A DNA stretch of 62,187 nucleotides, from positions 1-62,187 of the forward strand of contig JAVYMA010000012.1 in the NCBI GenBank assembly GCA_038740345.1, read 5' to 3'. This document shows, piece by piece, positions 1-62,187 of this stretch. The notes below the pieces were generated by a model that saw only the letters and a list, made by a program, of their open reading frames with translations, did no database searches and was not told the origin of the DNA. Each line of letters opens with the position of its first letter. Positions within the stretch are counted from its first letter, which is position 1. The position numbers and the translations under genes were made by a program. Origin of the DNA: Methanomassiliicoccales archaeon (lineage in GTDB: Archaea > Thermoplasmatota > Thermoplasmata > Methanomassiliicoccales > UBA472).

Positions 1-414
1 GATTACTCCTGCCCTATATACTGTGGAAATGAAGTGGTGGGGGAGGAGCAGGGGCGCCTGGCGGTGAACGCCCTCACCAGGAAGGTGGAGGTGTGGAGCG
101 AAAAATTGGATGTAGTCTACACCCTGGAGGCAGCGCACCACAAAGCCACACCTTCGTTCGGCCAAGAGGAGGCGGACGAATTGGCGCGAAAAGAGGTGCT
201 GCGCCTGCACAGCAGAGAAAAAGAAATGGTGCGAGATGAGGGCCATGTGACCATGACCGAGCGCAAGCGCGTTGCCCCCCGTGCCAACGATATACATCTG
301 GACCGCAAGGGCATATTCTATCTCCCCATCTGGTGCATAGAAGGAATATATGGTGTAATGATCATCAATGCGGGCACAGGAAAGATCGTCAGCGAGGATT
401 TCTATCGCTTCTAG
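1..414 (+). CDS. Partial hypothetical protein (C-terminal part)
   Basis: The frame is open from the first base, so the start lies upstream of the window; a GTG at 34 is in frame but need not be the start. The visible 137 residues begin with two cysteines (SCPIYCGN), possibly half of a metal site. A charged helical middle follows, then a hydrophobic C-terminal strand pair (LPIWCIEG, VMIINAGTGKIV) of the kind that ends PepSY-like or other small beta domains. It ends in TAG, and its last 26 bases overlap the convergent Mut7-C gene. I do not recognise the family; the PepSY resemblance is only an impression. Confidence 0.6.
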   Translation, partial: DYSCPIYCGNEVVGEEQGRLAVNALTRKVEVWSEKLDVVYTLEAAHHKATPSFGQEEADELARKEVLRLHSREKEMVRDEGHVTMTERKRVAPRANDIHLDRKGIFYLPIWCIEGIYGVMIINAGTGKIVSEDFYRF

Positions 415-868
415 CCTCGATGCCTGCTATACGTCGCTGGATATTGGCCCAGTGCGTTCCTTTCCAATAGATCTTGCCGCAGGATAGGCAGCGATGGAAC
501 TGATCTTGCAACTGCAAGGTCCTTTGTGGCACCCTCCCCTTCACCTCCTCTTTGCTCACGCTCTCCAAGGCACCATTGCATTCTGTGCATCTGCTCATCT
601 CCAAATCGGTTCTTAGACCAAGCTCATGCACCAATTGTAAAAGCTGCTCCTCCAAATTCTCTTCAGTGATCAAAATGGCGTATCGCCCGCCACGGGCAGC
701 TAGGTCTTGGTCTCGCGTGAGAAGCAGCCTTCCTTGTTCCTTCGCCATTTTTAGAAGCTCATCGTCCTCAAGCACGCTATAATAGGTAGTGTCATATCCC
801 ATCATCCTCAGCCAGCGCGCCAGAGATCCTAGCATCCCATCCGCCAGGAATTTAGGCTCAGCCAGCAT
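389..868 (-). CDS. Mut7-C RNase domain protein with zinc ribbon
   Basis: A 159-residue protein matching the Mut7-C (DUF82) family, PIN-like putative ribonucleases. The N-terminal FLADGMLGSLARWLR segment carries a conserved acidic residue (D10), and LLTRDQDLA gives D53 and D55; these are the expected metal-binding carboxylates. The C-terminal third is a zinc ribbon with C93-x2-C96 and C126-x2-C129, followed by YWKGTHW. Length is normal for the archaeal stand-alone form. It overlaps the end of the upstream reductase gene by 11 bases, so the two are probably co-transcribed, although no functional link is evident. The RNase role is family knowledge; the substrate is unknown. Confidence 0.85.
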   Translation of the reverse strand: MLAEPKFLADGMLGSLARWLRMMGYDTTYYSVLEDDELLKMAKEQGRLLLTRDQDLAARGGRYAILITEENLEEQLLQLVHELGLRTDLEMSRCTECNGALESVSKEEVKGRVPQRTLQLQDQFHRCLSCGKIYWKGTHWANIQRRIAGIEARSDRNPR

Positions 869-1496
869 TCTTCATGACCTCGTACTTTAAGAGCACACCG
901 TCACCCAGTACTTTGCATTCGATTAGCCTTAATCTGACACACTTCCCCTCATCGAATCCTTCCCCGTCCACGGGCGAGGGCGCATCCCTCCCTCCCAGCA
1001 CCATTGAGCCGACGAATACGACATATTCGTCCACCAGTCCCTCTTTGAAGAAGGACCATATCGTTTCACCCCCTCCCTCCACCATTAGCCTGCTCACCCC
1101 CCTGAGCTCTAGCTCCCGCATCAATTGGTGTAAATCGACCTTCTCTTTGCCCAGGCGCACCGTCTCCGCCCCCTCCCATTCCTTGCTGCATTCCTCGCAG
1201 GTGGCTATGAGAGTTCTCGCTCGTTCATCGAGCACTCTGGCACTCTGCGGAGTCCTTCCTTTCGAGTCTAGCACCACACGCAACGGATTACGCTGCCGGT
1301 CTAACCCCTTCACCGTCAGGTGAGGATCGTCTGATATTATTGTGTTCACGCCTACCAGAATGGCATCGCACTCCGCGCGCAGCCGCTGCACTCGTTCCAA
1401 GTCCTCAGGGGACGATATCCTCACCTGCTTCCGCGCCCTTCCGGCGATTTTCCCGTCGGCGGTCATGGCGCAGTTTACTATAACATGAGGTCTCAT
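858..1496 (-). CDS. arfC: 2,5-diamino-6-ribosylamino-pyrimidinone 5'-phosphate reductase
   Basis: A 212-residue RibD C-terminal/dihydrofolate-reductase-fold protein. In archaea this stand-alone enzyme performs the NAD(P)H-dependent reduction of the ribosyl side chain in riboflavin and F420 precursor synthesis. Family signatures visible are MTADGKIAG near residue 11, the nucleotide-binding VGVNTIISDDPHLTVK block around residue 48, and VEGGGETIW around residue 139. There is no deaminase domain, as expected for the archaeal enzyme. It is first in a short minus-strand pair with the Mut7-C gene. It diverges from the PAC2 gene across about 110 bases holding both promoters. Confidence 0.88.
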   Translation of the reverse strand: MRPHVIVNCAMTADGKIAGRARKQVRISSPEDLERVQRLRAECDAILVGVNTIISDDPHLTVKGLDRQRNPLRVVLDSKGRTPQSARVLDERARTLIATCEECSKEWEGAETVRLGKEKVDLHQLMRELELRGVSRLMVEGGGETIWSFFKEGLVDEYVVFVGSMVLGGRDAPSPVDGEGFDEGKCVRLRLIECKVLGDGVLLKYEVMKNAG

Positions 1497-1570
1497 CGCA
1501 CGCTTTCAGGGCAGGATGCCAAAATAAAGGTTACTGACCTTTGCGCACTCGAGAACTCGAATCAAGAACC

Positions 1571-1583
1571 TACAAAATAAGTA
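1571..1583 (+). promoter_or_regulatory. Archaeal TATA box for the PAC2 gene (leaderless)
   Basis: The A/T-rich element ACAAAATAAGTAC lies about 25-30 bases before the ATG at 1607, and no Shine-Dalgarno precedes that ATG. The spacing predicts transcription beginning at or next to the start codon. This argues against the longer reading frame beginning at 1541. Confidence 0.5.
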
Positions 1584-1606
1584 CACAATGCGCACATTGC
1601 CTTTTG

Positions 1607-2446
1607 ATGAACGGGATAGATATAATCGACATTAAAGAGAAGAACATCAAGGGCGCGTACGTCATCGACGGCTTCCCCTCTGTGGGCTTGGTAGGTTCCA
1701 TTGTGGCCAATTATTTGGTGAGCTTTCTCAATTTGGAACAGATAGCCGTGGTCGATTCCATCTACTTCCCTTCCATTTCTTTAGTGCGCGAGGGTGTACC
1801 ATTGAGTCCTGTGAGGGTTTATGGCGGCTCTTTGGGAACCAAGGGCCAAGAGAAGGTGGTGGTCTTCGTCTCCGAGTTCCAACCCGCCCAGGACATACTC
1901 AAGCCCTTGGCCATCACCATGATGGATTGGGTAGAGGATCACAAATGCAAGATGGTCATCTCCCCCGAAGGCCTACTAAGCAAAGATGACTCTGAGCGCA
2001 TTGAAGCTTTGGCCAAAGCCAGCTCAGAAAAATTAGCCGAATATGGCGCGGCCATATCTGACGATGCCATCGAGCCAGGAGCTGGAGTAAGGGTTTGGGG
2101 AGTGGGTTCCACGCCCTCAGTCAGGCAGATAATGAAGCAGATCGATGTGAAGACGTTCGAGAATGGGGTCATTGCAGGCTTCGCGGGCGTGCTGCTGAAT
2201 GAGGGCGTAGCTAGAGATTTTGACGTCTTGACCCTCCTGGCCGAAGCGCATGCTGAATACCCTGATGCTAGGGCTGCGGCGGCGATTATGACCGTGATCG
2301 ACCGCATGCTGCTACACGTGGAATTGGATCTAAAACCGCTGCTGGAGGAGGCGGCCCTCATAGAGGATACCCTTAAGGAGATACAGAAGAAGGCCATAAA
2401 CGAAGAAGAGAGCTCCAAGAGGAAGACCAGCTATATGTATGGCTGA
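1607..2446 (+). CDS. Proteasome assembly chaperone (PAC2) family protein
   Basis: About 279 residues from ATG 1607. The PAC2 family signature is clear at the N terminus (GAYVIDGFPSVGLVGSIVANYLV). The rest is the usual alpha/beta body with FAGVLLNEGVARDFDVLTLLAEAH, typical of archaeal PAC2 proteins related to proteasome assembly chaperones, and a charged helical tail. The upstream in-frame extension to 1541 is cysteine-containing and unlike the family, and a TATA box sits about 25 bases before 1607, so I prefer the shorter leaderless start. It ends 16 bases inside the convergent RNA cyclase gene. Function in archaea is inferred from fold. Confidence 0.85.
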   Translation: MNGIDIIDIKEKNIKGAYVIDGFPSVGLVGSIVANYLVSFLNLEQIAVVDSIYFPSISLVREGVPLSPVRVYGGSLGTKGQEKVVVFVSEFQPAQDILKPLAITMMDWVEDHKCKMVISPEGLLSKDDSERIEALAKASSEKLAEYGAAISDDAIEPGAGVRVWGVGSTPSVRQIMKQIDVKTFENGVIAGFAGVLLNEGVARDFDVLTLLAEAHAEYPDARAAAAIMTVIDRMLLHVELDLKPLLEEAALIEDTLKEIQKKAINEEESSKRKTSYMYG

Positions 2447-3525
2447 GGCTTTACACGCAGCAGGACGCCACGGTCGATGGGCTCGAAATCAATCGAGGCA
2501 TTTAGGAATCTTCGCATCAGATCGGCCTGAGATTGCAGATGTCCAGTGATCTCTCGCACCACAACCCGCGACTCATCCTCTGCCAGTGCCATAAAGGGGA
2601 GGAGCTGATCGGCGGCATGCGCATCCACAGTGGCCGCAGAGTGAATCTCCTTCTTTAAGGCTTGGGCCGCATCCTCGCCCACCTTCTCTGCTGGAACTCC
2701 TCTCTCTCCAAGGCCATCTGCCGATAGGAGACAATTCTCGAAATCTGCGAGAATGAATATGCCTGCTCCCGTGGAATCACCCAAGCTCCGCTCGGTATAA
2801 AGGCTGATATTGGCGCCTAAAAATGATTTTCTAAAGGCCGCTGCCATTCTTTGGGCCACATGCTCAGGAAGGTTCTGTGTGAAGACTCTTCCCTTGAGGT
2901 GCTTAAGTCCACCTCTTCTCTCTAGGTTCAAAGGCAGGAATCTGGATGGTGGCTCCCACCTCACCACAGCCCTCCCTCCCCCCTCTGGATAGAATCCTCT
3001 TTTCATCTCCACTAGAGCGCATCTCGCACCCATTCTTTCCAGTTGCGGAAACAGGGTCAGCTCGTAGAAGTCTATGGGAGGGGACCAACGCACGTTCGTA
3101 CCTCCCATTACTTCGAAAATAAAAGGTTGTGGAGTTCGAGCGCTGGCCAGTAGGCAGGCCTGGAGCACAAGGGTCACGCTGCCGGCGGTACCCACGCTCA
3201 TCTTATACTGGCCTGGCTTTACCCTTCCAGGTGAGAAGAGTATTTCTGTCGACCCCACTCTATTGCCTTTCACCACTGCATCGCAAAGTCGCGCCACCCC
3301 CTCTATGGCGCACACATGCTGTGCCTGCAGCCCAGGATTAGGTCGGCCAGCTCTAATATTGCAAATGCGCGTCTCCTGTCCGATAAGGGAGGAAAGCGCC
3401 ACTGAGGTCCTGATAATCTGGCCTCCCCCCTCCCCCCTCGCCCCATCAACCTCTATCAAACCCTCAGCCTCCAGACGCGTCTCTGCCCTCCACGGAGTTG
3501 AATTATCTTTTGACGAATTAGGCAC
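2431..3525 (-). CDS. rtcA: RNA 3'-terminal phosphate cyclase
   Basis: A 364-residue protein matching RtcA, which adenylylates RNA 3'-phosphate ends and converts them to 2',3'-cyclic phosphates. Visible signatures are IEVDGARGEGGGQIIRTS (family start), the RAGRPNPGLQAQH block, and SVGTAGSVTLVLQ. A C-terminal TGHLQSQ holds a histidine that I align by inference with the family's nucleophile. The frame begins at GTG 3525 with about 25 residues before the usual IEVDG start; an internal TTG in front of IEVDG is an alternative. Its tail overlaps the convergent PAC2 gene by 16 bases. Confidence 0.88.
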   Translation of the reverse strand: MPNSSKDNSTPWRAETRLEAEGLIEVDGARGEGGGQIIRTSVALSSLIGQETRICNIRAGRPNPGLQAQHVCAIEGVARLCDAVVKGNRVGSTEILFSPGRVKPGQYKMSVGTAGSVTLVLQACLLASARTPQPFIFEVMGGTNVRWSPPIDFYELTLFPQLERMGARCALVEMKRGFYPEGGGRAVVRWEPPSRFLPLNLERRGGLKHLKGRVFTQNLPEHVAQRMAAAFRKSFLGANISLYTERSLGDSTGAGIFILADFENCLLSADGLGERGVPAEKVGEDAAQALKKEIHSAATVDAHAADQLLPFMALAEDESRVVVREITGHLQSQADLMRRFLNASIDFEPIDRGVLLRVKPQPYI

Positions 3526-3748
3526 CTAGGCTATAAAAGCAATATAGCGAGGGCAAGACTGGCTAGAAAAAGTATTTCTACGCTGCAGCGTGATGCGGGC
3601 GAGGGATGCACTAGGTTGCTGGCCAATGGCTAGCTTCGCCGATATGCCCAGCTCACGCCTAGGTGATGATGAAGAGAGGGACGCTAAACTTGGTTTGTGT
3701 TCCTGATCTCGTAGCTCAGGGCGCCACTGCGTACCAAGGGGAGTCACG

Positions 3749-5593
3749 ATGCTAGGGAACCTGCAGTTGTTGATGCAATTGGGGGTGATAATGCTCTTCG
3801 CCTTCATCGCAGCCTCACTGGCCTCGAGATTCAAGCAGAGCGTCATCTTGGGTTACATAATCGTTGGAGCGCTTATCGGCCCCTATGTCAGCTTGAACCT
3901 CTTTGGAATTCAGTACAATGGTCTAGTGCAAGACATCAGCTTTGTCGAATATCTCTCCCAGCTCGGCTTGGTCCTGTTACTCTTCTTCTTAGGCCTGGAG
4001 TTCTCCTTCACCAAGCTGCGCAAGATCAAAGGCCCTGCCACCCTGCTAGCGCTTTTGAATACTGGGGTGGATCTTTTCATGGGCGTGGTACTGGGCATGG
4101 CCTTGGGATGGCCCCTTGTGGATACCATATTCTTGGCTGGCGTAGTGGCCATGGGCAGCGCGGCCATTACTGGGAAGTCCCTCATGGAGCTCAATAGGTT
4201 CTCCAATCCCGAGACCGAGGTCCTCCTGGGGATGATGGTGATGGAAGACTTCGTCTCCATGATAGTGCTAGCTATCATGGGAGGTCTGATTATGCAGGCT
4301 GGAAGCATTGGGCTAGGGGCGGAGAGCATCCCGAATTTGCTCCTCGGCATCGGCGTCTTCTTCGCCTTCTTCGCCTTCCTGGCCGCCGTGGTGATACCCC
4401 GCACCGCCTCTTACCTCTCCCAGATAAAGAGCGACGAGCTCTTCGTCCTCTTCGCTTTGGGAATGGTCTTCCTCTCCGCGGCCCTGGCGGAGGCCTCAGG
4501 AGTGCCAGCGATAATAGGCGCCTTCTTCCTGGGCATGGTCTTCTCCGAGACCAAGCTCGCCGAGCGTTTCGGCATGCGCCTGACCTCTTTCAGAGACGTT
4601 TTCGTGGCCATATTCTTCGTCTTCTTCGGAATGCTTATCGATCCAGCAATGTTCCCTGGCATAATCACGGTGGTGCTGATCGCGGTCCCCGTAGCCCTGC
4701 TAGGGGAGATGATCATATTGCCGGCTATAGCTTACCTCATGGGCTTCAGCTCGCGCGCGGCAGTTTCCATGGGAGCATCCATGTGTGGAAGGGGTGCGGA
4801 GTCGATCATGTACGCGAGCATGGGCAGCGGGGCGGCAGGAGTAACCAAGGGAGCGGAAATCAACCCCTTCGCTGGCCTTTTCTGTTTCACCATGAGCCTC
4901 ATCACTCCCGCACTTATCCGCTTCAGCGACCAGATAGCACGGTTTTTTTCCAAGCTGCTGCCATCCTACGTCAAGCAAGGGGGGGCCATAATGTCTAGGA
5001 CCATGGGAAAAATCCTCCTTCCTTCTTCCCTCAAGCTTTTCAAGCGCAGCAGGAGGATAGAGGTGAGCCTTATAGCCTATTTCCTCTCCCTCTTGGTGGT
5101 TGCGGGGACTACTGGTATTTGGCATTGGCTGACTTTCTTCGCAGCCCTTAGCTTAACCGTCTGGATCTCCTATATGTTGAAGGTCGAGCTGGCCCCTGTG
5201 GTGCGCTCAATAAACTATGAGAATTTGGGGGCCAGTGGTAAAGGCTCCCAACAGATCAGCCATTTCATCGCCTCTTTCATCTCTATAAGCCTTCTGGCTA
5301 TACTGGTGGTGGCCTTTTTATTCCAACTAGCCTGGTGGCTGAGCCTGGTGGTGATGGCTTCTTATGCCATAGCGCTGCTGTTGCTCATGAACCATTATGC
5401 CAAAATCATCCGCAATCCATTCACGGCATCGGCCATAAGGTCGCCCCGACCGTGGTCATTAGAGACGACTACTCTTGTATCATTACCGCATAAGTCTCCC
5501 GAAAGGATGAAAGGTGAACCCTCGGCCATTGCGCCTAGCCAATCCGTCGAGAGAGAGGCCCATGAGCCAAAAAGGAAATGGAAGTATCTTTAG
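3749..5593 (+). CDS. CPA2-family cation:proton antiporter
   Basis: A 614-residue polytopic membrane protein whose first ~390 residues match the Na+/H+ and K+/H+ exchangers of the KefB/NapA (CPA2) type. Features include SVILGYIIVGALIGP, LLLFFLGLEFSFTKL, an E-D pair in the helix around MMVMEDFVSM where the family keeps its ion-binding Asp, and GAFFLGMVFSETK. After a basic linker come about four more hydrophobic segments instead of a TrkA-N domain, so nucleotide gating is not predicted. The start ATG is preceded by AAGGGGAG with good spacing. It stands alone. The transported cation cannot be told from sequence. Confidence 0.87.
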   Translation: MLGNLQLLMQLGVIMLFAFIAASLASRFKQSVILGYIIVGALIGPYVSLNLFGIQYNGLVQDISFVEYLSQLGLVLLLFFLGLEFSFTKLRKIKGPATLLALLNTGVDLFMGVVLGMALGWPLVDTIFLAGVVAMGSAAITGKSLMELNRFSNPETEVLLGMMVMEDFVSMIVLAIMGGLIMQAGSIGLGAESIPNLLLGIGVFFAFFAFLAAVVIPRTASYLSQIKSDELFVLFALGMVFLSAALAEASGVPAIIGAFFLGMVFSETKLAERFGMRLTSFRDVFVAIFFVFFGMLIDPAMFPGIITVVLIAVPVALLGEMIILPAIAYLMGFSSRAAVSMGASMCGRGAESIMYASMGSGAAGVTKGAEINPFAGLFCFTMSLITPALIRFSDQIARFFSKLLPSYVKQGGAIMSRTMGKILLPSSLKLFKRSRRIEVSLIAYFLSLLVVAGTTGIWHWLTFFAALSLTVWISYMLKVELAPVVRSINYENLGASGKGSQQISHFIASFISISLLAILVVAFLFQLAWWLSLVVMASYAIALLLLMNHYAKIIRNPFTASAIRSPRPWSLETTTLVSLPHKSPERMKGEPSAIAPSQSVEREAHEPKRKWKYL

Positions 5594-5692
5594 CTGAGGA
5601 CAGCAGGGCATGCAATCAAAGTTAAGCCCGTGGTATAATGCATCAGAATTAAATTGTAGATGCGCTCCTCTATGAGGAGAAGAGGACGCATC

Positions 5693-6379
5693 ATGCAGAG
5701 CAATGGCATCCGGGTGGGAATCGTCGCATGCGAAATACTGAAACGTGAGATCGAGAATCTGACCAAAGACGATCCAGACATCGTGCACCGTGAGTACCTG
5801 GAATTCGCTCTGCATGTGGATTCGGCGGAATTGAAGGTAAGGGTCAGGGAGAGAGTCTCCGCGCTGAAGGGCAAGGTCGACGCAGTCTTCCTCGGATATG
5901 GGGTGTGCCAATCTTTAAGGGGCGTGACCAAGGAATTGGAGGTGCCCACATCCATGCTGGAGGCGGATGACTGCATCGCCGCTCTACTAACTCCAGTGGA
6001 GTACGAGAGGGAGAAGAGGAAATGCACCGGCACTTGGTTCTCCAGTCCGGGCTGGGCAGAGCTAGGGTTTAAGGGAGCTATAAAAGAGCTGCATCTGGAT
6101 TGTATGGTGGATCAAGGCTACGATCCCATGTATTTTCTCAAGATGCTCTTCACTGGCTATTCGCGCTGCCTGTACATCTCGACCAATGTAGAAGATGAGC
6201 AGGGATATGTGGAGAAATCGAAAGCATTCGCCGAGCTGCTAAGTCTAAGGCACGAATGCCGAGGATGCGATATGAGCGTGCTGGAGAAAGCTTTGATGAG
6301 AGCCAAGGAATTGGCCTATATCGAAAGATGCTCTTTGGGCAAATGTGAACAGGCTGTCCCTGAAGGCTGTTCGCGATAA
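5693..6379 (+). CDS. DUF1638 family protein
   Basis: About 228 residues from ATG 5693, chosen because GAGGAGAAGAGG lies just before it; the longer frame from 5660 would translate that Shine-Dalgarno region. The protein matches DUF1638 (RVGIVACEILKREIE, VDAVFLGYGVCQSL, C-rich tail with ECRGCD). In methanogens such as Methanosarcina and Methanomassiliicoccales, DUF1638 genes often lie near corrinoid methyltransferases, and a role with corrinoid or metal cofactors is suspected but unproven. No methyltransferase is nearby here. A possible TATA element (GGTATAATG) sits near 5631. Confidence 0.8.
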   Translation: MQSNGIRVGIVACEILKREIENLTKDDPDIVHREYLEFALHVDSAELKVRVRERVSALKGKVDAVFLGYGVCQSLRGVTKELEVPTSMLEADDCIAALLTPVEYEREKRKCTGTWFSSPGWAELGFKGAIKELHLDCMVDQGYDPMYFLKMLFTGYSRCLYISTNVEDEQGYVEKSKAFAELLSLRHECRGCDMSVLEKALMRAKELAYIERCSLGKCEQAVPEGCSR

Positions 6380-6525
6380 ATCTATCATAAAAACTAGCAT
6401 TTCAACCATCGGGCTCGGGTAAAAACAGGTTCAGACAATAGTTTAAAAAAATGCGTTGCTGGACATGATAATGGTTAGTAAGAAAGGTTATTATCTTTTT
6501 GGATAATAATAAAGAGAATAGAGAT

Positions 6526-6602
6526 AAATATATATAATTCACCATCCAAACATATATCAATCTTTAAAGGCGAAAATTGAGAGCCTGTATAGGGGGAGGC
6601 TC
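6526..6602 (+). promoter_or_regulatory. Promoter and leader hairpin of the thioester-domain gene
   Basis: An A/T-rich segment ends in a strong TATA box, AAATATATATAA at 6526-6537, predicting a start near 6555-6560 and an ~85-base leader. The leader contains the inverted repeat GAGCCT (6581-6586) / AGGCTC (6597-6602) and a strong GGAGGGAGG Shine-Dalgarno directly before the ATG. The rest of the 6380-6643 gap is A/T-rich with no gene seen. Confidence 0.5.
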
Positions 6603-6643
6603 TAGTTGCGCTTTAAGGAAGTTCGGAAACGGAGGGAGGATGA

Positions 6644-7984
6644 ATGAAAACGAGATTGAGGAGCACGATGGCGTTTGTCATGGTAGCGATGCTGGCCATG
6701 GCCTTCGCCGTGCCCGCAACGGTCCTGGCAGCGCCTGAGCCTGGCGATGACGCGATTTTCGATGAACTAGGGGAATATGGGCTGTGGATCAACACTGATT
6801 TATATCCAGTCAATCCGATGGATCCAGGTTACAAGATATGGGCTGGTTATCTTGTGATCTACAATGTGGACAAGGATGAGAGCTATAACGCTTATTGTCT
6901 TGACTACAACAAACCGTTGAACTATGACGACGCCATGGTAATCGACGATCTGCTGACCGCGGAAGAATGGTGCAAGGTCAACTGGGTGTTGAACAACTAT
7001 CAGGCTGAGGGCGCGGCAGATCCGAATCTAGAGGCAGCTGCGATACAGGCGGTAATCTGGATGATAACCTACAATGATGATGACTTAGGAATCAGCCTGG
7101 CTAATGTTAGTATGAGGGCAGCAGAGATATATGGTACGATTCCGGCGAATTGCGCGTTCCCAGCTAGCCTTGAGCTGTCACCCGCTTGCCAGAGTGTGGG
7201 CGTGGGAGAGGCGGCAACGATAACGGCCACGGTGCTGGACAACAATGGAAACCCGATGCCGGGGGTGGAGGTAGCCTTCCATGTGCATGGATGCTGCGAC
7301 TATGACGAGTTCGTTACCACGGATTGCAACGGCGAAGCATCGATCGAAGTCATGTGCTGCCATGAGGGCATGATGATCACCGTCACCGCTGAAGTGAAGG
7401 GAGGCTATGGAAGGCTGGTCGAACATGTGTTGGAGACCGGACAGGACGTGGTCCTGCTACCGGGAATGCTGAGCGACATAGCTTGCGTGCGGTGCTGCTA
7501 CTATCCCGATGGCTATACCATGGGTTTCTGGAAGACCAACATTGGCAAGCTCTGGGGATATGACAAGGGAAAGGGAACCCAGGTGACTAAGGATCAGGTC
7601 CTATACGCACTGGCTTGGATAGATGATCTAACAAAAAAACACGTCATCCCAGCCTTCGGAAGCTCTTATAACGGAGCCTTGGACTGGCTGAAAGATTTGA
7701 CGCCCAAGAAAGCCTATGATATCCTGAACTACGAGAAGCCCACTACACCTATGAAGATGGCGAAGGCGCAGATGCTAGCCATGCTCTTGACCGCAGGACT
7801 CTATGAGCAGACCAAGGGCGAGGGATACTATCTGAATGGGTGTGTCGACATGCCTGAAGGCATGGAGGACATTAGCATCCATGAGGCCATGCACTGGATC
7901 GTGACTTGGTACCATGAGGGCAAGTATTCCAAGGCGGCCTCTTTGGCTGACTACATCAACAATCAGCCTGAGGGCGGATATTGA
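6644..7984 (+). CDS. Secreted TQXA/thioester-domain and Ig-like surface protein
   Basis: A 446-residue exported protein. Residues 1-30 are a classical signal peptide ending AVPATVLAA. Residues ~46-165 resemble thioester (TQXA) domains of Gram-positive adhesins: AYCLDY supplies Cys85 and AAIQAVIW supplies Gln135, the pair expected to form an internal Cys-Gln thioester. Residues ~174-262 are a Big_1-like Ig domain (VLDNNGNPMPGVEVAF) that is rich in cysteine. The C-terminal part has YTMGFWKTNIGKLWG and AKAQMLAMLLTAGL, like the GFWK/GYWK-type modules of surface proteins. No C-terminal membrane anchor is seen, so attachment may be covalent or through partners. The thioester is inferred from motif and order, not shown. 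Confidence 0.7.
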   Translation: MKTRLRSTMAFVMVAMLAMAFAVPATVLAAPEPGDDAIFDELGEYGLWINTDLYPVNPMDPGYKIWAGYLVIYNVDKDESYNAYCLDYNKPLNYDDAMVIDDLLTAEEWCKVNWVLNNYQAEGAADPNLEAAAIQAVIWMITYNDDDLGISLANVSMRAAEIYGTIPANCAFPASLELSPACQSVGVGEAATITATVLDNNGNPMPGVEVAFHVHGCCDYDEFVTTDCNGEASIEVMCCHEGMMITVTAEVKGGYGRLVEHVLETGQDVVLLPGMLSDIACVRCCYYPDGYTMGFWKTNIGKLWGYDKGKGTQVTKDQVLYALAWIDDLTKKHVIPAFGSSYNGALDWLKDLTPKKAYDILNYEKPTTPMKMAKAQMLAMLLTAGLYEQTKGEGYYLNGCVDMPEGMEDISIHEAMHWIVTWYHEGKYSKAASLADYINNQPEGGY

Positions 7985-8003
7985 GTAAACCTTTGCACAA
8001 CCC

Positions 8004-8035
8004 ATGGCGAGGCCAGATCATAAAAGCCTCGCCAT
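8004..8035 (+). terminator. Perfect 10-bp hairpin after the thioester gene
   Basis: ATGGCGAGGC (8004-8013) and GCCTCGCCAT (8026-8035) are exact complements around a 12-base loop. The hairpin begins about 20 bases past the stop codon and is followed by A/T-rich sequence with T clusters. It is likely a transcript end or mRNA 3' stabiliser. Confidence 0.65.
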
Positions 8036-8260
8036 AAAACCATTTTAACCTTACTTTCTCTTATTTTCAGTAAGCGCGCTTTAGCATTATCGCTCTAACA
8101 GAAAATGACCAAAGAGGCGGTTGAGGCTCGAAAGCTACTTGGTTCTAAGTCTAGCCAATGCCGTCTGTTCAATGGTCTCGATTTAATCAGCAAAGTATGC
8201 TCATCCTCCTACAAGTGCATCATTTATCCTCAGCTCCGCTTATCTCATGAGGGGTGAAGA

Positions 8261-8671
8261 ATGGGAGAGCCGCTCATCATCTACGAGGATATTGAAGAAA
8301 GACTAAAGGCCATTGATTGCAGCGAATACCCTATTATGATGAATATGAGGACCATCAAGATGACAGAGGAGGAAGTACAGGTGGAGATGGACCTAGAGGG
8401 CAAACGGAACAGCGTAGGCACAGCCCATGGAGGAGCAATTTTCTCACTCGCTGATCAAGCATTCGCCCTGGCCTGCAATATGGGGAAATATACACAGGTC
8501 GCTAAGGAGGCTAGCATCAGATTCCTACGGCCGGCAAGAGGAAAATTGATTGCCACGGCCAAGAAGAGAGCAGAGGATGAAAAAGGCTCAGTCTATGAAG
8601 TGGAAGTGCGTGAAGGGAATGTGCTGGTAGCCGTATTCGAAGGAAAGGGGCATAAGCTACTGCCCAGGTAA
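8261..8671 (+). CDS. PaaI-family hotdog thioesterase
   Basis: A 136-residue single hotdog domain of the PaaI/YdiI acyl-CoA thioesterase family. It has the typical GTAHGGAIFSLADQAFALACN segment, in which the HGG and the following Asp are catalytic in relatives, then EASIRFLRPARGKLIATAK. It probably hydrolyses a small acyl- or aryl-CoA; the substrate cannot be read. The ATG follows GAGGGGTG at a good distance. It stands alone, between the secreted protein and tRNA-Gly on the opposite strand. The preceding gap (8036-8260) holds a CATTTATCC TATA-like element near 8220 and nothing else recognisable. Confidence 0.85.
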   Translation: MGEPLIIYEDIEERLKAIDCSEYPIMMNMRTIKMTEEEVQVEMDLEGKRNSVGTAHGGAIFSLADQAFALACNMGKYTQVAKEASIRFLRPARGKLIATAKKRAEDEKGSVYEVEVREGNVLVAVFEGKGHKLLPR

Positions 8672-8676
8672 TTAGG

Positions 8677-8748
8677 TGCGGCTGCCGGGATTCGAACCCG
8701 GGTTAGAAGCTTGGGAAGCTTCGGTCATAACCACTAGACCACAGCCGC
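8677..8748 (-). tRNA. tRNA-Gly (anticodon CCC)
   Basis: A complete intronless cloverleaf of 72 bases on the minus strand. Acceptor is GCGGCTG/CAGCCGC; the anticodon stem GAAGC/GCTTC encloses the loop TTCCCAA; the T arm is CCGGG-TTCGAAT-CCCGG; the discriminator is A. CCA is not encoded. The anticodon CCC reads GGG. Confidence 0.95.
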
Positions 8749-8840
8749 TTTGACCCTCGGAATCGTGGCTGCAATGATAAACCTTTTCCCCTCTAAACAC
8801 AGGCCAGATTGAAGGAGTCGGGAAAAAGAAAAAGCTGAGT

Positions 8841-9098
8841 TTATTTTATCGTCTCCAATTGGCTGATTATATTCCAGATTAGGGTACGACCATGCAAGGG
8901 TATGTTGGGGTCGTTGGCCAGCTCATCCAATATGAAGATAGCGCTGGCTGCCCTTACATCCAAGGCCTCTTTCTGTTGCAGCAGTCTTTCTTTGGCCGAG
9001 GTCGCCCCCCGCCTGATATTTCTAGGGACCGATGTATCCTCTGCCAGTTGGTCAAGGACATCGATGATCTGCTTCATCTTTGTGTCCGCGTCTACCAT
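8841..9098 (-). CDS. UPF0147 family protein
   Basis: An 85-residue all-helical protein matching the archaeal UPF0147 family (IIDVLDQLAEDTSVPRNIRR, then ALDVRAASAIFILDELANDPNIP). The repeat-like use of 'D-x-x-P' turns between helices is typical. Function is unknown. It lies 35 bases downstream of the Lrp-type gene on the same strand and may share its transcript. Confidence 0.85.
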   Translation of the reverse strand: MVDADTKMKQIIDVLDQLAEDTSVPRNIRRGATSAKERLLQQKEALDVRAASAIFILDELANDPNIPLHGRTLIWNIISQLETIK

Positions 9099-9133
9099 GC
9101 ATCATCCCTCCTGGATCGTGAGAATATTTCGGT

Positions 9134-9487
9134 TCAGGCATCGCCTGTCGTCTCGCTCTCGCCTGGTTCGAAACGCAGCTCGCCCCGTTCCTTGAAAGTG
9201 CTCACCACCATTAGCGTCTTTGTATCTTTTACACCTTCTATCTTGGAAAGGTCTTCGATTATGAATCTTTTCAACTGGTTATAGGTCTGAACCTTAACTT
9301 TGGCCACTATATCCGTATCCCCCGTGACCAGAAACACATCCTCCACTGGCAGGAAACCGGAGATCCTTTCCGCAATTTTATCGGCATCTTTAGTGTCGAC
9401 CTTGAGATTGATAAGGGCGGTGACCTGCTCATCGCCATAATAGTTTGAGATGACCTCATCCAGATCCGATTTGTCAGTTTCCTGCAT
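9134..9487 (-). CDS. Lrp/AsnC ligand-binding (RAM) domain protein without HTH
   Basis: About 117 residues from ATG 9487, preceded by GGAGGTT at a spacing of eight. The longer frame to 9571 reads through that site and is not family-like. From ~residue 20 the protein is a RAM/AsnC C-terminal domain (TALINLKVDTKDADKIAERI, VEDVFLVTGDTDIVAKVKV, IEGVKDTKTLMVV). The N-terminal helix-turn-helix of full Lrp regulators is absent. Such stand-alone RAM proteins can act as amino-acid-binding partners of full Lrp proteins. It ends in an acidic tail. It sits between the 55-aa gene and UPF0147 on the same strand. Confidence 0.82.
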   Translation of the reverse strand: MQETDKSDLDEVISNYYGDEQVTALINLKVDTKDADKIAERISGFLPVEDVFLVTGDTDIVAKVKVQTYNQLKRFIIEDLSKIEGVKDTKTLMVVSTFKERGELRFEPGESETTGDA

Positions 9488-9590
9488 ATGTTTAACCTCC
9501 ATTTCCGCCCTAAGGAAACGGCATCTCCTCCCATCAAGCCCGATATAGGACATCACCAACGCCAAGAGCAATAAGCTCTCAGCGTCGAGT

Positions 9591-9758
9591 TTACATAGCG
9601 GTCTCGAACTCTTCCTGGAGGTCGATTATGACCTGCTCTAGCACCTCCTCGAAGCTAGAGCTGCGGTACTCCCTCATTCCTCCTAGGTCGCTCTGCACTC
9701 TGGCGATGTAAGTATTGTTATTCTTGAGGAACTCCACATTGCACAGGGTCTCTTCCAT
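9591..9758 (-). CDS. Small hypothetical protein (55 aa)
   Basis: The ATG at 9758 is chosen because GAGGTG precedes it by six bases; the frame upstream to 9812 is not supported. The product is a small acidic alpha/beta protein (VEFLKNNNTYIARVQSDLGG, then SSFEEVLEQVIIDLQEEFE). The pattern of a beta hairpin followed by a long helix resembles small adaptor or dodecin-size folds, but I do not recognise a family. It is the first gene after the promoter at 9813-9839 and precedes the stand-alone RAM protein by 103 bases, so a shared unit is plausible. Confidence 0.6.
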   Translation of the reverse strand: MEETLCNVEFLKNNNTYIARVQSDLGGMREYRSSSFEEVLEQVIIDLQEEFETAM

Positions 9759-9812
9759 TTGCTTCACCTCTAGCTGCTTCGAGCGAGGGCAGATATCAAG
9801 CGCCGAATACAC

Positions 9813-9839
9813 GGTTCACTATTTAAAAATTCGTGAACC
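9813..9839 (-). promoter_or_regulatory. TATA box enclosed by a 7-13-7 inverted repeat
   Basis: GGTTCAC (9813-9819) and GTGAACC (9833-9839) are exact complements. Between them lies TATTTAAAAATTC, a good TATA box for the minus-strand 55-aa gene, whose ATG is about 60 bases further on. A dimeric regulator bound here would cover the TATA box. Possible candidates are Lrp-family proteins such as the neighbouring one, but that one lacks a DNA-binding domain. Confidence 0.55.
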
Positions 9840-9881
9840 TAAGATTTGTACTTTTAAGCTTGCCAGTCATTAAATCAATCT

Positions 9882-10370
9882 CTAGAGCCCTTGTGGATTT
9901 GGGGGTTCTTCGTTCTCCATTTTATAAATCTTCTTCTCCATGTAGAAGGCGTCATGGCCCGCGCCATAATAGTTTTTTATGATGCCCGCAATTTCATATC
10001 CCTGCCTTAAATAAAGGTGTAAAGCTATCAAGTTGGAGATGGAGACTTCCAGAGATATCTCCCTCACCCCTTTTTCTATGCATCCCAGCTCTACTTTCTC
10101 CATTAATCTTTTAGCCACGCCCCTACCCCTGAATGCGGGAAGAACGGCAAGGGATACCAGTCTTGCGCTTTCCCTTGCATCCAAATAAGCCGAGGCATAC
10201 CCCGTTAGTACCCCATCTGTCTCATCCACCACGGTCATGAAGGCGTTTGAGCACAAAAGAAAGGCCAGAAGCGCTCGGGGAAATCTTTCTTTACGGAATG
10301 AGGAGCGCTCAATCCTCTCCAATCCTCGAAGGTCGTCCTCCTTTGCAAGCCTCACGACCATGCCAAGCAA
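9882..10370 (-). CDS. GNAT N-acetyltransferase (RimI-like)
   Basis: A 162-residue GNAT enzyme. The acetyl-CoA-binding motif A is clear (VSLAVLPAFRGRGVAKRLM), followed by ISLEVSISNLIALHLYLRQGYEIAGIIKNYY, which is characteristic of RimI/Ard1-type protein N-terminal acetyltransferases. The start is either ATG 10370 or the Met three codons in (MVVRLAKEDD). It diverges from asnS across ~80 bases that hold a TATA-like AACATATCC. Acting on protein N termini is the family's usual role; the substrate here is inferred. Confidence 0.82.
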   Translation of the reverse strand: MLGMVVRLAKEDDLRGLERIERSSFRKERFPRALLAFLLCSNAFMTVVDETDGVLTGYASAYLDARESARLVSLAVLPAFRGRGVAKRLMEKVELGCIEKGVREISLEVSISNLIALHLYLRQGYEIAGIIKNYYGAGHDAFYMEKKIYKMENEEPPNPQGL

Positions 10371-10452
10371 TCAATCGACACCGAAGATAAACATATCCTT
10401 TCTCGAACCCGCGCCTATCATCCATGGGACCGAAAGGGAAAACTATCTGTAA

Positions 10453-11766
10453 GTGGTTGAAGAGCCTATGGTCCCCTCCAGGAAGATCTCTCAGATTTTC
10501 GCCTCCCCTGCAGAGGGAGGCAGTGAGACCATAAAAGGATGGATATACCGCATTCGCAGTAGCGGTGCCATCGTCTTTGCGGTGGTGCGGGACTCAACTG
10601 GCATAATGCAGGTGACGGTGAAAAAGGGCTCCCTACCCGAAGAAGAATTCGAAGCGGCGAAATCTGCTCCAGTGGAGTCGTCAGTGATCGTGAGCGGAGA
10701 GCTTCGTGAGGATCCTCGAGCTCCAGGTGGTTATGAGATAAAGGCAACCCGCTTTAAGCTGGTATCCTTAGCACAGCCATTTCCCATCACGGAGTATCAG
10801 AGCGAAGAGCTTCTGCTGGACAATCGTCATCTCTGGATTAGGTCCAGGGAGCAGGCAGCGGTGATGAAAGTGAAAGCCTCTTTGTTGGAAGGGGCCAGGG
10901 AATGGTTGAAGCATAACGATTTCATCGAGGTCACCCCACCCGTTCTAACGCAGAATGCATGCGAGGGCGGGGTGACCCTGTTTAAGCTAAAATACTTCGA
11001 TCGCGAAGCGTATCTAAGTCAGAGTGCCCAGATGTATTTGGAAGCACTGATATTTTCCTTGGAGCGAGTGTATTCCCTAACCCCTTCTTTCCGGGCCGAG
11101 AAATCTAGGACCACGAGGCACCTTACCGAGTACTGGCACCTGGAACTCGAGGAGGCCTGGATGGATAATGAAGAGAACATGGAGGTGCAGGAAGGACTGG
11201 TCGCGGCCATGGTGGAAAAGGCGAGGGTCGAGCGTCCTGAGGAATTGAGATTGCTAGGAAGGGATCCGAATGATTTGAAGGAGGTACGCCCACCCTTCAA
11301 GCGAACACCTTATTCCCAGGCCATAGAAAAGCTGAGATCCCTCGGCTTCGAGCTTAACTTCGGAAGCGATCTGGGGGCACCTGAGGAAAGGGCTTTCACT
11401 GCAGACGAGAAAGTCCCAGTCTTCATCACCAATTTCCCCAAAGAGATAAAGGCCTTCTATATGAAGGAAGATCCTCAAGATCCCAGGACCGTCAAATGTT
11501 CCGACCTTTTAGCCCCAGAGGGTTATGGAGAGATAATCGGGGGCTCAGAGAGGGAGACAGACCTGGAAAAACTAATACAAAGGCTTCAACAAGACAACAT
11601 ACCTATCGAGGCCTATCAATGGTACCTGGATCTTAGGAGGTTTGGATCCGTGCCGCATTCAGGCTTTGGCTTGGGCGTGGAGAGGGTCGTGCGGTGGATC
11701 TGCAAGCTGGAGCACATCCGTGACGCAGTGCCATTTCCCCGCACCGTAGCTCGCTGCTATCCCTGA
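10453..11766 (+). CDS. asnS: Asparaginyl-tRNA synthetase
   Basis: A 437-residue class IIb aminoacyl-tRNA synthetase with an N-terminal OB anticodon-binding fold (TIKGWIYRIRSSGAIVFAVVRD) and a catalytic core. Motif 2 reads FRAEKSRTTRHLTEYWHLELE and motif 3 GFGLGVERVVRWI. The choice of AsnRS over AspRS rests on NACEGGVTLFKLKYF, EAYLSQSAQMYLEAL and the ending DAVPFPRTVARCYP, all closer to archaeal AsnRS. A GTG at 10453 opens the frame; ATG 10468 is an alternative. If correct, the organism charges tRNA-Asn directly. Its last 10 bases overlap the convergent peptidase gene. Confidence 0.82.
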   Translation: MVEEPMVPSRKISQIFASPAEGGSETIKGWIYRIRSSGAIVFAVVRDSTGIMQVTVKKGSLPEEEFEAAKSAPVESSVIVSGELREDPRAPGGYEIKATRFKLVSLAQPFPITEYQSEELLLDNRHLWIRSREQAAVMKVKASLLEGAREWLKHNDFIEVTPPVLTQNACEGGVTLFKLKYFDREAYLSQSAQMYLEALIFSLERVYSLTPSFRAEKSRTTRHLTEYWHLELEEAWMDNEENMEVQEGLVAAMVEKARVERPEELRLLGRDPNDLKEVRPPFKRTPYSQAIEKLRSLGFELNFGSDLGAPEERAFTADEKVPVFITNFPKEIKAFYMKEDPQDPRTVKCSDLLAPEGYGEIIGGSERETDLEKLIQRLQQDNIPIEAYQWYLDLRRFGSVPHSGFGLGVERVVRWICKLEHIRDAVPFPRTVARCYP

Positions 11767-12842
11767 GCCATCCGCTCCGCCATCGCCGTATAAATTTCCA
11801 CTGCCCGTTCTAGCTGCCATCTCTCCACATACTCGTCGTCCGCATGCGCCATGGTCATGGCTCCAGGTCCGCAGACCAAGACATTAGGGTTCACAGCAGC
11901 GTAGATCGGGGCCTCTGTGGCATAGGGCACGATGGTGAGTTCAGAACCCGTAACTTCTTGTGCCAATCGTGCTATCTCTGAGTTGGGGTCCGCCTCATAG
12001 GCTTCCAGTTCATATAGCATCTGGATATCATAGTCCGCGCCTTTCAGCTCATCCATTATGATGGTCCTGACCTTTTGATAGGTCAAAGGCTTGGGAAAGC
12101 GGGCATCTATGTCCACCTCGCATTTATCGGGGACCATGTTGGATTTGATACCCCCTCGAATCATGGAGATGCAGAGAGTCATATCTTCAGTGGGTCCTTC
12201 GGGAGCCCTTGCCCACTTATTCAATCGTTCAAGGAGGGACGACATCTTCTGTATGGCGTTCTCCCCCAGCCAGGGCTGGCTCGCATGAGCCGCTGTGCCA
12301 TAGGTGGTGAGACGGAAGCGTGAAATGCCTTTCTCCTTATAGGCTGGAAGAAGATCGGTGGGCTCACCAACCAATATGCCCTTGGCCTCCTTTACCACGT
12401 CTAGCTCGGCAAGAGCGTATGCCCCTGTCATCTTCTCCTCCTCATCCGTGGTCAAAAGGACGGAGAAGCGAAGATCCTGGCGCATTAATTCGACGCAGGC
12501 GTGCAACATTGATGCCACCGCACCCTTCATGTCCGCCGCCCCCCTGCCATATATACGACCGCCTACCACCTGTCCTTGCTCCATCTCCCAATTGTTCCCT
12601 ATAGGGACGGTGTCCAAATGACCTGAGAGGATGAGGCCACCTGCACCATTAGTAGCGCATATCGCCGGCAAGTTCTCCTGCCCATGCAAAGTGACGCTCA
12701 TGCCCAGGTCCGAGAACCAATCCATCACATAGGAGACGATCTGGTACTTATCCTGGCCATAAGCGCTGGGCCGGGCTAGCAGATCCAGAAGGGTTTGCAC
12801 CACCTTACCTGTGCGCCGCGGCATCCAGTTCACCCAGCTCAA
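11757..12842 (-). CDS. M20-family zinc peptidase/deacylase (ArgE/DapE-like)
   Basis: A 361-residue metallohydrolase of the M20 family. Metal ligands are visible: His in LILSGHLDTVP with the conserved Asp two residues on, the bridging Asp in GRGAADMKGA, the catalytic Glu pair in TTDEEE, and Glu in VGEPTD. A dimerisation domain lies between residues ~175 and 285. Relatives remove acyl or succinyl groups from ornithine, lysine or diaminopimelate precursors, or cleave dipeptides; the substrate cannot be fixed here. It follows gcvT by 24 bases on the same strand. Confidence 0.85.
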   Translation of the reverse strand: MSWVNWMPRRTGKVVQTLLDLLARPSAYGQDKYQIVSYVMDWFSDLGMSVTLHGQENLPAICATNGAGGLILSGHLDTVPIGNNWEMEQGQVVGGRIYGRGAADMKGAVASMLHACVELMRQDLRFSVLLTTDEEEKMTGAYALAELDVVKEAKGILVGEPTDLLPAYKEKGISRFRLTTYGTAAHASQPWLGENAIQKMSSLLERLNKWARAPEGPTEDMTLCISMIRGGIKSNMVPDKCEVDIDARFPKPLTYQKVRTIIMDELKGADYDIQMLYELEAYEADPNSEIARLAQEVTGSELTIVPYATEAPIYAAVNPNVLVCGPGAMTMAHADDEYVERWQLERAVEIYTAMAERMAQG

Positions 12843-12866
12843 ATAATCGATTAAGACTTATGATCG

Positions 12867-14066
12867 CTATTCCGCAGTTCTACTCCGCCTGATGAAGGGC
12901 GGTCTTACCACCTCAGCCTTCACACTCGCCCCTCTTATGGCAATCTCCAGCCGCGACCCTTCCTGATGATACGGTGGTCGCACATAGCCCATTCCGATTC
13001 CTTTTTTAAGGCAGGGCGACATGGTACCGCTAGTCACCCGTCCCACCACCTCTCCTTTGGCCATTATTTCATAGCCATGGCGCGGTACGCCTTTCTCTAA
13101 GAGCTCTAGGCAAACTAGCCTCTCATAATCACCGTACTCCTTTTGTCTCATGAGTGCTTCTTTGCCGATGAAATCCTTGTCCATCTTGAGGACCCATGCT
13201 GGTCCCGTCTGCAGAGTGCTCTGGGAGCCATCGAAGTCAGTCCCGGAGAGAAGGAAACCCATCTCCAGACGCAAGGTGTCACGGGCTCCGAGTCCGCATG
13301 GCTTAAGACCTTTATCAGCTCCAGTCCTAAGTAGGATCTGCCAGAGGATGGGAGCCACGGCGTTCTCCACCATAATCTCGAAACCATCCTCGCCGGTATA
13401 TCCGGTTCGGCATAGGTAGGCAGTCTCATTGAATCCTAGCTGACCCTTGGTTTTGGGTCGGCATTTGCTTTCCAGAATATCGCACAAGAATCCAGTGGGC
13501 TGATACCTGTCGAATAAGCCTTCAGTGAGATCGGGATCCGCGAACAGCTCTGTCAGCTCGCAGGAATTGCGTCTCAGGGCTGAGAGATCGGAGAAGGTCA
13601 GGTCTTCAAGTATCTCGGAGGATTTGGGTCCCTGAAGGGCGATGCAGGCGATGCGGTCGGATAAGTCCAATATCTCCTGTCCCATGCTATGCGATTGAAG
13701 CCAGGCTAACACCTTCCCCCTACCAGACGCGTTAGGAACCATCAGATATATCTCCTCAGCATAATGATAGATGATTACGTCATCGATGATGTGGCCCTGC
13801 TCGTTTAGAATATGACTGTAAATCCCTCTGCCCGGGGGAATATCCTCAACCTTGTTGGTGCATAGCTTTGCTAAAGCCTCGCGCGCACCCTTTCCTCTTA
13901 TCAAGATGTCTCCCATATGAGAAACATCGAAGACGCCAGCGGCTTTTCGCACAGCCATGTGCTCTTCTATGATACTGGAATACTGTATAGGCATCTCCCA
14001 GCCGGCGAAGGGCCCCATTTTGGCGCCTAATCGCACATGCTGCTCGTGAAGAGGGGTTTGGAGCAT
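12867..14066 (-). CDS. gcvT: Glycine-cleavage T protein (aminomethyltransferase)
   Basis: A 399-residue protein matching GcvT, which moves the methylene group of the aminomethyl-lipoyl H protein to tetrahydrofolate (or an archaeal pterin) and releases ammonia. Signatures are the N-terminal [44 protein letters not shown] and [19 protein letters not shown]. Length is normal. No gcvP or gcvH lies in this window, so the partners must be elsewhere if the system is complete. A TATA-like element (AATAATTTA on the minus strand, near 14100) is upstream. Confidence 0.9.
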
Positions 14067-14130
14067 AGATACACCGAGCCAAAGATAAGCCGAATAACGC
14101 TAAATTATTTTCCAGCTCCCTCAGCTGCTT

Positions 14131-15303
14131 TCATTGCATCATGGACTCCAGCTTCTCTTTTAATATCGAAGCGGGGATGTCCGGGAGGGAGATGTAGGTG
14201 GTCCTCCCTCCACCTGAGGGCTCGCCCGCTACTTTGGTGCTGATCAGCCCTTCATTGGCCAGGTCTTGAAGGTAGGCCCAGAATTGAGTGTGTGCGCGCG
14301 CCTTCTCCCCATATTCCTCAGCTACCACTCTATACACCCTTTCTACCTCACCTGTGGTGACATACGCCTCTCCCTTGATAGCGCGAGCGATGGAAAGCAG
14401 AACCAACTTCCTCTGCTTATCCAACTCCTCGATCTTACTCTCGGTTACCACAGAGTAGGTGAGAGCTTTGGCCGCGCGCACGTGCTCTGCCGTCACCCTC
14501 TCTGCGGATTCCTCCTCTGCCAGCATTCCTGCTTTTTCCAATAGTTCGATGGCGAAGCGGGCATCTCCGAACTCTGAGGCAATGTCTCCGATCAGGTCGA
14601 TGCATTCCCTGCTTATCGCCTCGGGGAACATGGCCAGGGCGGCACGATCCGCCACGATATCTGCGAGTTCTTCGGCGTTGTAACGGTCAAAGACCACAAC
14701 GTTCGCCCTTTTGAACGTGGAGGCAGAGGCAGGGTCCAACATCTCCAGGATTTGGCGCTGTGAAACCAGAATCAATGACAGCGAGGCTCTTCCAGCCACC
14801 TTCTCTTCATCGAAGCGTGATAGATGATATACTAAGTCTCCCGCACCCTTTCGCAGGAGAACATCCGCCTCATCCAAGACTACAACCAGATGGATCCTGC
14901 GTTTATCGATGTGCTTGCGCAGGGAGCGCAGCATCTCCGCGGAGGAGAAGCCTCTATCGGGAAAGCGCTCGTCGAAGTGTGTAACCAAACGTAATAGTAC
15001 ACTGGATTCTGTGTTCCTTTGACGGCAATTCACTATAACGAAATCTATGGCCCTCTCTTTTGCCTGTGCCTCCCTCACAAGGTCGAGGCAGAATCGTTTT
15101 GAGGTTGCCGTTTTTCCTGTGCCTACGGGTCCCGTGAGGAGGGCGGTTTGGGAAACCCCCTCCTCCAGTAATGGGCGAAATAGCATCCAGAGTTTAGCTA
15201 GCTGATTCTCTCTATGCACTAGCTTTTCCGGCACATAGTCGAAGCTTAATTTGGACACATCTTTGAATATCCTAGAATTACGCTCCTGGTATTCGCCCCT
15301 CAC
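14131..15303 (-). CDS. cdc6: Cdc6/Orc1 replication initiator
   Basis: A 390-residue archaeal Orc1/Cdc6 protein that binds origins and loads the MCM helicase. The AAA+ domain has Walker A TGPVGTGKT (about residue 58), Walker B VVLDEAD (about residue 142) and a sensor-1 region (LSLILVSQR). The C-terminal ~100 residues form a winged helix (AYVTTGEVERVYRVVAEEYG, then YLQDLANEGLI). It lies 7 bases behind the NIF3-family gene, in the same transcript, so there is no room for an origin directly upstream. I found no convincing ORB-like repeats in the flanks by eye. Confidence 0.92.
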   Translation of the reverse strand: MRGEYQERNSRIFKDVSKLSFDYVPEKLVHRENQLAKLWMLFRPLLEEGVSQTALLTGPVGTGKTATSKRFCLDLVREAQAKERAIDFVIVNCRQRNTESSVLLRLVTHFDERFPDRGFSSAEMLRSLRKHIDKRRIHLVVVLDEADVLLRKGAGDLVYHLSRFDEEKVAGRASLSLILVSQRQILEMLDPASASTFKRANVVVFDRYNAEELADIVADRAALAMFPEAISRECIDLIGDIASEFGDARFAIELLEKAGMLAEEESAERVTAEHVRAAKALTYSVVTESKIEELDKQRKLVLLSIARAIKGEAYVTTGEVERVYRVVAEEYGEKARAHTQFWAYLQDLANEGLISTKVAGEPSGGGRTTYISLPDIPASILKEKLESMMQ

Positions 15304-15310
15304 ACACCCC

Positions 15311-16279
15311 TCACCTTTTCCCTCTTCTGACCCTTATAAACCCTGAGAAAGGCTCCACCTTTACACCCTGTTTTTCCAGCATATCAGCGAAGAGATTGAT
15401 CCCTATCGAATCCGAGGCCATATGGCTGGAGACCACCAGATTGACATGCGCTTTCTTCGCCTCCTCGATATGGTTGTCAGGCACATGCATGCAGACAATG
15501 GTTCCTATTCCTGCCTTGGCCAGGGCATCGTACATTTCCTTGGGGCCAGCGGTGCCTCCAGCGAACTTCACCAGCACCTTCCCTGCCCTGCGGCTCTTAT
15601 CGCCCACCAGTACTTCAGGCGAATTATTATATCGTGCGGCTTGGTCCTGCTCGGGCAGGTTCAGCAGGATATCGATGACGTCGGAGACCTTGCGCGGTTT
15701 CCTCTTATCCATTAGCCTCTGCACATATCTCTGACCTAGCATGTCGCAGGGGGAATGCAGGCACATCAAAGGTATACCCAGGAGTCGGGCCGCGTCCACT
15801 GGCTGATTGAAGTTGCCAGGGTGTACTCCACGCATCACCTCCTTAATCCTCGGAGCCATGATATCCTCGATGACATTGATAGGTACTCCATAATCATGGT
15901 ACATATCCTCCTGCACATGTAGCATTTCAGGGAAAAGGCCTCTAGCTTTTCCTAAAGGATGGTGGCTGATTATAAGATCCACATCCTTTCCCCTCTCCCT
16001 AAGGCGGTCGGCAAGGAGCACCTCTCCCGAGGTTACATCGATGCCGAAAAGCACGCTCTTAACCTCCATGTCATCATCGCCGAACAGAATTCTGGAATCA
16101 TGATAGGGATTCCAGAGAAGATCCTTATCGAATCTATCCTTGGATTTTTCATCCAATTTTTCAAATTTCTCTTTCTGGCTCCTCAACTCCGCCTCAATCT
16201 CTTTCTTAGTGCGGGGATCTGCCTCCATTCCCGCCTTCACTGCGAGTTTATAGATCTCATCAAGTCTCATACCGCTCAT
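15311..16279 (-). CDS. NIF3-like (NGG1p-interacting factor 3) family protein
   Basis: A 322-residue protein matching the archaeal NIF3-like family. It has GIDVTSGEVLLADRLRE, the metal-site segment LIISHHPLGKARGL, LMCLHSPCDML and the C-terminal VVSSHMASDSIGINLFADML. A helical ~75-residue N-terminal extension with many Lys and Glu precedes the core. The biochemical role of the family is unsettled (metal-dependent hydrolase fold). It shares a promoter with cdc6; no functional link is shown. A TATA box about 20-30 bases upstream suggests leaderless translation. Confidence 0.82.
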   Translation of the reverse strand: MSGMRLDEIYKLAVKAGMEADPRTKKEIEAELRSQKEKFEKLDEKSKDRFDKDLLWNPYHDSRILFGDDDMEVKSVLFGIDVTSGEVLLADRLRERGKDVDLIISHHPLGKARGLFPEMLHVQEDMYHDYGVPINVIEDIMAPRIKEVMRGVHPGNFNQPVDAARLLGIPLMCLHSPCDMLGQRYVQRLMDKRKPRKVSDVIDILLNLPEQDQAARYNNSPEVLVGDKSRRAGKVLVKFAGGTAGPKEMYDALAKAGIGTIVCMHVPDNHIEEAKKAHVNLVVSSHMASDSIGINLFADMLEKQGVKVEPFSGFIRVRRGKR

Positions 16280-16296
16280 CGAAGAAGAAGGTCGTG

Positions 16297-16308
16297 CTTA
16301 TTTAACCT
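16297..16308 (-). promoter_or_regulatory. TATA box of the NIF3-cdc6 operon
   Basis: GGTTAAATAAGC on the minus strand is 18-29 bases before the ATG at 16279, with no Shine-Dalgarno between. This indicates a leaderless or nearly leaderless mRNA for NIF3-cdc6. Confidence 0.5.
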
Positions 16309-16427
16309 TGTCTCATTCCCTGGCGCGCGAATACAAAACACCTAGCACCAGCATGATGAGGTGTGTGCCTTAGCGTCAAAACGTAATTATATCCTGCTGT
16401 TCATGATTCGCTATTGAGTGAGCTCGA

Positions 16428-16760
16428 ATGGTAGTCGACCAAATGCTTAGGACCACGATAGGTGTGAGCAACACTGAAGACTTGATAATAGAGGCCATTA
16501 GGGACCTAGTCAAGGATGAGATCAAAAGGCAGATAAAGCAGAAGATCGAGGAGAACCCACAGCTTAAGGCGGAACTCAAGGAGGCAGTAAAGGAATTTCT
16601 CGACGCAAAGATGCGTGAGGCTTATGCCCTGGTGAAGATGGCTAAGTGCTCCGCGGAGTTAGGCGTCAAGTTTGTTCCCGAGGATATGAAGGCGAAATTG
16701 ACCCATGAGGTGGCGGAGCTCATTGAGAAGGAGGTCGCGCAAGTCATAGAGAAGATGTGA
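16428..16760 (+). CDS. Hypothetical helical protein (110 aa)
   Basis: A 110-residue, highly charged, almost wholly helical protein (LVKDEIKRQIKQKIEENP, LKAELKEAVKEFLDAKM, ending ELIEKEVAQVIEKM). Heptad-like spacing suggests a coiled coil or small helical bundle. One cysteine is in the middle. I do not recognise the family. It stands alone, with a TATA-like AATTATATCC about 40 bases upstream and the convergent ribosomal operon downstream. The reading frame has codon choice like its neighbours, which supports its being real. Confidence 0.7.
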   Translation: MVVDQMLRTTIGVSNTEDLIIEAIRDLVKDEIKRQIKQKIEENPQLKAELKEAVKEFLDAKMREAYALVKMAKCSAELGVKFVPEDMKAKLTHEVAELIEKEVAQVIEKM

Positions 16761-16862
16761 AATGTCGAACGGCGTATCTATCATATTCCAGTTTTAAAGG
16801 TTCAGACTCAGGCCAAACACTTTGTGAGAAGAATATTTAGATAATTGGTTTAGGTGGCCTGA

Positions 16863-16896
16863 CAGGAGCAGCTCGTAGGATGCCGAGCGGCTCCTG
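16863..16896 (-). terminator. 12-bp hairpin downstream of the rpl12 operon
   Basis: CAGGAGC + GCTCG (16863-16875, one unpaired A) pairs with CGAGC + GCTCCTG (16884-16896, one unpaired G) around an 8-base loop. It lies about 46 bases past the P1 stop codon on the minus strand. It is likely the 3' end structure of the L1-P0-P1 transcript. The rest of the 16761-16942 gap shows no gene. Confidence 0.6.
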
Positions 16897-16942
16897 ATGG
16901 GCCGGAAACAGGTGAGGGCGGGGCGAACCTGCGCTGCTCGGC

Positions 16943-17254
16943 TCAACCGAACAGAGCACCGAGGCCGGCTGCAGCCTCTTCCTCGCTGACCTGTTCCTTC
17001 TTCTCCTCTTCCTTCTTCGCTTCCTTCTTCTCCGCGGCTGGAGCGGCAGCTGCTGCAGGGGCAGCGGCGGGGGTCGCAATGACGGCGCTCTTAATAGCCT
17101 CGTCGATATTGACACCCTCGAGAGAAGCGGTAAGGGCCTTTATCCTTGTGACATCGGGTTCGACCCCGGCGCCTCTTAGGACATTGGCGACCGCGTCCTC
17201 GGTGATCTGCTTTCCAGCGGCGTGAAGAACCAAAGCGCTGTATACATACTCCAT
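16943..17254 (-). CDS. rpl12: Ribosomal protein P1 (L12, archaeal stalk)
   Basis: A 103-residue archaeal P1/L12 stalk protein. It has an N-terminal dimerisation helix bundle ([20 protein letters not shown]), an Ala-rich hinge, a Lys/Glu run and the C-terminal factor-binding tail [13 protein letters not shown]. It binds elongation factors at the ribosomal stalk through P0. A strong Shine-Dalgarno (AAAGGAGG) fills the 18-base gap after rplP0, as expected for a protein needed in several copies per ribosome. Confidence 0.96.
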
Positions 17255-17272
17255 GTTTTTGCCTCCTTTATC

Positions 17273-18271
17273 TCATCCGAATAGTGCACCAAGGCCAGCC
17301 GCGGCATCCTCCTCGCTGACCTTCTCCTCTTTCTTCTCCTCTTTCGGCTCCTCCTTCGCGCTAGGAGAGGGCGCCGATGAGGAGGGCGTTGATGACAGCC
17401 TCTCTTTCACTCGCTCATCCGCCAGCTCAGGGATCCGAGCTGCCAGGGCGAGCATGCTCGCCTCCGCCTTTGCCAAGAGGAATTGTATCGTGTCCTTTGT
17501 CGGGAACGCTGCCTCCGAAGAGATCGCCACCGCGTTCCTATACGCCTTGGCTAACAAGGGGGCCATGGTTTCTGGCGCGAAATAGGCCACCTCCACAGCC
17601 AACGCCATGGCGTTGCGTGATGCCAGCGCGATCATTCCTGTGTAGTAATCCGCAGGCACGTCCAAGACGTCCTTCTTATATATCAGTCCATTCTCGAAGA
17701 CCGCTTTCAGGTCCATGCCCACGGTCATAGGGAGGATCTCCAGCTTGGGCAAAACTGCCGCCAGCTCTGCCGAGATGACCTCCCCTTTCTTGACCAGCAC
17801 CTTATCCTTCTTGATGACGATCTTCCCGCCCTCGATGCCGGCCGGAATCCCGACTTTCTGCAACTCGCCTACTATGGGGCCGGGTTTGAACGGTGTCTCC
17901 CCTGCCTTAACCTCTATATCCTTTGGGGCCACGTCTCCCGGTTTAGCTGGGGCTGCGCTCTTCGTTGATTCCATCCGCCTGAATAGCTTAAAGGGGTTCT
18001 CGTCAGTGGCTACGATGGCGCATTGCCCGCTGATGAACTCTTTTATTTTCTCCAGGCCAGGTCTCTCTTTGGCAGCCTCGTCCACTGCGATGTTCAGCAA
18101 GGTATTGCGGGACATAATCACAGCGGCTTTGGGTCGCATCCCCTGCCTCATGAGTTGTAGCTGGGCTGATGGTATTCCGTGTAGGTCGACCACGGCCACG
18201 GAGTGATGGGACTTCATGGCATCGACCAGCTCCTTGATAACTTGTTTCTTCCAAGCTGCTACGTGCGCCAA
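17273..18271 (-). CDS. rplP0: Ribosomal protein P0 (L10, archaeal stalk base)
   Basis: A 332-residue archaeal P0. The N-terminal L10 domain binds 23S rRNA (AAWKKQVIKELVDAMKSHHSVAVVDLHGIPSAQLQ). A central insertion domain (GPIVGELQKVGIPAGIEGGKIVI) and long helices for P1 dimers follow. The C-terminal tail [13 protein letters not shown] is the same motif as in the downstream P1. Order L1-P0-P1 is the standard archaeal arrangement. Confidence 0.96.
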   Translation of the reverse strand: MAHVAAWKKQVIKELVDAMKSHHSVAVVDLHGIPSAQLQLMRQGMRPKAAVIMSRNTLLNIAVDEAAKERPGLEKIKEFISGQCAIVATDENPFKLFRRMESTKSAAPAKPGDVAPKDIEVKAGETPFKPGPIVGELQKVGIPAGIEGGKIVIKKDKVLVKKGEVISAELAAVLPKLEILPMTVGMDLKAVFENGLIYKKDVLDVPADYYTGMIALASRNAMALAVEVAYFAPETMAPLLAKAYRNAVAISSEAAFPTKDTIQFLLAKAEASMLALAARIPELADERVKERLSSTPSSSAPSPSAKEEPKEEKKEEKVSEEDAAAGLGALFG

Positions 18272-18281
18272 TCATCTCACC

Positions 18282-18926
18282 TCACATTATCCTCTCCGCA
18301 GGCCCCATGGTCGTCTTGACATAAACAGAGCCGATGTTCTGTGTTCCTCTTTCCAGCTTTCCTATTACCCTTTTTAAGACCATATCGATGTTCTCAGCAA
18401 TCTGTTCTGGGGTCATCTCGACCGTACCCACAGGAGCGTGGAAGGTCTTGCGGTCTTTGCTCCGGACCGTTACTGTTTTTCTTAATGCCTCTATTATAGG
18501 CTTGGGATCCGCTCCAGGCTGTATTGGCTTGGGCATCTTGCCCCTAGGGGCCAGAACCATCCCCAAGCGCTTACCGACCACAGGCATCAATGTAGCTTCA
18601 GCGATGAAGAAATCGAATTCATTGGCCATCTTCTTCGCTAGCTTCTTATCCTCAGCGATCTTGCCCAACTCATCCGCGGTCAACACGCGGTCAGCGATGG
18701 ACTTAGCCTTCGCCACCATCTCGTTGCCGCCGATGACGCAGACCCGCACCTGACGCCCTCTACCGTTTGGTAGGATAATATCATCCTGAATTCGGTTCTT
18801 AGGTACGCTAAGATCTATGTCCTTCAGATTAATGGAAATGTCCACCGTCTCAGTAAAATTGCGCTTCTTATGGTTTTCCAGCGCCTTCTTGACGGCGTCC
18901 AAAGTCTTTTTCTCGACCAAATTCAT
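18282..18926 (-). CDS. rpl1: Ribosomal protein L1
   Basis: A 214-residue archaeal L1 (KRNFTETVDISINLKDIDL, VVGKRLGMVLAPRGKMPKP, then RKTFHAPVGTVEM). It builds the L1 stalk and, in methanogens, represses its own operon by binding the mRNA leader or early coding region. Here the gene has its own promoter and a folded leader upstream of the start, separate from rpl11, which suits such control. The ATG follows ACAGGAGAGG closely. Confidence 0.96.
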   Translation of the reverse strand: MNLVEKKTLDAVKKALENHKKRNFTETVDISINLKDIDLSVPKNRIQDDIILPNGRGRQVRVCVIGGNEMVAKAKSIADRVLTADELGKIAEDKKLAKKMANEFDFFIAEATLMPVVGKRLGMVLAPRGKMPKPIQPGADPKPIIEALRKTVTVRSKDRKTFHAPVGTVEMTPEQIAENIDMVLKRVIGKLERGTQNIGSVYVKTTMGPAERIM

Positions 18927-18932
18927 CCTCTC

Positions 18933-18965
18933 CTGTAGTGCTCACGAGCCTAGGCTCTCCTACAG
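18933..18965 (-). promoter_or_regulatory. rpl1 leader hairpin (candidate L1 autoregulatory site)
   Basis: On the minus strand CTGTAG (18960-18965) pairs with CTACAG (18933-18938). Inside is the exact 12-base palindrome GAGCCTAGGCTC (18946-18957). The structure ends directly before the Shine-Dalgarno of rpl1. L1 feedback repression is established in Methanococcus, but the target there lies differently, so this assignment is an inference. Confidence 0.4.
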
Positions 18966-18989
18966 TGGTGGAGTCCCTCTATGCACCTT

Positions 18990-19002
18990 CCCTTTATAAG
19001 CT
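18990..19002 (-). promoter_or_regulatory. TATA box of the rpl1-rplP0-rpl12 operon
   Basis: AAGCTTATAAAGG on the minus strand, between rpl11 and rpl1. It predicts a start near 18965-18970, which is the first base of the leader hairpin. Confidence 0.6.
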
Positions 19003-19022
19003 TTATGCACAAGAGGGGATGC

Positions 19023-19502
19023 CTAAGCCGAAAGCTTGGCGTCCCACTTCCCCTCTCTAATCTCCTTCTGCATTACCTTGGCGTCCTTGCCTTCGATGCT
19101 TATGCCAGTGGAGACACAGACGCCCACAACCTCTAGGACTTTCTTTTTAAGATCCTTGCCCATCAAGGAATCGCTTTTCATATTGGCAACCTTTATTATT
19201 TGGTCCAAGCTGAGGTCGCCAACTTTGCTCTTATTAGGTGTTCCTGACCCTTTCTCTGCTCCTATTTCTTTGAGCAAAAGCTGTGAAGTTGGAGGCGTTC
19301 CCACTTTAATGTCGAAGCTCTTGGTCTTAGGATCAATAATGACCTTGACCGGCACCTTCATGCCCTCGAAGCTCTTCGTTTTCTCGTTGATCTTGGCGAC
19401 CACCTGGACAACATTCACCCCCATAGGCCCAAGCGCTGGACCTAAGGGAGGACCGGGCGTTGCTTTGCCCCCGTCCACGAGCACCTCAATAGTATCTGCC
19501 AT
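19023..19502 (-). CDS. rpl11: Ribosomal protein L11
   Basis: A 159-residue archaeal L11. It has the Pro-rich N-terminal domain (PGPPLGPALGPMGVNVVQVV) that contacts factors and the C-terminal rRNA-binding domain (KVGDLSLDQIIKVANMK). It follows spt5 by only 4 bases, in the usual secE-spt5-rpl11 order. Confidence 0.97.
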   Translation of the reverse strand: MADTIEVLVDGGKATPGPPLGPALGPMGVNVVQVVAKINEKTKSFEGMKVPVKVIIDPKTKSFDIKVGTPPTSQLLLKEIGAEKGSGTPNKSKVGDLSLDQIIKVANMKSDSLMGKDLKKKVLEVVGVCVSTGISIEGKDAKVMQKEIREGKWDAKLSA

Positions 19503-19506
19503 ATCC

Positions 19507-20421
19507 TCACTTCTCCTTTTCTAATACGCGAACGCTATCACCACGAACGGTCACGGGGATGGGGACCATTGCCTCTATCAATTCCACCGTGATTTCCTCT
19601 TTAGTCTCATCGATATTCTTGACTCGAGCTTTCTCGCCCTTAAAGGGTCCAGCGATGAGCTCCACCACATCCCCCTCCTGAATGCCGGAAACCAATGGTT
19701 TAGGCGTCAGGAAATGGTCGATATCGGCGAAATTGGTCTCGCCCTCCACTAAGCCCCGGGCGCGTCGGACCCCTCTCACCGCCTCCTTCAGCTCATCCGT
19801 GTTCATACCTTCAATCAGGACATATCCACGTAAATTGTTGGGGGCAAGTATGGCATATATGCCGCTCTTGCCACTCTTGGCTTTGCTGGCTACGTCATCG
19901 GCTACATTCCTTTCGTGACCGATAGAAGCCTTGAGGACCACTATTGACTGACGAGCCATGGCCTTGAACTCCATATTCTGGCATGAACTGCCATCCTCAT
20001 AGCAAGCCTCGAGCTTGGCAATCGCCCCCTCCCCGTATCTCACTCCTTTAGGGGCTTCCATTTCCAATTTCAAAATCTTGGCATGGGGCCCCTCCATGTT
20101 CAGGATCAGCTCAGGCGCCGCTGCGGAGGCGCTATCCCATATGAGTCCGGTAGAATCGTATAGGCGAAGGAACCAATCTGCCGCTCCCTCCTGGGACGAG
20201 ATGACCTTGATGCTTAATACTAGCTTGACCTTGTGCTTACCGCCAGCATCGCTCTTCAATTGAAGGTTCCATACGGTGCTCCCGCCAGCGGGTACCTTGC
20301 GCTCGTCCTTCTCACCAGTGAGGATTATCGAAACCTGCGCTGGTGCCACTACCTGCGTCGGAGCTGGAGCGGGCATAGTGGGGGGCGCAGGTGCAGGGGG
20401 TTGAGGTGTTTGATCATTCAT
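19507..20421 (-). CDS. spt5: Transcription elongation factor Spt5 with N-terminal beta-sandwich
   Basis: A 304-residue protein, twice the usual archaeal length (~150). Residues ~156-245 are the NGN domain that binds the RNA polymerase clamp with Spt4 (QSIVVLKASIGHERNVADDV, GYVLIEGMNTDELKEAVRG). Residues ~248-300 are the KOW domain (EGDVVELIAGPFKGEKARVKNI). Residues 1-30 are Pro/Ala-rich. Residues ~30-150 look like an Ig/NEW3-type beta-sandwich (VPAGGSTVWNLQLKSDAGGK, DWFLRLYDSTGLIWDS). An internal Met at residue 155 could start a normal-size protein, but GGAGTG sits before the long start and secE ends only 30 bases away, so the extension is probably translated. Confidence 0.88.
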   Translation of the reverse strand: MNDQTPQPPAPAPPTMPAPAPTQVVAPAQVSIILTGEKDERKVPAGGSTVWNLQLKSDAGGKHKVKLVLSIKVISSQEGAADWFLRLYDSTGLIWDSASAAAPELILNMEGPHAKILKLEMEAPKGVRYGEGAIAKLEACYEDGSSCQNMEFKAMARQSIVVLKASIGHERNVADDVASKAKSGKSGIYAILAPNNLRGYVLIEGMNTDELKEAVRGVRRARGLVEGETNFADIDHFLTPKPLVSGIQEGDVVELIAGPFKGEKARVKNIDETKEEITVELIEAMVPIPVTVRGDSVRVLEKEK

Positions 20422-20451
20422 GGAAAGCGCACTCCGGGGTTTAGTAGAGTA

Positions 20452-20667
20452 TCAGATGATGAACGTATTCCAAATTAGGTAGATGAGGAACCCTAGGCCT
20501 CCAATGAGTGCCAGACCAATTCCGGTTATGGTTATGGTCTTGACATACTCATCGCGGGTGGGCTTGCGCGCCATCTTTATGACGCGGCCATACTTGCCCT
20601 TACCGATTCTGGAGACTCGCTCCTCAATGTCCTTTTGGACCTCCCAAGACTTATCAACGATGTCCAT
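20452..20667 (-). CDS. secE: Preprotein translocase subunit SecE (Sec61 gamma)
   Basis: A 71-residue single-span membrane protein. A cytosolic amphipathic helix (SWEVQKDIEERVSRIGKGKY) and the conserved KPTRDEYVKTITITGIGLALIGGLGFLIYLIW segment, in which the last part is the transmembrane helix, identify SecE. It clamps the SecY channel. It is first in the secE-spt5-rpl11 operon. A TATA box (TTTAATATA on the minus strand near 20702-20711) lies in the 55-base gap after ftsZ. Confidence 0.93.
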   Translation of the reverse strand: MDIVDKSWEVQKDIEERVSRIGKGKYGRVIKMARKPTRDEYVKTITITGIGLALIGGLGFLIYLIWNTFII

Positions 20668-20722
20668 CGCGATACTCTCTTGTAAGACTCCCGAATCCCT
20701 TCTATATTAAATTGCTTTTGGT

Positions 20723-21838
20723 TCATCTTATGAAGTCTACGTCCATGCTTTTTATCGTCCCTCGGGCCTCTTTGGGACCAAGAATGTGCTTCGACTTCAC
20801 CCCGGTTATAACCACCATCACCCGCACCTTGTCCTGAAGGGCCGGGTCTACCGCCGCGCCCCAGATGATCCTGGCGTTGGGAGAGATTCTGGACTGGATG
20901 ATCTCAGCTACTTTCTCCGCCTCGGCCACGGACATGTTGTCGCCACCCATAACATTTATCAGGGCACCGGAAGCACCAGTAATATCCACATCTATGAGTG
21001 GTGAATTGATGGCTTCATCCACCGCCTTTTCTACCCTATCGTCCTCATCGCTCTCACCCAGGCCTATCATGGCCACTCCCGCGCCTTTCATGATGGTGCG
21101 CAAGTCATTGAAGTCCAGGTTTACCAGCCCAGGCTTGGTGATGAGTTCCGTTATGCCTTTTATAGCGCGGACCAGAACCTCATCTGCAACTTTGAAGGCA
21201 GCATTCAATGGCAACCGTGGGACTAAATCCAAGAGCTTGTCGTTGGGGATCACGATTACCGTATCCGCCACATTCCTAAGCCTCTCCAGCCCCCACTCCG
21301 CATTCTCTGCCCTAATCACTCCTTCAGCCTTGAAGGGTGAGGTGCAGACGCAAATGGTCAGAGCACCTAGCTCCTTTGCTAATTGGGCTACGAAGGGGGC
21401 TGACCCAGTTCCAGTACCGCCACCCAGGCCAGCGGTAATGAAAACGATGTCTGCTCCCTGCAGAGCCTTTTTCAACTCCGCCTCGGCTTCCCTGGCAGCC
21501 TCTTCCCCCACCTGAGGCAGAGCACCCGCACCAAGGCCTCGAGTGGATCTTCGTCCCAGCAGAATCTTATGCGGCGCCCTTATAGCCAAGAGATGCTGCG
21601 CATCGGTATTGCATGCGTAAAGCTCAGCTCCAGAGATCCCAACCTCAGTCATGCGGTCTATGGTGTTGCATCCACCTCCACCGCATCCTATAATCTTGAT
21701 GTTCGTCTTTAGGCTTGCCAGAATTCTCTCTAACTCCTCATCCTGATCGGAAAAGGGCTGGAATGATGATGTCGGCTCGGGGGTCGGAACGGCTGTTGGT
21801 CCTGCGCGCGCGAGGGCGTCGCTGATGAACGACTTCAT
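20723..21838 (-). CDS. ftsZ1: Cell division protein FtsZ (FtsZ1 type, copy a)
   Basis: About 371 residues from ATG 21838, chosen for the AGGAGG seven bases upstream and the [13 protein letters not shown] start shared with its neighbour. The tubulin-like GTPase has the N-terminal [11 protein letters not shown] loop, the signature [10 protein letters not shown], and the T7 synergy loop NLDFNDL, so GTP hydrolysis in a polymer is expected. A ~45-residue flexible N-terminal tail precedes the core, and there is a short conserved C-terminal end MDVDFIR. It polymerises at mid-cell in archaeal division. It has long nucleotide-identical tracts with the adjacent copy at 22011-23147. Confidence 0.93.
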
Positions 21839-21860
21839 TTGCAATCCTCCTGGGGGAGAC

Positions 21861-21890
21861 GAGGGACGTGGCAATCATACCGCGTCCCTC
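21861..21890 (-). promoter_or_regulatory. 5' leader hairpin of ftsZ1 copy a
   Basis: GAGGGACG and CGTCCCTC (8 bp, outer arms at 21861-21868 and 21883-21890) enclose a 14-base loop and end about 10 bases before the AGGAGG of ftsZ1. A minus-strand TATA-like CTTTTAAATC at ~21911-21920 predicts a start near 21890, so the mRNA may begin with this stem. It could affect stability or ribosome access. Confidence 0.5.
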
Positions 21891-21966
21891 AAGGCCTATA
21901 TGCGAATTCGATTTAAAAGATTTCTATGCGCCAGTCCTTCATCGACGGTGCGATCCCAAAGGGTTG

Positions 21967-21996
21967 ACCGGTCGTCCCCTGGAAGGGACGACCGGT
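21967..21996 (-). terminator. Perfect 12-bp hairpin after ftsZ1 copy b
   Basis: ACCGGTCGTCCC (21967-21978) and GGGACGACCGGT (21985-21996) are exact complements around a 6-base loop. The hairpin starts 14 bases after the stop codon of the upstream ftsZ gene. It separates the two tandem ftsZ genes into different transcripts or processes a joint one. Confidence 0.7.
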
Positions 21997-22010
21997 GGAC
22001 CTCGAATCAC

Positions 22011-23147
22011 TCAGCGGATGAAGTCCACATCTGCATCCTTGAGGCGGGTAAATTCGGTCTGGCGACCGATGATCTGCTTGGACTGGACTCCAGCCACAAT
22101 CACCATAACACGAATCTTGTGCTCTAAAGCGGGGTCGATCGCTGCCCCCCATATTATGCGTGCCGTAGGGCTGACGCGCTTCTGCACTTCCTCTGCCACT
22201 TTTTGCGCATCGGAAATGGTCATGTCGGGTCCACCTATCACATTTACCAGCACACCGTTGGCACCAGAGATGTCCACTTCCAGCAGAGGCGAGTTCAGCG
22301 CCATCTCTATAGCCTCCATGGCCCTGTCCTCAGCGTGCCCGTCGCTCTCACCCAGGCCTATCATGGCCACTCCCGCGCCTTTCATTATTGTCTTCACATC
22401 GTTGAAGTCCAGGTTTACCAGCCCAGGCTTGGTGATGAGTTCCGTTATGCCTTTTATGGCACGCATGAGGACCTCGTCTGCCACCTTGAAGGCTTGGTTG
22501 AGAGGGAGTCTCGGGGCGAGTTCAAGTAGTTTGTCGTTGGGGATCACGATCACCGTATCCGCCACATTCCTAAGCCTCTCCAGCCCCCACTCCGCATTCT
22601 CCATACGCGCCCTGCCTTCGCCTTTGAAGGGCGTGGTGACAACCGCCACCGCTAATGCGCCTGCTTCTTTGGCCAGCTGCGCCACCACCGCGGCGGAGCC
22701 AGTGCCTGTCCCGCCGCCCATCCCAGCCGTGATGAAGACGAGATGCGCGTCGGACACGATCTTTTTCAACTCCTCCTCCGCTTCACGTGCCGCCTGCTCT
22801 CCTACTTGAGGCAGGGCTCCTGCCCCCAGACCTCGGGTCGAGCGCCTGCCTAATAAGACCTTATGAGGAACTCTGATAGCAAGTAGGTGCTGCGCATCGG
22901 TATTGGCAGCGAAGAGCTCTGCTCCGATTATGCCTTCCTGACATATCCTGGCGATGGTGTTGGAGCCACCCCCGCCACAACCGATAATCTTGACATTCGT
23001 TTTCAATTTTTGCAGAATATCTAGCAGCTCCGCGTCAGCCGTATCCCCTGTAGGTTCCGGCGGAGCGGGCGGCGTTAAGCTCTGGGCCGGAGCCTGAGCA
23101 CCCATCCCACCAGTCCTAGCCAGCGCTTCTTCCACCAATGATTTCAT
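22011..23147 (-). CDS. ftsZ1: Cell division protein FtsZ (FtsZ1 type, copy b)
   Basis: About 378 residues from ATG 23147, picked because [13 protein letters not shown] matches the start of copy a; an ATG 12 bases earlier is also in frame. The GTPase core is intact: [21 protein letters not shown] and T7 loop NLDFND. The N-terminal tail is Pro/Ala-rich. The protein ends DADVDFIR like copy a. The two copies diverge at their ends and in the flexible tail, but share long identical DNA tracts in the core. Upstream lie minus-strand TATA candidates (CTTATATACT near 23228) and an operator-like motif at 23248-23268. Confidence 0.93.
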
Positions 23148-23247
23148 AATCCCATCCATCCCCGGACCAGGCTTGGTCCTAACCAGCGGTGCTATCCCTT
23201 CTGGTCAAGCATAAATATAATATCACAGTATATAAGTCTTTTTAAAA

Positions 23248-23268
23248 TGTCGGACAATTTGTCTGCCA
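23248..23268. promoter_or_regulatory. Operator-like motif shared with the cdrS-ftsZ2 promoter
   Basis: TGTCGGACA (23248-23256), then ATT, then TGTCTGCCA (23260-23268). The first 11 bases match the repeat at 24646 at 10 positions, and the second half-site matches at 6 of 8 with a one-base longer spacer. It sits between the divergent promoters of ftsZ1 copy b and acylphosphatase, just upstream of the likely TATA box (23228-23238) of the ftsZ gene. Confidence 0.45.
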
Positions 23269-23320
23269 ATTCTCTTATTTGAGACAAATTTCATAAATCG
23301 AGCCCGACAATCATTTAACC

Positions 23321-23596
23321 ATGAAGGTGAGGGCTGACGTGCGCTTCACCGGTGTAGTGCAGGGAGTTCATTTTAGGGATTATACGGCTCGCTTCGCCAA
23401 TCAGGAGAAGGTAACAGGTTGGGTACGAAATCTTCCTGATGGCTCGGTTCAAGCCTGCTTCGAAGGGGAGAAGCTAGCCATTGAGGAGGTGGTGCGGCGG
23501 TTGCGAGAGGAACATCCGAGAGCAAGAATAGACAAGGTTGAAGTTAAATGGAGTGATTTCAGGAACGAGTTCTCAAGGTTCCAAATCAGGATCTGA
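23321..23596 (+). CDS. acyP: Acylphosphatase
   Basis: A 91-residue acylphosphatase that hydrolyses carboxyl-phosphate bonds. The phosphate-binding loop GVVQGVHFRDY (with the conserved Arg) and GWVRNLPDGSVQACFEG with the catalytic Asn are present. Length is normal. It diverges from ftsZ1 copy b. A TATA-like TCATAAATC about 25 bases before the ATG and the lack of a Shine-Dalgarno suggest a leaderless mRNA. Confidence 0.92.
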   Translation: MKVRADVRFTGVVQGVHFRDYTARFANQEKVTGWVRNLPDGSVQACFEGEKLAIEEVVRRLREEHPRARIDKVEVKWSDFRNEFSRFQIRI

Positions 23597-23613
23597 AGGC
23601 AATCCAAAATGAC

Positions 23614-24459
23614 TCAGCATCTCACCGTAATGCCGTACACTATTCCGGGATTCTCCTGATGAATAGCATATGCTTGTTCCTCGCTCATTATCCCTGTTTT
23701 CAACAGGGCCTTTGTGCGCTTAGGCACTGTGGTTATGGACATGACCGCGCCTGGCCGCTTCGGATCATCTAAATAATCGGTCTCAACCAAAAACCGCTTT
23801 CCTTTGGACAAGGCTTCGGTCATTGCCATTCGGCTTGCCAATATCGATGGGAAAAGGCCTGAGTTCTCCTCCTCCTTTACTAAAGGGGGCGAATAATGCT
23901 TCACCACTTTTTCACGCGGGAGCCCCACCCGATCCGCCATTCTAGCTATTTCTAGCATGGTAGAAGGTGTAGCGCTCTCTGTATGCAGGATTACAGGACA
24001 AGAAGCTTCTTTGGCCAATTGCATACCATAAGACATAAGCTCGTTCGAAGCTTCCATAATCTCTTCGGAAACGGGAAAGTGCGGTCTTCCAATCTCCCCT
24101 ATGCCTACAGCCTTTCCTTCACGGACCAAGCTCTGAGCCAATTCCATGCCCTGGCGCATTATATTCATGGCTTCTGAGAGGCCATGTTTCTTAGCGAGAT
24201 CTAGTAAAAGCACGGGATACGGTCCGATAATGATATCCACGCCCACTTCGGCCTCTTTCCGGCACTTTTCCCCTAACTGCAGAGTGATTTCATAAGAACG
24301 GAGAAAATCCTCACCCTTGTTTATGGGAACGCTCGCGTAAGGAAGATGGCAAAGTATGAAGTGGGTCCCTCCTTCTTTTACGAATTCCTTTACCGCCTCG
24401 ACGTTGCGCCCCTCTGGACTCAGATGGAGGTGATTGTCAAAGATAGGTATGCGTTGCAT
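23614..24459 (-). CDS. TatD-related TIM-barrel metal-dependent hydrolase
   Basis: A 281-residue archaeal protein of the TatD-related amidohydrolase-fold group. Metal ligands expected for the fold are visible: HxH in FDNHLHL, Glu in GIGEIGRPHF, His in VILHTES and Asp in LVETDYLDD. It also has the conserved VVKHYSPPLV. TatD relatives are Mg-dependent nucleases or phosphoesterases, but activity of this archaeal branch is not established. It ends 17 bases from the convergent acyP gene and diverges from the RHH regulator. Confidence 0.82.
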   Translation of the reverse strand: MQRIPIFDNHLHLSPEGRNVEAVKEFVKEGGTHFILCHLPYASVPINKGEDFLRSYEITLQLGEKCRKEAEVGVDIIIGPYPVLLLDLAKKHGLSEAMNIMRQGMELAQSLVREGKAVGIGEIGRPHFPVSEEIMEASNELMSYGMQLAKEASCPVILHTESATPSTMLEIARMADRVGLPREKVVKHYSPPLVKEEENSGLFPSILASRMAMTEALSKGKRFLVETDYLDDPKRPGAVMSITTVPKRTKALLKTGIMSEEQAYAIHQENPGIVYGITVRC

Positions 24460-24610
24460 TCACTTGTCCCTAATCCATGTTGAGAACTCATAGACTCCTA
24501 TATTCTTTCCTACCAACGTAAGATCATCCCAGCATTACACGAATGCAAGGGAACTCAGAAACCCTCTTTGAGACTTCAGTAACTAAGTCCTGGTGGTTGT
24601 TTCACTCGCC

Positions 24611-24665
24611 AATCTATAAATAACCCCCATGAGAATACATACGGATGTCCGACAATAGTCGGACA
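24611..24665 (+). promoter_or_regulatory. cdrS-ftsZ2 promoter with perfect 8-4-8 operator
   Basis: A TATA box CTATAAATAA (24614-24623) predicts a start at about 24641-24648. At that point lies TGTCCGAC (24646-24653), AATA, GTCGGACA (24658-24665), an exact 8-4-8 inverted repeat. Overlap with the predicted start site suggests repression, probably by the RHH protein encoded next. The remainder of 24460-24687 holds the divergent promoter of the TatD-like gene (AAGAATATAGG near 24500). Confidence 0.6.
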
Positions 24666-24687
24666 AAAGCGCGCGCGGAGTTGTGCC

Positions 24688-24999
24688 ATGGGAGACACCG
24701 AAAGGATCACGGTAAGGATTCCAGCTGACAAGCTGAACGCCCTCCAACAATTGGTGGAGAAGGGGAAGTTCCCAACCATATCAGACGCGATTAGGGCGGC
24801 TTTGGATTCCTTCGTGGAGAAGCACTTTACTCCGGAATACATAGAGCGGATTACGGTGGAACTTCCTAAAGGCAACGTGGTGGAGCTGGAGGCCCTGGTC
24901 CAGGAAGGGGATTCGGTATCCATTGACGACGCGATCCGAAATGCGGTTAGGGAGTATGTCCGTAAGCGCCTTAACCGCGCTATGGAGGAGATGAAGTAA
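24688..24999 (+). CDS. Tandem ribbon-helix-helix regulator, CdrS-like
   Basis: A 103-residue protein with two ribbon-helix-helix units. Unit one is ERITVRIPADKLNALQQL then FPTISDAIRAALDSFVEKH; unit two is ERITVELPKGNVVELEAL then SVSIDDAIRNAVREYVRKRL. RHH proteins bind DNA as dimers through a two-strand ribbon; two copies in one chain could act as a single-chain dimer or a tetramer subunit. The downstream gene is an FtsZ2-type gene, the arrangement of cdrS-ftsZ2 in haloarchaea, where CdrS controls cell division. CdrS there is a small single-RHH protein, so the duplication is notable. Orthology is inferred from family and position. Confidence 0.82.
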   Translation: MGDTERITVRIPADKLNALQQLVEKGKFPTISDAIRAALDSFVEKHFTPEYIERITVELPKGNVVELEALVQEGDSVSIDDAIRNAVREYVRKRLNRAMEEMK

Positions 25000-25032
25000 G
25001 CGCGCTGCTTGGACGCAGGATGGGGTGTTCAA

Positions 25033-26052
25033 GTGGGGTGGGAGTACATCACCGATGATGACCTGGCGAGCGCAGGCAAGCCACGCATCGTCATCGTCGG
25101 ATGTGGAGGCGGAGGATGCAATTCCGTCGACCGGATGAACGAGATTGGTCTCCAAGGAGTGGAGACTATAGCCATCAACACCGACCGTCCAGCCCTGGCC
25201 AAGATCAAAGCTCACAGACGTCTCCTCATCGGGCAAGGTATAACCAATGGCAACGGGGCTGGGGCGAATCCAGAAATAGGGAGGGTATGCGCAGAGAATG
25301 CAGCATCAGAGATTTCCAAGTTGCTGCAGGGCGCCTCCCTAACCTTCGTGACGGTAGGTATGGGAGGTGGGACCGGCACTGGAGCCGCACCGGTGATAGC
25401 GGACATAGCTAAAAGGTGTGGCTCCTTGGTCGTCTCCATAGCCACCATGCCCTTCGACATGGAAGGATCAAGGAGCAGGCTGGCCGTCCGAGGGCTTCGC
25501 GCCTTGAGAGCCTGCTCTGATACCTGCCTCGTTCTGGACAACAATCGCCTTTTAGACATGGTGGCCAACCTTCCCTTGCATCAGGCGCTCTCGGTCATGG
25601 ATGAGCTCATATCCGAGATGGTAAAGGGCATAGTGGAAGCTATTACCGAGCGCTCCCTCATAAACCTGGATTTCGCGGACTTAAAGACCATTGTACGTCA
25701 CGGTGGCGTCTCCACGGTGCTTTATGGGGAAAACTCAGATCCCGAAGGCGTGGTCAAGGACGCTCTTAATAATCCTTTACTCGACTATCCTATCTGCAGC
25801 GCCACAGGTGCCCTAGTTCATGTAACGGGGGGAAGCAACCTTACTTTGAAGAGGTTGCATAAAGTGATGAACGCTCTCACATCGAATCTTGATCCTGAGG
25901 CGAATGTGATATTCGGAGCGCGCATGGATGAAAGGTTCGAGGGCACTATAAGGCTAATCGCTGTGGTGACTGGTATAGCGGAGATTGCTGATGAAATCTA
26001 CAACAAAGTGCCTATATCCCAGCGCGAGGTAATATCGCGTTTCACCGTCTAA
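25033..26052 (+). CDS. ftsZ2: Cell division protein FtsZ (FtsZ2 type)
   Basis: About 339 residues from GTG 25033, chosen for GGGGTG at a spacing of six; TTG 25009 is an in-frame alternative. The GTPase loops are intact ([22 protein letters not shown]7 NLDFADL). It lacks the long N-terminal tail of the two minus-strand copies, and its TNGNGAGANPEIGR and MPFDMEGSRSRLAVRGLRAL segments differ clearly from them, which places it in another FtsZ class, most likely FtsZ2. In haloarchaea FtsZ2 drives constriction while FtsZ1 builds the scaffold. It follows the RHH gene closely and should be co-transcribed. Confidence 0.9.
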   Translation: MGWEYITDDDLASAGKPRIVIVGCGGGGCNSVDRMNEIGLQGVETIAINTDRPALAKIKAHRRLLIGQGITNGNGAGANPEIGRVCAENAASEISKLLQGASLTFVTVGMGGGTGTGAAPVIADIAKRCGSLVVSIATMPFDMEGSRSRLAVRGLRALRACSDTCLVLDNNRLLDMVANLPLHQALSVMDELISEMVKGIVEAITERSLINLDFADLKTIVRHGGVSTVLYGENSDPEGVVKDALNNPLLDYPICSATGALVHVTGGSNLTLKRLHKVMNALTSNLDPEANVIFGARMDERFEGTIRLIAVVTGIAEIADEIYNKVPISQREVISRFTV

Positions 26053-26768
26053 GGTCCTTTTCTCTCTTCCAAAGCTCTAATCTTCTTAGCCGCGTCCCCC
26101 AGGACACCCATGATGGTATGGAACTCCCATTTTGTGGGTATGGCCCTACCCATCAGCCTTCTGAACATTATCCTGGTACGCTCCCTGCGGAACTCAGGGT
26201 AATCGATCGCTTGCAAGAGGTCGTCGAAGAATTGGTAGAGCTTCTCCCTCTCCAGCTCATTCGTAACCCTTGGCCCACTCGGCCTGGGCCGCACCTGGAA
26301 CAGCTCATACATTATTATGGACGAGGCATGAGAGAGATTGAGTACAGGATATTGTTCGCTGGCTGGTATATGGACCAGCATATCGCAGCGCATCAGCTCT
26401 TCCTGTCGCAAGCCTGTATCCTCAGGTCCAAAGAGGATGGCGACTCGCCCCTCAAAATCCCTCACCCGCTCCGCGAAATCCTTGGCTGAGACAGGGATGC
26501 GCAAATAATGTTTTTCGCCTGGTGTTATGATGCCGCTGGTACCCACGATCAGGTCGCATTCCTCGACTGCCTGGTCAAAATCCTTTACGATCTTGGCTCC
26601 TCTTAAGATATCACCGGCGTGCTTGGCTCTCTTGTAAGCCTCCTCAGTGATGTGGCATGGATTAACCAAAACCAAATCCTTGAAGTCAAAATTGCCCATG
26701 GATCTCGCTACAGCACCTATGTTACCGTCGTGCTTGGGTGAGACCAGGATTATGCGGAAGACAGGCAT
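26049..26768 (-). CDS. trmJ: tRNA 2'-O-methyltransferase TrmJ
   Basis: A 239-residue SPOUT methyltransferase of the TrmJ family, which methylates the ribose at position 32 of tRNA using SAM. The N-terminal FRIILVSPKHDGNIGAVARSM and the knotted C-terminal motifs LFGPEDTGLRQEEL and VLNLSHASSIIMYEL are diagnostic. A helical tail for dimer and tRNA contacts follows. It overlaps the convergent ftsZ2 by 4 bases and diverges from the TruA-type synthase, another tRNA-modification gene. Confidence 0.9.
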   Translation of the reverse strand: MPVFRIILVSPKHDGNIGAVARSMGNFDFKDLVLVNPCHITEEAYKRAKHAGDILRGAKIVKDFDQAVEECDLIVGTSGIITPGEKHYLRIPVSAKDFAERVRDFEGRVAILFGPEDTGLRQEELMRCDMLVHIPASEQYPVLNLSHASSIIMYELFQVRPRPSGPRVTNELEREKLYQFFDDLLQAIDYPEFRRERTRIMFRRLMGRAIPTKWEFHTIMGVLGDAAKKIRALEERKGP

Positions 26769-26812
26769 GTAAGCGAAATCTAAATGCCACCTGCATACTT
26801 AACCGTGATGTC

Positions 26813-27601
26813 ATGACCTGGAGAGCAGCGGTCAAATTGGCCTATGATGGTCAGGACTTCTTTGGTTCTCAGCGTCAGCCAGAGGTACCGACAGTAGAAG
26901 CTGAGGTCATAAGAGCGCTGCGCCGCATTAAAGCCATAGAAGACCCGCAAACGGCGAGATTCCGTACTGCTAGCCGCACGGACAGAGGCGTTAGTGCCTT
27001 AGGCAACGTGGTGGCTTTCGACACTTCCTTCCGCGGGCGGTCCCTTCTTAAAGCTCTAAACGCGGTCTCAGAAAGTGTTTTCTTCTATGCTTGGGCCGAA
27101 GTTCCCAAGAACTTCTCGCCCAGGCGCGCCCAGGCGCGCTGGTATCGCTACTTCCTTCCTTGCCAGGGCCTCGACATATCCCGCGTGGAAAAATGCGCTG
27201 GGCTTTTCCTCGGTGAACATGATTTCCGTCGCTTCTGCAAACCCGATGGGTGGTCCAGCGTAAGAACTCTAGATAAATTATCGGTTACGCCCACGGGCGA
27301 TTTTTTAGTCATAGACTTGGAGGCCAGAGAGTTCCTTCGCAACATGGTTCGACGAATTGTCGCTGCCCTCCGAGAGGTGGGAGCCGGAAGGAGGCACGAA
27401 GAGGATGTACGGAGAGCATTGGAGGGTGAGGACATCCAATTCGGTCTAGCCCCACCTGAGAAGCTTTGGCTTATGGACGTTAGGTATCCCTTCGAATTCA
27501 CGGTGGCGGCTCCTCCGGGCCTTCTCGCCCTTGTAAAGGAGCGCTCGCAGAGCGCCAAGCTGAAGCTTTCCTTTTACGATTCTTTGGCGTCAAGATTCTA
27601 G
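26813..27601 (+). CDS. truA: tRNA pseudouridine synthase, TruA family
   Basis: About 262 residues from ATG 26813; the frame upstream to 26738 lies over the divergent trmJ start and is not family-like. The start MTWRAAVKLAYDGQDFFGSQRQP and the catalytic loop FRTASRTDRGVSALGNVV, with the nucleophilic Asp, identify TruA. The C-terminal half has ARWYRYFLP and FLRNMVRRIVAALREVGAG. The enzyme makes pseudouridine in the anticodon arm (positions 38-40). It diverges from trmJ. Confidence 0.9.
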   Translation: MTWRAAVKLAYDGQDFFGSQRQPEVPTVEAEVIRALRRIKAIEDPQTARFRTASRTDRGVSALGNVVAFDTSFRGRSLLKALNAVSESVFFYAWAEVPKNFSPRRAQARWYRYFLPCQGLDISRVEKCAGLFLGEHDFRRFCKPDGWSSVRTLDKLSVTPTGDFLVIDLEAREFLRNMVRRIVAALREVGAGRRHEEDVRRALEGEDIQFGLAPPEKLWLMDVRYPFEFTVAAPPGLLALVKERSQSAKLKLSFYDSLASRF

Positions 27602-27807
27602 ATTTCTACCCACCGCTTATCAACCTTAAGAATAGCTATAAACTATTGTTGAGTATGCTCCAGTCGGTTTTTTATAATCAGGCGTAGGTGTCTCCTTGCC
27701 TCTATAGGGGCACGGTAGGGAAAGAAGGTTCACGGGGACGCTTCTCCCCATCCCTCACATCCAACCTCAAAGAATGTTTTATTGTCGACTTCTCATCTGC
27801 TTAACTG
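27602..27807. other. Intergenic region with several TATA boxes; possible small RNA
   Basis: TATA-like elements occur at about 27632-27644 (AGCTATAAACTA), 27667-27679 (TTTTTTATAATC) and 27775-27784 (TGTTTTATTG). The last fits a leaderless start of the AK6 gene at 27808. Between them, 27690-27760 is G/C-richer and can fold (TGCCTC/GGGGCA with a TATA loop; GGGGA/TCCCC). A short noncoding transcript is possible but not proven; no ORF is supported. Confidence 0.3.
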
Positions 27808-28332
27808 ATGATAGCCTTGAGCGGCACGCCTGGGACGGGGAAGACTTCGGTGGGCGAAGAATTAGCCAAAAGAGGCCATTGCGTAATCGAGCTGAATCGC
27901 TTCATTCAGAACAAAGGTCTTTTGGGAGGGATAGACCGGAAACGATGCAGCTATGAAGTCGATATCGAAGAACTGGCCTCTGCCATGTCGCATGAAGACA
28001 TTCCCGAAGGAGCCATCGTCATAGGCCATTTTGCGCACGAGCTCGATGTGGAATACATCATCGTTTTACGTTGTCGTCCCAGTGTGTTGAGAAGCAGGCT
28101 AGAGATGCGAGGCTACCCGGAGCATAAAATTAGGGAGAATTTGGAGGCAGAAGCTTTGGATGTCATCTTGATAGAGGCATTGGATACGGGAAAGGAAGTT
28201 CTGGAGATAGATACCACCAACCGCTCAGTGAAGGAGACGGCGGATGCAGTGGAGGAGATATTGGGAGGAGAAAAGAAGAAGTACGAAGCTGGTCATCTTG
28301 ACTGGAGCGAAGAGGTGTTGGATTGGTTCTAG
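27808..28332 (+). CDS. Adenylate kinase AK6/Fap7 family
   Basis: A 174-residue P-loop kinase with the Walker A motif SGTPGTGKTS at residues ~5-14. It has the Fap7/hCINAP layout: a short NMP-binding part (VIELNRFIQNKGLLGG, then VDIEEL), VIGHFAHEL and the LRCRPSVLRSRLEMRGYPEHKIRENLEAE lid region. AK6 proteins have adenylate kinase/ATPase activity, and in eukaryotes and archaea help late 30S/40S maturation with ribosomal protein S11 (uS11). The final 10 bases overlap the next gene. Confidence 0.9.
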   Translation: MIALSGTPGTGKTSVGEELAKRGHCVIELNRFIQNKGLLGGIDRKRCSYEVDIEELASAMSHEDIPEGAIVIGHFAHELDVEYIIVLRCRPSVLRSRLEMRGYPEHKIRENLEAEALDVILIEALDTGKEVLEIDTTNRSVKETADAVEEILGGEKKKYEAGHLDWSEEVLDWF

Positions 28333-28958
28333 ATGCCCAGCGCAAGAAGGCTGAATTCATATTGGAGCCAGCTGCCCGCGCATTCGCTGACATCAACCCT
28401 AATCTTATCTCTCTATCATCTCTGTTGCTTGCGGCTCTAGCAGCTTTGCTAATCTATCTCTCTTATCAGCACCTCACCATCGCATTCCTTTCCCTCGCCT
28501 CTCTCATCATCCTTCTAAGCGGTTTCCTCGATGCCCTGGATGGAAAAGTGGCTAGATTGTCAGGTAAAGCAGGTAAGAGAGGGGACTTCGTGGATCATGT
28601 TATCGACAGATATGCTGATGTCCTTATGATAGGAGCCGTAGCCTTCAGTGCGTGGTGCGATCCGTACCTGGGTATTCTAGCCATGGTAGGTGTTCTCCTG
28701 ACTTCGTATATGGGCACTCAGGCCCAGGCGGTGGGCATTGGGAGGCAATATGCGGGACTGTTGGGAAGAGCGGACCGCTTGGTGCTAATGGTGATAGCAT
28801 GCGTCGTTCAGGCCGTGCTAGAAGCATACGGCATCAGAACTTTGGACTTCGCGTCCTTATCACTCACAATTTTTGAGATCATGATGATATGGTTCGCTGT
28901 GGTGGGCAATCTGACTGCATTGCAACGTGCCTATGGCACTTGGAGAGCCTTGAAATAG
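28323..28958 (+). CDS. CDP-alcohol phosphatidyltransferase (archaetidylinositol-phosphate synthase-like)
   Basis: A 211-residue membrane enzyme with about six hydrophobic segments. The family motif D-x2-D-G-x2-A-R-x8-G-x3-D-x3-D is exact (DALDGKVARLSGKAGKRGDF, then DHVIDR). Relatives transfer an alcohol phosphate onto CDP-archaeol; the closest known archaeal enzyme of this shape makes archaetidylinositol phosphate, but serine or glycerol-phosphate acceptors cannot be excluded. Translation starts at TTG 28323, eight bases inside AK6, after GAGGTG; no in-frame ATG is near. Translational coupling with AK6 is likely. Confidence 0.82.
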   Translation: MVLDAQRKKAEFILEPAARAFADINPNLISLSSLLLAALAALLIYLSYQHLTIAFLSLASLIILLSGFLDALDGKVARLSGKAGKRGDFVDHVIDRYADVLMIGAVAFSAWCDPYLGILAMVGVLLTSYMGTQAQAVGIGRQYAGLLGRADRLVLMVIACVVQAVLEAYGIRTLDFASLSLTIFEIMMIWFAVVGNLTALQRAYGTWRALK

Positions 28959-29099
28959 AGCTCGCCTTCGATTTGGGGTTATGGTCATAAAGACATAACC
29001 TAGCATATTATTGAGAGTTGATGCTAACCCGCATATCTCAACGCACTTTCTATTGAAAAAGGTGGGTGTGCTATAACTCCAACTCGCAATTCAGTAGCA

Positions 29100-29132
29100 T
29101 TACGTTGAAGACGTAACGAACATTCTTTTTTT
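29100..29132 (+). terminator. Hairpin plus T-run after the phosphatidyltransferase gene
   Basis: TTACGT (29100-29105), TGAAG, ACGTAA (29111-29116), then a run of seven T (29126-29132). This fits a terminator for the plus-strand AK6 operon. The gap 28959-29130 also has a weak GTTATG/CATAAC repeat near 28980 and no gene. Confidence 0.6.
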
Positions 29133-30285
29133 ATGTCTCAGGTTTGGGATTTGAGCTGCTTGCTTTTTGGTTAGGTGGGACTCCTGCTTGGAGTCGCATC
29201 GGCTTCTCTTTAGAGATGACCTTCGAATGGTCCTCTTCCTTCATTGGCTGCCTTCTTTTCTTTCTTAAACGATAGCGATAGTATATGAGAGGGTGCTTGA
29301 CCCATTCCAACTTGCACAAATCATCAGCGTTGAAGCAAACAGCATTAGTCCTCATGGTCGAGCATTCAGGAGGGGTATAAGTAGTGCCAGATATCTCTCC
29401 CGTAATATGGTTTATCTGATATTTGGTCTTAGACTCGTCGAAATCAGGTGATCCGGAGAAGATTCTCAATATCTCTTCTCTGCTCAGACCTATTGCGTAT
29501 AGAAAAGAGGTGAGGGCGAACCTGCCTGGGTGTGAAATGTTCTCCCCTGCTTGGGCCAAAGCCACCAGGCGCCTCATACACGGGGGGAAGCATTCCACAT
29601 CAGCTTCTCCCAAGTCTTCTGCCTGATAGCGATCTTTCATCTCTTCAGCAAGCCTTCGCAATTCTACCACATCAGGACGAAGCGCATCCATCATCCATTT
29701 GTTAACAGGCAAAGGCAACTCATCCTCTATTTTATCGTAGAGAGCCTGTTCCAGTACTCTAGCGAAGCTCGTTTTAGGCAGCGAAACCATTCCTCTCTTA
29801 ACTTCTGTATTAACTAACTTCCACTTCCTGTCCCTCAGCGAGGATGTAAGGCGCAGGAAGTCCGAGAAGTGTAGTCTAGGGATACCTTCAATCAATTCCG
29901 CTTGCACGCCCAATTCTTGGGCGATTTGCATGAGCAGCTCCATTTTTTCAGTCTGCATCCGTTCGTAAGCGGTTTTAGCCTCTGCCAGGGCATAGCGACG
30001 GATAAGGAACCCATCCCCCACGCACGAGACTAGGATGCGCGCCAAGGGGTAGCTCAGGACCTCCTGCAGCCTTTCCTCTTCAGTGGCCATAGGATTATCG
30101 CTAACCCTGCCTGATTCGATGGCGCTCAGCACCCGCTTCTTTCCTCTTGTCCTCGCTTCCTGGAGCGCTGTTTTGAGAAGGAGATCCTCCAGCTCTATGC
30201 CAGACTGTTTCACCATCTCCCCCGCGCCTTTAAGGAAGGGATAGCGGGCTAGCTCCTTCGAATTCATCATGCAAGCTAAGACCAA
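29131..30285 (-). CDS. priL: DNA primase large subunit PriL
   Basis: A 384-residue archaeal/eukaryotic-type primase large subunit. The N-terminal helical domain contacts PriS. The C-terminal iron-sulfur domain shows the four expected cysteines in CFPPCMRRL, TPPECSTMRTNAVC and DLCKLEWVKHPLIYY. PriL regulates initiation and primer length. A ~50-residue Lys/Pro/Ser-rich tail follows the Fe-S domain and looks disordered. The start may be the Met six codons in (MNSKELARYPF). The catalytic subunit PriS is not in the window. Confidence 0.92.
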   Translation of the reverse strand: MVLACMMNSKELARYPFLKGAGEMVKQSGIELEDLLLKTALQEARTRGKKRVLSAIESGRVSDNPMATEEERLQEVLSYPLARILVSCVGDGFLIRRYALAEAKTAYERMQTEKMELLMQIAQELGVQAELIEGIPRLHFSDFLRLTSSLRDRKWKLVNTEVKRGMVSLPKTSFARVLEQALYDKIEDELPLPVNKWMMDALRPDVVELRRLAEEMKDRYQAEDLGEADVECFPPCMRRLVALAQAGENISHPGRFALTSFLYAIGLSREEILRIFSGSPDFDESKTKYQINHITGEISGTTYTPPECSTMRTNAVCFNADDLCKLEWVKHPLIYYRYRLRKKRRQPMKEEDHSKVISKEKPMRLQAGVPPNQKASSSNPKPET

Positions 30286-30306
30286 AGGTCCATAAAAGCC
30301 TCGCTC

Positions 30307-31911
30307 TCAATCACCTAACGAGAGGAAAGGCGCAATCGAGGCGGCTATCGAGGAATCATCCAACTGTGAGGCTAACTCTTGCAGATTGGAATATGGGCGC
30401 CCCTTCACCAAACGGCTTGCCCTCTTTAACCCAATAGACGGTAGAGAAGCCAACGCGGCCAGGGGACATGTATTAGGGTCCAAGGGGTATTCCACCGCGG
30501 TAACGCTTCTCTCTCCCCATCCCACCACTTTGCAATCCACGAAGCGCCCAAGCTGCAGGGGATATTCGAAGCCAACCAAAATAGGATATGTTCCCACCTG
30601 TCTACCAAAGGTATGATTACCCTCGTAAATCTCGGTGTACACTTTGCTAAGCCGGGACCCTAAGGGGAGCATCTCCTGTAGAAGAGGCTTATCTATCTCT
30701 AATCTTACCTTTTCCTTGAAGCGCAGGAAATCGGAGTGAGAAATGCGGCGTTTGAAATGGCGTCTTATAGGGCTTACCTGACGTATGTTGATTCGCCTTA
30801 ACCAGAGCCCTTCCCTCCTCACTTCTCTAAGGAATTCCAAGTTCAATCTCAGGGTCTCTTTTGACTCACCATCCAGACCGATGATGAAATTCAATCCAGG
30901 TAGTAGCTTTGGAAGGCCTGTAGGTCCTATTTCCCTACCGATTTGATTGATGAGCTTAATTGCTTCCAAAGTCTGCTCGGGAGTAGCATTGAGATTATTG
31001 GCCTCAGCCACGGCGGGGTCAGCGCTCTCCAGGCCCAGTGCCAGCACATTCCCACTAGTGCAATACCTTACTATACTATGGAGAATTTCCGCGGATTTCT
31101 CGGCATGAGTGGCGATTACCGCAGGATTTGCGTTATCGAGATGGAGCACATCCACTCCGAGCGCATTAATCCCTTGGAGGAGCTCATCGACAGCCTGGGG
31201 ATTAGGTGTAGGCGTTTCACTCTCCCCCTCAGACATGTAACACAGGAAGCAGGTCTGTGCTCCCAAGCGGAAATTGCGCACTCCTAGGCGGTGGAGTTCT
31301 TTCACTTCCAATATGATATCTTTCGGCCTGCGGTGCACAGGCTTTCCCTTCAGGGGCTCAACGCAGAATGAACATCCGCCACTTGAATAGCGCACGCATC
31401 CCCTGAAGGTCTCGATCTCTGCGATTAGGGGCTGTGGGAAATCGGGGTGCGCCATGACAGCGGACGCGCCTTTTCTCAGCCAATCTTCCCATTCTTGAGG
31501 TGTGCGCCAACGCTCATTCGGCTCTAAGCCATTCAGAAAGTCGAATAGCATAGCAGCGGGGTCTTTGCGAGACACTAGATTGAAGGACCTCTTGTCGAGC
31601 GTATCATCCAAAGCTGCAGGTCCTCCCAGAAGCTTATTCCCGCGGAAATTAGAGGCTATTCTGATGATTTCTTTACCTGAAGCCGGAGCTGCCCTTAGAT
31701 ACCTGCCAGGGACGGCAGTACCTCCCAATACCACAAGCACCTCTCCCTCGGGCAAACTCCCGCGCCTAACATGATCTATAGTCACAACCATTACCTCGGA
31801 GCCAGCAGATATGGCGGCGCCAGCGGTAGCTCGAAGCAAGGGGGAGCTGTAGGGCGGGACGCCTAAAGAAGCCGGCTCGTCAATGTATCCATCTAAGATG
31901 ACTACCTTCAT
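30307..31911 (-). CDS. Radical SAM protein with C-terminal helix-hairpin-helix (COG1031-like)
   Basis: A 534-residue archaeal protein. The N-terminal ~170 residues resemble a cobalamin-binding-like Rossmann region (MKVVILDGYIDEP, VLVVLGGTAVPGRYL). The radical SAM core has cysteines in FRGCVRYSSGGCSFCVEP, where the spacing is C-x7-C-x2-C instead of C-x3-C-x2-C, typical of this group. The end (LASLPSIGLKRASRLVKGRPY) is a helix-hairpin-helix that suggests nucleic-acid contact. The reaction is unknown; the family is widespread in archaea. It precedes priL by 21 bases on the same strand. TCTAAG/CTTAGA (31922-31938) lies just before its start. Confidence 0.82.
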   Translation of the reverse strand: MKVVILDGYIDEPASLGVPPYSSPLLRATAGAAISAGSEVMVVTIDHVRRGSLPEGEVLVVLGGTAVPGRYLRAAPASGKEIIRIASNFRGNKLLGGPAALDDTLDKRSFNLVSRKDPAAMLFDFLNGLEPNERWRTPQEWEDWLRKGASAVMAHPDFPQPLIAEIETFRGCVRYSSGGCSFCVEPLKGKPVHRRPKDIILEVKELHRLGVRNFRLGAQTCFLCYMSEGESETPTPNPQAVDELLQGINALGVDVLHLDNANPAVIATHAEKSAEILHSIVRYCTSGNVLALGLESADPAVAEANNLNATPEQTLEAIKLINQIGREIGPTGLPKLLPGLNFIIGLDGESKETLRLNLEFLREVRREGLWLRRINIRQVSPIRRHFKRRISHSDFLRFKEKVRLEIDKPLLQEMLPLGSRLSKVYTEIYEGNHTFGRQVGTYPILVGFEYPLQLGRFVDCKVVGWGERSVTAVEYPLDPNTCPLAALASLPSIGLKRASRLVKGRPYSNLQELASQLDDSSIAASIAPFLSLGD

Positions 31912-32320
31912 TTCACCTCACTCTAAGTCATTCTTAGATATCAAATCCGCTCCTTAGCCATCGCTTCAATCAGAATAGAAGCCAGTAAAACCCATTTTCG
32001 ATTCTCTTAAAGGACTCCTACGTGAAAAGGAGATTTAAATTAAAGTAATAATATTTGAAAGACAAACTAATGATTAATAAATAATAATAAGCAATAAGCA
32101 TTCGAATAAATAATTATGGTTATATAAAAATTAAATATAAAAATATAAAATTAAATTTACATATAAAATAACGCTACTGGCATTAATTAAAAGTTAATCT
32201 TTTTTACGTGATACATTGAGCCGTGACATCGATGTACATGCTACTCAACCAGATATAAAGTCTATATGATTAAATATCTGCCTCTGGAATGAAAATAATG
32301 TCGAGTAGGTCGGTGTTGAT
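31912..32320. other. Gene-free gap with an AT-rich island (about 32030-32220)
   Basis: About 190 bases here are made almost only of A and T, with many AATAATA, TTAAATA and TATAAAA words, quite unlike the rest of the window. No ORF or clear palindrome was found inside. At the right edge AGATATAAAG (about 32250-32260) is a possible TATA box for the malic-enzyme remnant. The island may be a promoter-rich spacer, an unwinding element or a scar; sequence alone does not tell. Confidence 0.5.
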
Positions 32321-33667
32321 ATGGACGAAGTGCCCCTTCCCCAAAGGCCTGATATTGATGCGCACAATGAGATAGCTATAGAGGAAAAATGGAGAAAAGC
32401 GAATGAGCCGGCACTTCTCGCGTCGAAGAAACATCTTTTCTATAGGGGAAAATTGGCATAGCCCCAAAGTGTCCCGTGAGAGATGTTTGCGACTTCGCGA
32501 CATGGTATACGCCTGGAGTTGCAGAGCCATGCAAAGAGATCGAGAATGATCCTTCGTTAGCTTATCTTTATACAAATAAATGGAATATGGTAGCTGTCGT
32601 TACGGACGGAACAAGAGTGCTTGGCCTAGGTGATATCGGCCCTCTAGCTAGTCTTCCTGTTATGGAAGGAAAGCCCCTCATCTTCAAGCACTTGGGGGGG
32701 ATTGGACGCGGTTCCTATTTGTCTGGCCACGAAAGAAGAGGAAGAAATCGTCCGCACAGTGGAATTGTTGTCCCCTTCTTTCGGGGGAATCAATCTAGAA
32801 GATATATTCCAGCCTAAATGCTTCCGTATATTGGATTCTCTTAGATCCAGTTTGGACATTCCTGTTTGGCATGACGATCAGCAAGGAACCGCAACTGTTG
32901 TTCTAGCCGCTCTAATCAACTCTCTCAAGTTGGTGGGGAAGAGTATTTAGAAAATCGACATCGCCATGATAGGTGCGGGAGCGGCTAATATGGCAATCTC
33001 TCGCCTACTGGTAGCTGCTGGCGCAGATATTGGCAGGATTGTTATGACTGATTCCCGCGGTATACTTGGTCCGTGGCGCAAGGAGTTGAAGAGAGATTAT
33101 CGAGAAAAATGGGACATCGCTATCCATTCAAACAGGGAAGGAAAAGTGGGAGGAGTTAGCGAAGCGATCAAAGATGCGGATGTGGTGATAGCAGCTTCAC
33201 GGCCAGGCCCAGGAATAGTGACCAAAAGCATGGTGGCCTCGATGGCCGACTATGCCATCGTGTTCGCGACCGCTAACCCTATACCTGAAATTTGGCCCTG
33301 GGAAGCCATGGAGGCAGGGGCGAAGATTGTATCCACTGGGCGTTCGGATTTTCCCAATCAGGTGAATAACTCCTTGGCTTTCCCGGCAATCTTCAGGGGG
33401 GTTCTCGATGTTAGGGCTAGCTCTATTACCGAAGAGATGTGCTTAGCCGCAGCAATGGAATTGGCACTTGCCGCCGAGGAAAAGGGTCTTTCTCCTTCAT
33501 GCATCATCCCGTCGATGGCGGATTGGGAGGTCTTCCCAAGAGTGGCGGTCGCCGTGGGCATGAAGGCCATAGAGCAAGGGGTGGCAAAGAATATACTTGG
33601 AAAGAAAGAACTCAACCTAAATGTTCACTTTATTATTTCCCGCGCCCGCCAAGAAATGGAGGCCTAG
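32321..33667 (+). pseudogene. Malic enzyme (NAD(P)-dependent), disrupted
   Basis: Three pieces of one malic enzyme lie in order. Piece one (32321 to ~32450) reads in one frame to LFYRGK. Continuation GIAPKCPVRDV needs an extra base in the A-run at 32449-32452. The second piece ([30 protein letters not shown]) runs to the seven-G run at 32694-32700, where removing one G restores [12 protein letters not shown]. An in-frame TAG at 32948-32950 then interrupts LVGKSI/KIDIAMIGAGAANMAI before the Rossmann NAD site. The rest, including the cofactor domain, is intact to 33667. The enzyme oxidatively decarboxylates malate to pyruvate. Both frameshifts are in homopolymers, so sequencing error remains possible for those, less so for the TAG. 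Confidence 0.8.
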
Positions 33668-33728
33668 ATGAAGGCTGGTGTAATCCCTGCCATGCCAGAA
33701 TGAATTCTCATCTAATAGTCGAGAATCC

Positions 33729-33995
33729 TCATATAAGTGTTATACCTGTGTTTTCCACTGTTTGGATACCCTCAATGGAGCGCAACTTCTCCTCTAACTC
33801 TTCCAATACATTATTGGCATCGTCCATTATGCAGATTATCTCCAGCGCCTTTAATCCGAAAGCGAAAGGCTTCACTTCTGCTTTATAAGGCTGAACTCCC
33901 TCAGGCAGCAATCCAGGTAACCTATTCTTCAGTCCTTCCATATCAAATGTAGTATCCTCTGGAAGGAGATTGAATGTAACCGCCACTTTTCCCAT
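33729..33995 (-). CDS. ef1b: Translation elongation factor EF-1 beta
   Basis: An 88-residue archaeal EF-1beta, the guanine nucleotide exchange factor of EF-1alpha (GKVAVTFNLLPEDTTFDMEG, VKPFAFGLKALEIICIM, IEGIQTVENTGITLI). It follows the zinc-finger gene by 9 bases, and AAGGTGA before its ATG overlaps that gene's stop, so the two are coupled. This pair order is conserved in many archaea. Confidence 0.95.
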   Translation of the reverse strand: MGKVAVTFNLLPEDTTFDMEGLKNRLPGLLPEGVQPYKAEVKPFAFGLKALEIICIMDDANNVLEELEEKLRSIEGIQTVENTGITLI

Positions 33996-34004
33996 GCAAT
34001 CACC

Positions 34005-34172
34005 TTAAGGTCCAGAGAAACCACAATTAGCACATGAATAGGCTACACTTTGATCGCGACATTGAGGGCATCGCCCAATCTCTGTCTTTCCACATTGTGG
34101 ACAAGGGAAAAAGGTAATACTCTTGCCAATCAACCTTATCCCGCATGAACTGCAAATCTTCTCTTTTTCCAT
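34005..34172 (-). CDS. Zinc-finger micro-protein upstream of EF-1beta (55 aa)
   Basis: A 55-residue protein, read directly from the sequence, with four CxxC pairs: C7/C10, C24/C27, C35/C38 and C47/C50 (ICSSCG, PCPQCGK, RCPQCRD, SCANCG). This is the two-zinc-ribbon small protein commonly encoded next to archaeal EF-1beta; the haloarchaeal member HVO_2753 binds zinc and affects swarming and biofilm formation. Here the ATG at 34172 lies 9 bases beyond GGCGAG. The role in translation is suggested only by the neighbour. Confidence 0.85.
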   Translation of the reverse strand: MEKEKICSSCGIRLIGKSITFFPCPQCGKTEIGRCPQCRDQSVAYSCANCGFSGP

Positions 34173-34615
34173 AGCGCTCGCCGAGGCATGATTATGCTAC
34201 TTATATTTATACGTGAGTGGTTTCGAACTCTCAGCCTTATTCAATTTTTTTCACCCAGATGGAGATATATTACCCTCGAGTGAACATTGATGGAATAATC
34301 TATTTTAACGCGCATTTCGCAGATTTTTCAGGAAGGCTGCTGCGATTTACGGGGAAGTTTCGCTTTAACTATATAATTCCAAGAAAATGTAATTCCAAGA
34401 AAATGGAGCATTTCCGGTCAGATCTCAGTAAGGGTTTGAGGTGCAAGCTTGAGGTGTGAAAAATGATGTTTTCTAACCTCTCGATAAAAATTCAAAGGGA
34501 AGGAGCTGAATAATCTGGTAATCTTATCCATTGAAAAATCAGCATCCGCATACCCAAGCTTTAAATAATGGCACTCTTTTCTGCCAAATCCGCATCGCCG
34601 GAAGCACTTGCCAAT
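34173..34615. other. Gap between zinc-finger gene and tRNA-Lys
   Basis: No gene is supported here. It holds the minus-strand promoter of the zinc-finger/EF-1beta pair (TATAAATATAAG on the minus strand near 34200-34211) and the tRNA-Lys promoter (CTTTAAATAATGG, about 34559-34571). An open frame at 34217-34459 has no start signal and low-complexity content and is rejected. Confidence 0.5.
34374..34405. repeat. Perfect 16-bp tandem repeat
   Basis: TAATTCCAAGAAAATG occurs twice head to tail without a gap. No function is evident; it looks like a small replication slippage duplication. Confidence 0.8.
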
Positions 34616-34637
34616 GGGCCCGTAGCTCAGCTAGGTA

Positions 34638-34668
34638 GGGGGCTTGCAGGGCTGAGCCTCCCTAGAAA
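34638..34668 (+). other. tRNA-Lys intron 1 (D arm, ~31 nt)
   Basis: This interrupts the D arm between the loop GGTA and the 3' strand GAGC. Folding of the precursor pairs CTAGG (34631-34635) with CCTAG (34661-34665), leaves a three-base TAG bulge at the 5' junction, and extends into GGGGCT/AGCCTC (one G-U). The 3' junction has AAA before GAGC, opposite an AG, so the bulge-helix-bulge is relaxed. The exact 3' cut could be one base earlier (30 nt). Confidence 0.75.
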
Positions 34669-34706
34669 GAGCACCTGGCTTTTAACCAGATGGTCCGGGG
34701 TTCGAA

Positions 34707-34738
34707 GAGCCGTCGGTCAACAACCGAGGGGACGAAAA
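34707..34738 (+). other. tRNA-Lys intron 2 (T loop, 32 nt, position 59/60)
   Basis: The T stem GGGG/CCCC stacks on a 4-bp helix TTCG/CGAA, with three-base bulges AAG on the 5' side and AAT on the 3' side. This is the canonical bulge-helix-bulge cut by archaeal splicing endonuclease. Cutting after the second base of each bulge removes 34707-34738 and gives TTCGAAT exactly. The intron itself has a CGGT/ACCG hairpin. Confidence 0.85.
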
Positions 34739-34815
34739 TCCCCGCGGGCCCGCCTTGGATAGGAAGTGAGGGGCAGAAATGGAAGCCGCAAACGCGAAAA
34801 CCAACATTCGATGCA

Positions 34816-34825
34816 TTTTTATAAG
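34816..34825 (+). promoter_or_regulatory. TATA box of the RNA polymerase operon
   Basis: TTTTTATAAG fits the archaeal TATA consensus and predicts a start near 34845, about 30 bases before rpoH. Its position after the tRNA separates the two transcription units. Confidence 0.6.
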
Positions 34826-34876
34826 GCCACTACATAGTAGAAAGAACGGTCCGGAACGAGGGGCGAGGTGATTTTC

Positions 34877-35155
34877 GTGGAGGAGGATATCCAGCTTAAT
34901 GTATTTAATCATGATTTAGTGCCTGCACATTATTTGTTGACAGAGGAAGAAGCCAAGGAAGTCTTGGCCAAACTCAAAGTTGACAAGGATAAACTGCCGA
35001 AAATCCGCAAGAGCGATCCGTGCATAAGACTTTTGGATGCCTTGGAGCAGGAGGCAGGAAGGCCAGCAATAAAGGAGGGGCGTGTGGTGAAAATCGTGCG
35101 TCGCTCCCCTACTTCTGAAATAGCGATAGCATATCGATTGGTAATAAGAGGGTGA
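34877..35155 (+). CDS. rpoH: RNA polymerase subunit H (Rpb5-like)
   Basis: About 92 residues from GTG 34877, chosen because GAGGTG lies six bases before it; GTG 34868 is only part of that same site. The sequence matches archaeal RpoH ([44 protein letters not shown], ending [14 protein letters not shown]). It forms part of the jaw at the downstream DNA entry. It overlaps rpoB by 4 bases (GTGA). Confidence 0.95.
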
Positions 35156-38100
35156 AACCCTTGCGAGATCTAGTAGAGCTTTATTTCAAGGAAAGGAGCA
35201 TTGTAAACCATCACATAGCGAGCTTTAACGACTTCCTCTCCACGATAGACAACCCCAACAGCCGAATGCAGAGCATCGTGGACAATCTTCGCGTATCAGC
35301 GGAGGATATAGATAGGGGCATTATCCGCCTAGACCCCGAGAAGACCGAAGGTAAGATCATCGAGATTAGAGTGGGGCGCAAAAGAGACGAGAAGACGGGA
35401 CTTATTGACAGCCACTCTAGGCCTACGGTGCAGGTGAAAACGCCTGAAATCCGAGAAGCGAACGGCTATGTACACGAGCTTACCCCTATGGAGGCAAGGC
35501 TCCGCAACCTCAACTATATGGCACCGGTGTATGTGGATTTCACAGTTATCGAGGATGGCATCGAAAAAGATCCTGAGCGTGTGCACATCGGAGACCTACC
35601 CATAATGGTCAAATCAAAACGTTGCACCCTCTACAAAGAAAATCTCGAACAGGAGAGGGAATTGAGCGATGAAGAATACCGCCAAAAGCTTATTCAAAAA
35701 GGAGAGGACCCCATGGATCCTGGCGGTTACTTCATCATCGGTGGTACAGAGCGCGTGCTCATCACTTTAGAGGATTTGGCGCCCAATCGCGTGATGGTAG
35801 AGGTGAACGAGAGATACGGTACGAAACTCGAGGTGGCCAAAGTATTCTCCCAAAAGGAGGGCCACCGTGCTCTTACCTTGGTGGAGAAAAAGCGAGATGG
35901 CATGCTGATGGTAACGGTTCCGGCTGCCTCAGGGCAGATACCATTGGTTGCGCTCATGAAAGCGCTAGGCATGGAATCCGATGAGGAAATTTACAATGCT
36001 ATCGTCTCCAGCGAGGAAATGTCCAATATCGTTTACGCCAACATTGAAGAATGCCAGGACAAAAAGCTCTATCCTCCTAACGGAATATTCACAACAGAGG
36101 ACGCTATTCTCTATCTCGAGCGCAAATTCGCCACTGGACAAGCCAAGGAATATCGGCAGAAAAAGGTGGAGAGCATAATCGACCGCTCCCTCCTTCCCCA
36201 TCTTGGAGATACCAAAGAAGATAGGATGAAGAAAGCCATATTCCTAGGCCGCATAGCGCGTTCGGTACTCGAACTTTCGCTGGGTAAGCGGAAAGAGGAT
36301 GATAAGGACCACTATGCCAACAAGCGTTTGAAGCTTGCGGGCGACCTTATGGAGGACCTTTTCCGGGTGGCGTTTACCAACCTCATGAAAGACCTCAAAT
36401 ATCAATTGGAGAGGTCATATGCACGTAAGAAGGACCTGCGTATCTCCTCTGCTATTAGGCCAGATCTGCTTACGCATCGACTGCTCCATGCCCTGGCCAC
36501 GGGCAATTGGGTGGGAGGAAGGGCCGGTGTATCACAGCTTCTGGATCGAACCTCCAATATGTCGACTCTCTCTCATTTGCGCCGTGTCACCTCGTCCCTG
36601 ACGAGGTCTCAACCTCACTTTGAGGCGCGTGATCTGCATCCCACTCAATGGGGCCGGCTATGCCCCAATGAGACTCCTGAAGGGCAAAACTGCGGTCTTG
36701 TGAAGAACGCCGCACTCATTATCGACGTATCCGAGGGATTTCGCGAGGAGGATGTTGCCTATATGCTACGGGAGCAGGGGGTGAAAGAGGTCAAAAGCCC
36801 CCCTGTTGGCACGCGCGTGTATGTTAATGGAGACCTGAAAGGAATTTGCGACAGGCCAAGAGAATTGGTGAGTGAAATTCGCCAAAGGCGGCGCATGGGC
36901 CTTCTATCTAATGAGATCAACGTGCGCTATGATCGAGAGATGGATGAGATTATTATCAATTGCGATGAAGGTAGGCTGCGTCGACCACTGTTGGTACTGA
37001 AGAACGGTAGGACCATCCTCAATCGAAAGCATATCGAGGACATACGAGAGGGAAGGATTCAGTGGTCTGACCTGGTACGCGAAGGGGTTATAGAGTGGCT
37101 GGATGCAGAGGAGGAAGAGGACACCCTAATAGCTGTGGAGCCCTACAAGGTCCCAGAACGCTGCTCGGGTTGCGGCATAGCCTTATCCCCAACCTATGTG
37201 GATTGGATGAACCCCGCCTCCCCAGAGCCGCACGCTATACTAAAATGCAAACAGTGCGGGGCAGAGCTCAAAACGCCCTTGTTGCTCACCAACGAGCATA
37301 CCCATTTAGAGGTGGATCCTCTTGTCATCCTTGGATGCTGTGCTGGCCTGGTACCATATCCTGAGCACAACTCCTCCCCCCGGGTAACCATGGGGTCAGG
37401 AATGGCCAAGCAGTCATTGGGCTTAGCGTCGAGCAATTACCGCCACCGTCCAGATACAAGAGGGCACATCATGCACTATCCGCAGAAGCCAATAGTGCAA
37501 ACCCATACCATGAAGTTCGTCGCATTCAATGAGAGACCTGCGGGGCAGAACTTCTGCGTCGCCGTGCTGTCCTACCATGGATACAACATGGAGGACGCAC
37601 TCATCCTTAACAAGGCTAGCATTGAGAGAGGATTGGGAAGGAGTACTTTCATGAGGACGTATAGAGCGGAAGAGCGCCGCTATCCAGGAGGACAAGAGGA
37701 TCATTTCGAGATTCCTTCGCCTGATGTGAGGGGAGCTAGAGCTGACCTATCATACGCCTCACTTGGTGAGGACGGCCTTATTTCTCCTGAGACCCCCGTC
37801 GTTGGAGGTGATGTTCTCATCGGCAAGACCTCACCGCCAAGATTCTTGGAGGAAGAGACGGACTTCCTCACGCCTCAAAAAAGGAGAGAGACTTCCATAA
37901 CCTGCCGTCCTGGAGAGACTGGTTGGGTAGACAGTGTTATGCTTACCGAAAGCGAGAACGGCTCACGCCTGGTGAAGGTCAAGGTGCGCGACGAACGCAT
38001 TCCCGAGCTGGGAGATAAGTTCGCTTCTAGGCATGGACAGAAAGGGGTGGTGGGGCTCATCGTTCCCCAGGAGGATATGCCCTTCACATCGGATGGCGTG

Positions 38101-38747
38101 GTGCCGGACCTTGTCATCAATCCGCATGCCATCCCCTCACGTATGACCGTCGCCCACGTTCTCGAGATGATCGGAGGAAAGGTGGGAGCGATGGAGGCCA
38201 GGTTCGTGGACGGCACGCCATTCTCGGGAGAGAGGGAAGAGGCCATCCGCGAATCCTTGGTCAAGAATGGCTTCATGCACACTGGCAAGGAGGTCATGTA
38301 TGATGGCTTGACAGGTAAGATGATCAAGGCCGACATATTCATAGGGGTCATCTACTACCAGAAGCTGCATCACATGGTCTCGGGGAAGATGCACGTCCGC
38401 TCAAGAGGGCCGGTGCAGATACTCACCCGTCAGCCTACAGAGGGCCGTTCAAGGCAAGGTGGGCTTAGGTTCGGTGAGATGGAACGAGATTGTCTCATCG
38501 GCCATGGAGCGGCAATGGTCATTAAGGATCGCTTGCTGGATGAATCGGATGGCACGTTCCAGTACGTATGCGGAAATCCCAACTGCGGTCATATAGCCAT
38601 TCTCGACCGTCGCGGCTCGTTAAAATGCCCTGTCTGTGGGAACAATACCAATGTTCATCTGGTGCAGACGTCCTATGCATTCAAGCTGCTTCTAGATGAA
38701 CTGCTCTCTCTTGGCGTAGCCATGCGCTTGCAACTGGAGGACCTAAG

Positions 38748-38751
<4 letters not shown>
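35152..38751 (+). CDS. rpoB: RNA polymerase subunit B (unsplit)
   Basis: A 1199-residue second-largest subunit. It is a single gene here; many methanogens and haloarchaea split it into B'' and B'. Conserved blocks include [54 protein letters not shown] and [15 protein letters not shown] zinc-binding CSGC...CKQC pair lies near residue 670, and a second set is at the C terminus ([13 protein letters not shown]). GTG starts it inside the rpoH stop. Confidence 0.97.
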
Positions 38752-43249
<4,498 letters not shown>

Positions 43250-43253
<4 letters not shown>

Positions 43254-43684
43254 TGGTCATGCCTGAAGTAAAACTCACAGAAGACACTCTTCGATACATA
43301 ACCCTGTTCGAGAACATGACGAAAACACGCGTCAAGGATTGCATGGAGACAGAAGACAAATTGGTTTTCGTGGTTGACCCAGGCCAGGCCAATAGGGCCG
43401 TGGGCAAGGGTGGAGAGAATGTAATCCGTCTCAAAAACACCACAGGAAAGAATATCCAAGTGATAGAATATTCGGATGATGCAGAGCAGTTTATAAAGAA
43501 CGTCTTCTACAATTACGGAGTGCAAAGCGTCTCCATAGAGAATCGCGGCAATATCGTCCATGCCACAGTGACCGTAGACCCCAAGGTCAAGGGAAGAGCT
43601 ATAGGGAAGAACGGGCGCAATCTAAAGATAGCCCGAGACATCGTGGCAAGGCATCATAACGTCCAAAGCATCATCGTGGCTTAG
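43250..43684 (+). CDS. nusA: NusA-like KH-domain transcription factor
   Basis: A 144-residue protein with two KH domains (VDPGQANRAVGKGGENVIRLK and VDPKVKGRAIGKNGRNLKIARDIV). Archaeal NusA-like proteins consist of just these RNA-binding domains. The start could be GTG 43250, ATG 43253 or ATG 43259. It is the last gene of the operon; rps12, rps7 and EF-2, which follow in many archaea, are not here. It ends in TAG. Confidence 0.93.
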
Positions 43685-43710
43685 AATCTCGGCCGCGAAA
43701 AGGTGTGAAT

Positions 43711-44823
43711 TTACTTAGATGAACACTTCTTTGCCTTGTCCTTTTGCATTTTTCCTTTTATTAATTCCCGCTCCACCTCCAGCCTATCTGCAGTAGGATA
43801 TTCCTCAACGATATAGGAATCAAAAGGTAGCAGCCCTTCCAGCTCTTTTAATATCCAAGGCGCAACTTCTAACCTTCCCGTAATTGGGTCAGTGTACATG
43901 AGGGTATCAGGGACGTCATAATCTTCGCTCAAAACTTTTTTAGCAAGACGCGCTTCATCTGGTTCAACCACTCCTTTGACCAACGTTCCATCTTCGGTGA
44001 TCACATCTCCTCTTTTGGCTACGTTTTTAGCTCTGCGCATTAGCCTACGGCGCAGCTGTACCGAATCCTTGAAGGCCGAGGAGCAGTAATGGACAGGAAT
44101 CCCGACCTCCAGTCTAAGCATTTTCAGCGCCGTCTCCTCGCTCCCCCAAGCGGCAGAAGAAATCTCATCTTTTACCGCAAACCCCCTCTCTGATAATTGC
44201 TTGAAGTTGGTTTCCGAGAACTCGAGCTCGTTTAAATTTACGAAGTCCAATCCTATTGCATCAGCGTATCTGATCAAGGCCTCTAATTGCTTCTCATGCC
44301 CAGGTATTGCGGGCACTTCTATACCCACACTCATGTCCAATCCCGATATAGCTTTCTCCAGACCTGTTCTATTCATCTTAGTCCACATGGAAGTGGGCGG
44401 ATGTATCCTAAGTTCGTTCAATCCGACGCCCTGCAGTATCTTATAGGCGTCGTCATCAATGCTAGCTGTGTACAAATGTATGTGGTGCTTTTCTCCAAAA
44501 GTCTCGCGCAGAATCCCTACATAATGGAGCACTTTTTGCAGTGATTTGAGAGGGTCACCTCCTGTGATCCCTGTTCCCCCTGCTTTGATGCTTTTCGCTT
44601 CCATTATGACATCCTCATCGGAATGTACTTTTAATTCATCCGCGTAAACCACCTCCTTTCCTTTTTTTTCCTTGGAAAGAGGGCAGTAGTAGCATCCAGT
44701 TTCACACTTGCCAGTGACAAGGAGCACCATCTTCGCCCCTCTGCGACATATCTGGCATCCTTTTGGGAGGGAGCGTGTATAGGCGGACCCGGCCTCGATA
44801 CTCCTAACCTTCACCTCGACCAT
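43711..44823 (-). CDS. Radical SAM protein (COG2108-like)
   Basis: About 370 residues from the Met of MVEVKVRSIEAG; a longer frame starts at 44871 but adds residues unlike the family. The Fe-S motif is C-x3-C-x2-C (GKCETGCYYCPLS) after a GCQICRRGAKMVLLVTG segment that carries two further cysteines. TGGDPL for SAM binding follows. It is related to pyruvate formate-lyase activating enzymes; the reaction is unknown. It breaks the usual nusA-rps12 neighbourhood. It ends convergently 26 bases from nusA. Confidence 0.82.
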   Translation of the reverse strand: MVEVKVRSIEAGSAYTRSLPKGCQICRRGAKMVLLVTGKCETGCYYCPLSKEKKGKEVVYADELKVHSDEDVIMEAKSIKAGGTGITGGDPLKSLQKVLHYVGILRETFGEKHHIHLYTASIDDDAYKILQGVGLNELRIHPPTSMWTKMNRTGLEKAISGLDMSVGIEVPAIPGHEKQLEALIRYADAIGLDFVNLNELEFSETNFKQLSERGFAVKDEISSAAWGSEETALKMLRLEVGIPVHYCSSAFKDSVQLRRRLMRRAKNVAKRGDVITEDGTLVKGVVEPDEARLAKKVLSEDYDVPDTLMYTDPITGRLEVAPWILKELEGLLPFDSYIVEEYPTADRLEVERELIKGKMQKDKAKKCSSK

Positions 44824-44925
44824 ATCGAAACACCACACCCCAGAGGTTCTATTCAATTTTTGCATCGGCATATCTTGCCGGGGCCATGTTTTTATCCCAG
44901 ATAGCCCGTGTCATGATGAATAGTC

Positions 44926-45573
44926 ATGAAAAAGCGTACAAGGATCATCCTTGCCCTGGATGTAATTAATGAAGCTAGAGCATTGACGGTAGCCGAAAAG
45001 GTGTTGGATTATGTTGATGCCATAAAGATAAATTGGCCATTGATTTTAGCCACTGGCCCTCACATCATCACAGAGATGGCAAGATTGGCACCGGTAATCT
45101 GCGACTTCAAGCTAGCTGACATACCAAACACTAATAGATTGATAGCGCAGAGAGCTTTTCAATTGGGAGCATCAGGTATAATAGTGCATGGATTTGCTGG
45201 CCGGGACTCAGTGGCAGCGGTAGTGCATGAGGCGCGAGGGAAGGAGGTCTTTTTAGTGACGGAGATGAGCCATCCTGGAGGAGAAGAGTTCACTGCTTCT
45301 CTGGCCGACCGGTTGGCAACTTTAGCGGTGGAAGTAGGGGCAACTGGAATAATAGCTCCGGCGACAAGACCAGAACGGATCGCCCGCCTTCGCTCCTTGA
45401 TCGGTGATAAGCTAATACTCTCGCCAGGTGTGGGATTTCAAGGTGGAAGTGCAACTGAGGCATTAAGAAACGGAGCTGACTTCATTATCATTGGGAGATC
45501 CATATACGAAGATAAGGATCCTGCGGGGGCGGCAAGACGATTCTTGGAGGAGATACAAAACGCCTTCTTGTGA
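44926..45573 (+). CDS. pyrF: Orotidine-5'-phosphate decarboxylase
   Basis: A 215-residue TIM-barrel enzyme that makes UMP from OMP. The catalytic DFKLADIPNTN motif is exact (Asp-Lys-Asp), preceded by the substrate site ALDV and KINWPLIL. The phosphate-binding SPGVGFQGG and FIIIGRSIY end the barrel. A TATA-like GTTTTTATCC lies about 35 bases upstream. T-run CTTTTTT after the stop (near 45585) probably ends transcription. Confidence 0.93.
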   Translation: MKKRTRIILALDVINEARALTVAEKVLDYVDAIKINWPLILATGPHIITEMARLAPVICDFKLADIPNTNRLIAQRAFQLGASGIIVHGFAGRDSVAAVVHEARGKEVFLVTEMSHPGGEEFTASLADRLATLAVEVGATGIIAPATRPERIARLRSLIGDKLILSPGVGFQGGSATEALRNGADFIIIGRSIYEDKDPAGAARRFLEEIQNAFL

Positions 45574-45633
45574 AGAAAAACACCTTTTTTGAAATAGCCA
45601 GATGAAAAAATTTTCACCCTCTCTTTGAAAGAA

Positions 45634-45681
45634 CGTATTTATAGTGGATTTGTAATCAGTTGTCAAATCCTACAGGAGATA
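45634..45681 (+). promoter_or_regulatory. aglB promoter and ribosome binding site
   Basis: CGTATTTATAG (from 45634) is a TATA box with a predicted start near 45660. ACAGGAGA follows six bases before the ATG at 45686. Confidence 0.5.
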
Positions 45682-45685
45682 GCTG

Positions 45686-48600
45686 ATGGCATCTATGGAT
45701 GGAGGGTCGGGCAGAACTGTGGAAAAGAGCCGCCTCAACTTTTTAGCTTCATTCGGTAAGGGCCGCGAATCCTGGCTAAATCGGAATTGGCGAACAGTGG
45801 TGGTGCTTCTTTTCGTAGTGCTCCTGGCCTTTTTCATTCGCAGTTATTTCGTCTGGGGCCCTTCAGTGGAAAATGGCTTTTTGGTCTCAGGAGGCTCCGA
45901 CTCCTACTATCATCAACGTGTCATCGACCATATCTCTAATACAGGGCAGCACCTCTACATCGACCCACTCTTGAATTATCCCGGGGGAATGAGGAATCCG
46001 CGGCCCCCCTTGTTCGATTGGTCTGTAGCGGTCATGGGGATGATATGGTCCGGCTTAACGGGCATGGCCGTATCGGATGGCACAGGTTTGGCCTTGATCA
46101 CGGCTACTGCTGTTTGGGGAGCATTGACCTGCATACCCATGTATATGATCGGTCGCGAAGCTTTCAATCGAAAGGCTGGATTAGTGGCAGCGTTCCTGTT
46201 CGCGTTAATGCCTGGACACATCGAAAGGTCGGTAGCGTCACAGGCCGATCATGATGCCATGATATTGTTCTTCGTGGTTTTCGCTTTCTATTTCCTCTTG
46301 CGAAGTCTTAAGACTATAACTGGTGACCGCTGGGTCTCAAATTGGAAGAATTATCGTTCCGTCCTCTCGGGGCTTAAGTCCTATTGGAAGATGAATCAGG
46401 TCTCCCTTATTTATGCAGCATTAGGGGGAGTTTGTGTAGCCGCGGTTTCATTCATCTGGACGGGCTATATGTATGTGTTGATAATCGTATTGGTTTATTT
46501 CCTATTGCAGCTCTTCATCAATCGTTTCCGCAACGTCGATTCATTGGGTGTGATGATGAGCGTCGGCGTAATGCTAGGTCTGACTTTCATTTTGGCCGCA
46601 CCCTTGTATTGGACCATGGACTATTGGGCTACTTGGTACGATGTGCCTCTCTTGCTATTCCTAGCTATGATAGTCGTCGGGCTCATTTTCGCTAGTACCA
46701 GGGACCTGCCTTGGACTCTTGTCGTGCCATCCTTTTTGATATTGGTAACGGTGGCATTGGCTGCGCTTTCCTTCCTGGCTCCTAATCTGTTCGACGCCAT
46801 TATCACTGGTCAGGGCTATTTGGTGAAAAGTAAGCTTTACTCCACTATATCCGAAGCTCAGGCTCCCAGCTTCTCCACTCTAGCCATGTCCTTTGGCATA
46901 GTTACTTTTTGGCTGGCCCTGGTGGGGATAGGATACGCCGCCATCAAGGTACGCAAGAGTCTGTCCCCCCACTTTGTCTTCCTTATAGTCTGGACGGGGA
47001 CGGCGGTGTTCATGGCCGCTTCCGCGGGCAGATTCCTATTCAATGCCGCACCTGCCTTTGCCATTATGGCGGGGTGGATCGTGGTCCTTATAATCGATGC
47101 GGTCAGGTTTCAAGATTATCCTAAAGGACTGGAGAACCCTACCCGTCCTTGGCGATCACCATGGCCCTGGTTCAAGAGCGTTTTCAGGCCGAAATATGTG
47201 ATGGCCTTCTTCTTCCTCTTTATCTTGGTGCTCGTTCCAAACGCCTGGGCCGCGGTGGATGCGGGTATTCCTTCAGAATTCAAGAAACAATATGACTTGC
47301 AGATCTACAATGCCATGCCCTCAATCCTAAGACCTTCGAATTATGACAGTGTAAATGGTTCACAATGGTACTTAGGAGCCTTCGGTTTCAGCCTTCCCCT
47401 TCCCAGCCAATACTGGCCCGCAGCATGGAGCTGGTATCGATATCAAGATTCTTATTTGCCCATTTACGATCGCCCCGCTTTCCTATCATGGTGGGACTAT
47501 GGCTTCGAAGCGATTCAGGCTGGGCAGCATCCCACGGTGGCAGACAACTTCCAGAACGGCTACAACTTCGCAGGCAATTACATAACCTGCACTGATGAGA
47601 CCCAAGCCATCGCCATGTTAGTTATCAGATGCATAGAATATAATGACTTGAGTGAGGGCTCTGATGTATACAATGCCTTAATGGCCCACGGCGTCGACGC
47701 CGTAAAAGTTAGAGATATATTGCAAAACCCCTCCAAATATATATCCGTGGTCCTGGGGAACCCTGAGACTTACGGCAGATTCAGCTCTGACCTCTCCTCG
47801 GCGAATGCCAAATATATCGCTGCCAGGGTAGAAATGGCAAAAGTCGGTAAGAGCGAGTTGGTTTCCCTTTACAATAAGATCAGGGCGATTACTGGCAACA
47901 ATATAGGGTATTTTGCTATTGACTCTCGCCTGTTCCCCTTCACCGCGACGGGTTACAACATCTTCTACGCTCCTGCAAAGTTGTCAGATCACGTGATAGA
48001 TAAGGGAAGCAACGCTCCTGTCGATTTCTATCAAATTTATGCAGTGGTTATCCAGAATGGCCAGCAGCGGACAGTTCCGTTGGGGGAGATCACTGCTGAC
48101 ATGACGATAATCGATTACAAGATCGAATACACCCAGGCATTCTATCAAACAATGCTTTATAGGGCTTTTATGGGCTATGGCCCGTATGACATCGGTTATA
48201 CCCAGCAAGGCATCCCCGGAATATCAGGCTCTTTGTCAAACCTCCCGCCTATGCAGGGCTGGAATCAGAGCCATTTCCGCATGGTGTATAGAACGGCCTA
48301 TTTCAATCCCTTCCCCTCCGATCAGGTGGCCAATCACAGTCAAGCTTGGAGGGCCATTTCATATGATGAGGCGTTGATATTGAAGGACAAGATCTCCCGT
48401 GGAGAGGAGATAGGTGTTGTTGACACTTCTGCCTATAGTCTGACTCAAGGGGTAGTGTTTGTACAATACTATGATGGGGCCATCATCCAGGGCCAGGTGA
48501 GGACTGCCTCCGGTTTGCCCTATCCTAACGTATGGGTGACGGTTCTGGATGAGTATGGCATACCGCATCATTATGTGCGTACGGATCAGAACGGATATTA

Positions 48601-51600
48601 CAGCGTGATCGCTCCCTTTGGCGATGTCGATGTGGTCTTCTCCATGGGCAATCTAGATAAGAGATTGCTTTATGCCAGTGAACTTCAGCGCGTTAAATAC
48701 CATGTGACTTACGCTCAGGCCATGAGACAAACGGACTACATAATCGATGGAGATGTCACTATTACCAGCGCCAATTTGAAGGGGAAGGTATACTGGGATA
48801 TGGATGGTGACGGGTCCTATGACTCAGCTCAAGATGAAATTATATCTGGGGCTAGGGTGATAGCCACTAATGAATCCCTAGGCTTCAGGGTGGAGGCCGT
48901 CACCACCTCCATGGGATATACCATTAACAACGTGCCCGCGGTCTCTGCGGATGTGTACGCGATAGTTGAAGGCCACCCAACCACCAAGAAGCCAACACAA
49001 ATACTTCCATTGGCAGATACCACTGTGGACATCGGCATCAAACCTAGCTCGATCGGCGGGACCGTGAAATATGATGACGGAACCCCCGCTCCTGGCTTTA
49101 GAATCGTTCTCTCTGATAAGATCAATGGGACAGTTAGCACGAAAAGCACCGACGATTCAGGCGCCTTCTCTTTCGAGGGCTTGATGTATGGCGAATATGA
49201 GATAAGCTCAGGGATGCCTGGCACTACCTTTGGTCCGTTACAGATTAAGCTTAGCGAAGGGGAGAAAGTCAACAAACAGCTCATAGTTTATCCATCCTCA
49301 ATACTCCGAGGACAAGCATGGCTCACTACGGGAATAGTAGCCTCCAATGCCACAATCCTCTTGCAGAACGAGGATTTAAACGTGGTAATACGTGCGGATC
49401 GCTCGGGTCGCTATTCAGTGGAATTGCCGCAGGGCACCTATAACCTATATTCTACCTTTGTCTCCGAAGGCAGGGATATGGCGGTTCTTAAGGAGTTAAC
49501 TCTCATGCCTGGCGAAAACTCATTCGATCCTCTGTTAGTCCCTGCTAGTTATTTGAAGGGGAAGGTTCAAGGCATCTCCTCTCTTGAAGGTTTGACTGTA
49601 CTGTTCCAGTCGCGAAGCAGTGGCGCTTCATTGTCTGCCAAGACGAACGAGACTGGGAATTTTGGGGTGATACTTCCTAATGATATCTATTTCGTGCAGA
49701 TGGGTGAAGAAGGAGGAGCCTATTGGAACGACCTGACAGTGGCTTCTTCAACCAGTCTGATTATTAATCTGGCCAGTGCGGCTAAGGTAAATGGCTATGT
49801 CTGGTATGACAAAAATGGCGATGGAGCAAGAAGTTGGGATGAAGGGCTAGAAGGCGTGAGAGTGGAAATCAGAGACGCTGATGGAAGGAGCATATCCAAG
49901 CTCAGTGGGGCAGGAGGGAATTATGAGTTCTATCTTGTCCCGGGCAGGTCGTTCTCTATACTGGTTAGCGAAGAAGGTTTTGCTAGCTTTGTAAAATCCT
50001 TCGAACCCTTGACATCCTCATCCAACACGGATATCCAATTGAAGGCCTTAAACCGAACAGTAAGCGGCACGGCCAAGATTTCGGGGACGGGCATAGAAGG
50101 AATAGTGATAAGATTCGAATCGATATCGGGTGATGCAATTACCAAAGTGGTCCAGACCTCAACCTTGGGGACTTTCTCGGTGCAATTGCATCCTGGCTCT
50201 TATCGCATAAGGGTGGATCAGGATACTGTGGTGGGGGACAACTCATCGCGATATCAATATGAAGGAAATCTCACAGTGGAAATAGGCAAGGACCCCTCCC
50301 CCTTGACGCTTGATCTGGTGAAGCGCTATCTGGTAACAGGAACTATTGCTCCGGATCGAGGTTCCTTAGCTACCATAAGCATATACGGTCCAGATGTAAG
50401 GAGCTTGAGAGCGCAGACCTCCTTCAGCATCTATCTACAAGCAGGAGAATATGGCTTCTATTCTTTAGTGGAGAGGCTTGGAGCGAGATATGCAGCTATC
50501 GCAAGCGTGACAGTCGGTCCTTATGAAATTAATAATGTAAATCTGGTGACGGCTCAAGCATATTCTATTCAGGGATCTGTGAGATTTGAGGGCAAGGCCA
50601 TAACGGGAAACGCTCCGGTGGTGATCAGCGCCGGCAGCGGTGGGAGTATGGAGCTTAAGACCACCCTTGCTGGCACCTTTACTACTTATCTGCCAGCAGG
50701 GGAATATATGGCTTCGGTAGATTTCCATACCACGGAAGCGATTAAAACCAGAACTAGGTACATACGCTACTTTGGAGATTTATCTTTCAATGTGGCAGGA
50801 AGTAAGTCTATTACCATCAATGTCGATAAGGCTCTTGACAACAGCACTCTGATTGGATCAGTTAGGGTTAATGGAGAGGCCGTGGCGGCGGTGCTGCAAT
50901 TTATTCCTGCTTCTTCCTCAGCAATTTGGGGAAATTTCACCGTGCCAGCTTCAAGCTTCACCGTAGATGTCGCGCCGGGGGAATACGCTATCTATGCTAG
51001 AGAATTGAGCGGTCCATCGGTATTCATGGGCAAAATGAACGTGCCACCCCGCTCATCCTCTTATCTGAATATCGATTTGGTCCCGGGCATTAAATTCTCT
51101 GGCACTACGTTGTTAAACGGAAGACCTGGCAACGCGCTATTAGAATTCAACAGCGCCAATTATGCTCAGGTGAAGAGTGGTCAAGATGGCAGCTTCGAAA
51201 TCTACCTACCTCAGGATGATTACATTGTGAAATGCACGGCTGAGGGCAGCGAAAAGGGAGTTGCCGTGGAATACGAGCTGGAATTTCCGTTGAAACTAAG
51301 GAATAACCAGATAAGCATAATAGATTTGAAGAAGGTGCCTAAGTACGGCGTAGACTTGAGCTGGGATGCAGCGGAGAAGCAGACCATAGCTCCCGGAGGG
51401 AATGTATCTTACAACTTACGCATCGTTAATACTGGCAACGTTGCTGATGTGTTCACCTTGAGCGCCTCTGGTTTCGCTACCGGATGGAGGGTTAGCTTCT
51501 CTCAGAACTCGGTCAACGTGGACTTTGGGCCCGATGGCGCACAATTGGTTACTGTTACGATTTATACACCCACTAACGCCAAAGTCATCCATCCGCCCAT

Positions 51601-52192
51601 CACTATTCGCGCACAATCGACCAAAGGGACAGCTTCGGACTCCGTAACAGTTGATGTCGGCATTGCCTCTCACCATGATGTCTGGCTCAATTATTCCTCG
51701 GCCTCGAGCACGTCAGGAAGCGAATACCTCTACAAGTTCACTTTCAAGAACGTGGGCAACGTAGATGATACTTATAACATCTCTATTCCTAACCTGTCGG
51801 AGCTTGCCTCTTGGGGGTGGAAGGCGGAGATAAGATCGGGAACCGGCCCCTGGTCCAGCTACATCTCATCCACTCTTGCAGCGAGCAATCAGGGTAATCT
51901 TGAACTAAGATTAATTCCGCTTCGAAGCAACCCGAATGCAAGGGTGACAATAGTCCTAACTATACAATCATTGAATTCTCCTTCCACGGTTAAGGTGCTG
52001 CAATTCGAGCCCTCCATGCCTAATTTCAATATTCCATTGGGAGGCCTAACAGTCACCGGACCGGGCGTGTTCACAGAGGTTCAGCAAGTTCCAACTAAAA
52101 CGGTTATCTTCATTGGATTGTTGGTGGCGGTCACAACTATCTTAATGGTATTCTCAGTGCAGAAGGGGGTATTCCGACGAAGAAAGCGCTGA
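45686..52192 (+). CDS. aglB: Oligosaccharyltransferase AglB with giant extracellular extension
   Basis: A 2168-residue STT3/AglB enzyme that transfers a lipid-linked glycan to Asn in N-x-S/T. Residues ~35-530 hold about 13 membrane helices with the acidic motifs GGSDSYYH (about 69-76) and QADHD (about 186-190); WWDYG is at 602-606. After ~930 a long extension follows: a carboxypeptidase-regulatory-like domain (~932-1000), SdrD-B-like repeats (VYWDMDGDGSYDS near 1032; VWYDKNGDGARSWDEGLEGV near 1370), many similar beta-sandwich repeats, a NEW3-like domain from ~1885, and a final membrane helix with RRRKR. Known AglB proteins are about 600-1000 residues. The extension has many N-x-S/T sites and may be its own substrate. 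Confidence 0.9.
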   Translation: MASMDGGSGRTVEKSRLNFLASFGKGRESWLNRNWRTVVVLLFVVLLAFFIRSYFVWGPSVENGFLVSGGSDSYYHQRVIDHISNTGQHLYIDPLLNYPGGMRNPRPPLFDWSVAVMGMIWSGLTGMAVSDGTGLALITATAVWGALTCIPMYMIGREAFNRKAGLVAAFLFALMPGHIERSVASQADHDAMILFFVVFAFYFLLRSLKTITGDRWVSNWKNYRSVLSGLKSYWKMNQVSLIYAALGGVCVAAVSFIWTGYMYVLIIVLVYFLLQLFINRFRNVDSLGVMMSVGVMLGLTFILAAPLYWTMDYWATWYDVPLLLFLAMIVVGLIFASTRDLPWTLVVPSFLILVTVALAALSFLAPNLFDAIITGQGYLVKSKLYSTISEAQAPSFSTLAMSFGIVTFWLALVGIGYAAIKVRKSLSPHFVFLIVWTGTAVFMAASAGRFLFNAAPAFAIMAGWIVVLIIDAVRFQDYPKGLENPTRPWRSPWPWFKSVFRPKYVMAFFFLFILVLVPNAWAAVDAGIPSEFKKQYDLQIYNAMPSILRPSNYDSVNGSQWYLGAFGFSLPLPSQYWPAAWSWYRYQDSYLPIYDRPAFLSWWDYGFEAIQAGQHPTVADNFQNGYNFAGNYITCTDETQAIAMLVIRCIEYNDLSEGSDVYNALMAHGVDAVKVRDILQNPSKYISVVLGNPETYGRFSSDLSSANAKYIAARVEMAKVGKSELVSLYNKIRAITGNNIGYFAIDSRLFPFTATGYNIFYAPAKLSDHVIDKGSNAPVDFYQIYAVVIQNGQQRTVPLGEITADMTIIDYKIEYTQAFYQTMLYRAFMGYGPYDIGYTQQGIPGISGSLSNLPPMQGWNQSHFRMVYRTAYFNPFPSDQVANHSQAWRAISYDEALILKDKISRGEEIGVVDTSAYSLTQGVVFVQYYDGAIIQGQVRTASGLPYPNVWVTVLDEYGIPHHYVRTDQNGYYSVIAPFGDVDVVFSMGNLDKRLLYASELQRVKYHVTYAQAMRQTDYIIDGDVTITSANLKGKVYWDMDGDGSYDSAQDEIISGARVIATNESLGFRVEAVTTSMGYTINNVPAVSADVYAIVEGHPTTKKPTQILPLADTTVDIGIKPSSIGGTVKYDDGTPAPGFRIVLSDKINGTVSTKSTDDSGAFSFEGLMYGEYEISSGMPGTTFGPLQIKLSEGEKVNKQLIVYPSSILRGQAWLTTGIVASNATILLQNEDLNVVIRADRSGRYSVELPQGTYNLYSTFVSEGRDMAVLKELTLMPGENSFDPLLVPASYLKGKVQGISSLEGLTVLFQSRSSGASLSAKTNETGNFGVILPNDIYFVQMGEEGGAYWNDLTVASSTSLIINLASAAKVNGYVWYDKNGDGARSWDEGLEGVRVEIRDADGRSISKLSGAGGNYEFYLVPGRSFSILVSEEGFASFVKSFEPLTSSSNTDIQLKALNRTVSGTAKISGTGIEGIVIRFESISGDAITKVVQTSTLGTFSVQLHPGSYRIRVDQDTVVGDNSSRYQYEGNLTVEIGKDPSPLTLDLVKRYLVTGTIAPDRGSLATISIYGPDVRSLRAQTSFSIYLQAGEYGFYSLVERLGARYAAIASVTVGPYEINNVNLVTAQAYSIQGSVRFEGKAITGNAPVVISAGSGGSMELKTTLAGTFTTYLPAGEYMASVDFHTTEAIKTRTRYIRYFGDLSFNVAGSKSITINVDKALDNSTLIGSVRVNGEAVAAVLQFIPASSSAIWGNFTVPASSFTVDVAPGEYAIYARELSGPSVFMGKMNVPPRSSSYLNIDLVPGIKFSGTTLLNGRPGNALLEFNSANYAQVKSGQDGSFEIYLPQDDYIVKCTAEGSEKGVAVEYELEFPLKLRNNQISIIDLKKVPKYGVDLSWDAAEKQTIAPGGNVSYNLRIVNTGNVADVFTLSASGFATGWRVSFSQNSVNVDFGPDGAQLVTVTIYTPTNAKVIHPPITIRAQSTKGTASDSVTVDVGIASHHDVWLNYSSASSTSGSEYLYKFTFKNVGNVDDTYNISIPNLSELASWGWKAEIRSGTGPWSSYISSTLAASNQGNLELRLIPLRSNPNARVTIVLTIQSLNSPSTVKVLQFEPSMPNFNIPLGGLTVTGPGVFTEVQQVPTKTVIFIGLLVAVTTILMVFSVQKGVFRRRKR

Positions 52193-52950
52193 TCATCGCC
52201 GCCGCGCTCATCCTTCTTCTGGCTAGCTGCGCTAATCTAGCACTAGTGGTACAAGCGGAGAATCCTCTTTACATCAAAGTAGAGGGCAGAAATGTGGTGG
52301 CAGTGAGGGAGGTCAACCCTTACGTCGTCACGGCCATAGGCGGACCCGCAGAGGTGCCTGGCGGTGGAAACTATAGTTTCTTGGTGACGGTCACGGGCAG
52401 GAATGCGGTAGATGCCCTGGTGTCTCCAGCGAATGGAGTAACGCCCACTGGCATATTCCGTTTTAACCTGACCGCTCCTTCCAGCGCTACAGATATGACC
52501 ATAACCGTGAATGTCACATCGACTGGGCCTTCTGGCAAAGTGAGTAAAATCTATAATTACTACGTCCGTTCGGTGGAGCCAATAGTTATCAGTGCTAAAG
52601 TGGTCAACCAAGGGAGCATAGAGGTCGAAGGTGTAGCCGTTCGCTTCTTTGCGGACGGAGTTCTACTGCAAGAGAAAAAAGTTGACATACCCGCAGGCGC
52701 CTCCAAGGTCGTAACATACAATTGGACCGAAAGCGTTTCACCAGGAGAGCATAGGATAAGAGTAGAACTGGATCCGCAGGGGCAATTCGTACGCTTCGAA
52801 TCCGGAGGAACGATCTTCGAGCAGACCATTTGGGTCGGAGGGACCGATTGGGCTAATTTCAACGCTATATTGATAGGCTTGATCATCCTGCTAGGCCTGC
52901 TGGCTTACCTCGTTTATAAAAGGCCAACGACAAAACGGCGTAGAAGATGA
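52171..52950 (+). CDS. Membrane-anchored surface protein with CARDB-like domain
   Basis: The only canonical start (GTG 52246) would remove the export signal. The frame is open further upstream and encodes a clear signal sequence, KKALIIAAALILLLASCANLA split by a lipobox-like LASC, so translation probably starts at a rare codon: ATT 52171 (after AAGGGGG) or CTG 52189. The body has beta-sandwich repeats with several N-x-S/T sites (NYSF, NLTA, NVTS, NWTE). It then has a CARDB-like part (KVVNQGSIEVEGVAVRFFAD) and a C-terminal membrane helix with KRRRR. It overlaps the end of aglB and should be co-expressed. The function is unknown. Confidence 0.65.
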   Translation: MPTKKALIIAAALILLLASCANLALVVQAENPLYIKVEGRNVVAVREVNPYVVTAIGGPAEVPGGGNYSFLVTVTGRNAVDALVSPANGVTPTGIFRFNLTAPSSATDMTITVNVTSTGPSGKVSKIYNYYVRSVEPIVISAKVVNQGSIEVEGVAVRFFADGVLLQEKKVDIPAGASKVVTYNWTESVSPGEHRIRVELDPQGQFVRFESGGTIFEQTIWVGGTDWANFNAILIGLIILLGLLAYLVYKRPTTKRRRR

Positions 52951-53141
52951 AAGAAGCATCCTTTTTATGAAGAAAATGAAGGTCTTCATGATTCGATGAG
53001 TAAAATTGCCTGTAGTCTTAAAGGAGGTTTCATTCATTTACTGCTTTGAAAGATGGAATTGAATAGCCTTCAATAAAATACTCGTGCTGGATAACACCTT
53101 CATTGTTCGAGGTCATGTGGAAGAATAGTACTGTTTTTACG

Positions 53142-53159
53142 TCCCCATTTTATAGGGGA
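53142..53159 (-). terminator. Hairpin after the translin-family gene
   Basis: TCCCC (53142-53146) and GGGGA (53155-53159) pair around an 8-base A/T loop, directly past the minus-strand stop codon. The rest of 52951-53160 has a T-rich CTTTTTATG and an ATGAAG/CTTCAT repeat near 52977 after the surface-protein gene, and no gene. Confidence 0.45.
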
Positions 53160-53160
53160 A

Positions 53161-53826
53161 TCAATCTCGATTCACTGACTCCTCTTTATCCAGCCTCTTA
53201 TACAAGGCTTCGATCTTATCGCCTAGCGTCTTGGCGCTTACTGCCACGGCGAGCTCTCCTCTCGTCTTTTCTAGAAGAGAACGGGCTATATCCTGCTTCC
53301 TTCGGATGGCAACTAATGCATCTGGATAATCAAAGCGCATTATTATCTGGAAGAACTCCTCCATCATATCCAGATGACGTGAGGCCGCTTCTATGTCACC
53401 TTCTCTAAGGGCTTCAAGGCAGAATCTCCTCAATTCCCCTATGCAATCCGCGAGACCTAACAGATAGGCAGTACTGGGAACGTTCAGTTCCTCGGGAGAT
53501 GGCATATCCTCACCTTTGACTATGGACAGCAGTATGGCCGCCTCAGCCAACTCCTGCATGGCATCTGATACGAGCCCAGAGCTGAAAATCTCTGGATGGT
53601 CAAGCAGGAGGCTTCTAAGCCTCTGCGACTCATCCATGGCCTCCGACATCATCTCCTCCGCATTCTCCCCCTTGTGTATGCTGTGCACCACGCTTCCAGA
53701 GAGGCGAATGATTGCCCGCGAGGACTTGATAGCTATCTCCCTAACTGTATCCTTCTCATCAAGTTTGCTCTGGATACGATTAGCTATCTCATCCAGGTTA
53801 CTCATGAAACGGCTAAACTGACTCAA
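53161..53826 (-). CDS. Translin-family predicted RNA-binding protein
   Basis: A 221-residue helical protein of the archaeal translin family (COG2178). It has KSSRAIIRLSGSVVHSIHKG, YLLGLADCIGELRRFCLEALREGD, and the family's signature ending FDYPDALVAIRRKQDIARSLLEKTRGEL. Translin and Trax form octamers that bind and, in some cases, cut RNA; archaeal members are little studied. It follows purD by 9 bases on the same strand. Confidence 0.87.
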   Translation of the reverse strand: MSQFSRFMSNLDEIANRIQSKLDEKDTVREIAIKSSRAIIRLSGSVVHSIHKGENAEEMMSEAMDESQRLRSLLLDHPEIFSSGLVSDAMQELAEAAILLSIVKGEDMPSPEELNVPSTAYLLGLADCIGELRRFCLEALREGDIEAASRHLDMMEEFFQIIMRFDYPDALVAIRRKQDIARSLLEKTRGELAVAVSAKTLGDKIEALYKRLDKEESVNRD

Positions 53827-53835
53827 GAATAAATA

Positions 53836-55164
53836 CTATTTCCTCAGGGATCGGATGCGCTCTATCTTCCTCTGAATCACCTCATGCTTGCCAATATCAT
53901 GGCGGACGTAGACCTCCTCCCCTGACACGAAGCGCAGGGCCCTCTCGCACTGTCTTTCTGCAGCATCGAGGCTTCGATCAATGCCGACCACCGCTACAGC
54001 TCTCGAAGAGGTTGTCAGCAGACGTCCATCCTCTTGGTTGACCGCCGCGTAGAACAGTTCCGCCCCGCATCGCCTAATCCCCTCCTCGTCTACTTTTATT
54101 GTGGTACCCGATTTGGCATTCAATCCATAACCGATCGGAACCACGTATTTGCATACCGTGGCTTCCTTCCTGAACAGGCATTTCTTATTCGATAGGTCTC
54201 CAAAAGCGATGCCCTGGCAGATTTCTAAGAAATCCGATTCGAGAAGAGGCAGGACGTTCATAGCCTCAGGGTCACCGAAACGGGCGTTGAACTCAATTAT
54301 CTTGGGCCCCTCAGCGGTCAACATGAATTGCCCGTAAAGAATTCCCTTATATGGGGTCCCTTCAGAAGCCAGCGCATCTATCGTTTTACGCATGGACATT
54401 ACTGCCTTCTCCTTCTCTGAAGAGGTTACGAAAGGCAGCAGATGGTCCTCGCCAGAGTATGAGCCCATTCCCCCTGTGTTATGACCTTTATCGCCTTCAA
54501 AAGCTCGCTTATGATCCTGCACCAATGGCATAGGGATAATATGCTTGCCGTCAGAGAAAGCCTGCAGGCTGAACTCCTCACCTTCGACCTTCTCCTCGAT
54601 TACCACCCTTCCTCCCCCTACACCTTTTTCGATCACTTCCTTGATGTATGCCAAGACCTCTGCTCTGTCTTTCAGGTGCTCTCCCTCAACCTTTACCCCT
54701 TTTCCTCCCGTCAACCCCTCCGGTTTCACAACAACCTGATGCTCAACGCTATCAAGGAAAGATTTAGCCTCTTCATATGATGAGAAGACGGCAAAAGCAA
54801 GATTTCCAGGAATTTTATAATTGGCAAGAAGGGCGCGGGCAAAACTCTTGCCAGTCTCTATGCGAGACGCTGACCTAGTGGGCCCAACGCATCTCACGCC
54901 TTTTTCCTCCAGGGCATCCACCACACCTGCTTCAAGGGGAGACTCCGGGCCTATGATGGCCAGCTCTACTCCCTTAGATGTGGCATATCTAACGATGGAA
55001 TCAACCTCTGTCTCGTTTAACAAAACGTATTCCTTAGAAGCCCTGATAATACCAGGATTTTTATTCTTTAAAATAGAATATATTTCAACATCTGATTTGG
55101 CCAAGGCTTTCACTATAGCGTGCTCCCTGCCTCCTCCACCAATCGCCAGGACTTTCATTCTCAT
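53836..55164 (-). CDS. purD: Phosphoribosylamine-glycine ligase
   Basis: A 442-residue ATP-grasp enzyme that joins phosphoribosylamine and glycine in purine synthesis. The N-terminal VLAIGGGGREHAIVKAL, ATP-grasp VVKPEGLTGGKGVKVEG, the HNTGGMGSYSG loop and KIIEFNARFGDPEAMNVLP are diagnostic. Length is normal. The start may be either of the first two Met (MRMKVLAIG). Confidence 0.95.
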   Translation of the reverse strand: MRMKVLAIGGGGREHAIVKALAKSDVEIYSILKNKNPGIIRASKEYVLLNETEVDSIVRYATSKGVELAIIGPESPLEAGVVDALEEKGVRCVGPTRSASRIETGKSFARALLANYKIPGNLAFAVFSSYEEAKSFLDSVEHQVVVKPEGLTGGKGVKVEGEHLKDRAEVLAYIKEVIEKGVGGGRVVIEEKVEGEEFSLQAFSDGKHIIPMPLVQDHKRAFEGDKGHNTGGMGSYSGEDHLLPFVTSSEKEKAVMSMRKTIDALASEGTPYKGILYGQFMLTAEGPKIIEFNARFGDPEAMNVLPLLESDFLEICQGIAFGDLSNKKCLFRKEATVCKYVVPIGYGLNAKSGTTIKVDEEGIRRCGAELFYAAVNQEDGRLLTTSSRAVAVVGIDRSLDAAERQCERALRFVSGEEVYVRHDIGKHEVIQRKIERIRSLRK

Positions 55165-55217
55165 ACCAGCAGGATAATCGTCGAACCAGTATTAATTCTT
55201 GAACTGAAGTTATAGGC

Positions 55218-55874
55218 TCACGAGATAAGATGCAATGCCTTCAGAAGTTCCTCCACCCCTTCCCCTGTCTTGGCGCTCGTTAGGTAGAGCTTTCCGGCTT
55301 TTCTCAACCTAGAATAGTCCCTCTTCAATCTCTCAATATCTGAATCAAGATGCGGGAGGAGATCTATTTTATTCAACACTGCCACCCCAGCTTCCAAGAA
55401 GATCATGGGGTGTTTGTTGATCATGTCATCCCCTTCTGTTGGTGAAATCACAACCATCCTTTCCTCCGTTCCCAAGGGGAAGTCGGCTGGACATACCAGA
55501 TTTCCAACATTCTCGATAAAAAGGACATCCAGATCCTCTAAGTTCAACTCCTGCAGAGCGTGACCAACTAAGTGCGCGTCTAGATGACATTCCTTCCCGG
55601 TATTCAAATTAACAGAAGGCACGCCCGCTTTCTTGAAAAGGCTATAATCATCCTCACCTGTGACATCTCCTGCGATGGCGGCTACTCTGACACCTCTGGC
55701 CCTCAATATGCGCGACATTCTCAATATGAGAGCGGTCTTTCCCGATCCTATAGAACCCATCACGTCCACGGATTTTATCCCCTTGGAACGAAGAAGCCGA
55801 AGATTTTCAGCCGCAAGTCGTCGATTCTCTGCCAGCACGTCAGTGCCCATATCGATTATAGTGGTTTTATGCAC
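55218..55874 (-). CDS. hypB: Hydrogenase/urease nickel-insertion GTPase HypB
   Basis: A 218-residue GTPase that delivers nickel for [NiFe]-hydrogenase maturation. Walker A is VMGSIGSGKTAL; the metal-site GKECHLDAHLVGHAL has the conserved Cys-His pair; FIENVGNLVCPADFPLG and NKIDLLPHL (G4) are typical. There is no N-terminal His-rich stretch. HypB presence suggests a nickel hydrogenase somewhere in the genome; its partner HypA is not in the window. It precedes purD by 53 bases. Confidence 0.93.
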   Translation of the reverse strand: MHKTTIIDMGTDVLAENRRLAAENLRLLRSKGIKSVDVMGSIGSGKTALILRMSRILRARGVRVAAIAGDVTGEDDYSLFKKAGVPSVNLNTGKECHLDAHLVGHALQELNLEDLDVLFIENVGNLVCPADFPLGTEERMVVISPTEGDDMINKHPMIFLEAGVAVLNKIDLLPHLDSDIERLKRDYSRLRKAGKLYLTSAKTGEGVEELLKALHLIS

Positions 55875-56236
55875 AGATTTGATAATGGGAATCCAGACTT
55901 AATCTTTACCCATTTCATCTCCCAATTGCAGAATTAGTTAGGAGCCCTCAATATTTTACAAAAATGGTTCTCTTGGCAATTATAGCTCATTTCGCAAAAT
56001 GATATCGTCAAATGATAATACATTCCTCTCGGGGGCTAGGTTCATTTTTATACAAAATTTAACTAAATATCAATCAACCCATAGCCAGGATATATGTTTC
56101 ATGAGCGCTCGAAACACTCTTTTTTTTAATGCGCTGGAAGAAGATTTAAGTAATAGGCAATTCAATAAACCCCTCAAGAATTAAAACACTTAGCTTCAGG
56201 AGGAAATAATTGTACCTCTTCTCGAGGTGGCGAGAT
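55875..56236. other. Gap between hypB and the beta-helix gene
   Basis: A/T-rich, with no gene. A strong TATA-like TTTTTATACAAAATTTAA at about 56045-56062 and a T-run at 56118-56126 are seen. AGGAGG (near 56200) and GAGGTGG (56225-56231) lie before the ATG at 56237, and the second is at the right distance for ribosome binding. The leader would be about 150-170 bases long. Confidence 0.5.
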
Positions 56237-59200
56237 ATGGATATGGCAAACGTTAATGTCCGCGGTCTACCTTTGGGTCGCGTTCTAGGAAAGAGAGCTT
56301 TGCTCTACATCGCGCTGCTCGTATTCGCTTTTGCGCTGGTGCTCTTGCTTAACACCAGCAATGCGAGCGCGACGATAGTCATCAACACTGATATAACGAC
56401 TGATACAACGCTTACAACAGCTGATGATTACATTATCAGTGGAGATATTACTGTTGTATCGGGAGTCAGGTTGTCAATTGAACCTGGTGTATATGTAAAC
56501 TTTACATCTGGTTCAAGTCTCACGATTGAGGGTTATCTGTATGTGAATGGTACTCAGGGTAGCCCTGTAAGAATGTCGGGCGTGACTCCCACCCCAGGGT
56601 TTTGGGATGGAATTCTACTCAAGGGCCCATCTGGTTCAAGAATGACATATTTTGAAATGAGCTATGCCCAAGATGGTATTGTTATTGAGGACACAACGGT
56701 CAGCCCCTTTAGCGGAACAATAAATAACAATGCTGGCGACGCTGTTACCTTTGTCAGAACCACCGGCAATCTAAATGTTGCGTTACAGGGTTTTGTGTTA
56801 AATGGCATTGGTGGTGACGGTTACAAATTCATTGCGGACAATGGCAACGCTGTTGTCTCGTTAACTAATTGTGGAGCATTTAATGTAGAAGGTGTTGGGG
56901 TTTATGTATTCTCTCCGTGGGGTAATGCTTCCTTAAGTATTGTAGGAGGCGTGTTTACTTCCCCGACAGCAGGAATGTTTGGTGGTGCCTGGTCAGTTGC
57001 CTATTGGAATTCTTCTGTAAGTATCTCTGGAGGGGCATCATTCTACTATGCTCAAATAGGAGCGGTGGCTGAGTGTGTGGTGGGCAATGCCGTAGTTTCC
57101 ATGAATGGAGTAACGCTTGGCAATGTCGAGGGTGCAGGTACAAGTTATGGAGCAGCTGCCATAGCCTATGGAATTGGCGGTAAATCGACCATTCAACTCA
57201 CAAATATGGTAATCAGGAACGCCACTTATGGAGCCTTCGGCTACGCACCTGAAGGAGGAGTGAACATAGCCGTATCTGGAGTCACCTTTGATAACATCAC
57301 TGAATATGGTCTAGTGGCTTGGGCTTGGGAGGAAGGCGCAATTGTTAGCGTAACCAACTGCATTTTCGAAAATGTGGATGTGCCGATATCAGTCCAGTCC
57401 AATCATACGGCCACTATAAACATTGTGGGAACGGATATATCCAATCCGTATCAAGCCGTAGATGTATTGAATGCATTTGGTGGCGTGAACGTGGTTATGA
57501 CCAGAGTCAACATTACAGGTATTGTTGATAATGGCGTCTTAATCCGTTCCTTTGAAGCCGGGGCGAATATTGTTCTTACTGATGTTTCAGTCACAGGCGC
57601 ATTTGGAACGTCAAGCGTCTATTGCGACGTAAATACCACAGCCACCATCACCGCGACAAGGTATTATGCATCAGGCCTATTCTATGGTCTAGGAGTCGAG
57701 ACCAATGGAAATGTGGTATTCGATGTTAGTGATGCAATAATAGAAAACGTCTTTTACGCATTCTATGTTTTTGCTGAGGGAGGGGTGAATGCCAGGATTG
57801 ATCCCACCCTCATTAATCACTCGCAATATGGGGTGTCAATCACTTCAGAAGGTGATGTGACTCTAACCTTGCTCGATGTGGACATGAATGATACTGTTTA
57901 TTGCGTCGTGATCAACTCGATGGTTGGCGACATAGATTTCTCCTGGAAGAATGGGCGTGTCACGGGAGAGGAGACCACCCTTGTAGGAGTGTATCTATGG
58001 ACGCTCGAGGGTGCAGTGACCGCGAATATGGAGAATGTACAGATGCAGTTCGACACGACTGACTATCTCTATTGGTGGAACTTAGGCTCGGCGGACAACA
58101 GCATGCTGTACATCTCTGCCAACCAGACGGTGACTATAACTTTGACCAACGTGTGGAGCAACTTCAGCTGGGCTGGCGTTTTTGCCTCCAGCGCCAATGG
58201 GGATATGAGCTTCACCGCCTCGGACGTGAGCATCTATAATGTGATCACAGGCGTTTATCTGTCTGCACCTGGCACTCTGAACATCGACGTCTCTGACTTC
58301 AAGGTCCTGAACAATGTCTTCTGGGGTCCAGTCCTAGGAATTTTAGACTTCACCAACAATGTCAATTATGTAAGAGCCTTTGATGGAAGGGCTGGAGGAG
58401 ATATAGCTGCTACATTCGAAGGTGTAGAGACCAACATGCATGGCGGTATTTATCTCATATCTGACGAAGGAAGCATCGATCTCATCGGTAGCGACATCGT
58501 CAGGTACATGGAGATTGAATATTATCCTGGCATTTGGTGGTTTAGCACTGACATGTTGTGGCTAGAAGCTCCGAATGGCGCGGTGACTGCAGAGCTTAGC
58601 GATGTGAGCTTCGCTCTATATGAAGGATGGCCAGGATATAATGGCTATGGCGTCAACATCGTTGCCAATGAGTCCGTGTCCTTGGTGGCGAACGGTCTAA
58701 CCATAAGCGGTGCGAACAATGGCATACAGATAGTTTCCTTGATTGGCGACGTCATAATGGAAATGACAGAGACCTCGGTGATGGAAACTACGAACAACGG
58801 AATGCTGATCTATGCTTATGATGGCAGTGTCCAAGCGACATTCCAAGACGTCCTGGTCGATCATTCGTACTTAGGGAATGGTTTGGTTATACAGGCGATG
58901 GGCGATCTCACCATAACCATGGTGGGAGTAAACGTCAACGACTCGGCCGTCAATGGCGTGCTGATGCTCTCGGTCATGGGCAACATAATGCTCGACATAA
59001 CTGATCTCGAAATCGCCAACTCAGGCGAAGATGGATTGAACGCAGTGGCCGCTAATGGACTGATTGATGTGGCCATAGATCCCTCCGTCATCTCGTCTTC
59101 AGATGATGTGGGAATGTATCTCGAGGCTGCTGGGGCGGTGACAGTGATTGCCGTTGACACGGCCTTTATCGACAACAACATCGGTTTGGAGATACACTCT

Positions 59201-62187
59201 CAAGAGGGTGGAATAAGCGTAAGCCTGTCGAGGGTGGAGTTCAGTGGAAACGAGTTTATCGGTCTATTCGCTGAGGCGGACCGCGATGATGTGGTCGTGG
59301 AATGCAGTGAGTCTATTTTGACCGAGAACTACTATGGCTTCTATCTCAACACCTTGGCGGGAGATGTGTACATCAGTGTGAATAACGCGAGCTTTGAGCT
59401 AGGTGGGTATGGAATATGGGCTTTGAGCTCGAATGACATATTCGCCACCATAGTAGACTCGCAGTTCTTAGGCCAATCCTATGGCTCGGTCACACTCTGG
59501 GCGGATCACGATGTGGTGGTGAGCTATCTCCGGGACGTATTCGATGGTTCCTCAGCGGACAATGCACAATTCTTCCTGCCCAGCGAGTCTGAAGCCAGAT
59601 ATGTGATGATAGATCCCGATGTGTGGACCACCAACTCCTGGCTCACTGTGGATCTCGATTGGCCCTTCGAGTTCAATGGAGTCTACTATACTAGAGTTAC
59701 CATGTCCCGCTATGGCTGGATAGGCTTTGGCGTAACAAATGTGAACGTTACTTACCCCGACTTTGGATGGGGCGTTCCCAACATGATCGCCGCGGCCCAA
59801 AACCCATACTGGAACAACCACGAGTATCCCGGCATTGGCTACAAGAAAGTGGAGGGAGCAATCATCTTCCACTGGTACGTATGGCAGACAGGATATGAGC
59901 CACTTAAGAACGTGTTCCAGATATGGCTGTTCCAGAACGGCGACGTGGAGATCCGCTATGCGATGATGGAGACCAAAGACGTCAGCCATCCCAGTTATGC
60001 ATATGGTATCAACTTCAATGGCGGAGGATATTGGGACATCAGGGATTGGACATACGGCCCATTCAGCCATGATGTATTCTTCAATGAATGGAAGAGCATC
60101 TACTTCACCATGGGAAGGGCTTCCTATGGCTACGGTTCCTGGGTGCAAGCCCTTGGAAACGTGACTGCCACAGTGAAGGATAGCAGTGTCAGCTACTTCA
60201 TGACTGGCGGTATGCTCTTCGAATGCTATGATGGCATTCTGAACGTGAATATAAGCGACAACTCGTTCAGCTACATCGGTGGGATGTATGAGCCATGGGC
60301 AGCGTTGTCGCTGGTAGATTATAACGGAACTATGGATGTAGAATTGACCGATCTCAATTTCTATTACATAGTAGGGTTCGCCATCATTATGTGGGATGCA
60401 CCGATCAACGGTGGATCAAGCAACATGGTGATAACGAACTCCTATTTCGAACAGGTCGGCAGATGCGCAGCTATGGTATCCGATGCTTCAGGTGCTGAGG
60501 GGTCGTTCGAGCTTTCCGTCACAAAGAAAGTGATGGACAACGTCGGAGTGCATGCCGGGCCATTCTACACCATGACCTGGTTAGACACGCCATTGGCCTC
60601 GTGGAATCTTTCAGTGAGCACAATGTTCGAGAACAACAACATCGAAGGCAATCTGGATCCATGGTTAATGATGGCTAGTACTATAGCGCCTCCATTGTGG
60701 AGCATCGACCCCGCCCAGCTCTATTCCTATGTGGAGCTTAGCACAAGCACGGAAGAGAACACCATAGCATCGTTTGAAGTCCGCGCGGTAAACAACACGC
60801 TGAAAGACGGAGCCATCTATGGACATGGAGCCATCGGAACTCAAGTGCAAATAAGGAGCGTTGGCGCGGGAGGGATTACATCCTCTCTCAACGTCCTCGC
60901 GCAGGACAATGAGATCAGAGACTATTACGTGCCGTTCAGCTATGGCATCGCATCGATGATCAATCAGCGCAAGACTGGTCAGGATACAAGTGCATCAGTT
61001 GGATTACAGGTCAACGCTGAATACCTGAATAATGAGGTGGTTTTCGGTTATGGCACAGCTGGATACGGTCTGATGGTCCAGGTGTACCAGCCCATCGAAG
61101 AGGGAATCGTCTCAGGAACTTGCGATGTCGTAGCTAATGTGAAAGACAACCGCGTATGGTATGTGGGAAATGGCGTCTCGCTTTATTCCGAAACCTCGCT
61201 TGTGAATTCATGGGGATCAACCTCTTCAAACGTGGTCTTCAACGTGCAAGAGAATGACATCCGGGCCTTTAGCGTAGGTGTTCAAGCACAGGCTAAATCC
61301 TCAGCCTCCTTCTCGCACTACTTCCCACCCTATGAACAAGAAGTGAGCGCGACCTCGGATCTGAGCTTCGCCATGGACATAAGTGGCAATGAGATAAAGT
61401 GTGGTGGAAATGGTATCATTGCCTATGCTGATAACTTTGCCTTGGAAGACTATTATGGCGTGTTCACTAGCGCCTCTGCGACGTTAGAGGGAAGGTTCGA
61501 CGTGCATGACAATGTGCTAGATACTGGGTACTCAAATTCTTATGGTTATGCTATGGACCTCGAAGCATCGATACAATCGGGCTGGGGGCAGTCTGAGAGC
61601 TCGTTGAATGTGGATTACTCGGTAACGGACAACGTGGTCTATGCCAATGGAAACTATGGCATTTACGTAAGTAGCTCCATACAAGCAGTCACATCCTACC
61701 TCAGAATCAGGGACATGCCAAAAGCCACCGCAACAACTAATGTCGAGATATTACGGAACGAGGTGTGGTACGCCTACGATGCAATAATGGTGGAGCAAGA
61801 TGCGTCGGCTTATTATGGCCAGTCAGAAGCTTCCTTGACGGCAGTTGTGCTAATCGAGGACAATATCGTTGAGCAGGCCTCTGACGAGGGCATTTACGTA
61901 TTCATCTATGGTTATGGGTCGTCCGAAGAATATGGTTCGCCATGGGTAAGTTTGTACGCTGACGTCAGCGTGGTCAGGAACATAGTCAGCGGCGATTCTT
62001 GGGAAGGCGAATGCTATGCCATAGATGTGGAGTATTGGATCAGCGGAGTTTATTACCTCGGCTCGTCCTATGGAACAGCCCTGATAGCGGAGAATGAGAT
62101 AAGCGATGCATACATAGGAATCCTGTTCTACAGTGAAGGATGGAACCCAGTACCAGTGACCATAATAGACAACATGGTGGACAGCTG
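56237..62187 (+). CDS. Giant beta-helix surface protein (partial, no stop in window)
   Basis: An open frame of 1983 codons runs off the window end. Residues ~19-45 are a hydrophobic export signal (LLYIALLVFAFALVLLL). The rest is mostly a right-handed parallel beta-helix of Asn/Gly/Val-rich rungs of ~20-25 residues (LSIEPGVYVNFTSGSSLTIE and many similar), with abundant N-x-S/T sites. Around 59570-60130 lies a different globular domain (WPFEFNGVYYTRVTMSRYGW, FQIWLFQNGDVEIRYAMM), which resembles nidogen-like beta-sandwich modules of surface proteins. A role as S-layer-like or adhesive protein is inferred. Its neighbour AglB probably glycosylates it. Membrane anchoring cannot be judged because the C terminus is missing. 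Confidence 0.85.
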   Translation, partial: MDMANVNVRGLPLGRVLGKRALLYIALLVFAFALVLLLNTSNASATIVINTDITTDTTLTTADDYIISGDITVVSGVRLSIEPGVYVNFTSGSSLTIEGYLYVNGTQGSPVRMSGVTPTPGFWDGILLKGPSGSRMTYFEMSYAQDGIVIEDTTVSPFSGTINNNAGDAVTFVRTTGNLNVALQGFVLNGIGGDGYKFIADNGNAVVSLTNCGAFNVEGVGVYVFSPWGNASLSIVGGVFTSPTAGMFGGAWSVAYWNSSVSISGGASFYYAQIGAVAECVVGNAVVSMNGVTLGNVEGAGTSYGAAAIAYGIGGKSTIQLTNMVIRNATYGAFGYAPEGGVNIAVSGVTFDNITEYGLVAWAWEEGAIVSVTNCIFENVDVPISVQSNHTATINIVGTDISNPYQAVDVLNAFGGVNVVMTRVNITGIVDNGVLIRSFEAGANIVLTDVSVTGAFGTSSVYCDVNTTATITATRYYASGLFYGLGVETNGNVVFDVSDAIIENVFYAFYVFAEGGVNARIDPTLINHSQYGVSITSEGDVTLTLLDVDMNDTVYCVVINSMVGDIDFSWKNGRVTGEETTLVGVYLWTLEGAVTANMENVQMQFDTTDYLYWWNLGSADNSMLYISANQTVTITLTNVWSNFSWAGVFASSANGDMSFTASDVSIYNVITGVYLSAPGTLNIDVSDFKVLNNVFWGPVLGILDFTNNVNYVRAFDGRAGGDIAATFEGVETNMHGGIYLISDEGSIDLIGSDIVRYMEIEYYPGIWWFSTDMLWLEAPNGAVTAELSDVSFALYEGWPGYNGYGVNIVANESVSLVANGLTISGANNGIQIVSLIGDVIMEMTETSVMETTNNGMLIYAYDGSVQATFQDVLVDHSYLGNGLVIQAMGDLTITMVGVNVNDSAVNGVLMLSVMGNIMLDITDLEIANSGEDGLNAVAANGLIDVAIDPSVISSSDDVGMYLEAAGAVTVIAVDTAFIDNNIGLEIHSQEGGISVSLSRVEFSGNEFIGLFAEADRDDVVVECSESILTENYYGFYLNTLAGDVYISVNNASFELGGYGIWALSSNDIFATIVDSQFLGQSYGSVTLWADHDVVVSYLRDVFDGSSADNAQFFLPSESEARYVMIDPDVWTTNSWLTVDLDWPFEFNGVYYTRVTMSRYGWIGFGVTNVNVTYPDFGWGVPNMIAAAQNPYWNNHEYPGIGYKKVEGAIIFHWYVWQTGYEPLKNVFQIWLFQNGDVEIRYAMMETKDVSHPSYAYGINFNGGGYWDIRDWTYGPFSHDVFFNEWKSIYFTMGRASYGYGSWVQALGNVTATVKDSSVSYFMTGGMLFECYDGILNVNISDNSFSYIGGMYEPWAALSLVDYNGTMDVELTDLNFYYIVGFAIIMWDAPINGGSSNMVITNSYFEQVGRCAAMVSDASGAEGSFELSVTKKVMDNVGVHAGPFYTMTWLDTPLASWNLSVSTMFENNNIEGNLDPWLMMASTIAPPLWSIDPAQLYSYVELSTSTEENTIASFEVRAVNNTLKDGAIYGHGAIGTQVQIRSVGAGGITSSLNVLAQDNEIRDYYVPFSYGIASMINQRKTGQDTSASVGLQVNAEYLNNEVVFGYGTAGYGLMVQVYQPIEEGIVSGTCDVVANVKDNRVWYVGNGVSLYSETSLVNSWGSTSSNVVFNVQENDIRAFSVGVQAQAKSSASFSHYFPPYEQEVSATSDLSFAMDISGNEIKCGGNGIIAYADNFALEDYYGVFTSASATLEGRFDVHDNVLDTGYSNSYGYAMDLEASIQSGWGQSESSLNVDYSVTDNVVYANGNYGIYVSSSIQAVTSYLRIRDMPKATATTNVEILRNEVWYAYDAIMVEQDASAYYGQSEASLTAVVLIEDNIVEQASDEGIYVFIYGYGSSEEYGSPWVSLYADVSVVRNIVSGDSWEGECYAIDVEYWISGVYYLGSSYGTALIAENEISDAYIGILFYSEGWNPVPVTIIDNMVDS

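Follow-up and report, generated by a model that had tools for sequence, protein, structure and literature searches.

Reviews of archaeal tRNA splicing describe the Euryarchaeota as having one canonical intron, removed by strict endonucleases of the alpha4 or alpha'2 type (PMC4090602, PMC4033280, PMC6379350), with Methanopyrus kandleri and Methanothermobacter thermautotrophicus as multi-intron exceptions. Several short introns per tRNA that resemble the bulge-helix-bulge (BHB) motif, lie outside site 37/38 and are missed by standard gene finders have been reported from the Thermoproteota and Thaumarchaeota, whose enzymes are of the (alpha-beta)2 type, with a specificity loop (CSL) in the crenarchaeal enzymes (PMC8450103, PMC3218864). 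Multiple introns also occur in euryarchaeal tRNAs of M. kandleri, M. thermautotrophicus and, in tRNA-Pyl, Methanohalarchaeum HMET1 (PMC4033280, PMC9071458), as isolated cases. The Asgard archaea Atabeyarchaeia and Freyarchaeia are likewise rich in noncanonical introns, of which a single gene often holds several, and 92-95% of their tRNA genes have an intron (PMC11291895). The splicing endonuclease (EndA) of Korarchaeum cryptofilum is a single-chain homodimer that occurs together with noncanonical introns and carries a specific loop (PMC4033280). Within the Thermoplasmata, the EndA of Thermoplasma and Ferroplasma (alpha'2) is also a single chain (PMC6379350, PMC8707768). We found no paper describing such introns in the Thermoplasmata in the open-licence literature.

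Here we describe a tRNA-Lys(UUU) gene with two noncanonical introns from a Methanomassiliicoccales archaeon (GCA_038740345.1, contig JAVYMA010000012.1). The window referred to below is the whole stretch of DNA that was analyzed, 62,187 nucleotides in length. The introns are of a known kind, in an unexpected clade and with an unexpected enzyme. They are short, BHB-like and overlooked by standard finders, as in the Thermoproteota and Thaumarchaeota. However, the enzyme here is one fused chain without the loop, and many families have kept introns at this one pair of sites. The intron load of the Asgard lineages is far higher, and that clade is unrelated. A first-pass annotation of this DNA correctly took the host to be Thermoplasmata-like; it also stated that multiple noncanonical introns are known mainly from the Thermoproteota, a statement that leaves out the Thaumarchaeota, Korarchaeota, Nanoarchaeota, ARMAN, three thermophilic euryarchaeal methanogens and the Asgard archaea.

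Structure of the tRNA-Lys(UUU) gene

The gene lies at positions 34616-34752 (plus strand; coordinates exact) and is interrupted in the D loop and the T loop. Its parts and surroundings, all on the plus strand, are as follows.

34560-34567, plus: TATA-like TTTAAATA upstream of the gene, a candidate picked by eye
34616-34636, plus: exon 1, tRNA positions 1-20 (ARAGORN on the spliced form)
34631-34634, plus: D-site central helix, 5' strand, CUAG; pairs with 34662-34665, with compensatory changes across families
34637-34667, plus: D-loop intron, 31 nt, site 20/21; predicted cleavage GU|A and AA|A
34638-34661, plus: inner stem-loop of the D intron; GGGGGCU (34638-34644) pairs with AGCCUCC (34655-34661), 7/7
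34662-34665, plus: D-site central helix, 3' strand, CUAG
34668-34706, plus: exon 2, tRNA positions 21-59; anticodon UUU at 34681-34683
34701-34704, plus: T-site central helix, 5' strand, UUCG; pairs with 34733-34736
34707-34738, plus: T-loop intron, 32 nt, site 59/60; predicted cleavage AA|G and AA|U
34733-34736, plus: T-site central helix, 3' strand, CGAA
34739-34752, plus: exon 3, tRNA positions 60-73
34868-35155, plus: RpoH-like open reading frame (ORF) downstream of the gene, a neighbor also in the named relatives L033 and L034

The canonical site 37/38 is uninterrupted, and the measured lengths and sites agree with the first-pass annotation, which had proposed a ~31-base intron in the D arm and a 32-base intron in the T loop (59/60). 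Its central proposal, that this tRNA-Lys(UUU) has two introns at noncanonical sites and that both can be spliced out, is likewise borne out: the joined exons give 74 nt, and ARAGORN recognizes a tRNA-Lys(ttt) once both introns are removed but calls no tRNA in the unspliced or in either singly spliced form. As with other noncanonical archaeal BHB introns, intron removal thus yields a standard tRNA. The intact gene is missed by both ARAGORN and Rfam cmscan, and the window yields just tRNA-Gly(CCC). The first 21-23 bases at the 5' end of the tRNA are identical in tRNA-Lys(CUU) and in intronless orthologues. Elsewhere in the window, at 32476-33667, three ORFs (32476-32817, 32702-32950 and 32966-33667) together make up what looks by eye like a malic-enzyme-like gene; a frameshift, a pseudogene or a sequencing error may account for the breaks.

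At both sites, a fully paired 4-bp central helix (4/4) lies between two splice bulges. The D site has the central helix CUAG:CUAG, a 5' bulge GUA, a 3' bulge AAA and a strong inner helix (7/7). Its outer side is an internal loop in which A14-G15 lie opposite the 3' bulge, and the adjacent outer helix is absent, as it is from the D motif of 76/76 intron-bearing genes. At the T site, the T stem is fully paired (5/5) and the central helix UUCG:CGAA is bordered by the bulges AAG and AAU; the inner side begins, in this gene, with A-A and G-G mismatches. The T-loop motif had been called an exact BHB, which is accurate for the helix and the bulges but not for this inner side. In strict hBHBh' motifs, a flanking helix abuts the bulges on either side, and this arrangement is lacking on the outer side at the D site and on the inner side at the T site. 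Both motifs are therefore relaxed on one side and represent the bulge-helix-loop (BHL) form. An alternative D-site splice, TA|G with AAA|G, gives the same product but is less fitting; GU|A is preferred because the first intron base varies between A and T among relatives, while the exon is constant.

The whole precursor RNA folds better than shuffled sequences (z = -2.9), and its minimum-energy fold departs partly from the expected precursor. Comparative evidence outweighs folding energy as support for the precursor structure.

Conservation and covariation of the introns

We parsed 91 Lys(UUU) genes of the class Thermoplasmata, among which 73 have both introns, 3 the D intron only, 1 the T intron only and 14 neither. 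ARAGORN called all spliced orthologues Lys(ttt) (91/91) and called 15/91 unspliced. The exons are near-invariant across the class, and the introns vary yet keep their stems. Full pairing of the central helix (4/4) was found at 74/76 D sites and 73/74 T sites (147/150 combined).

From family to family, both strands of the D-site helix differ, as in CUAG:CUAG, CCAG:CUGG, GUAG:CUAC, AUAG:CUAU and CUCG:CGAG. Twelve of the 14 distinct combinations pair fully, compared with 2.7 after shuffling, and 12 was reached in 0/20,000 shuffles. Pairing of the inner stems at both sites likewise exceeded all 5,000 shuffles (0/5,000 for the D intron). These shuffle tests use distinct combinations and are otherwise blind to kinship. 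The T-site central helix gave no permutation signal (P = 0.66); covariation is weak there because the exon-side UUCG is nearly constant. Taken together, conservation and covariation exclude a chance origin of the motifs.

The splice borders are marked by lineages that carry the predicted junction sequence in place of one or both introns. The D intron is missing precisely at its predicted borders in L139, L140 and L176-L187, and the T intron in G009 (L060), L155, L159 and L275-L276.

Distribution across the class and phylum

For the survey, families were labelled f1, f2 and so on, and counts refer to genomes that match an anticodon-stem search pattern. In f1, 19/22 genomes have both introns, and G009 has the D intron only. 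Both introns were also read in the matched genomes of f2-f5, which belong to the same order. No intron was found in f6, neither in the 12 genomes checked nor in L138-L140; we infer that this family is Methanomethylophilaceae-like. In other orders, both introns occur in f8, f10, f11, f12, f17, f19 and f21; f9 has the D intron only, with a single T-only case in f8 and a single D-only case in f12. In f17 (L208, L209, L210), the tRNA-Lys(UUU) has three interruptions, in the D loop, the anticodon stem region and the T loop. Families f22-f26 are intronless in the genomes read. Outside the class, the T intron alone occurs in f33 and most of f34 and the D intron alone in f36, and neither was found in f31, f32, f37, f40, f41, f42 and f43.

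This distribution suggests that the intron pair is old. Most of the class probably inherited it from a common ancestor, and it was probably lost at least once, in f6, since f6 nests inside the intron-bearing families in an EndA tree (EndA is not a species marker). The introns are thus kept across deep branches in much of the class, including the methanogen order Methanomassiliicoccales, together with an enzyme that lacks the supposedly required loops. The first-pass annotation had called such introns unexpected in a euryarchaeon. The reviews do state the opposite of what is seen here, but the introns are not the oddity of one genome.

Splicing enzymes

The genome has a single EndA ORF of 357 amino acids (aa) with two PF01974 domains in a fused beta-alpha arrangement, and one gene for RtcB (E = 4e-179). 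The best PDB match of the EndA is M. kandleri 5x89 (E = 6e-37; query 6-343, nearly the whole length), followed by A. fulgidus; ARMAN 4fz2 (epsilon2 type, alphaN-alpha-betaC order) aligns to the C half only. The M. kandleri enzyme likewise lacks the CSL and the ARMAN specificity loop (ASL) but has separate alpha and beta subunits. The catalytic Y, H and K are present in the C-terminal unit (FRVY, HHSRYLV and KKDILF, aligned with A. fulgidus). By sequence, this EndA would be of the alpha'2 type, with two fused units in one chain, and is predicted to form a dimer. It is longer than that of Thermoplasma (357 versus 289 aa) and has two PF01974 domains that are both complete, and f26, which we tentatively regard as Thermoplasmatales-like, combines an intronless Lys(UUU) with a short EndA. 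The EndA tree places the intron-bearing families in one group, with f22-f26 outside it.

The first-pass annotation took the introns to imply a broad-specificity endonuclease, and a specialized enzyme, with a CSL- or ASL-like loop, a second subunit or an extra factor, could in principle permit them. Noncanonical introns are tied to such loops in reviews, and the relaxed D and T motifs of this gene would suit an enzyme of that kind. However, one EndA ORF is all that the genome offers. The known loops, with their conserved Lys, are inserted in the catalytic unit at the point flanked by FYG and LSLIE, where the CSL chimera 3p1y shows its insertion and where this EndA is ungapped against A. fulgidus. 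Among 43 EndA sequences, none that aligns at this point has a loop insertion (G248 and G263 failed to align), in contrast to the loop-bearing enzyme of K. cryptofilum. A survey of 42 genomes is more favorable to a specialized enzyme: every sampled Lys-intron family has the long form with a complete second PF01974 domain, versus one complete match in f22-f26, and all genomes sampled with that latter form belong to families with an intronless Lys(UUU). The enzyme may thus differ from the studied Thermoplasma type, but the long two-domain form is also found in f6, whose Lys(UUU) has no intron. Furthermore, according to Tocchini-Valentini and co-author, BHL-like motifs are cut by homodimers (PMC8707768), and the EndA of A. 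fulgidus is able to excise 37/38 BHL introns from full-length pre-tRNA (PMC6379350). Relaxed cutting by the present EndA is therefore plausible without a loop, and we consider a specialized endonuclease unlikely; none is evident in the genome.

It is far less probable that the gene is a decayed copy whose inserts stay in the RNA, with another tRNA-Lys(UUU) reading AAA. The first-pass annotation had named a second intact gene, with this copy silent, as an observation that would refute its own reading, and searches of the genome (1.79 Mb, 47 contigs, 99% complete) with the gene itself, an anticodon-arm pattern and the tRNA family found no second Lys(UUU); the other tRNA-Lys found is an intact Lys(CUU). 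In this 47-contig assembly we did not find about eight of the expected tRNAs (Ala CGC, Ile GAU, some Leu, Arg, Ser UGA), which may lie in assembly gaps or be concealed by more introns. Most genomes are fragmented drafts, and there is a small chance that a second Lys(UUU) sits in a gap. However, the single-contig genome G010 has the same gene and no other match to the anticodon-arm pattern, and near-invariant exons next to variable introns with maintained stems count against a pseudogene. AAA codons are common in neighboring genes (for Lys, the three RNA polymerase ORFs next to the gene use 60 AAA and 71 AAG), and a UUU tRNA is therefore needed. An assembly error or chimeric insertion, conceivable for one draft assembly, can practically be dismissed because the arrangement is conserved, being repeated in dozens of independent assemblies from many families, including the public records L033 and L034.

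Proposed splicing pathway

We are confident that the best explanation is that this sole detected tRNA-Lys(UUU) contains two BHL introns, cut by the fused homodimeric EndA, with the exons joined by RtcB. The introns are, with high likelihood, spliced. The pre-tRNA would fold locally into two BHL motifs, one in the D loop and one in the T loop. The single alpha'2-type EndA would cut GU|A and AA|A at the D site and AA|G and AA|U at the T site, and RtcB would then join the three exons into the standard 74-nt tRNA. Cleavage, ligation and the order of these steps are proposed from the gene and enzyme sequences. As both introns interrupt the loops that form the elbow, the enzyme must recognize at least the D motif locally. 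Against this explanation, reviews describe alpha'2 enzymes as narrow, and the D motif has no adjacent outer helix. The splicing enzyme must exceed its textbook range.

More tentatively, a large archaeal class may splice relaxed introns in both elbow loops of an essential tRNA by means of a loop-less fused beta-alpha homodimer, a generalization that we put forward as possible rather than probable. If true, it would represent a form of relaxed-motif recognition different from the CSL, the ASL or the eukaryotic mature-domain ruler, and it would break the proposed link of specificity loops to noncanonical introns. The hypothesis of endonuclease-intron coevolution becomes directly testable in this class.

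Other tRNA introns in the genome

Further interrupted tRNA genes were found in the same genome. A D-loop or D-arm intron is present in tRNA-Thr(GGU) (G000:C9 12014-12110; L017), tRNA-Val(UAC) (G000:C9 15514-15618; L018) and tRNA-Thr(CGU) (G000:C2 2230-2328; L020), the last of which resembles a strict BHB by eye. Removal of the intron gives the expected tRNA in all three cases, and ARAGORN misreads or misses the unspliced genes. The tRNA counts of Thermoplasmata genomes are therefore probably incomplete where the finder cannot handle such introns.

The tRNA-Arg(UCU) gene (G000:C3 73812-73932; L042) has an anticodon-loop intron, with borders approximate to within about one base, and a second intron in the T loop, positioned as in Lys and with the central helix UUCG:CGAA. 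When more T-loop introns of the TTCRA..YGAAA type were sought, plausible matches came only from Lys(UUU) and Arg(UCU). The pattern searches for the missing tRNAs gave tRNA-Trp(CCA), and their remaining matches were not tRNA-like. This tRNA-Trp(CCA) gene (G000:C3 ~73456-73626; L096) lies about 200 bases from tRNA-Arg(UCU) and has an anticodon-loop intron of about 100 nt with box C/D-like motifs inside.
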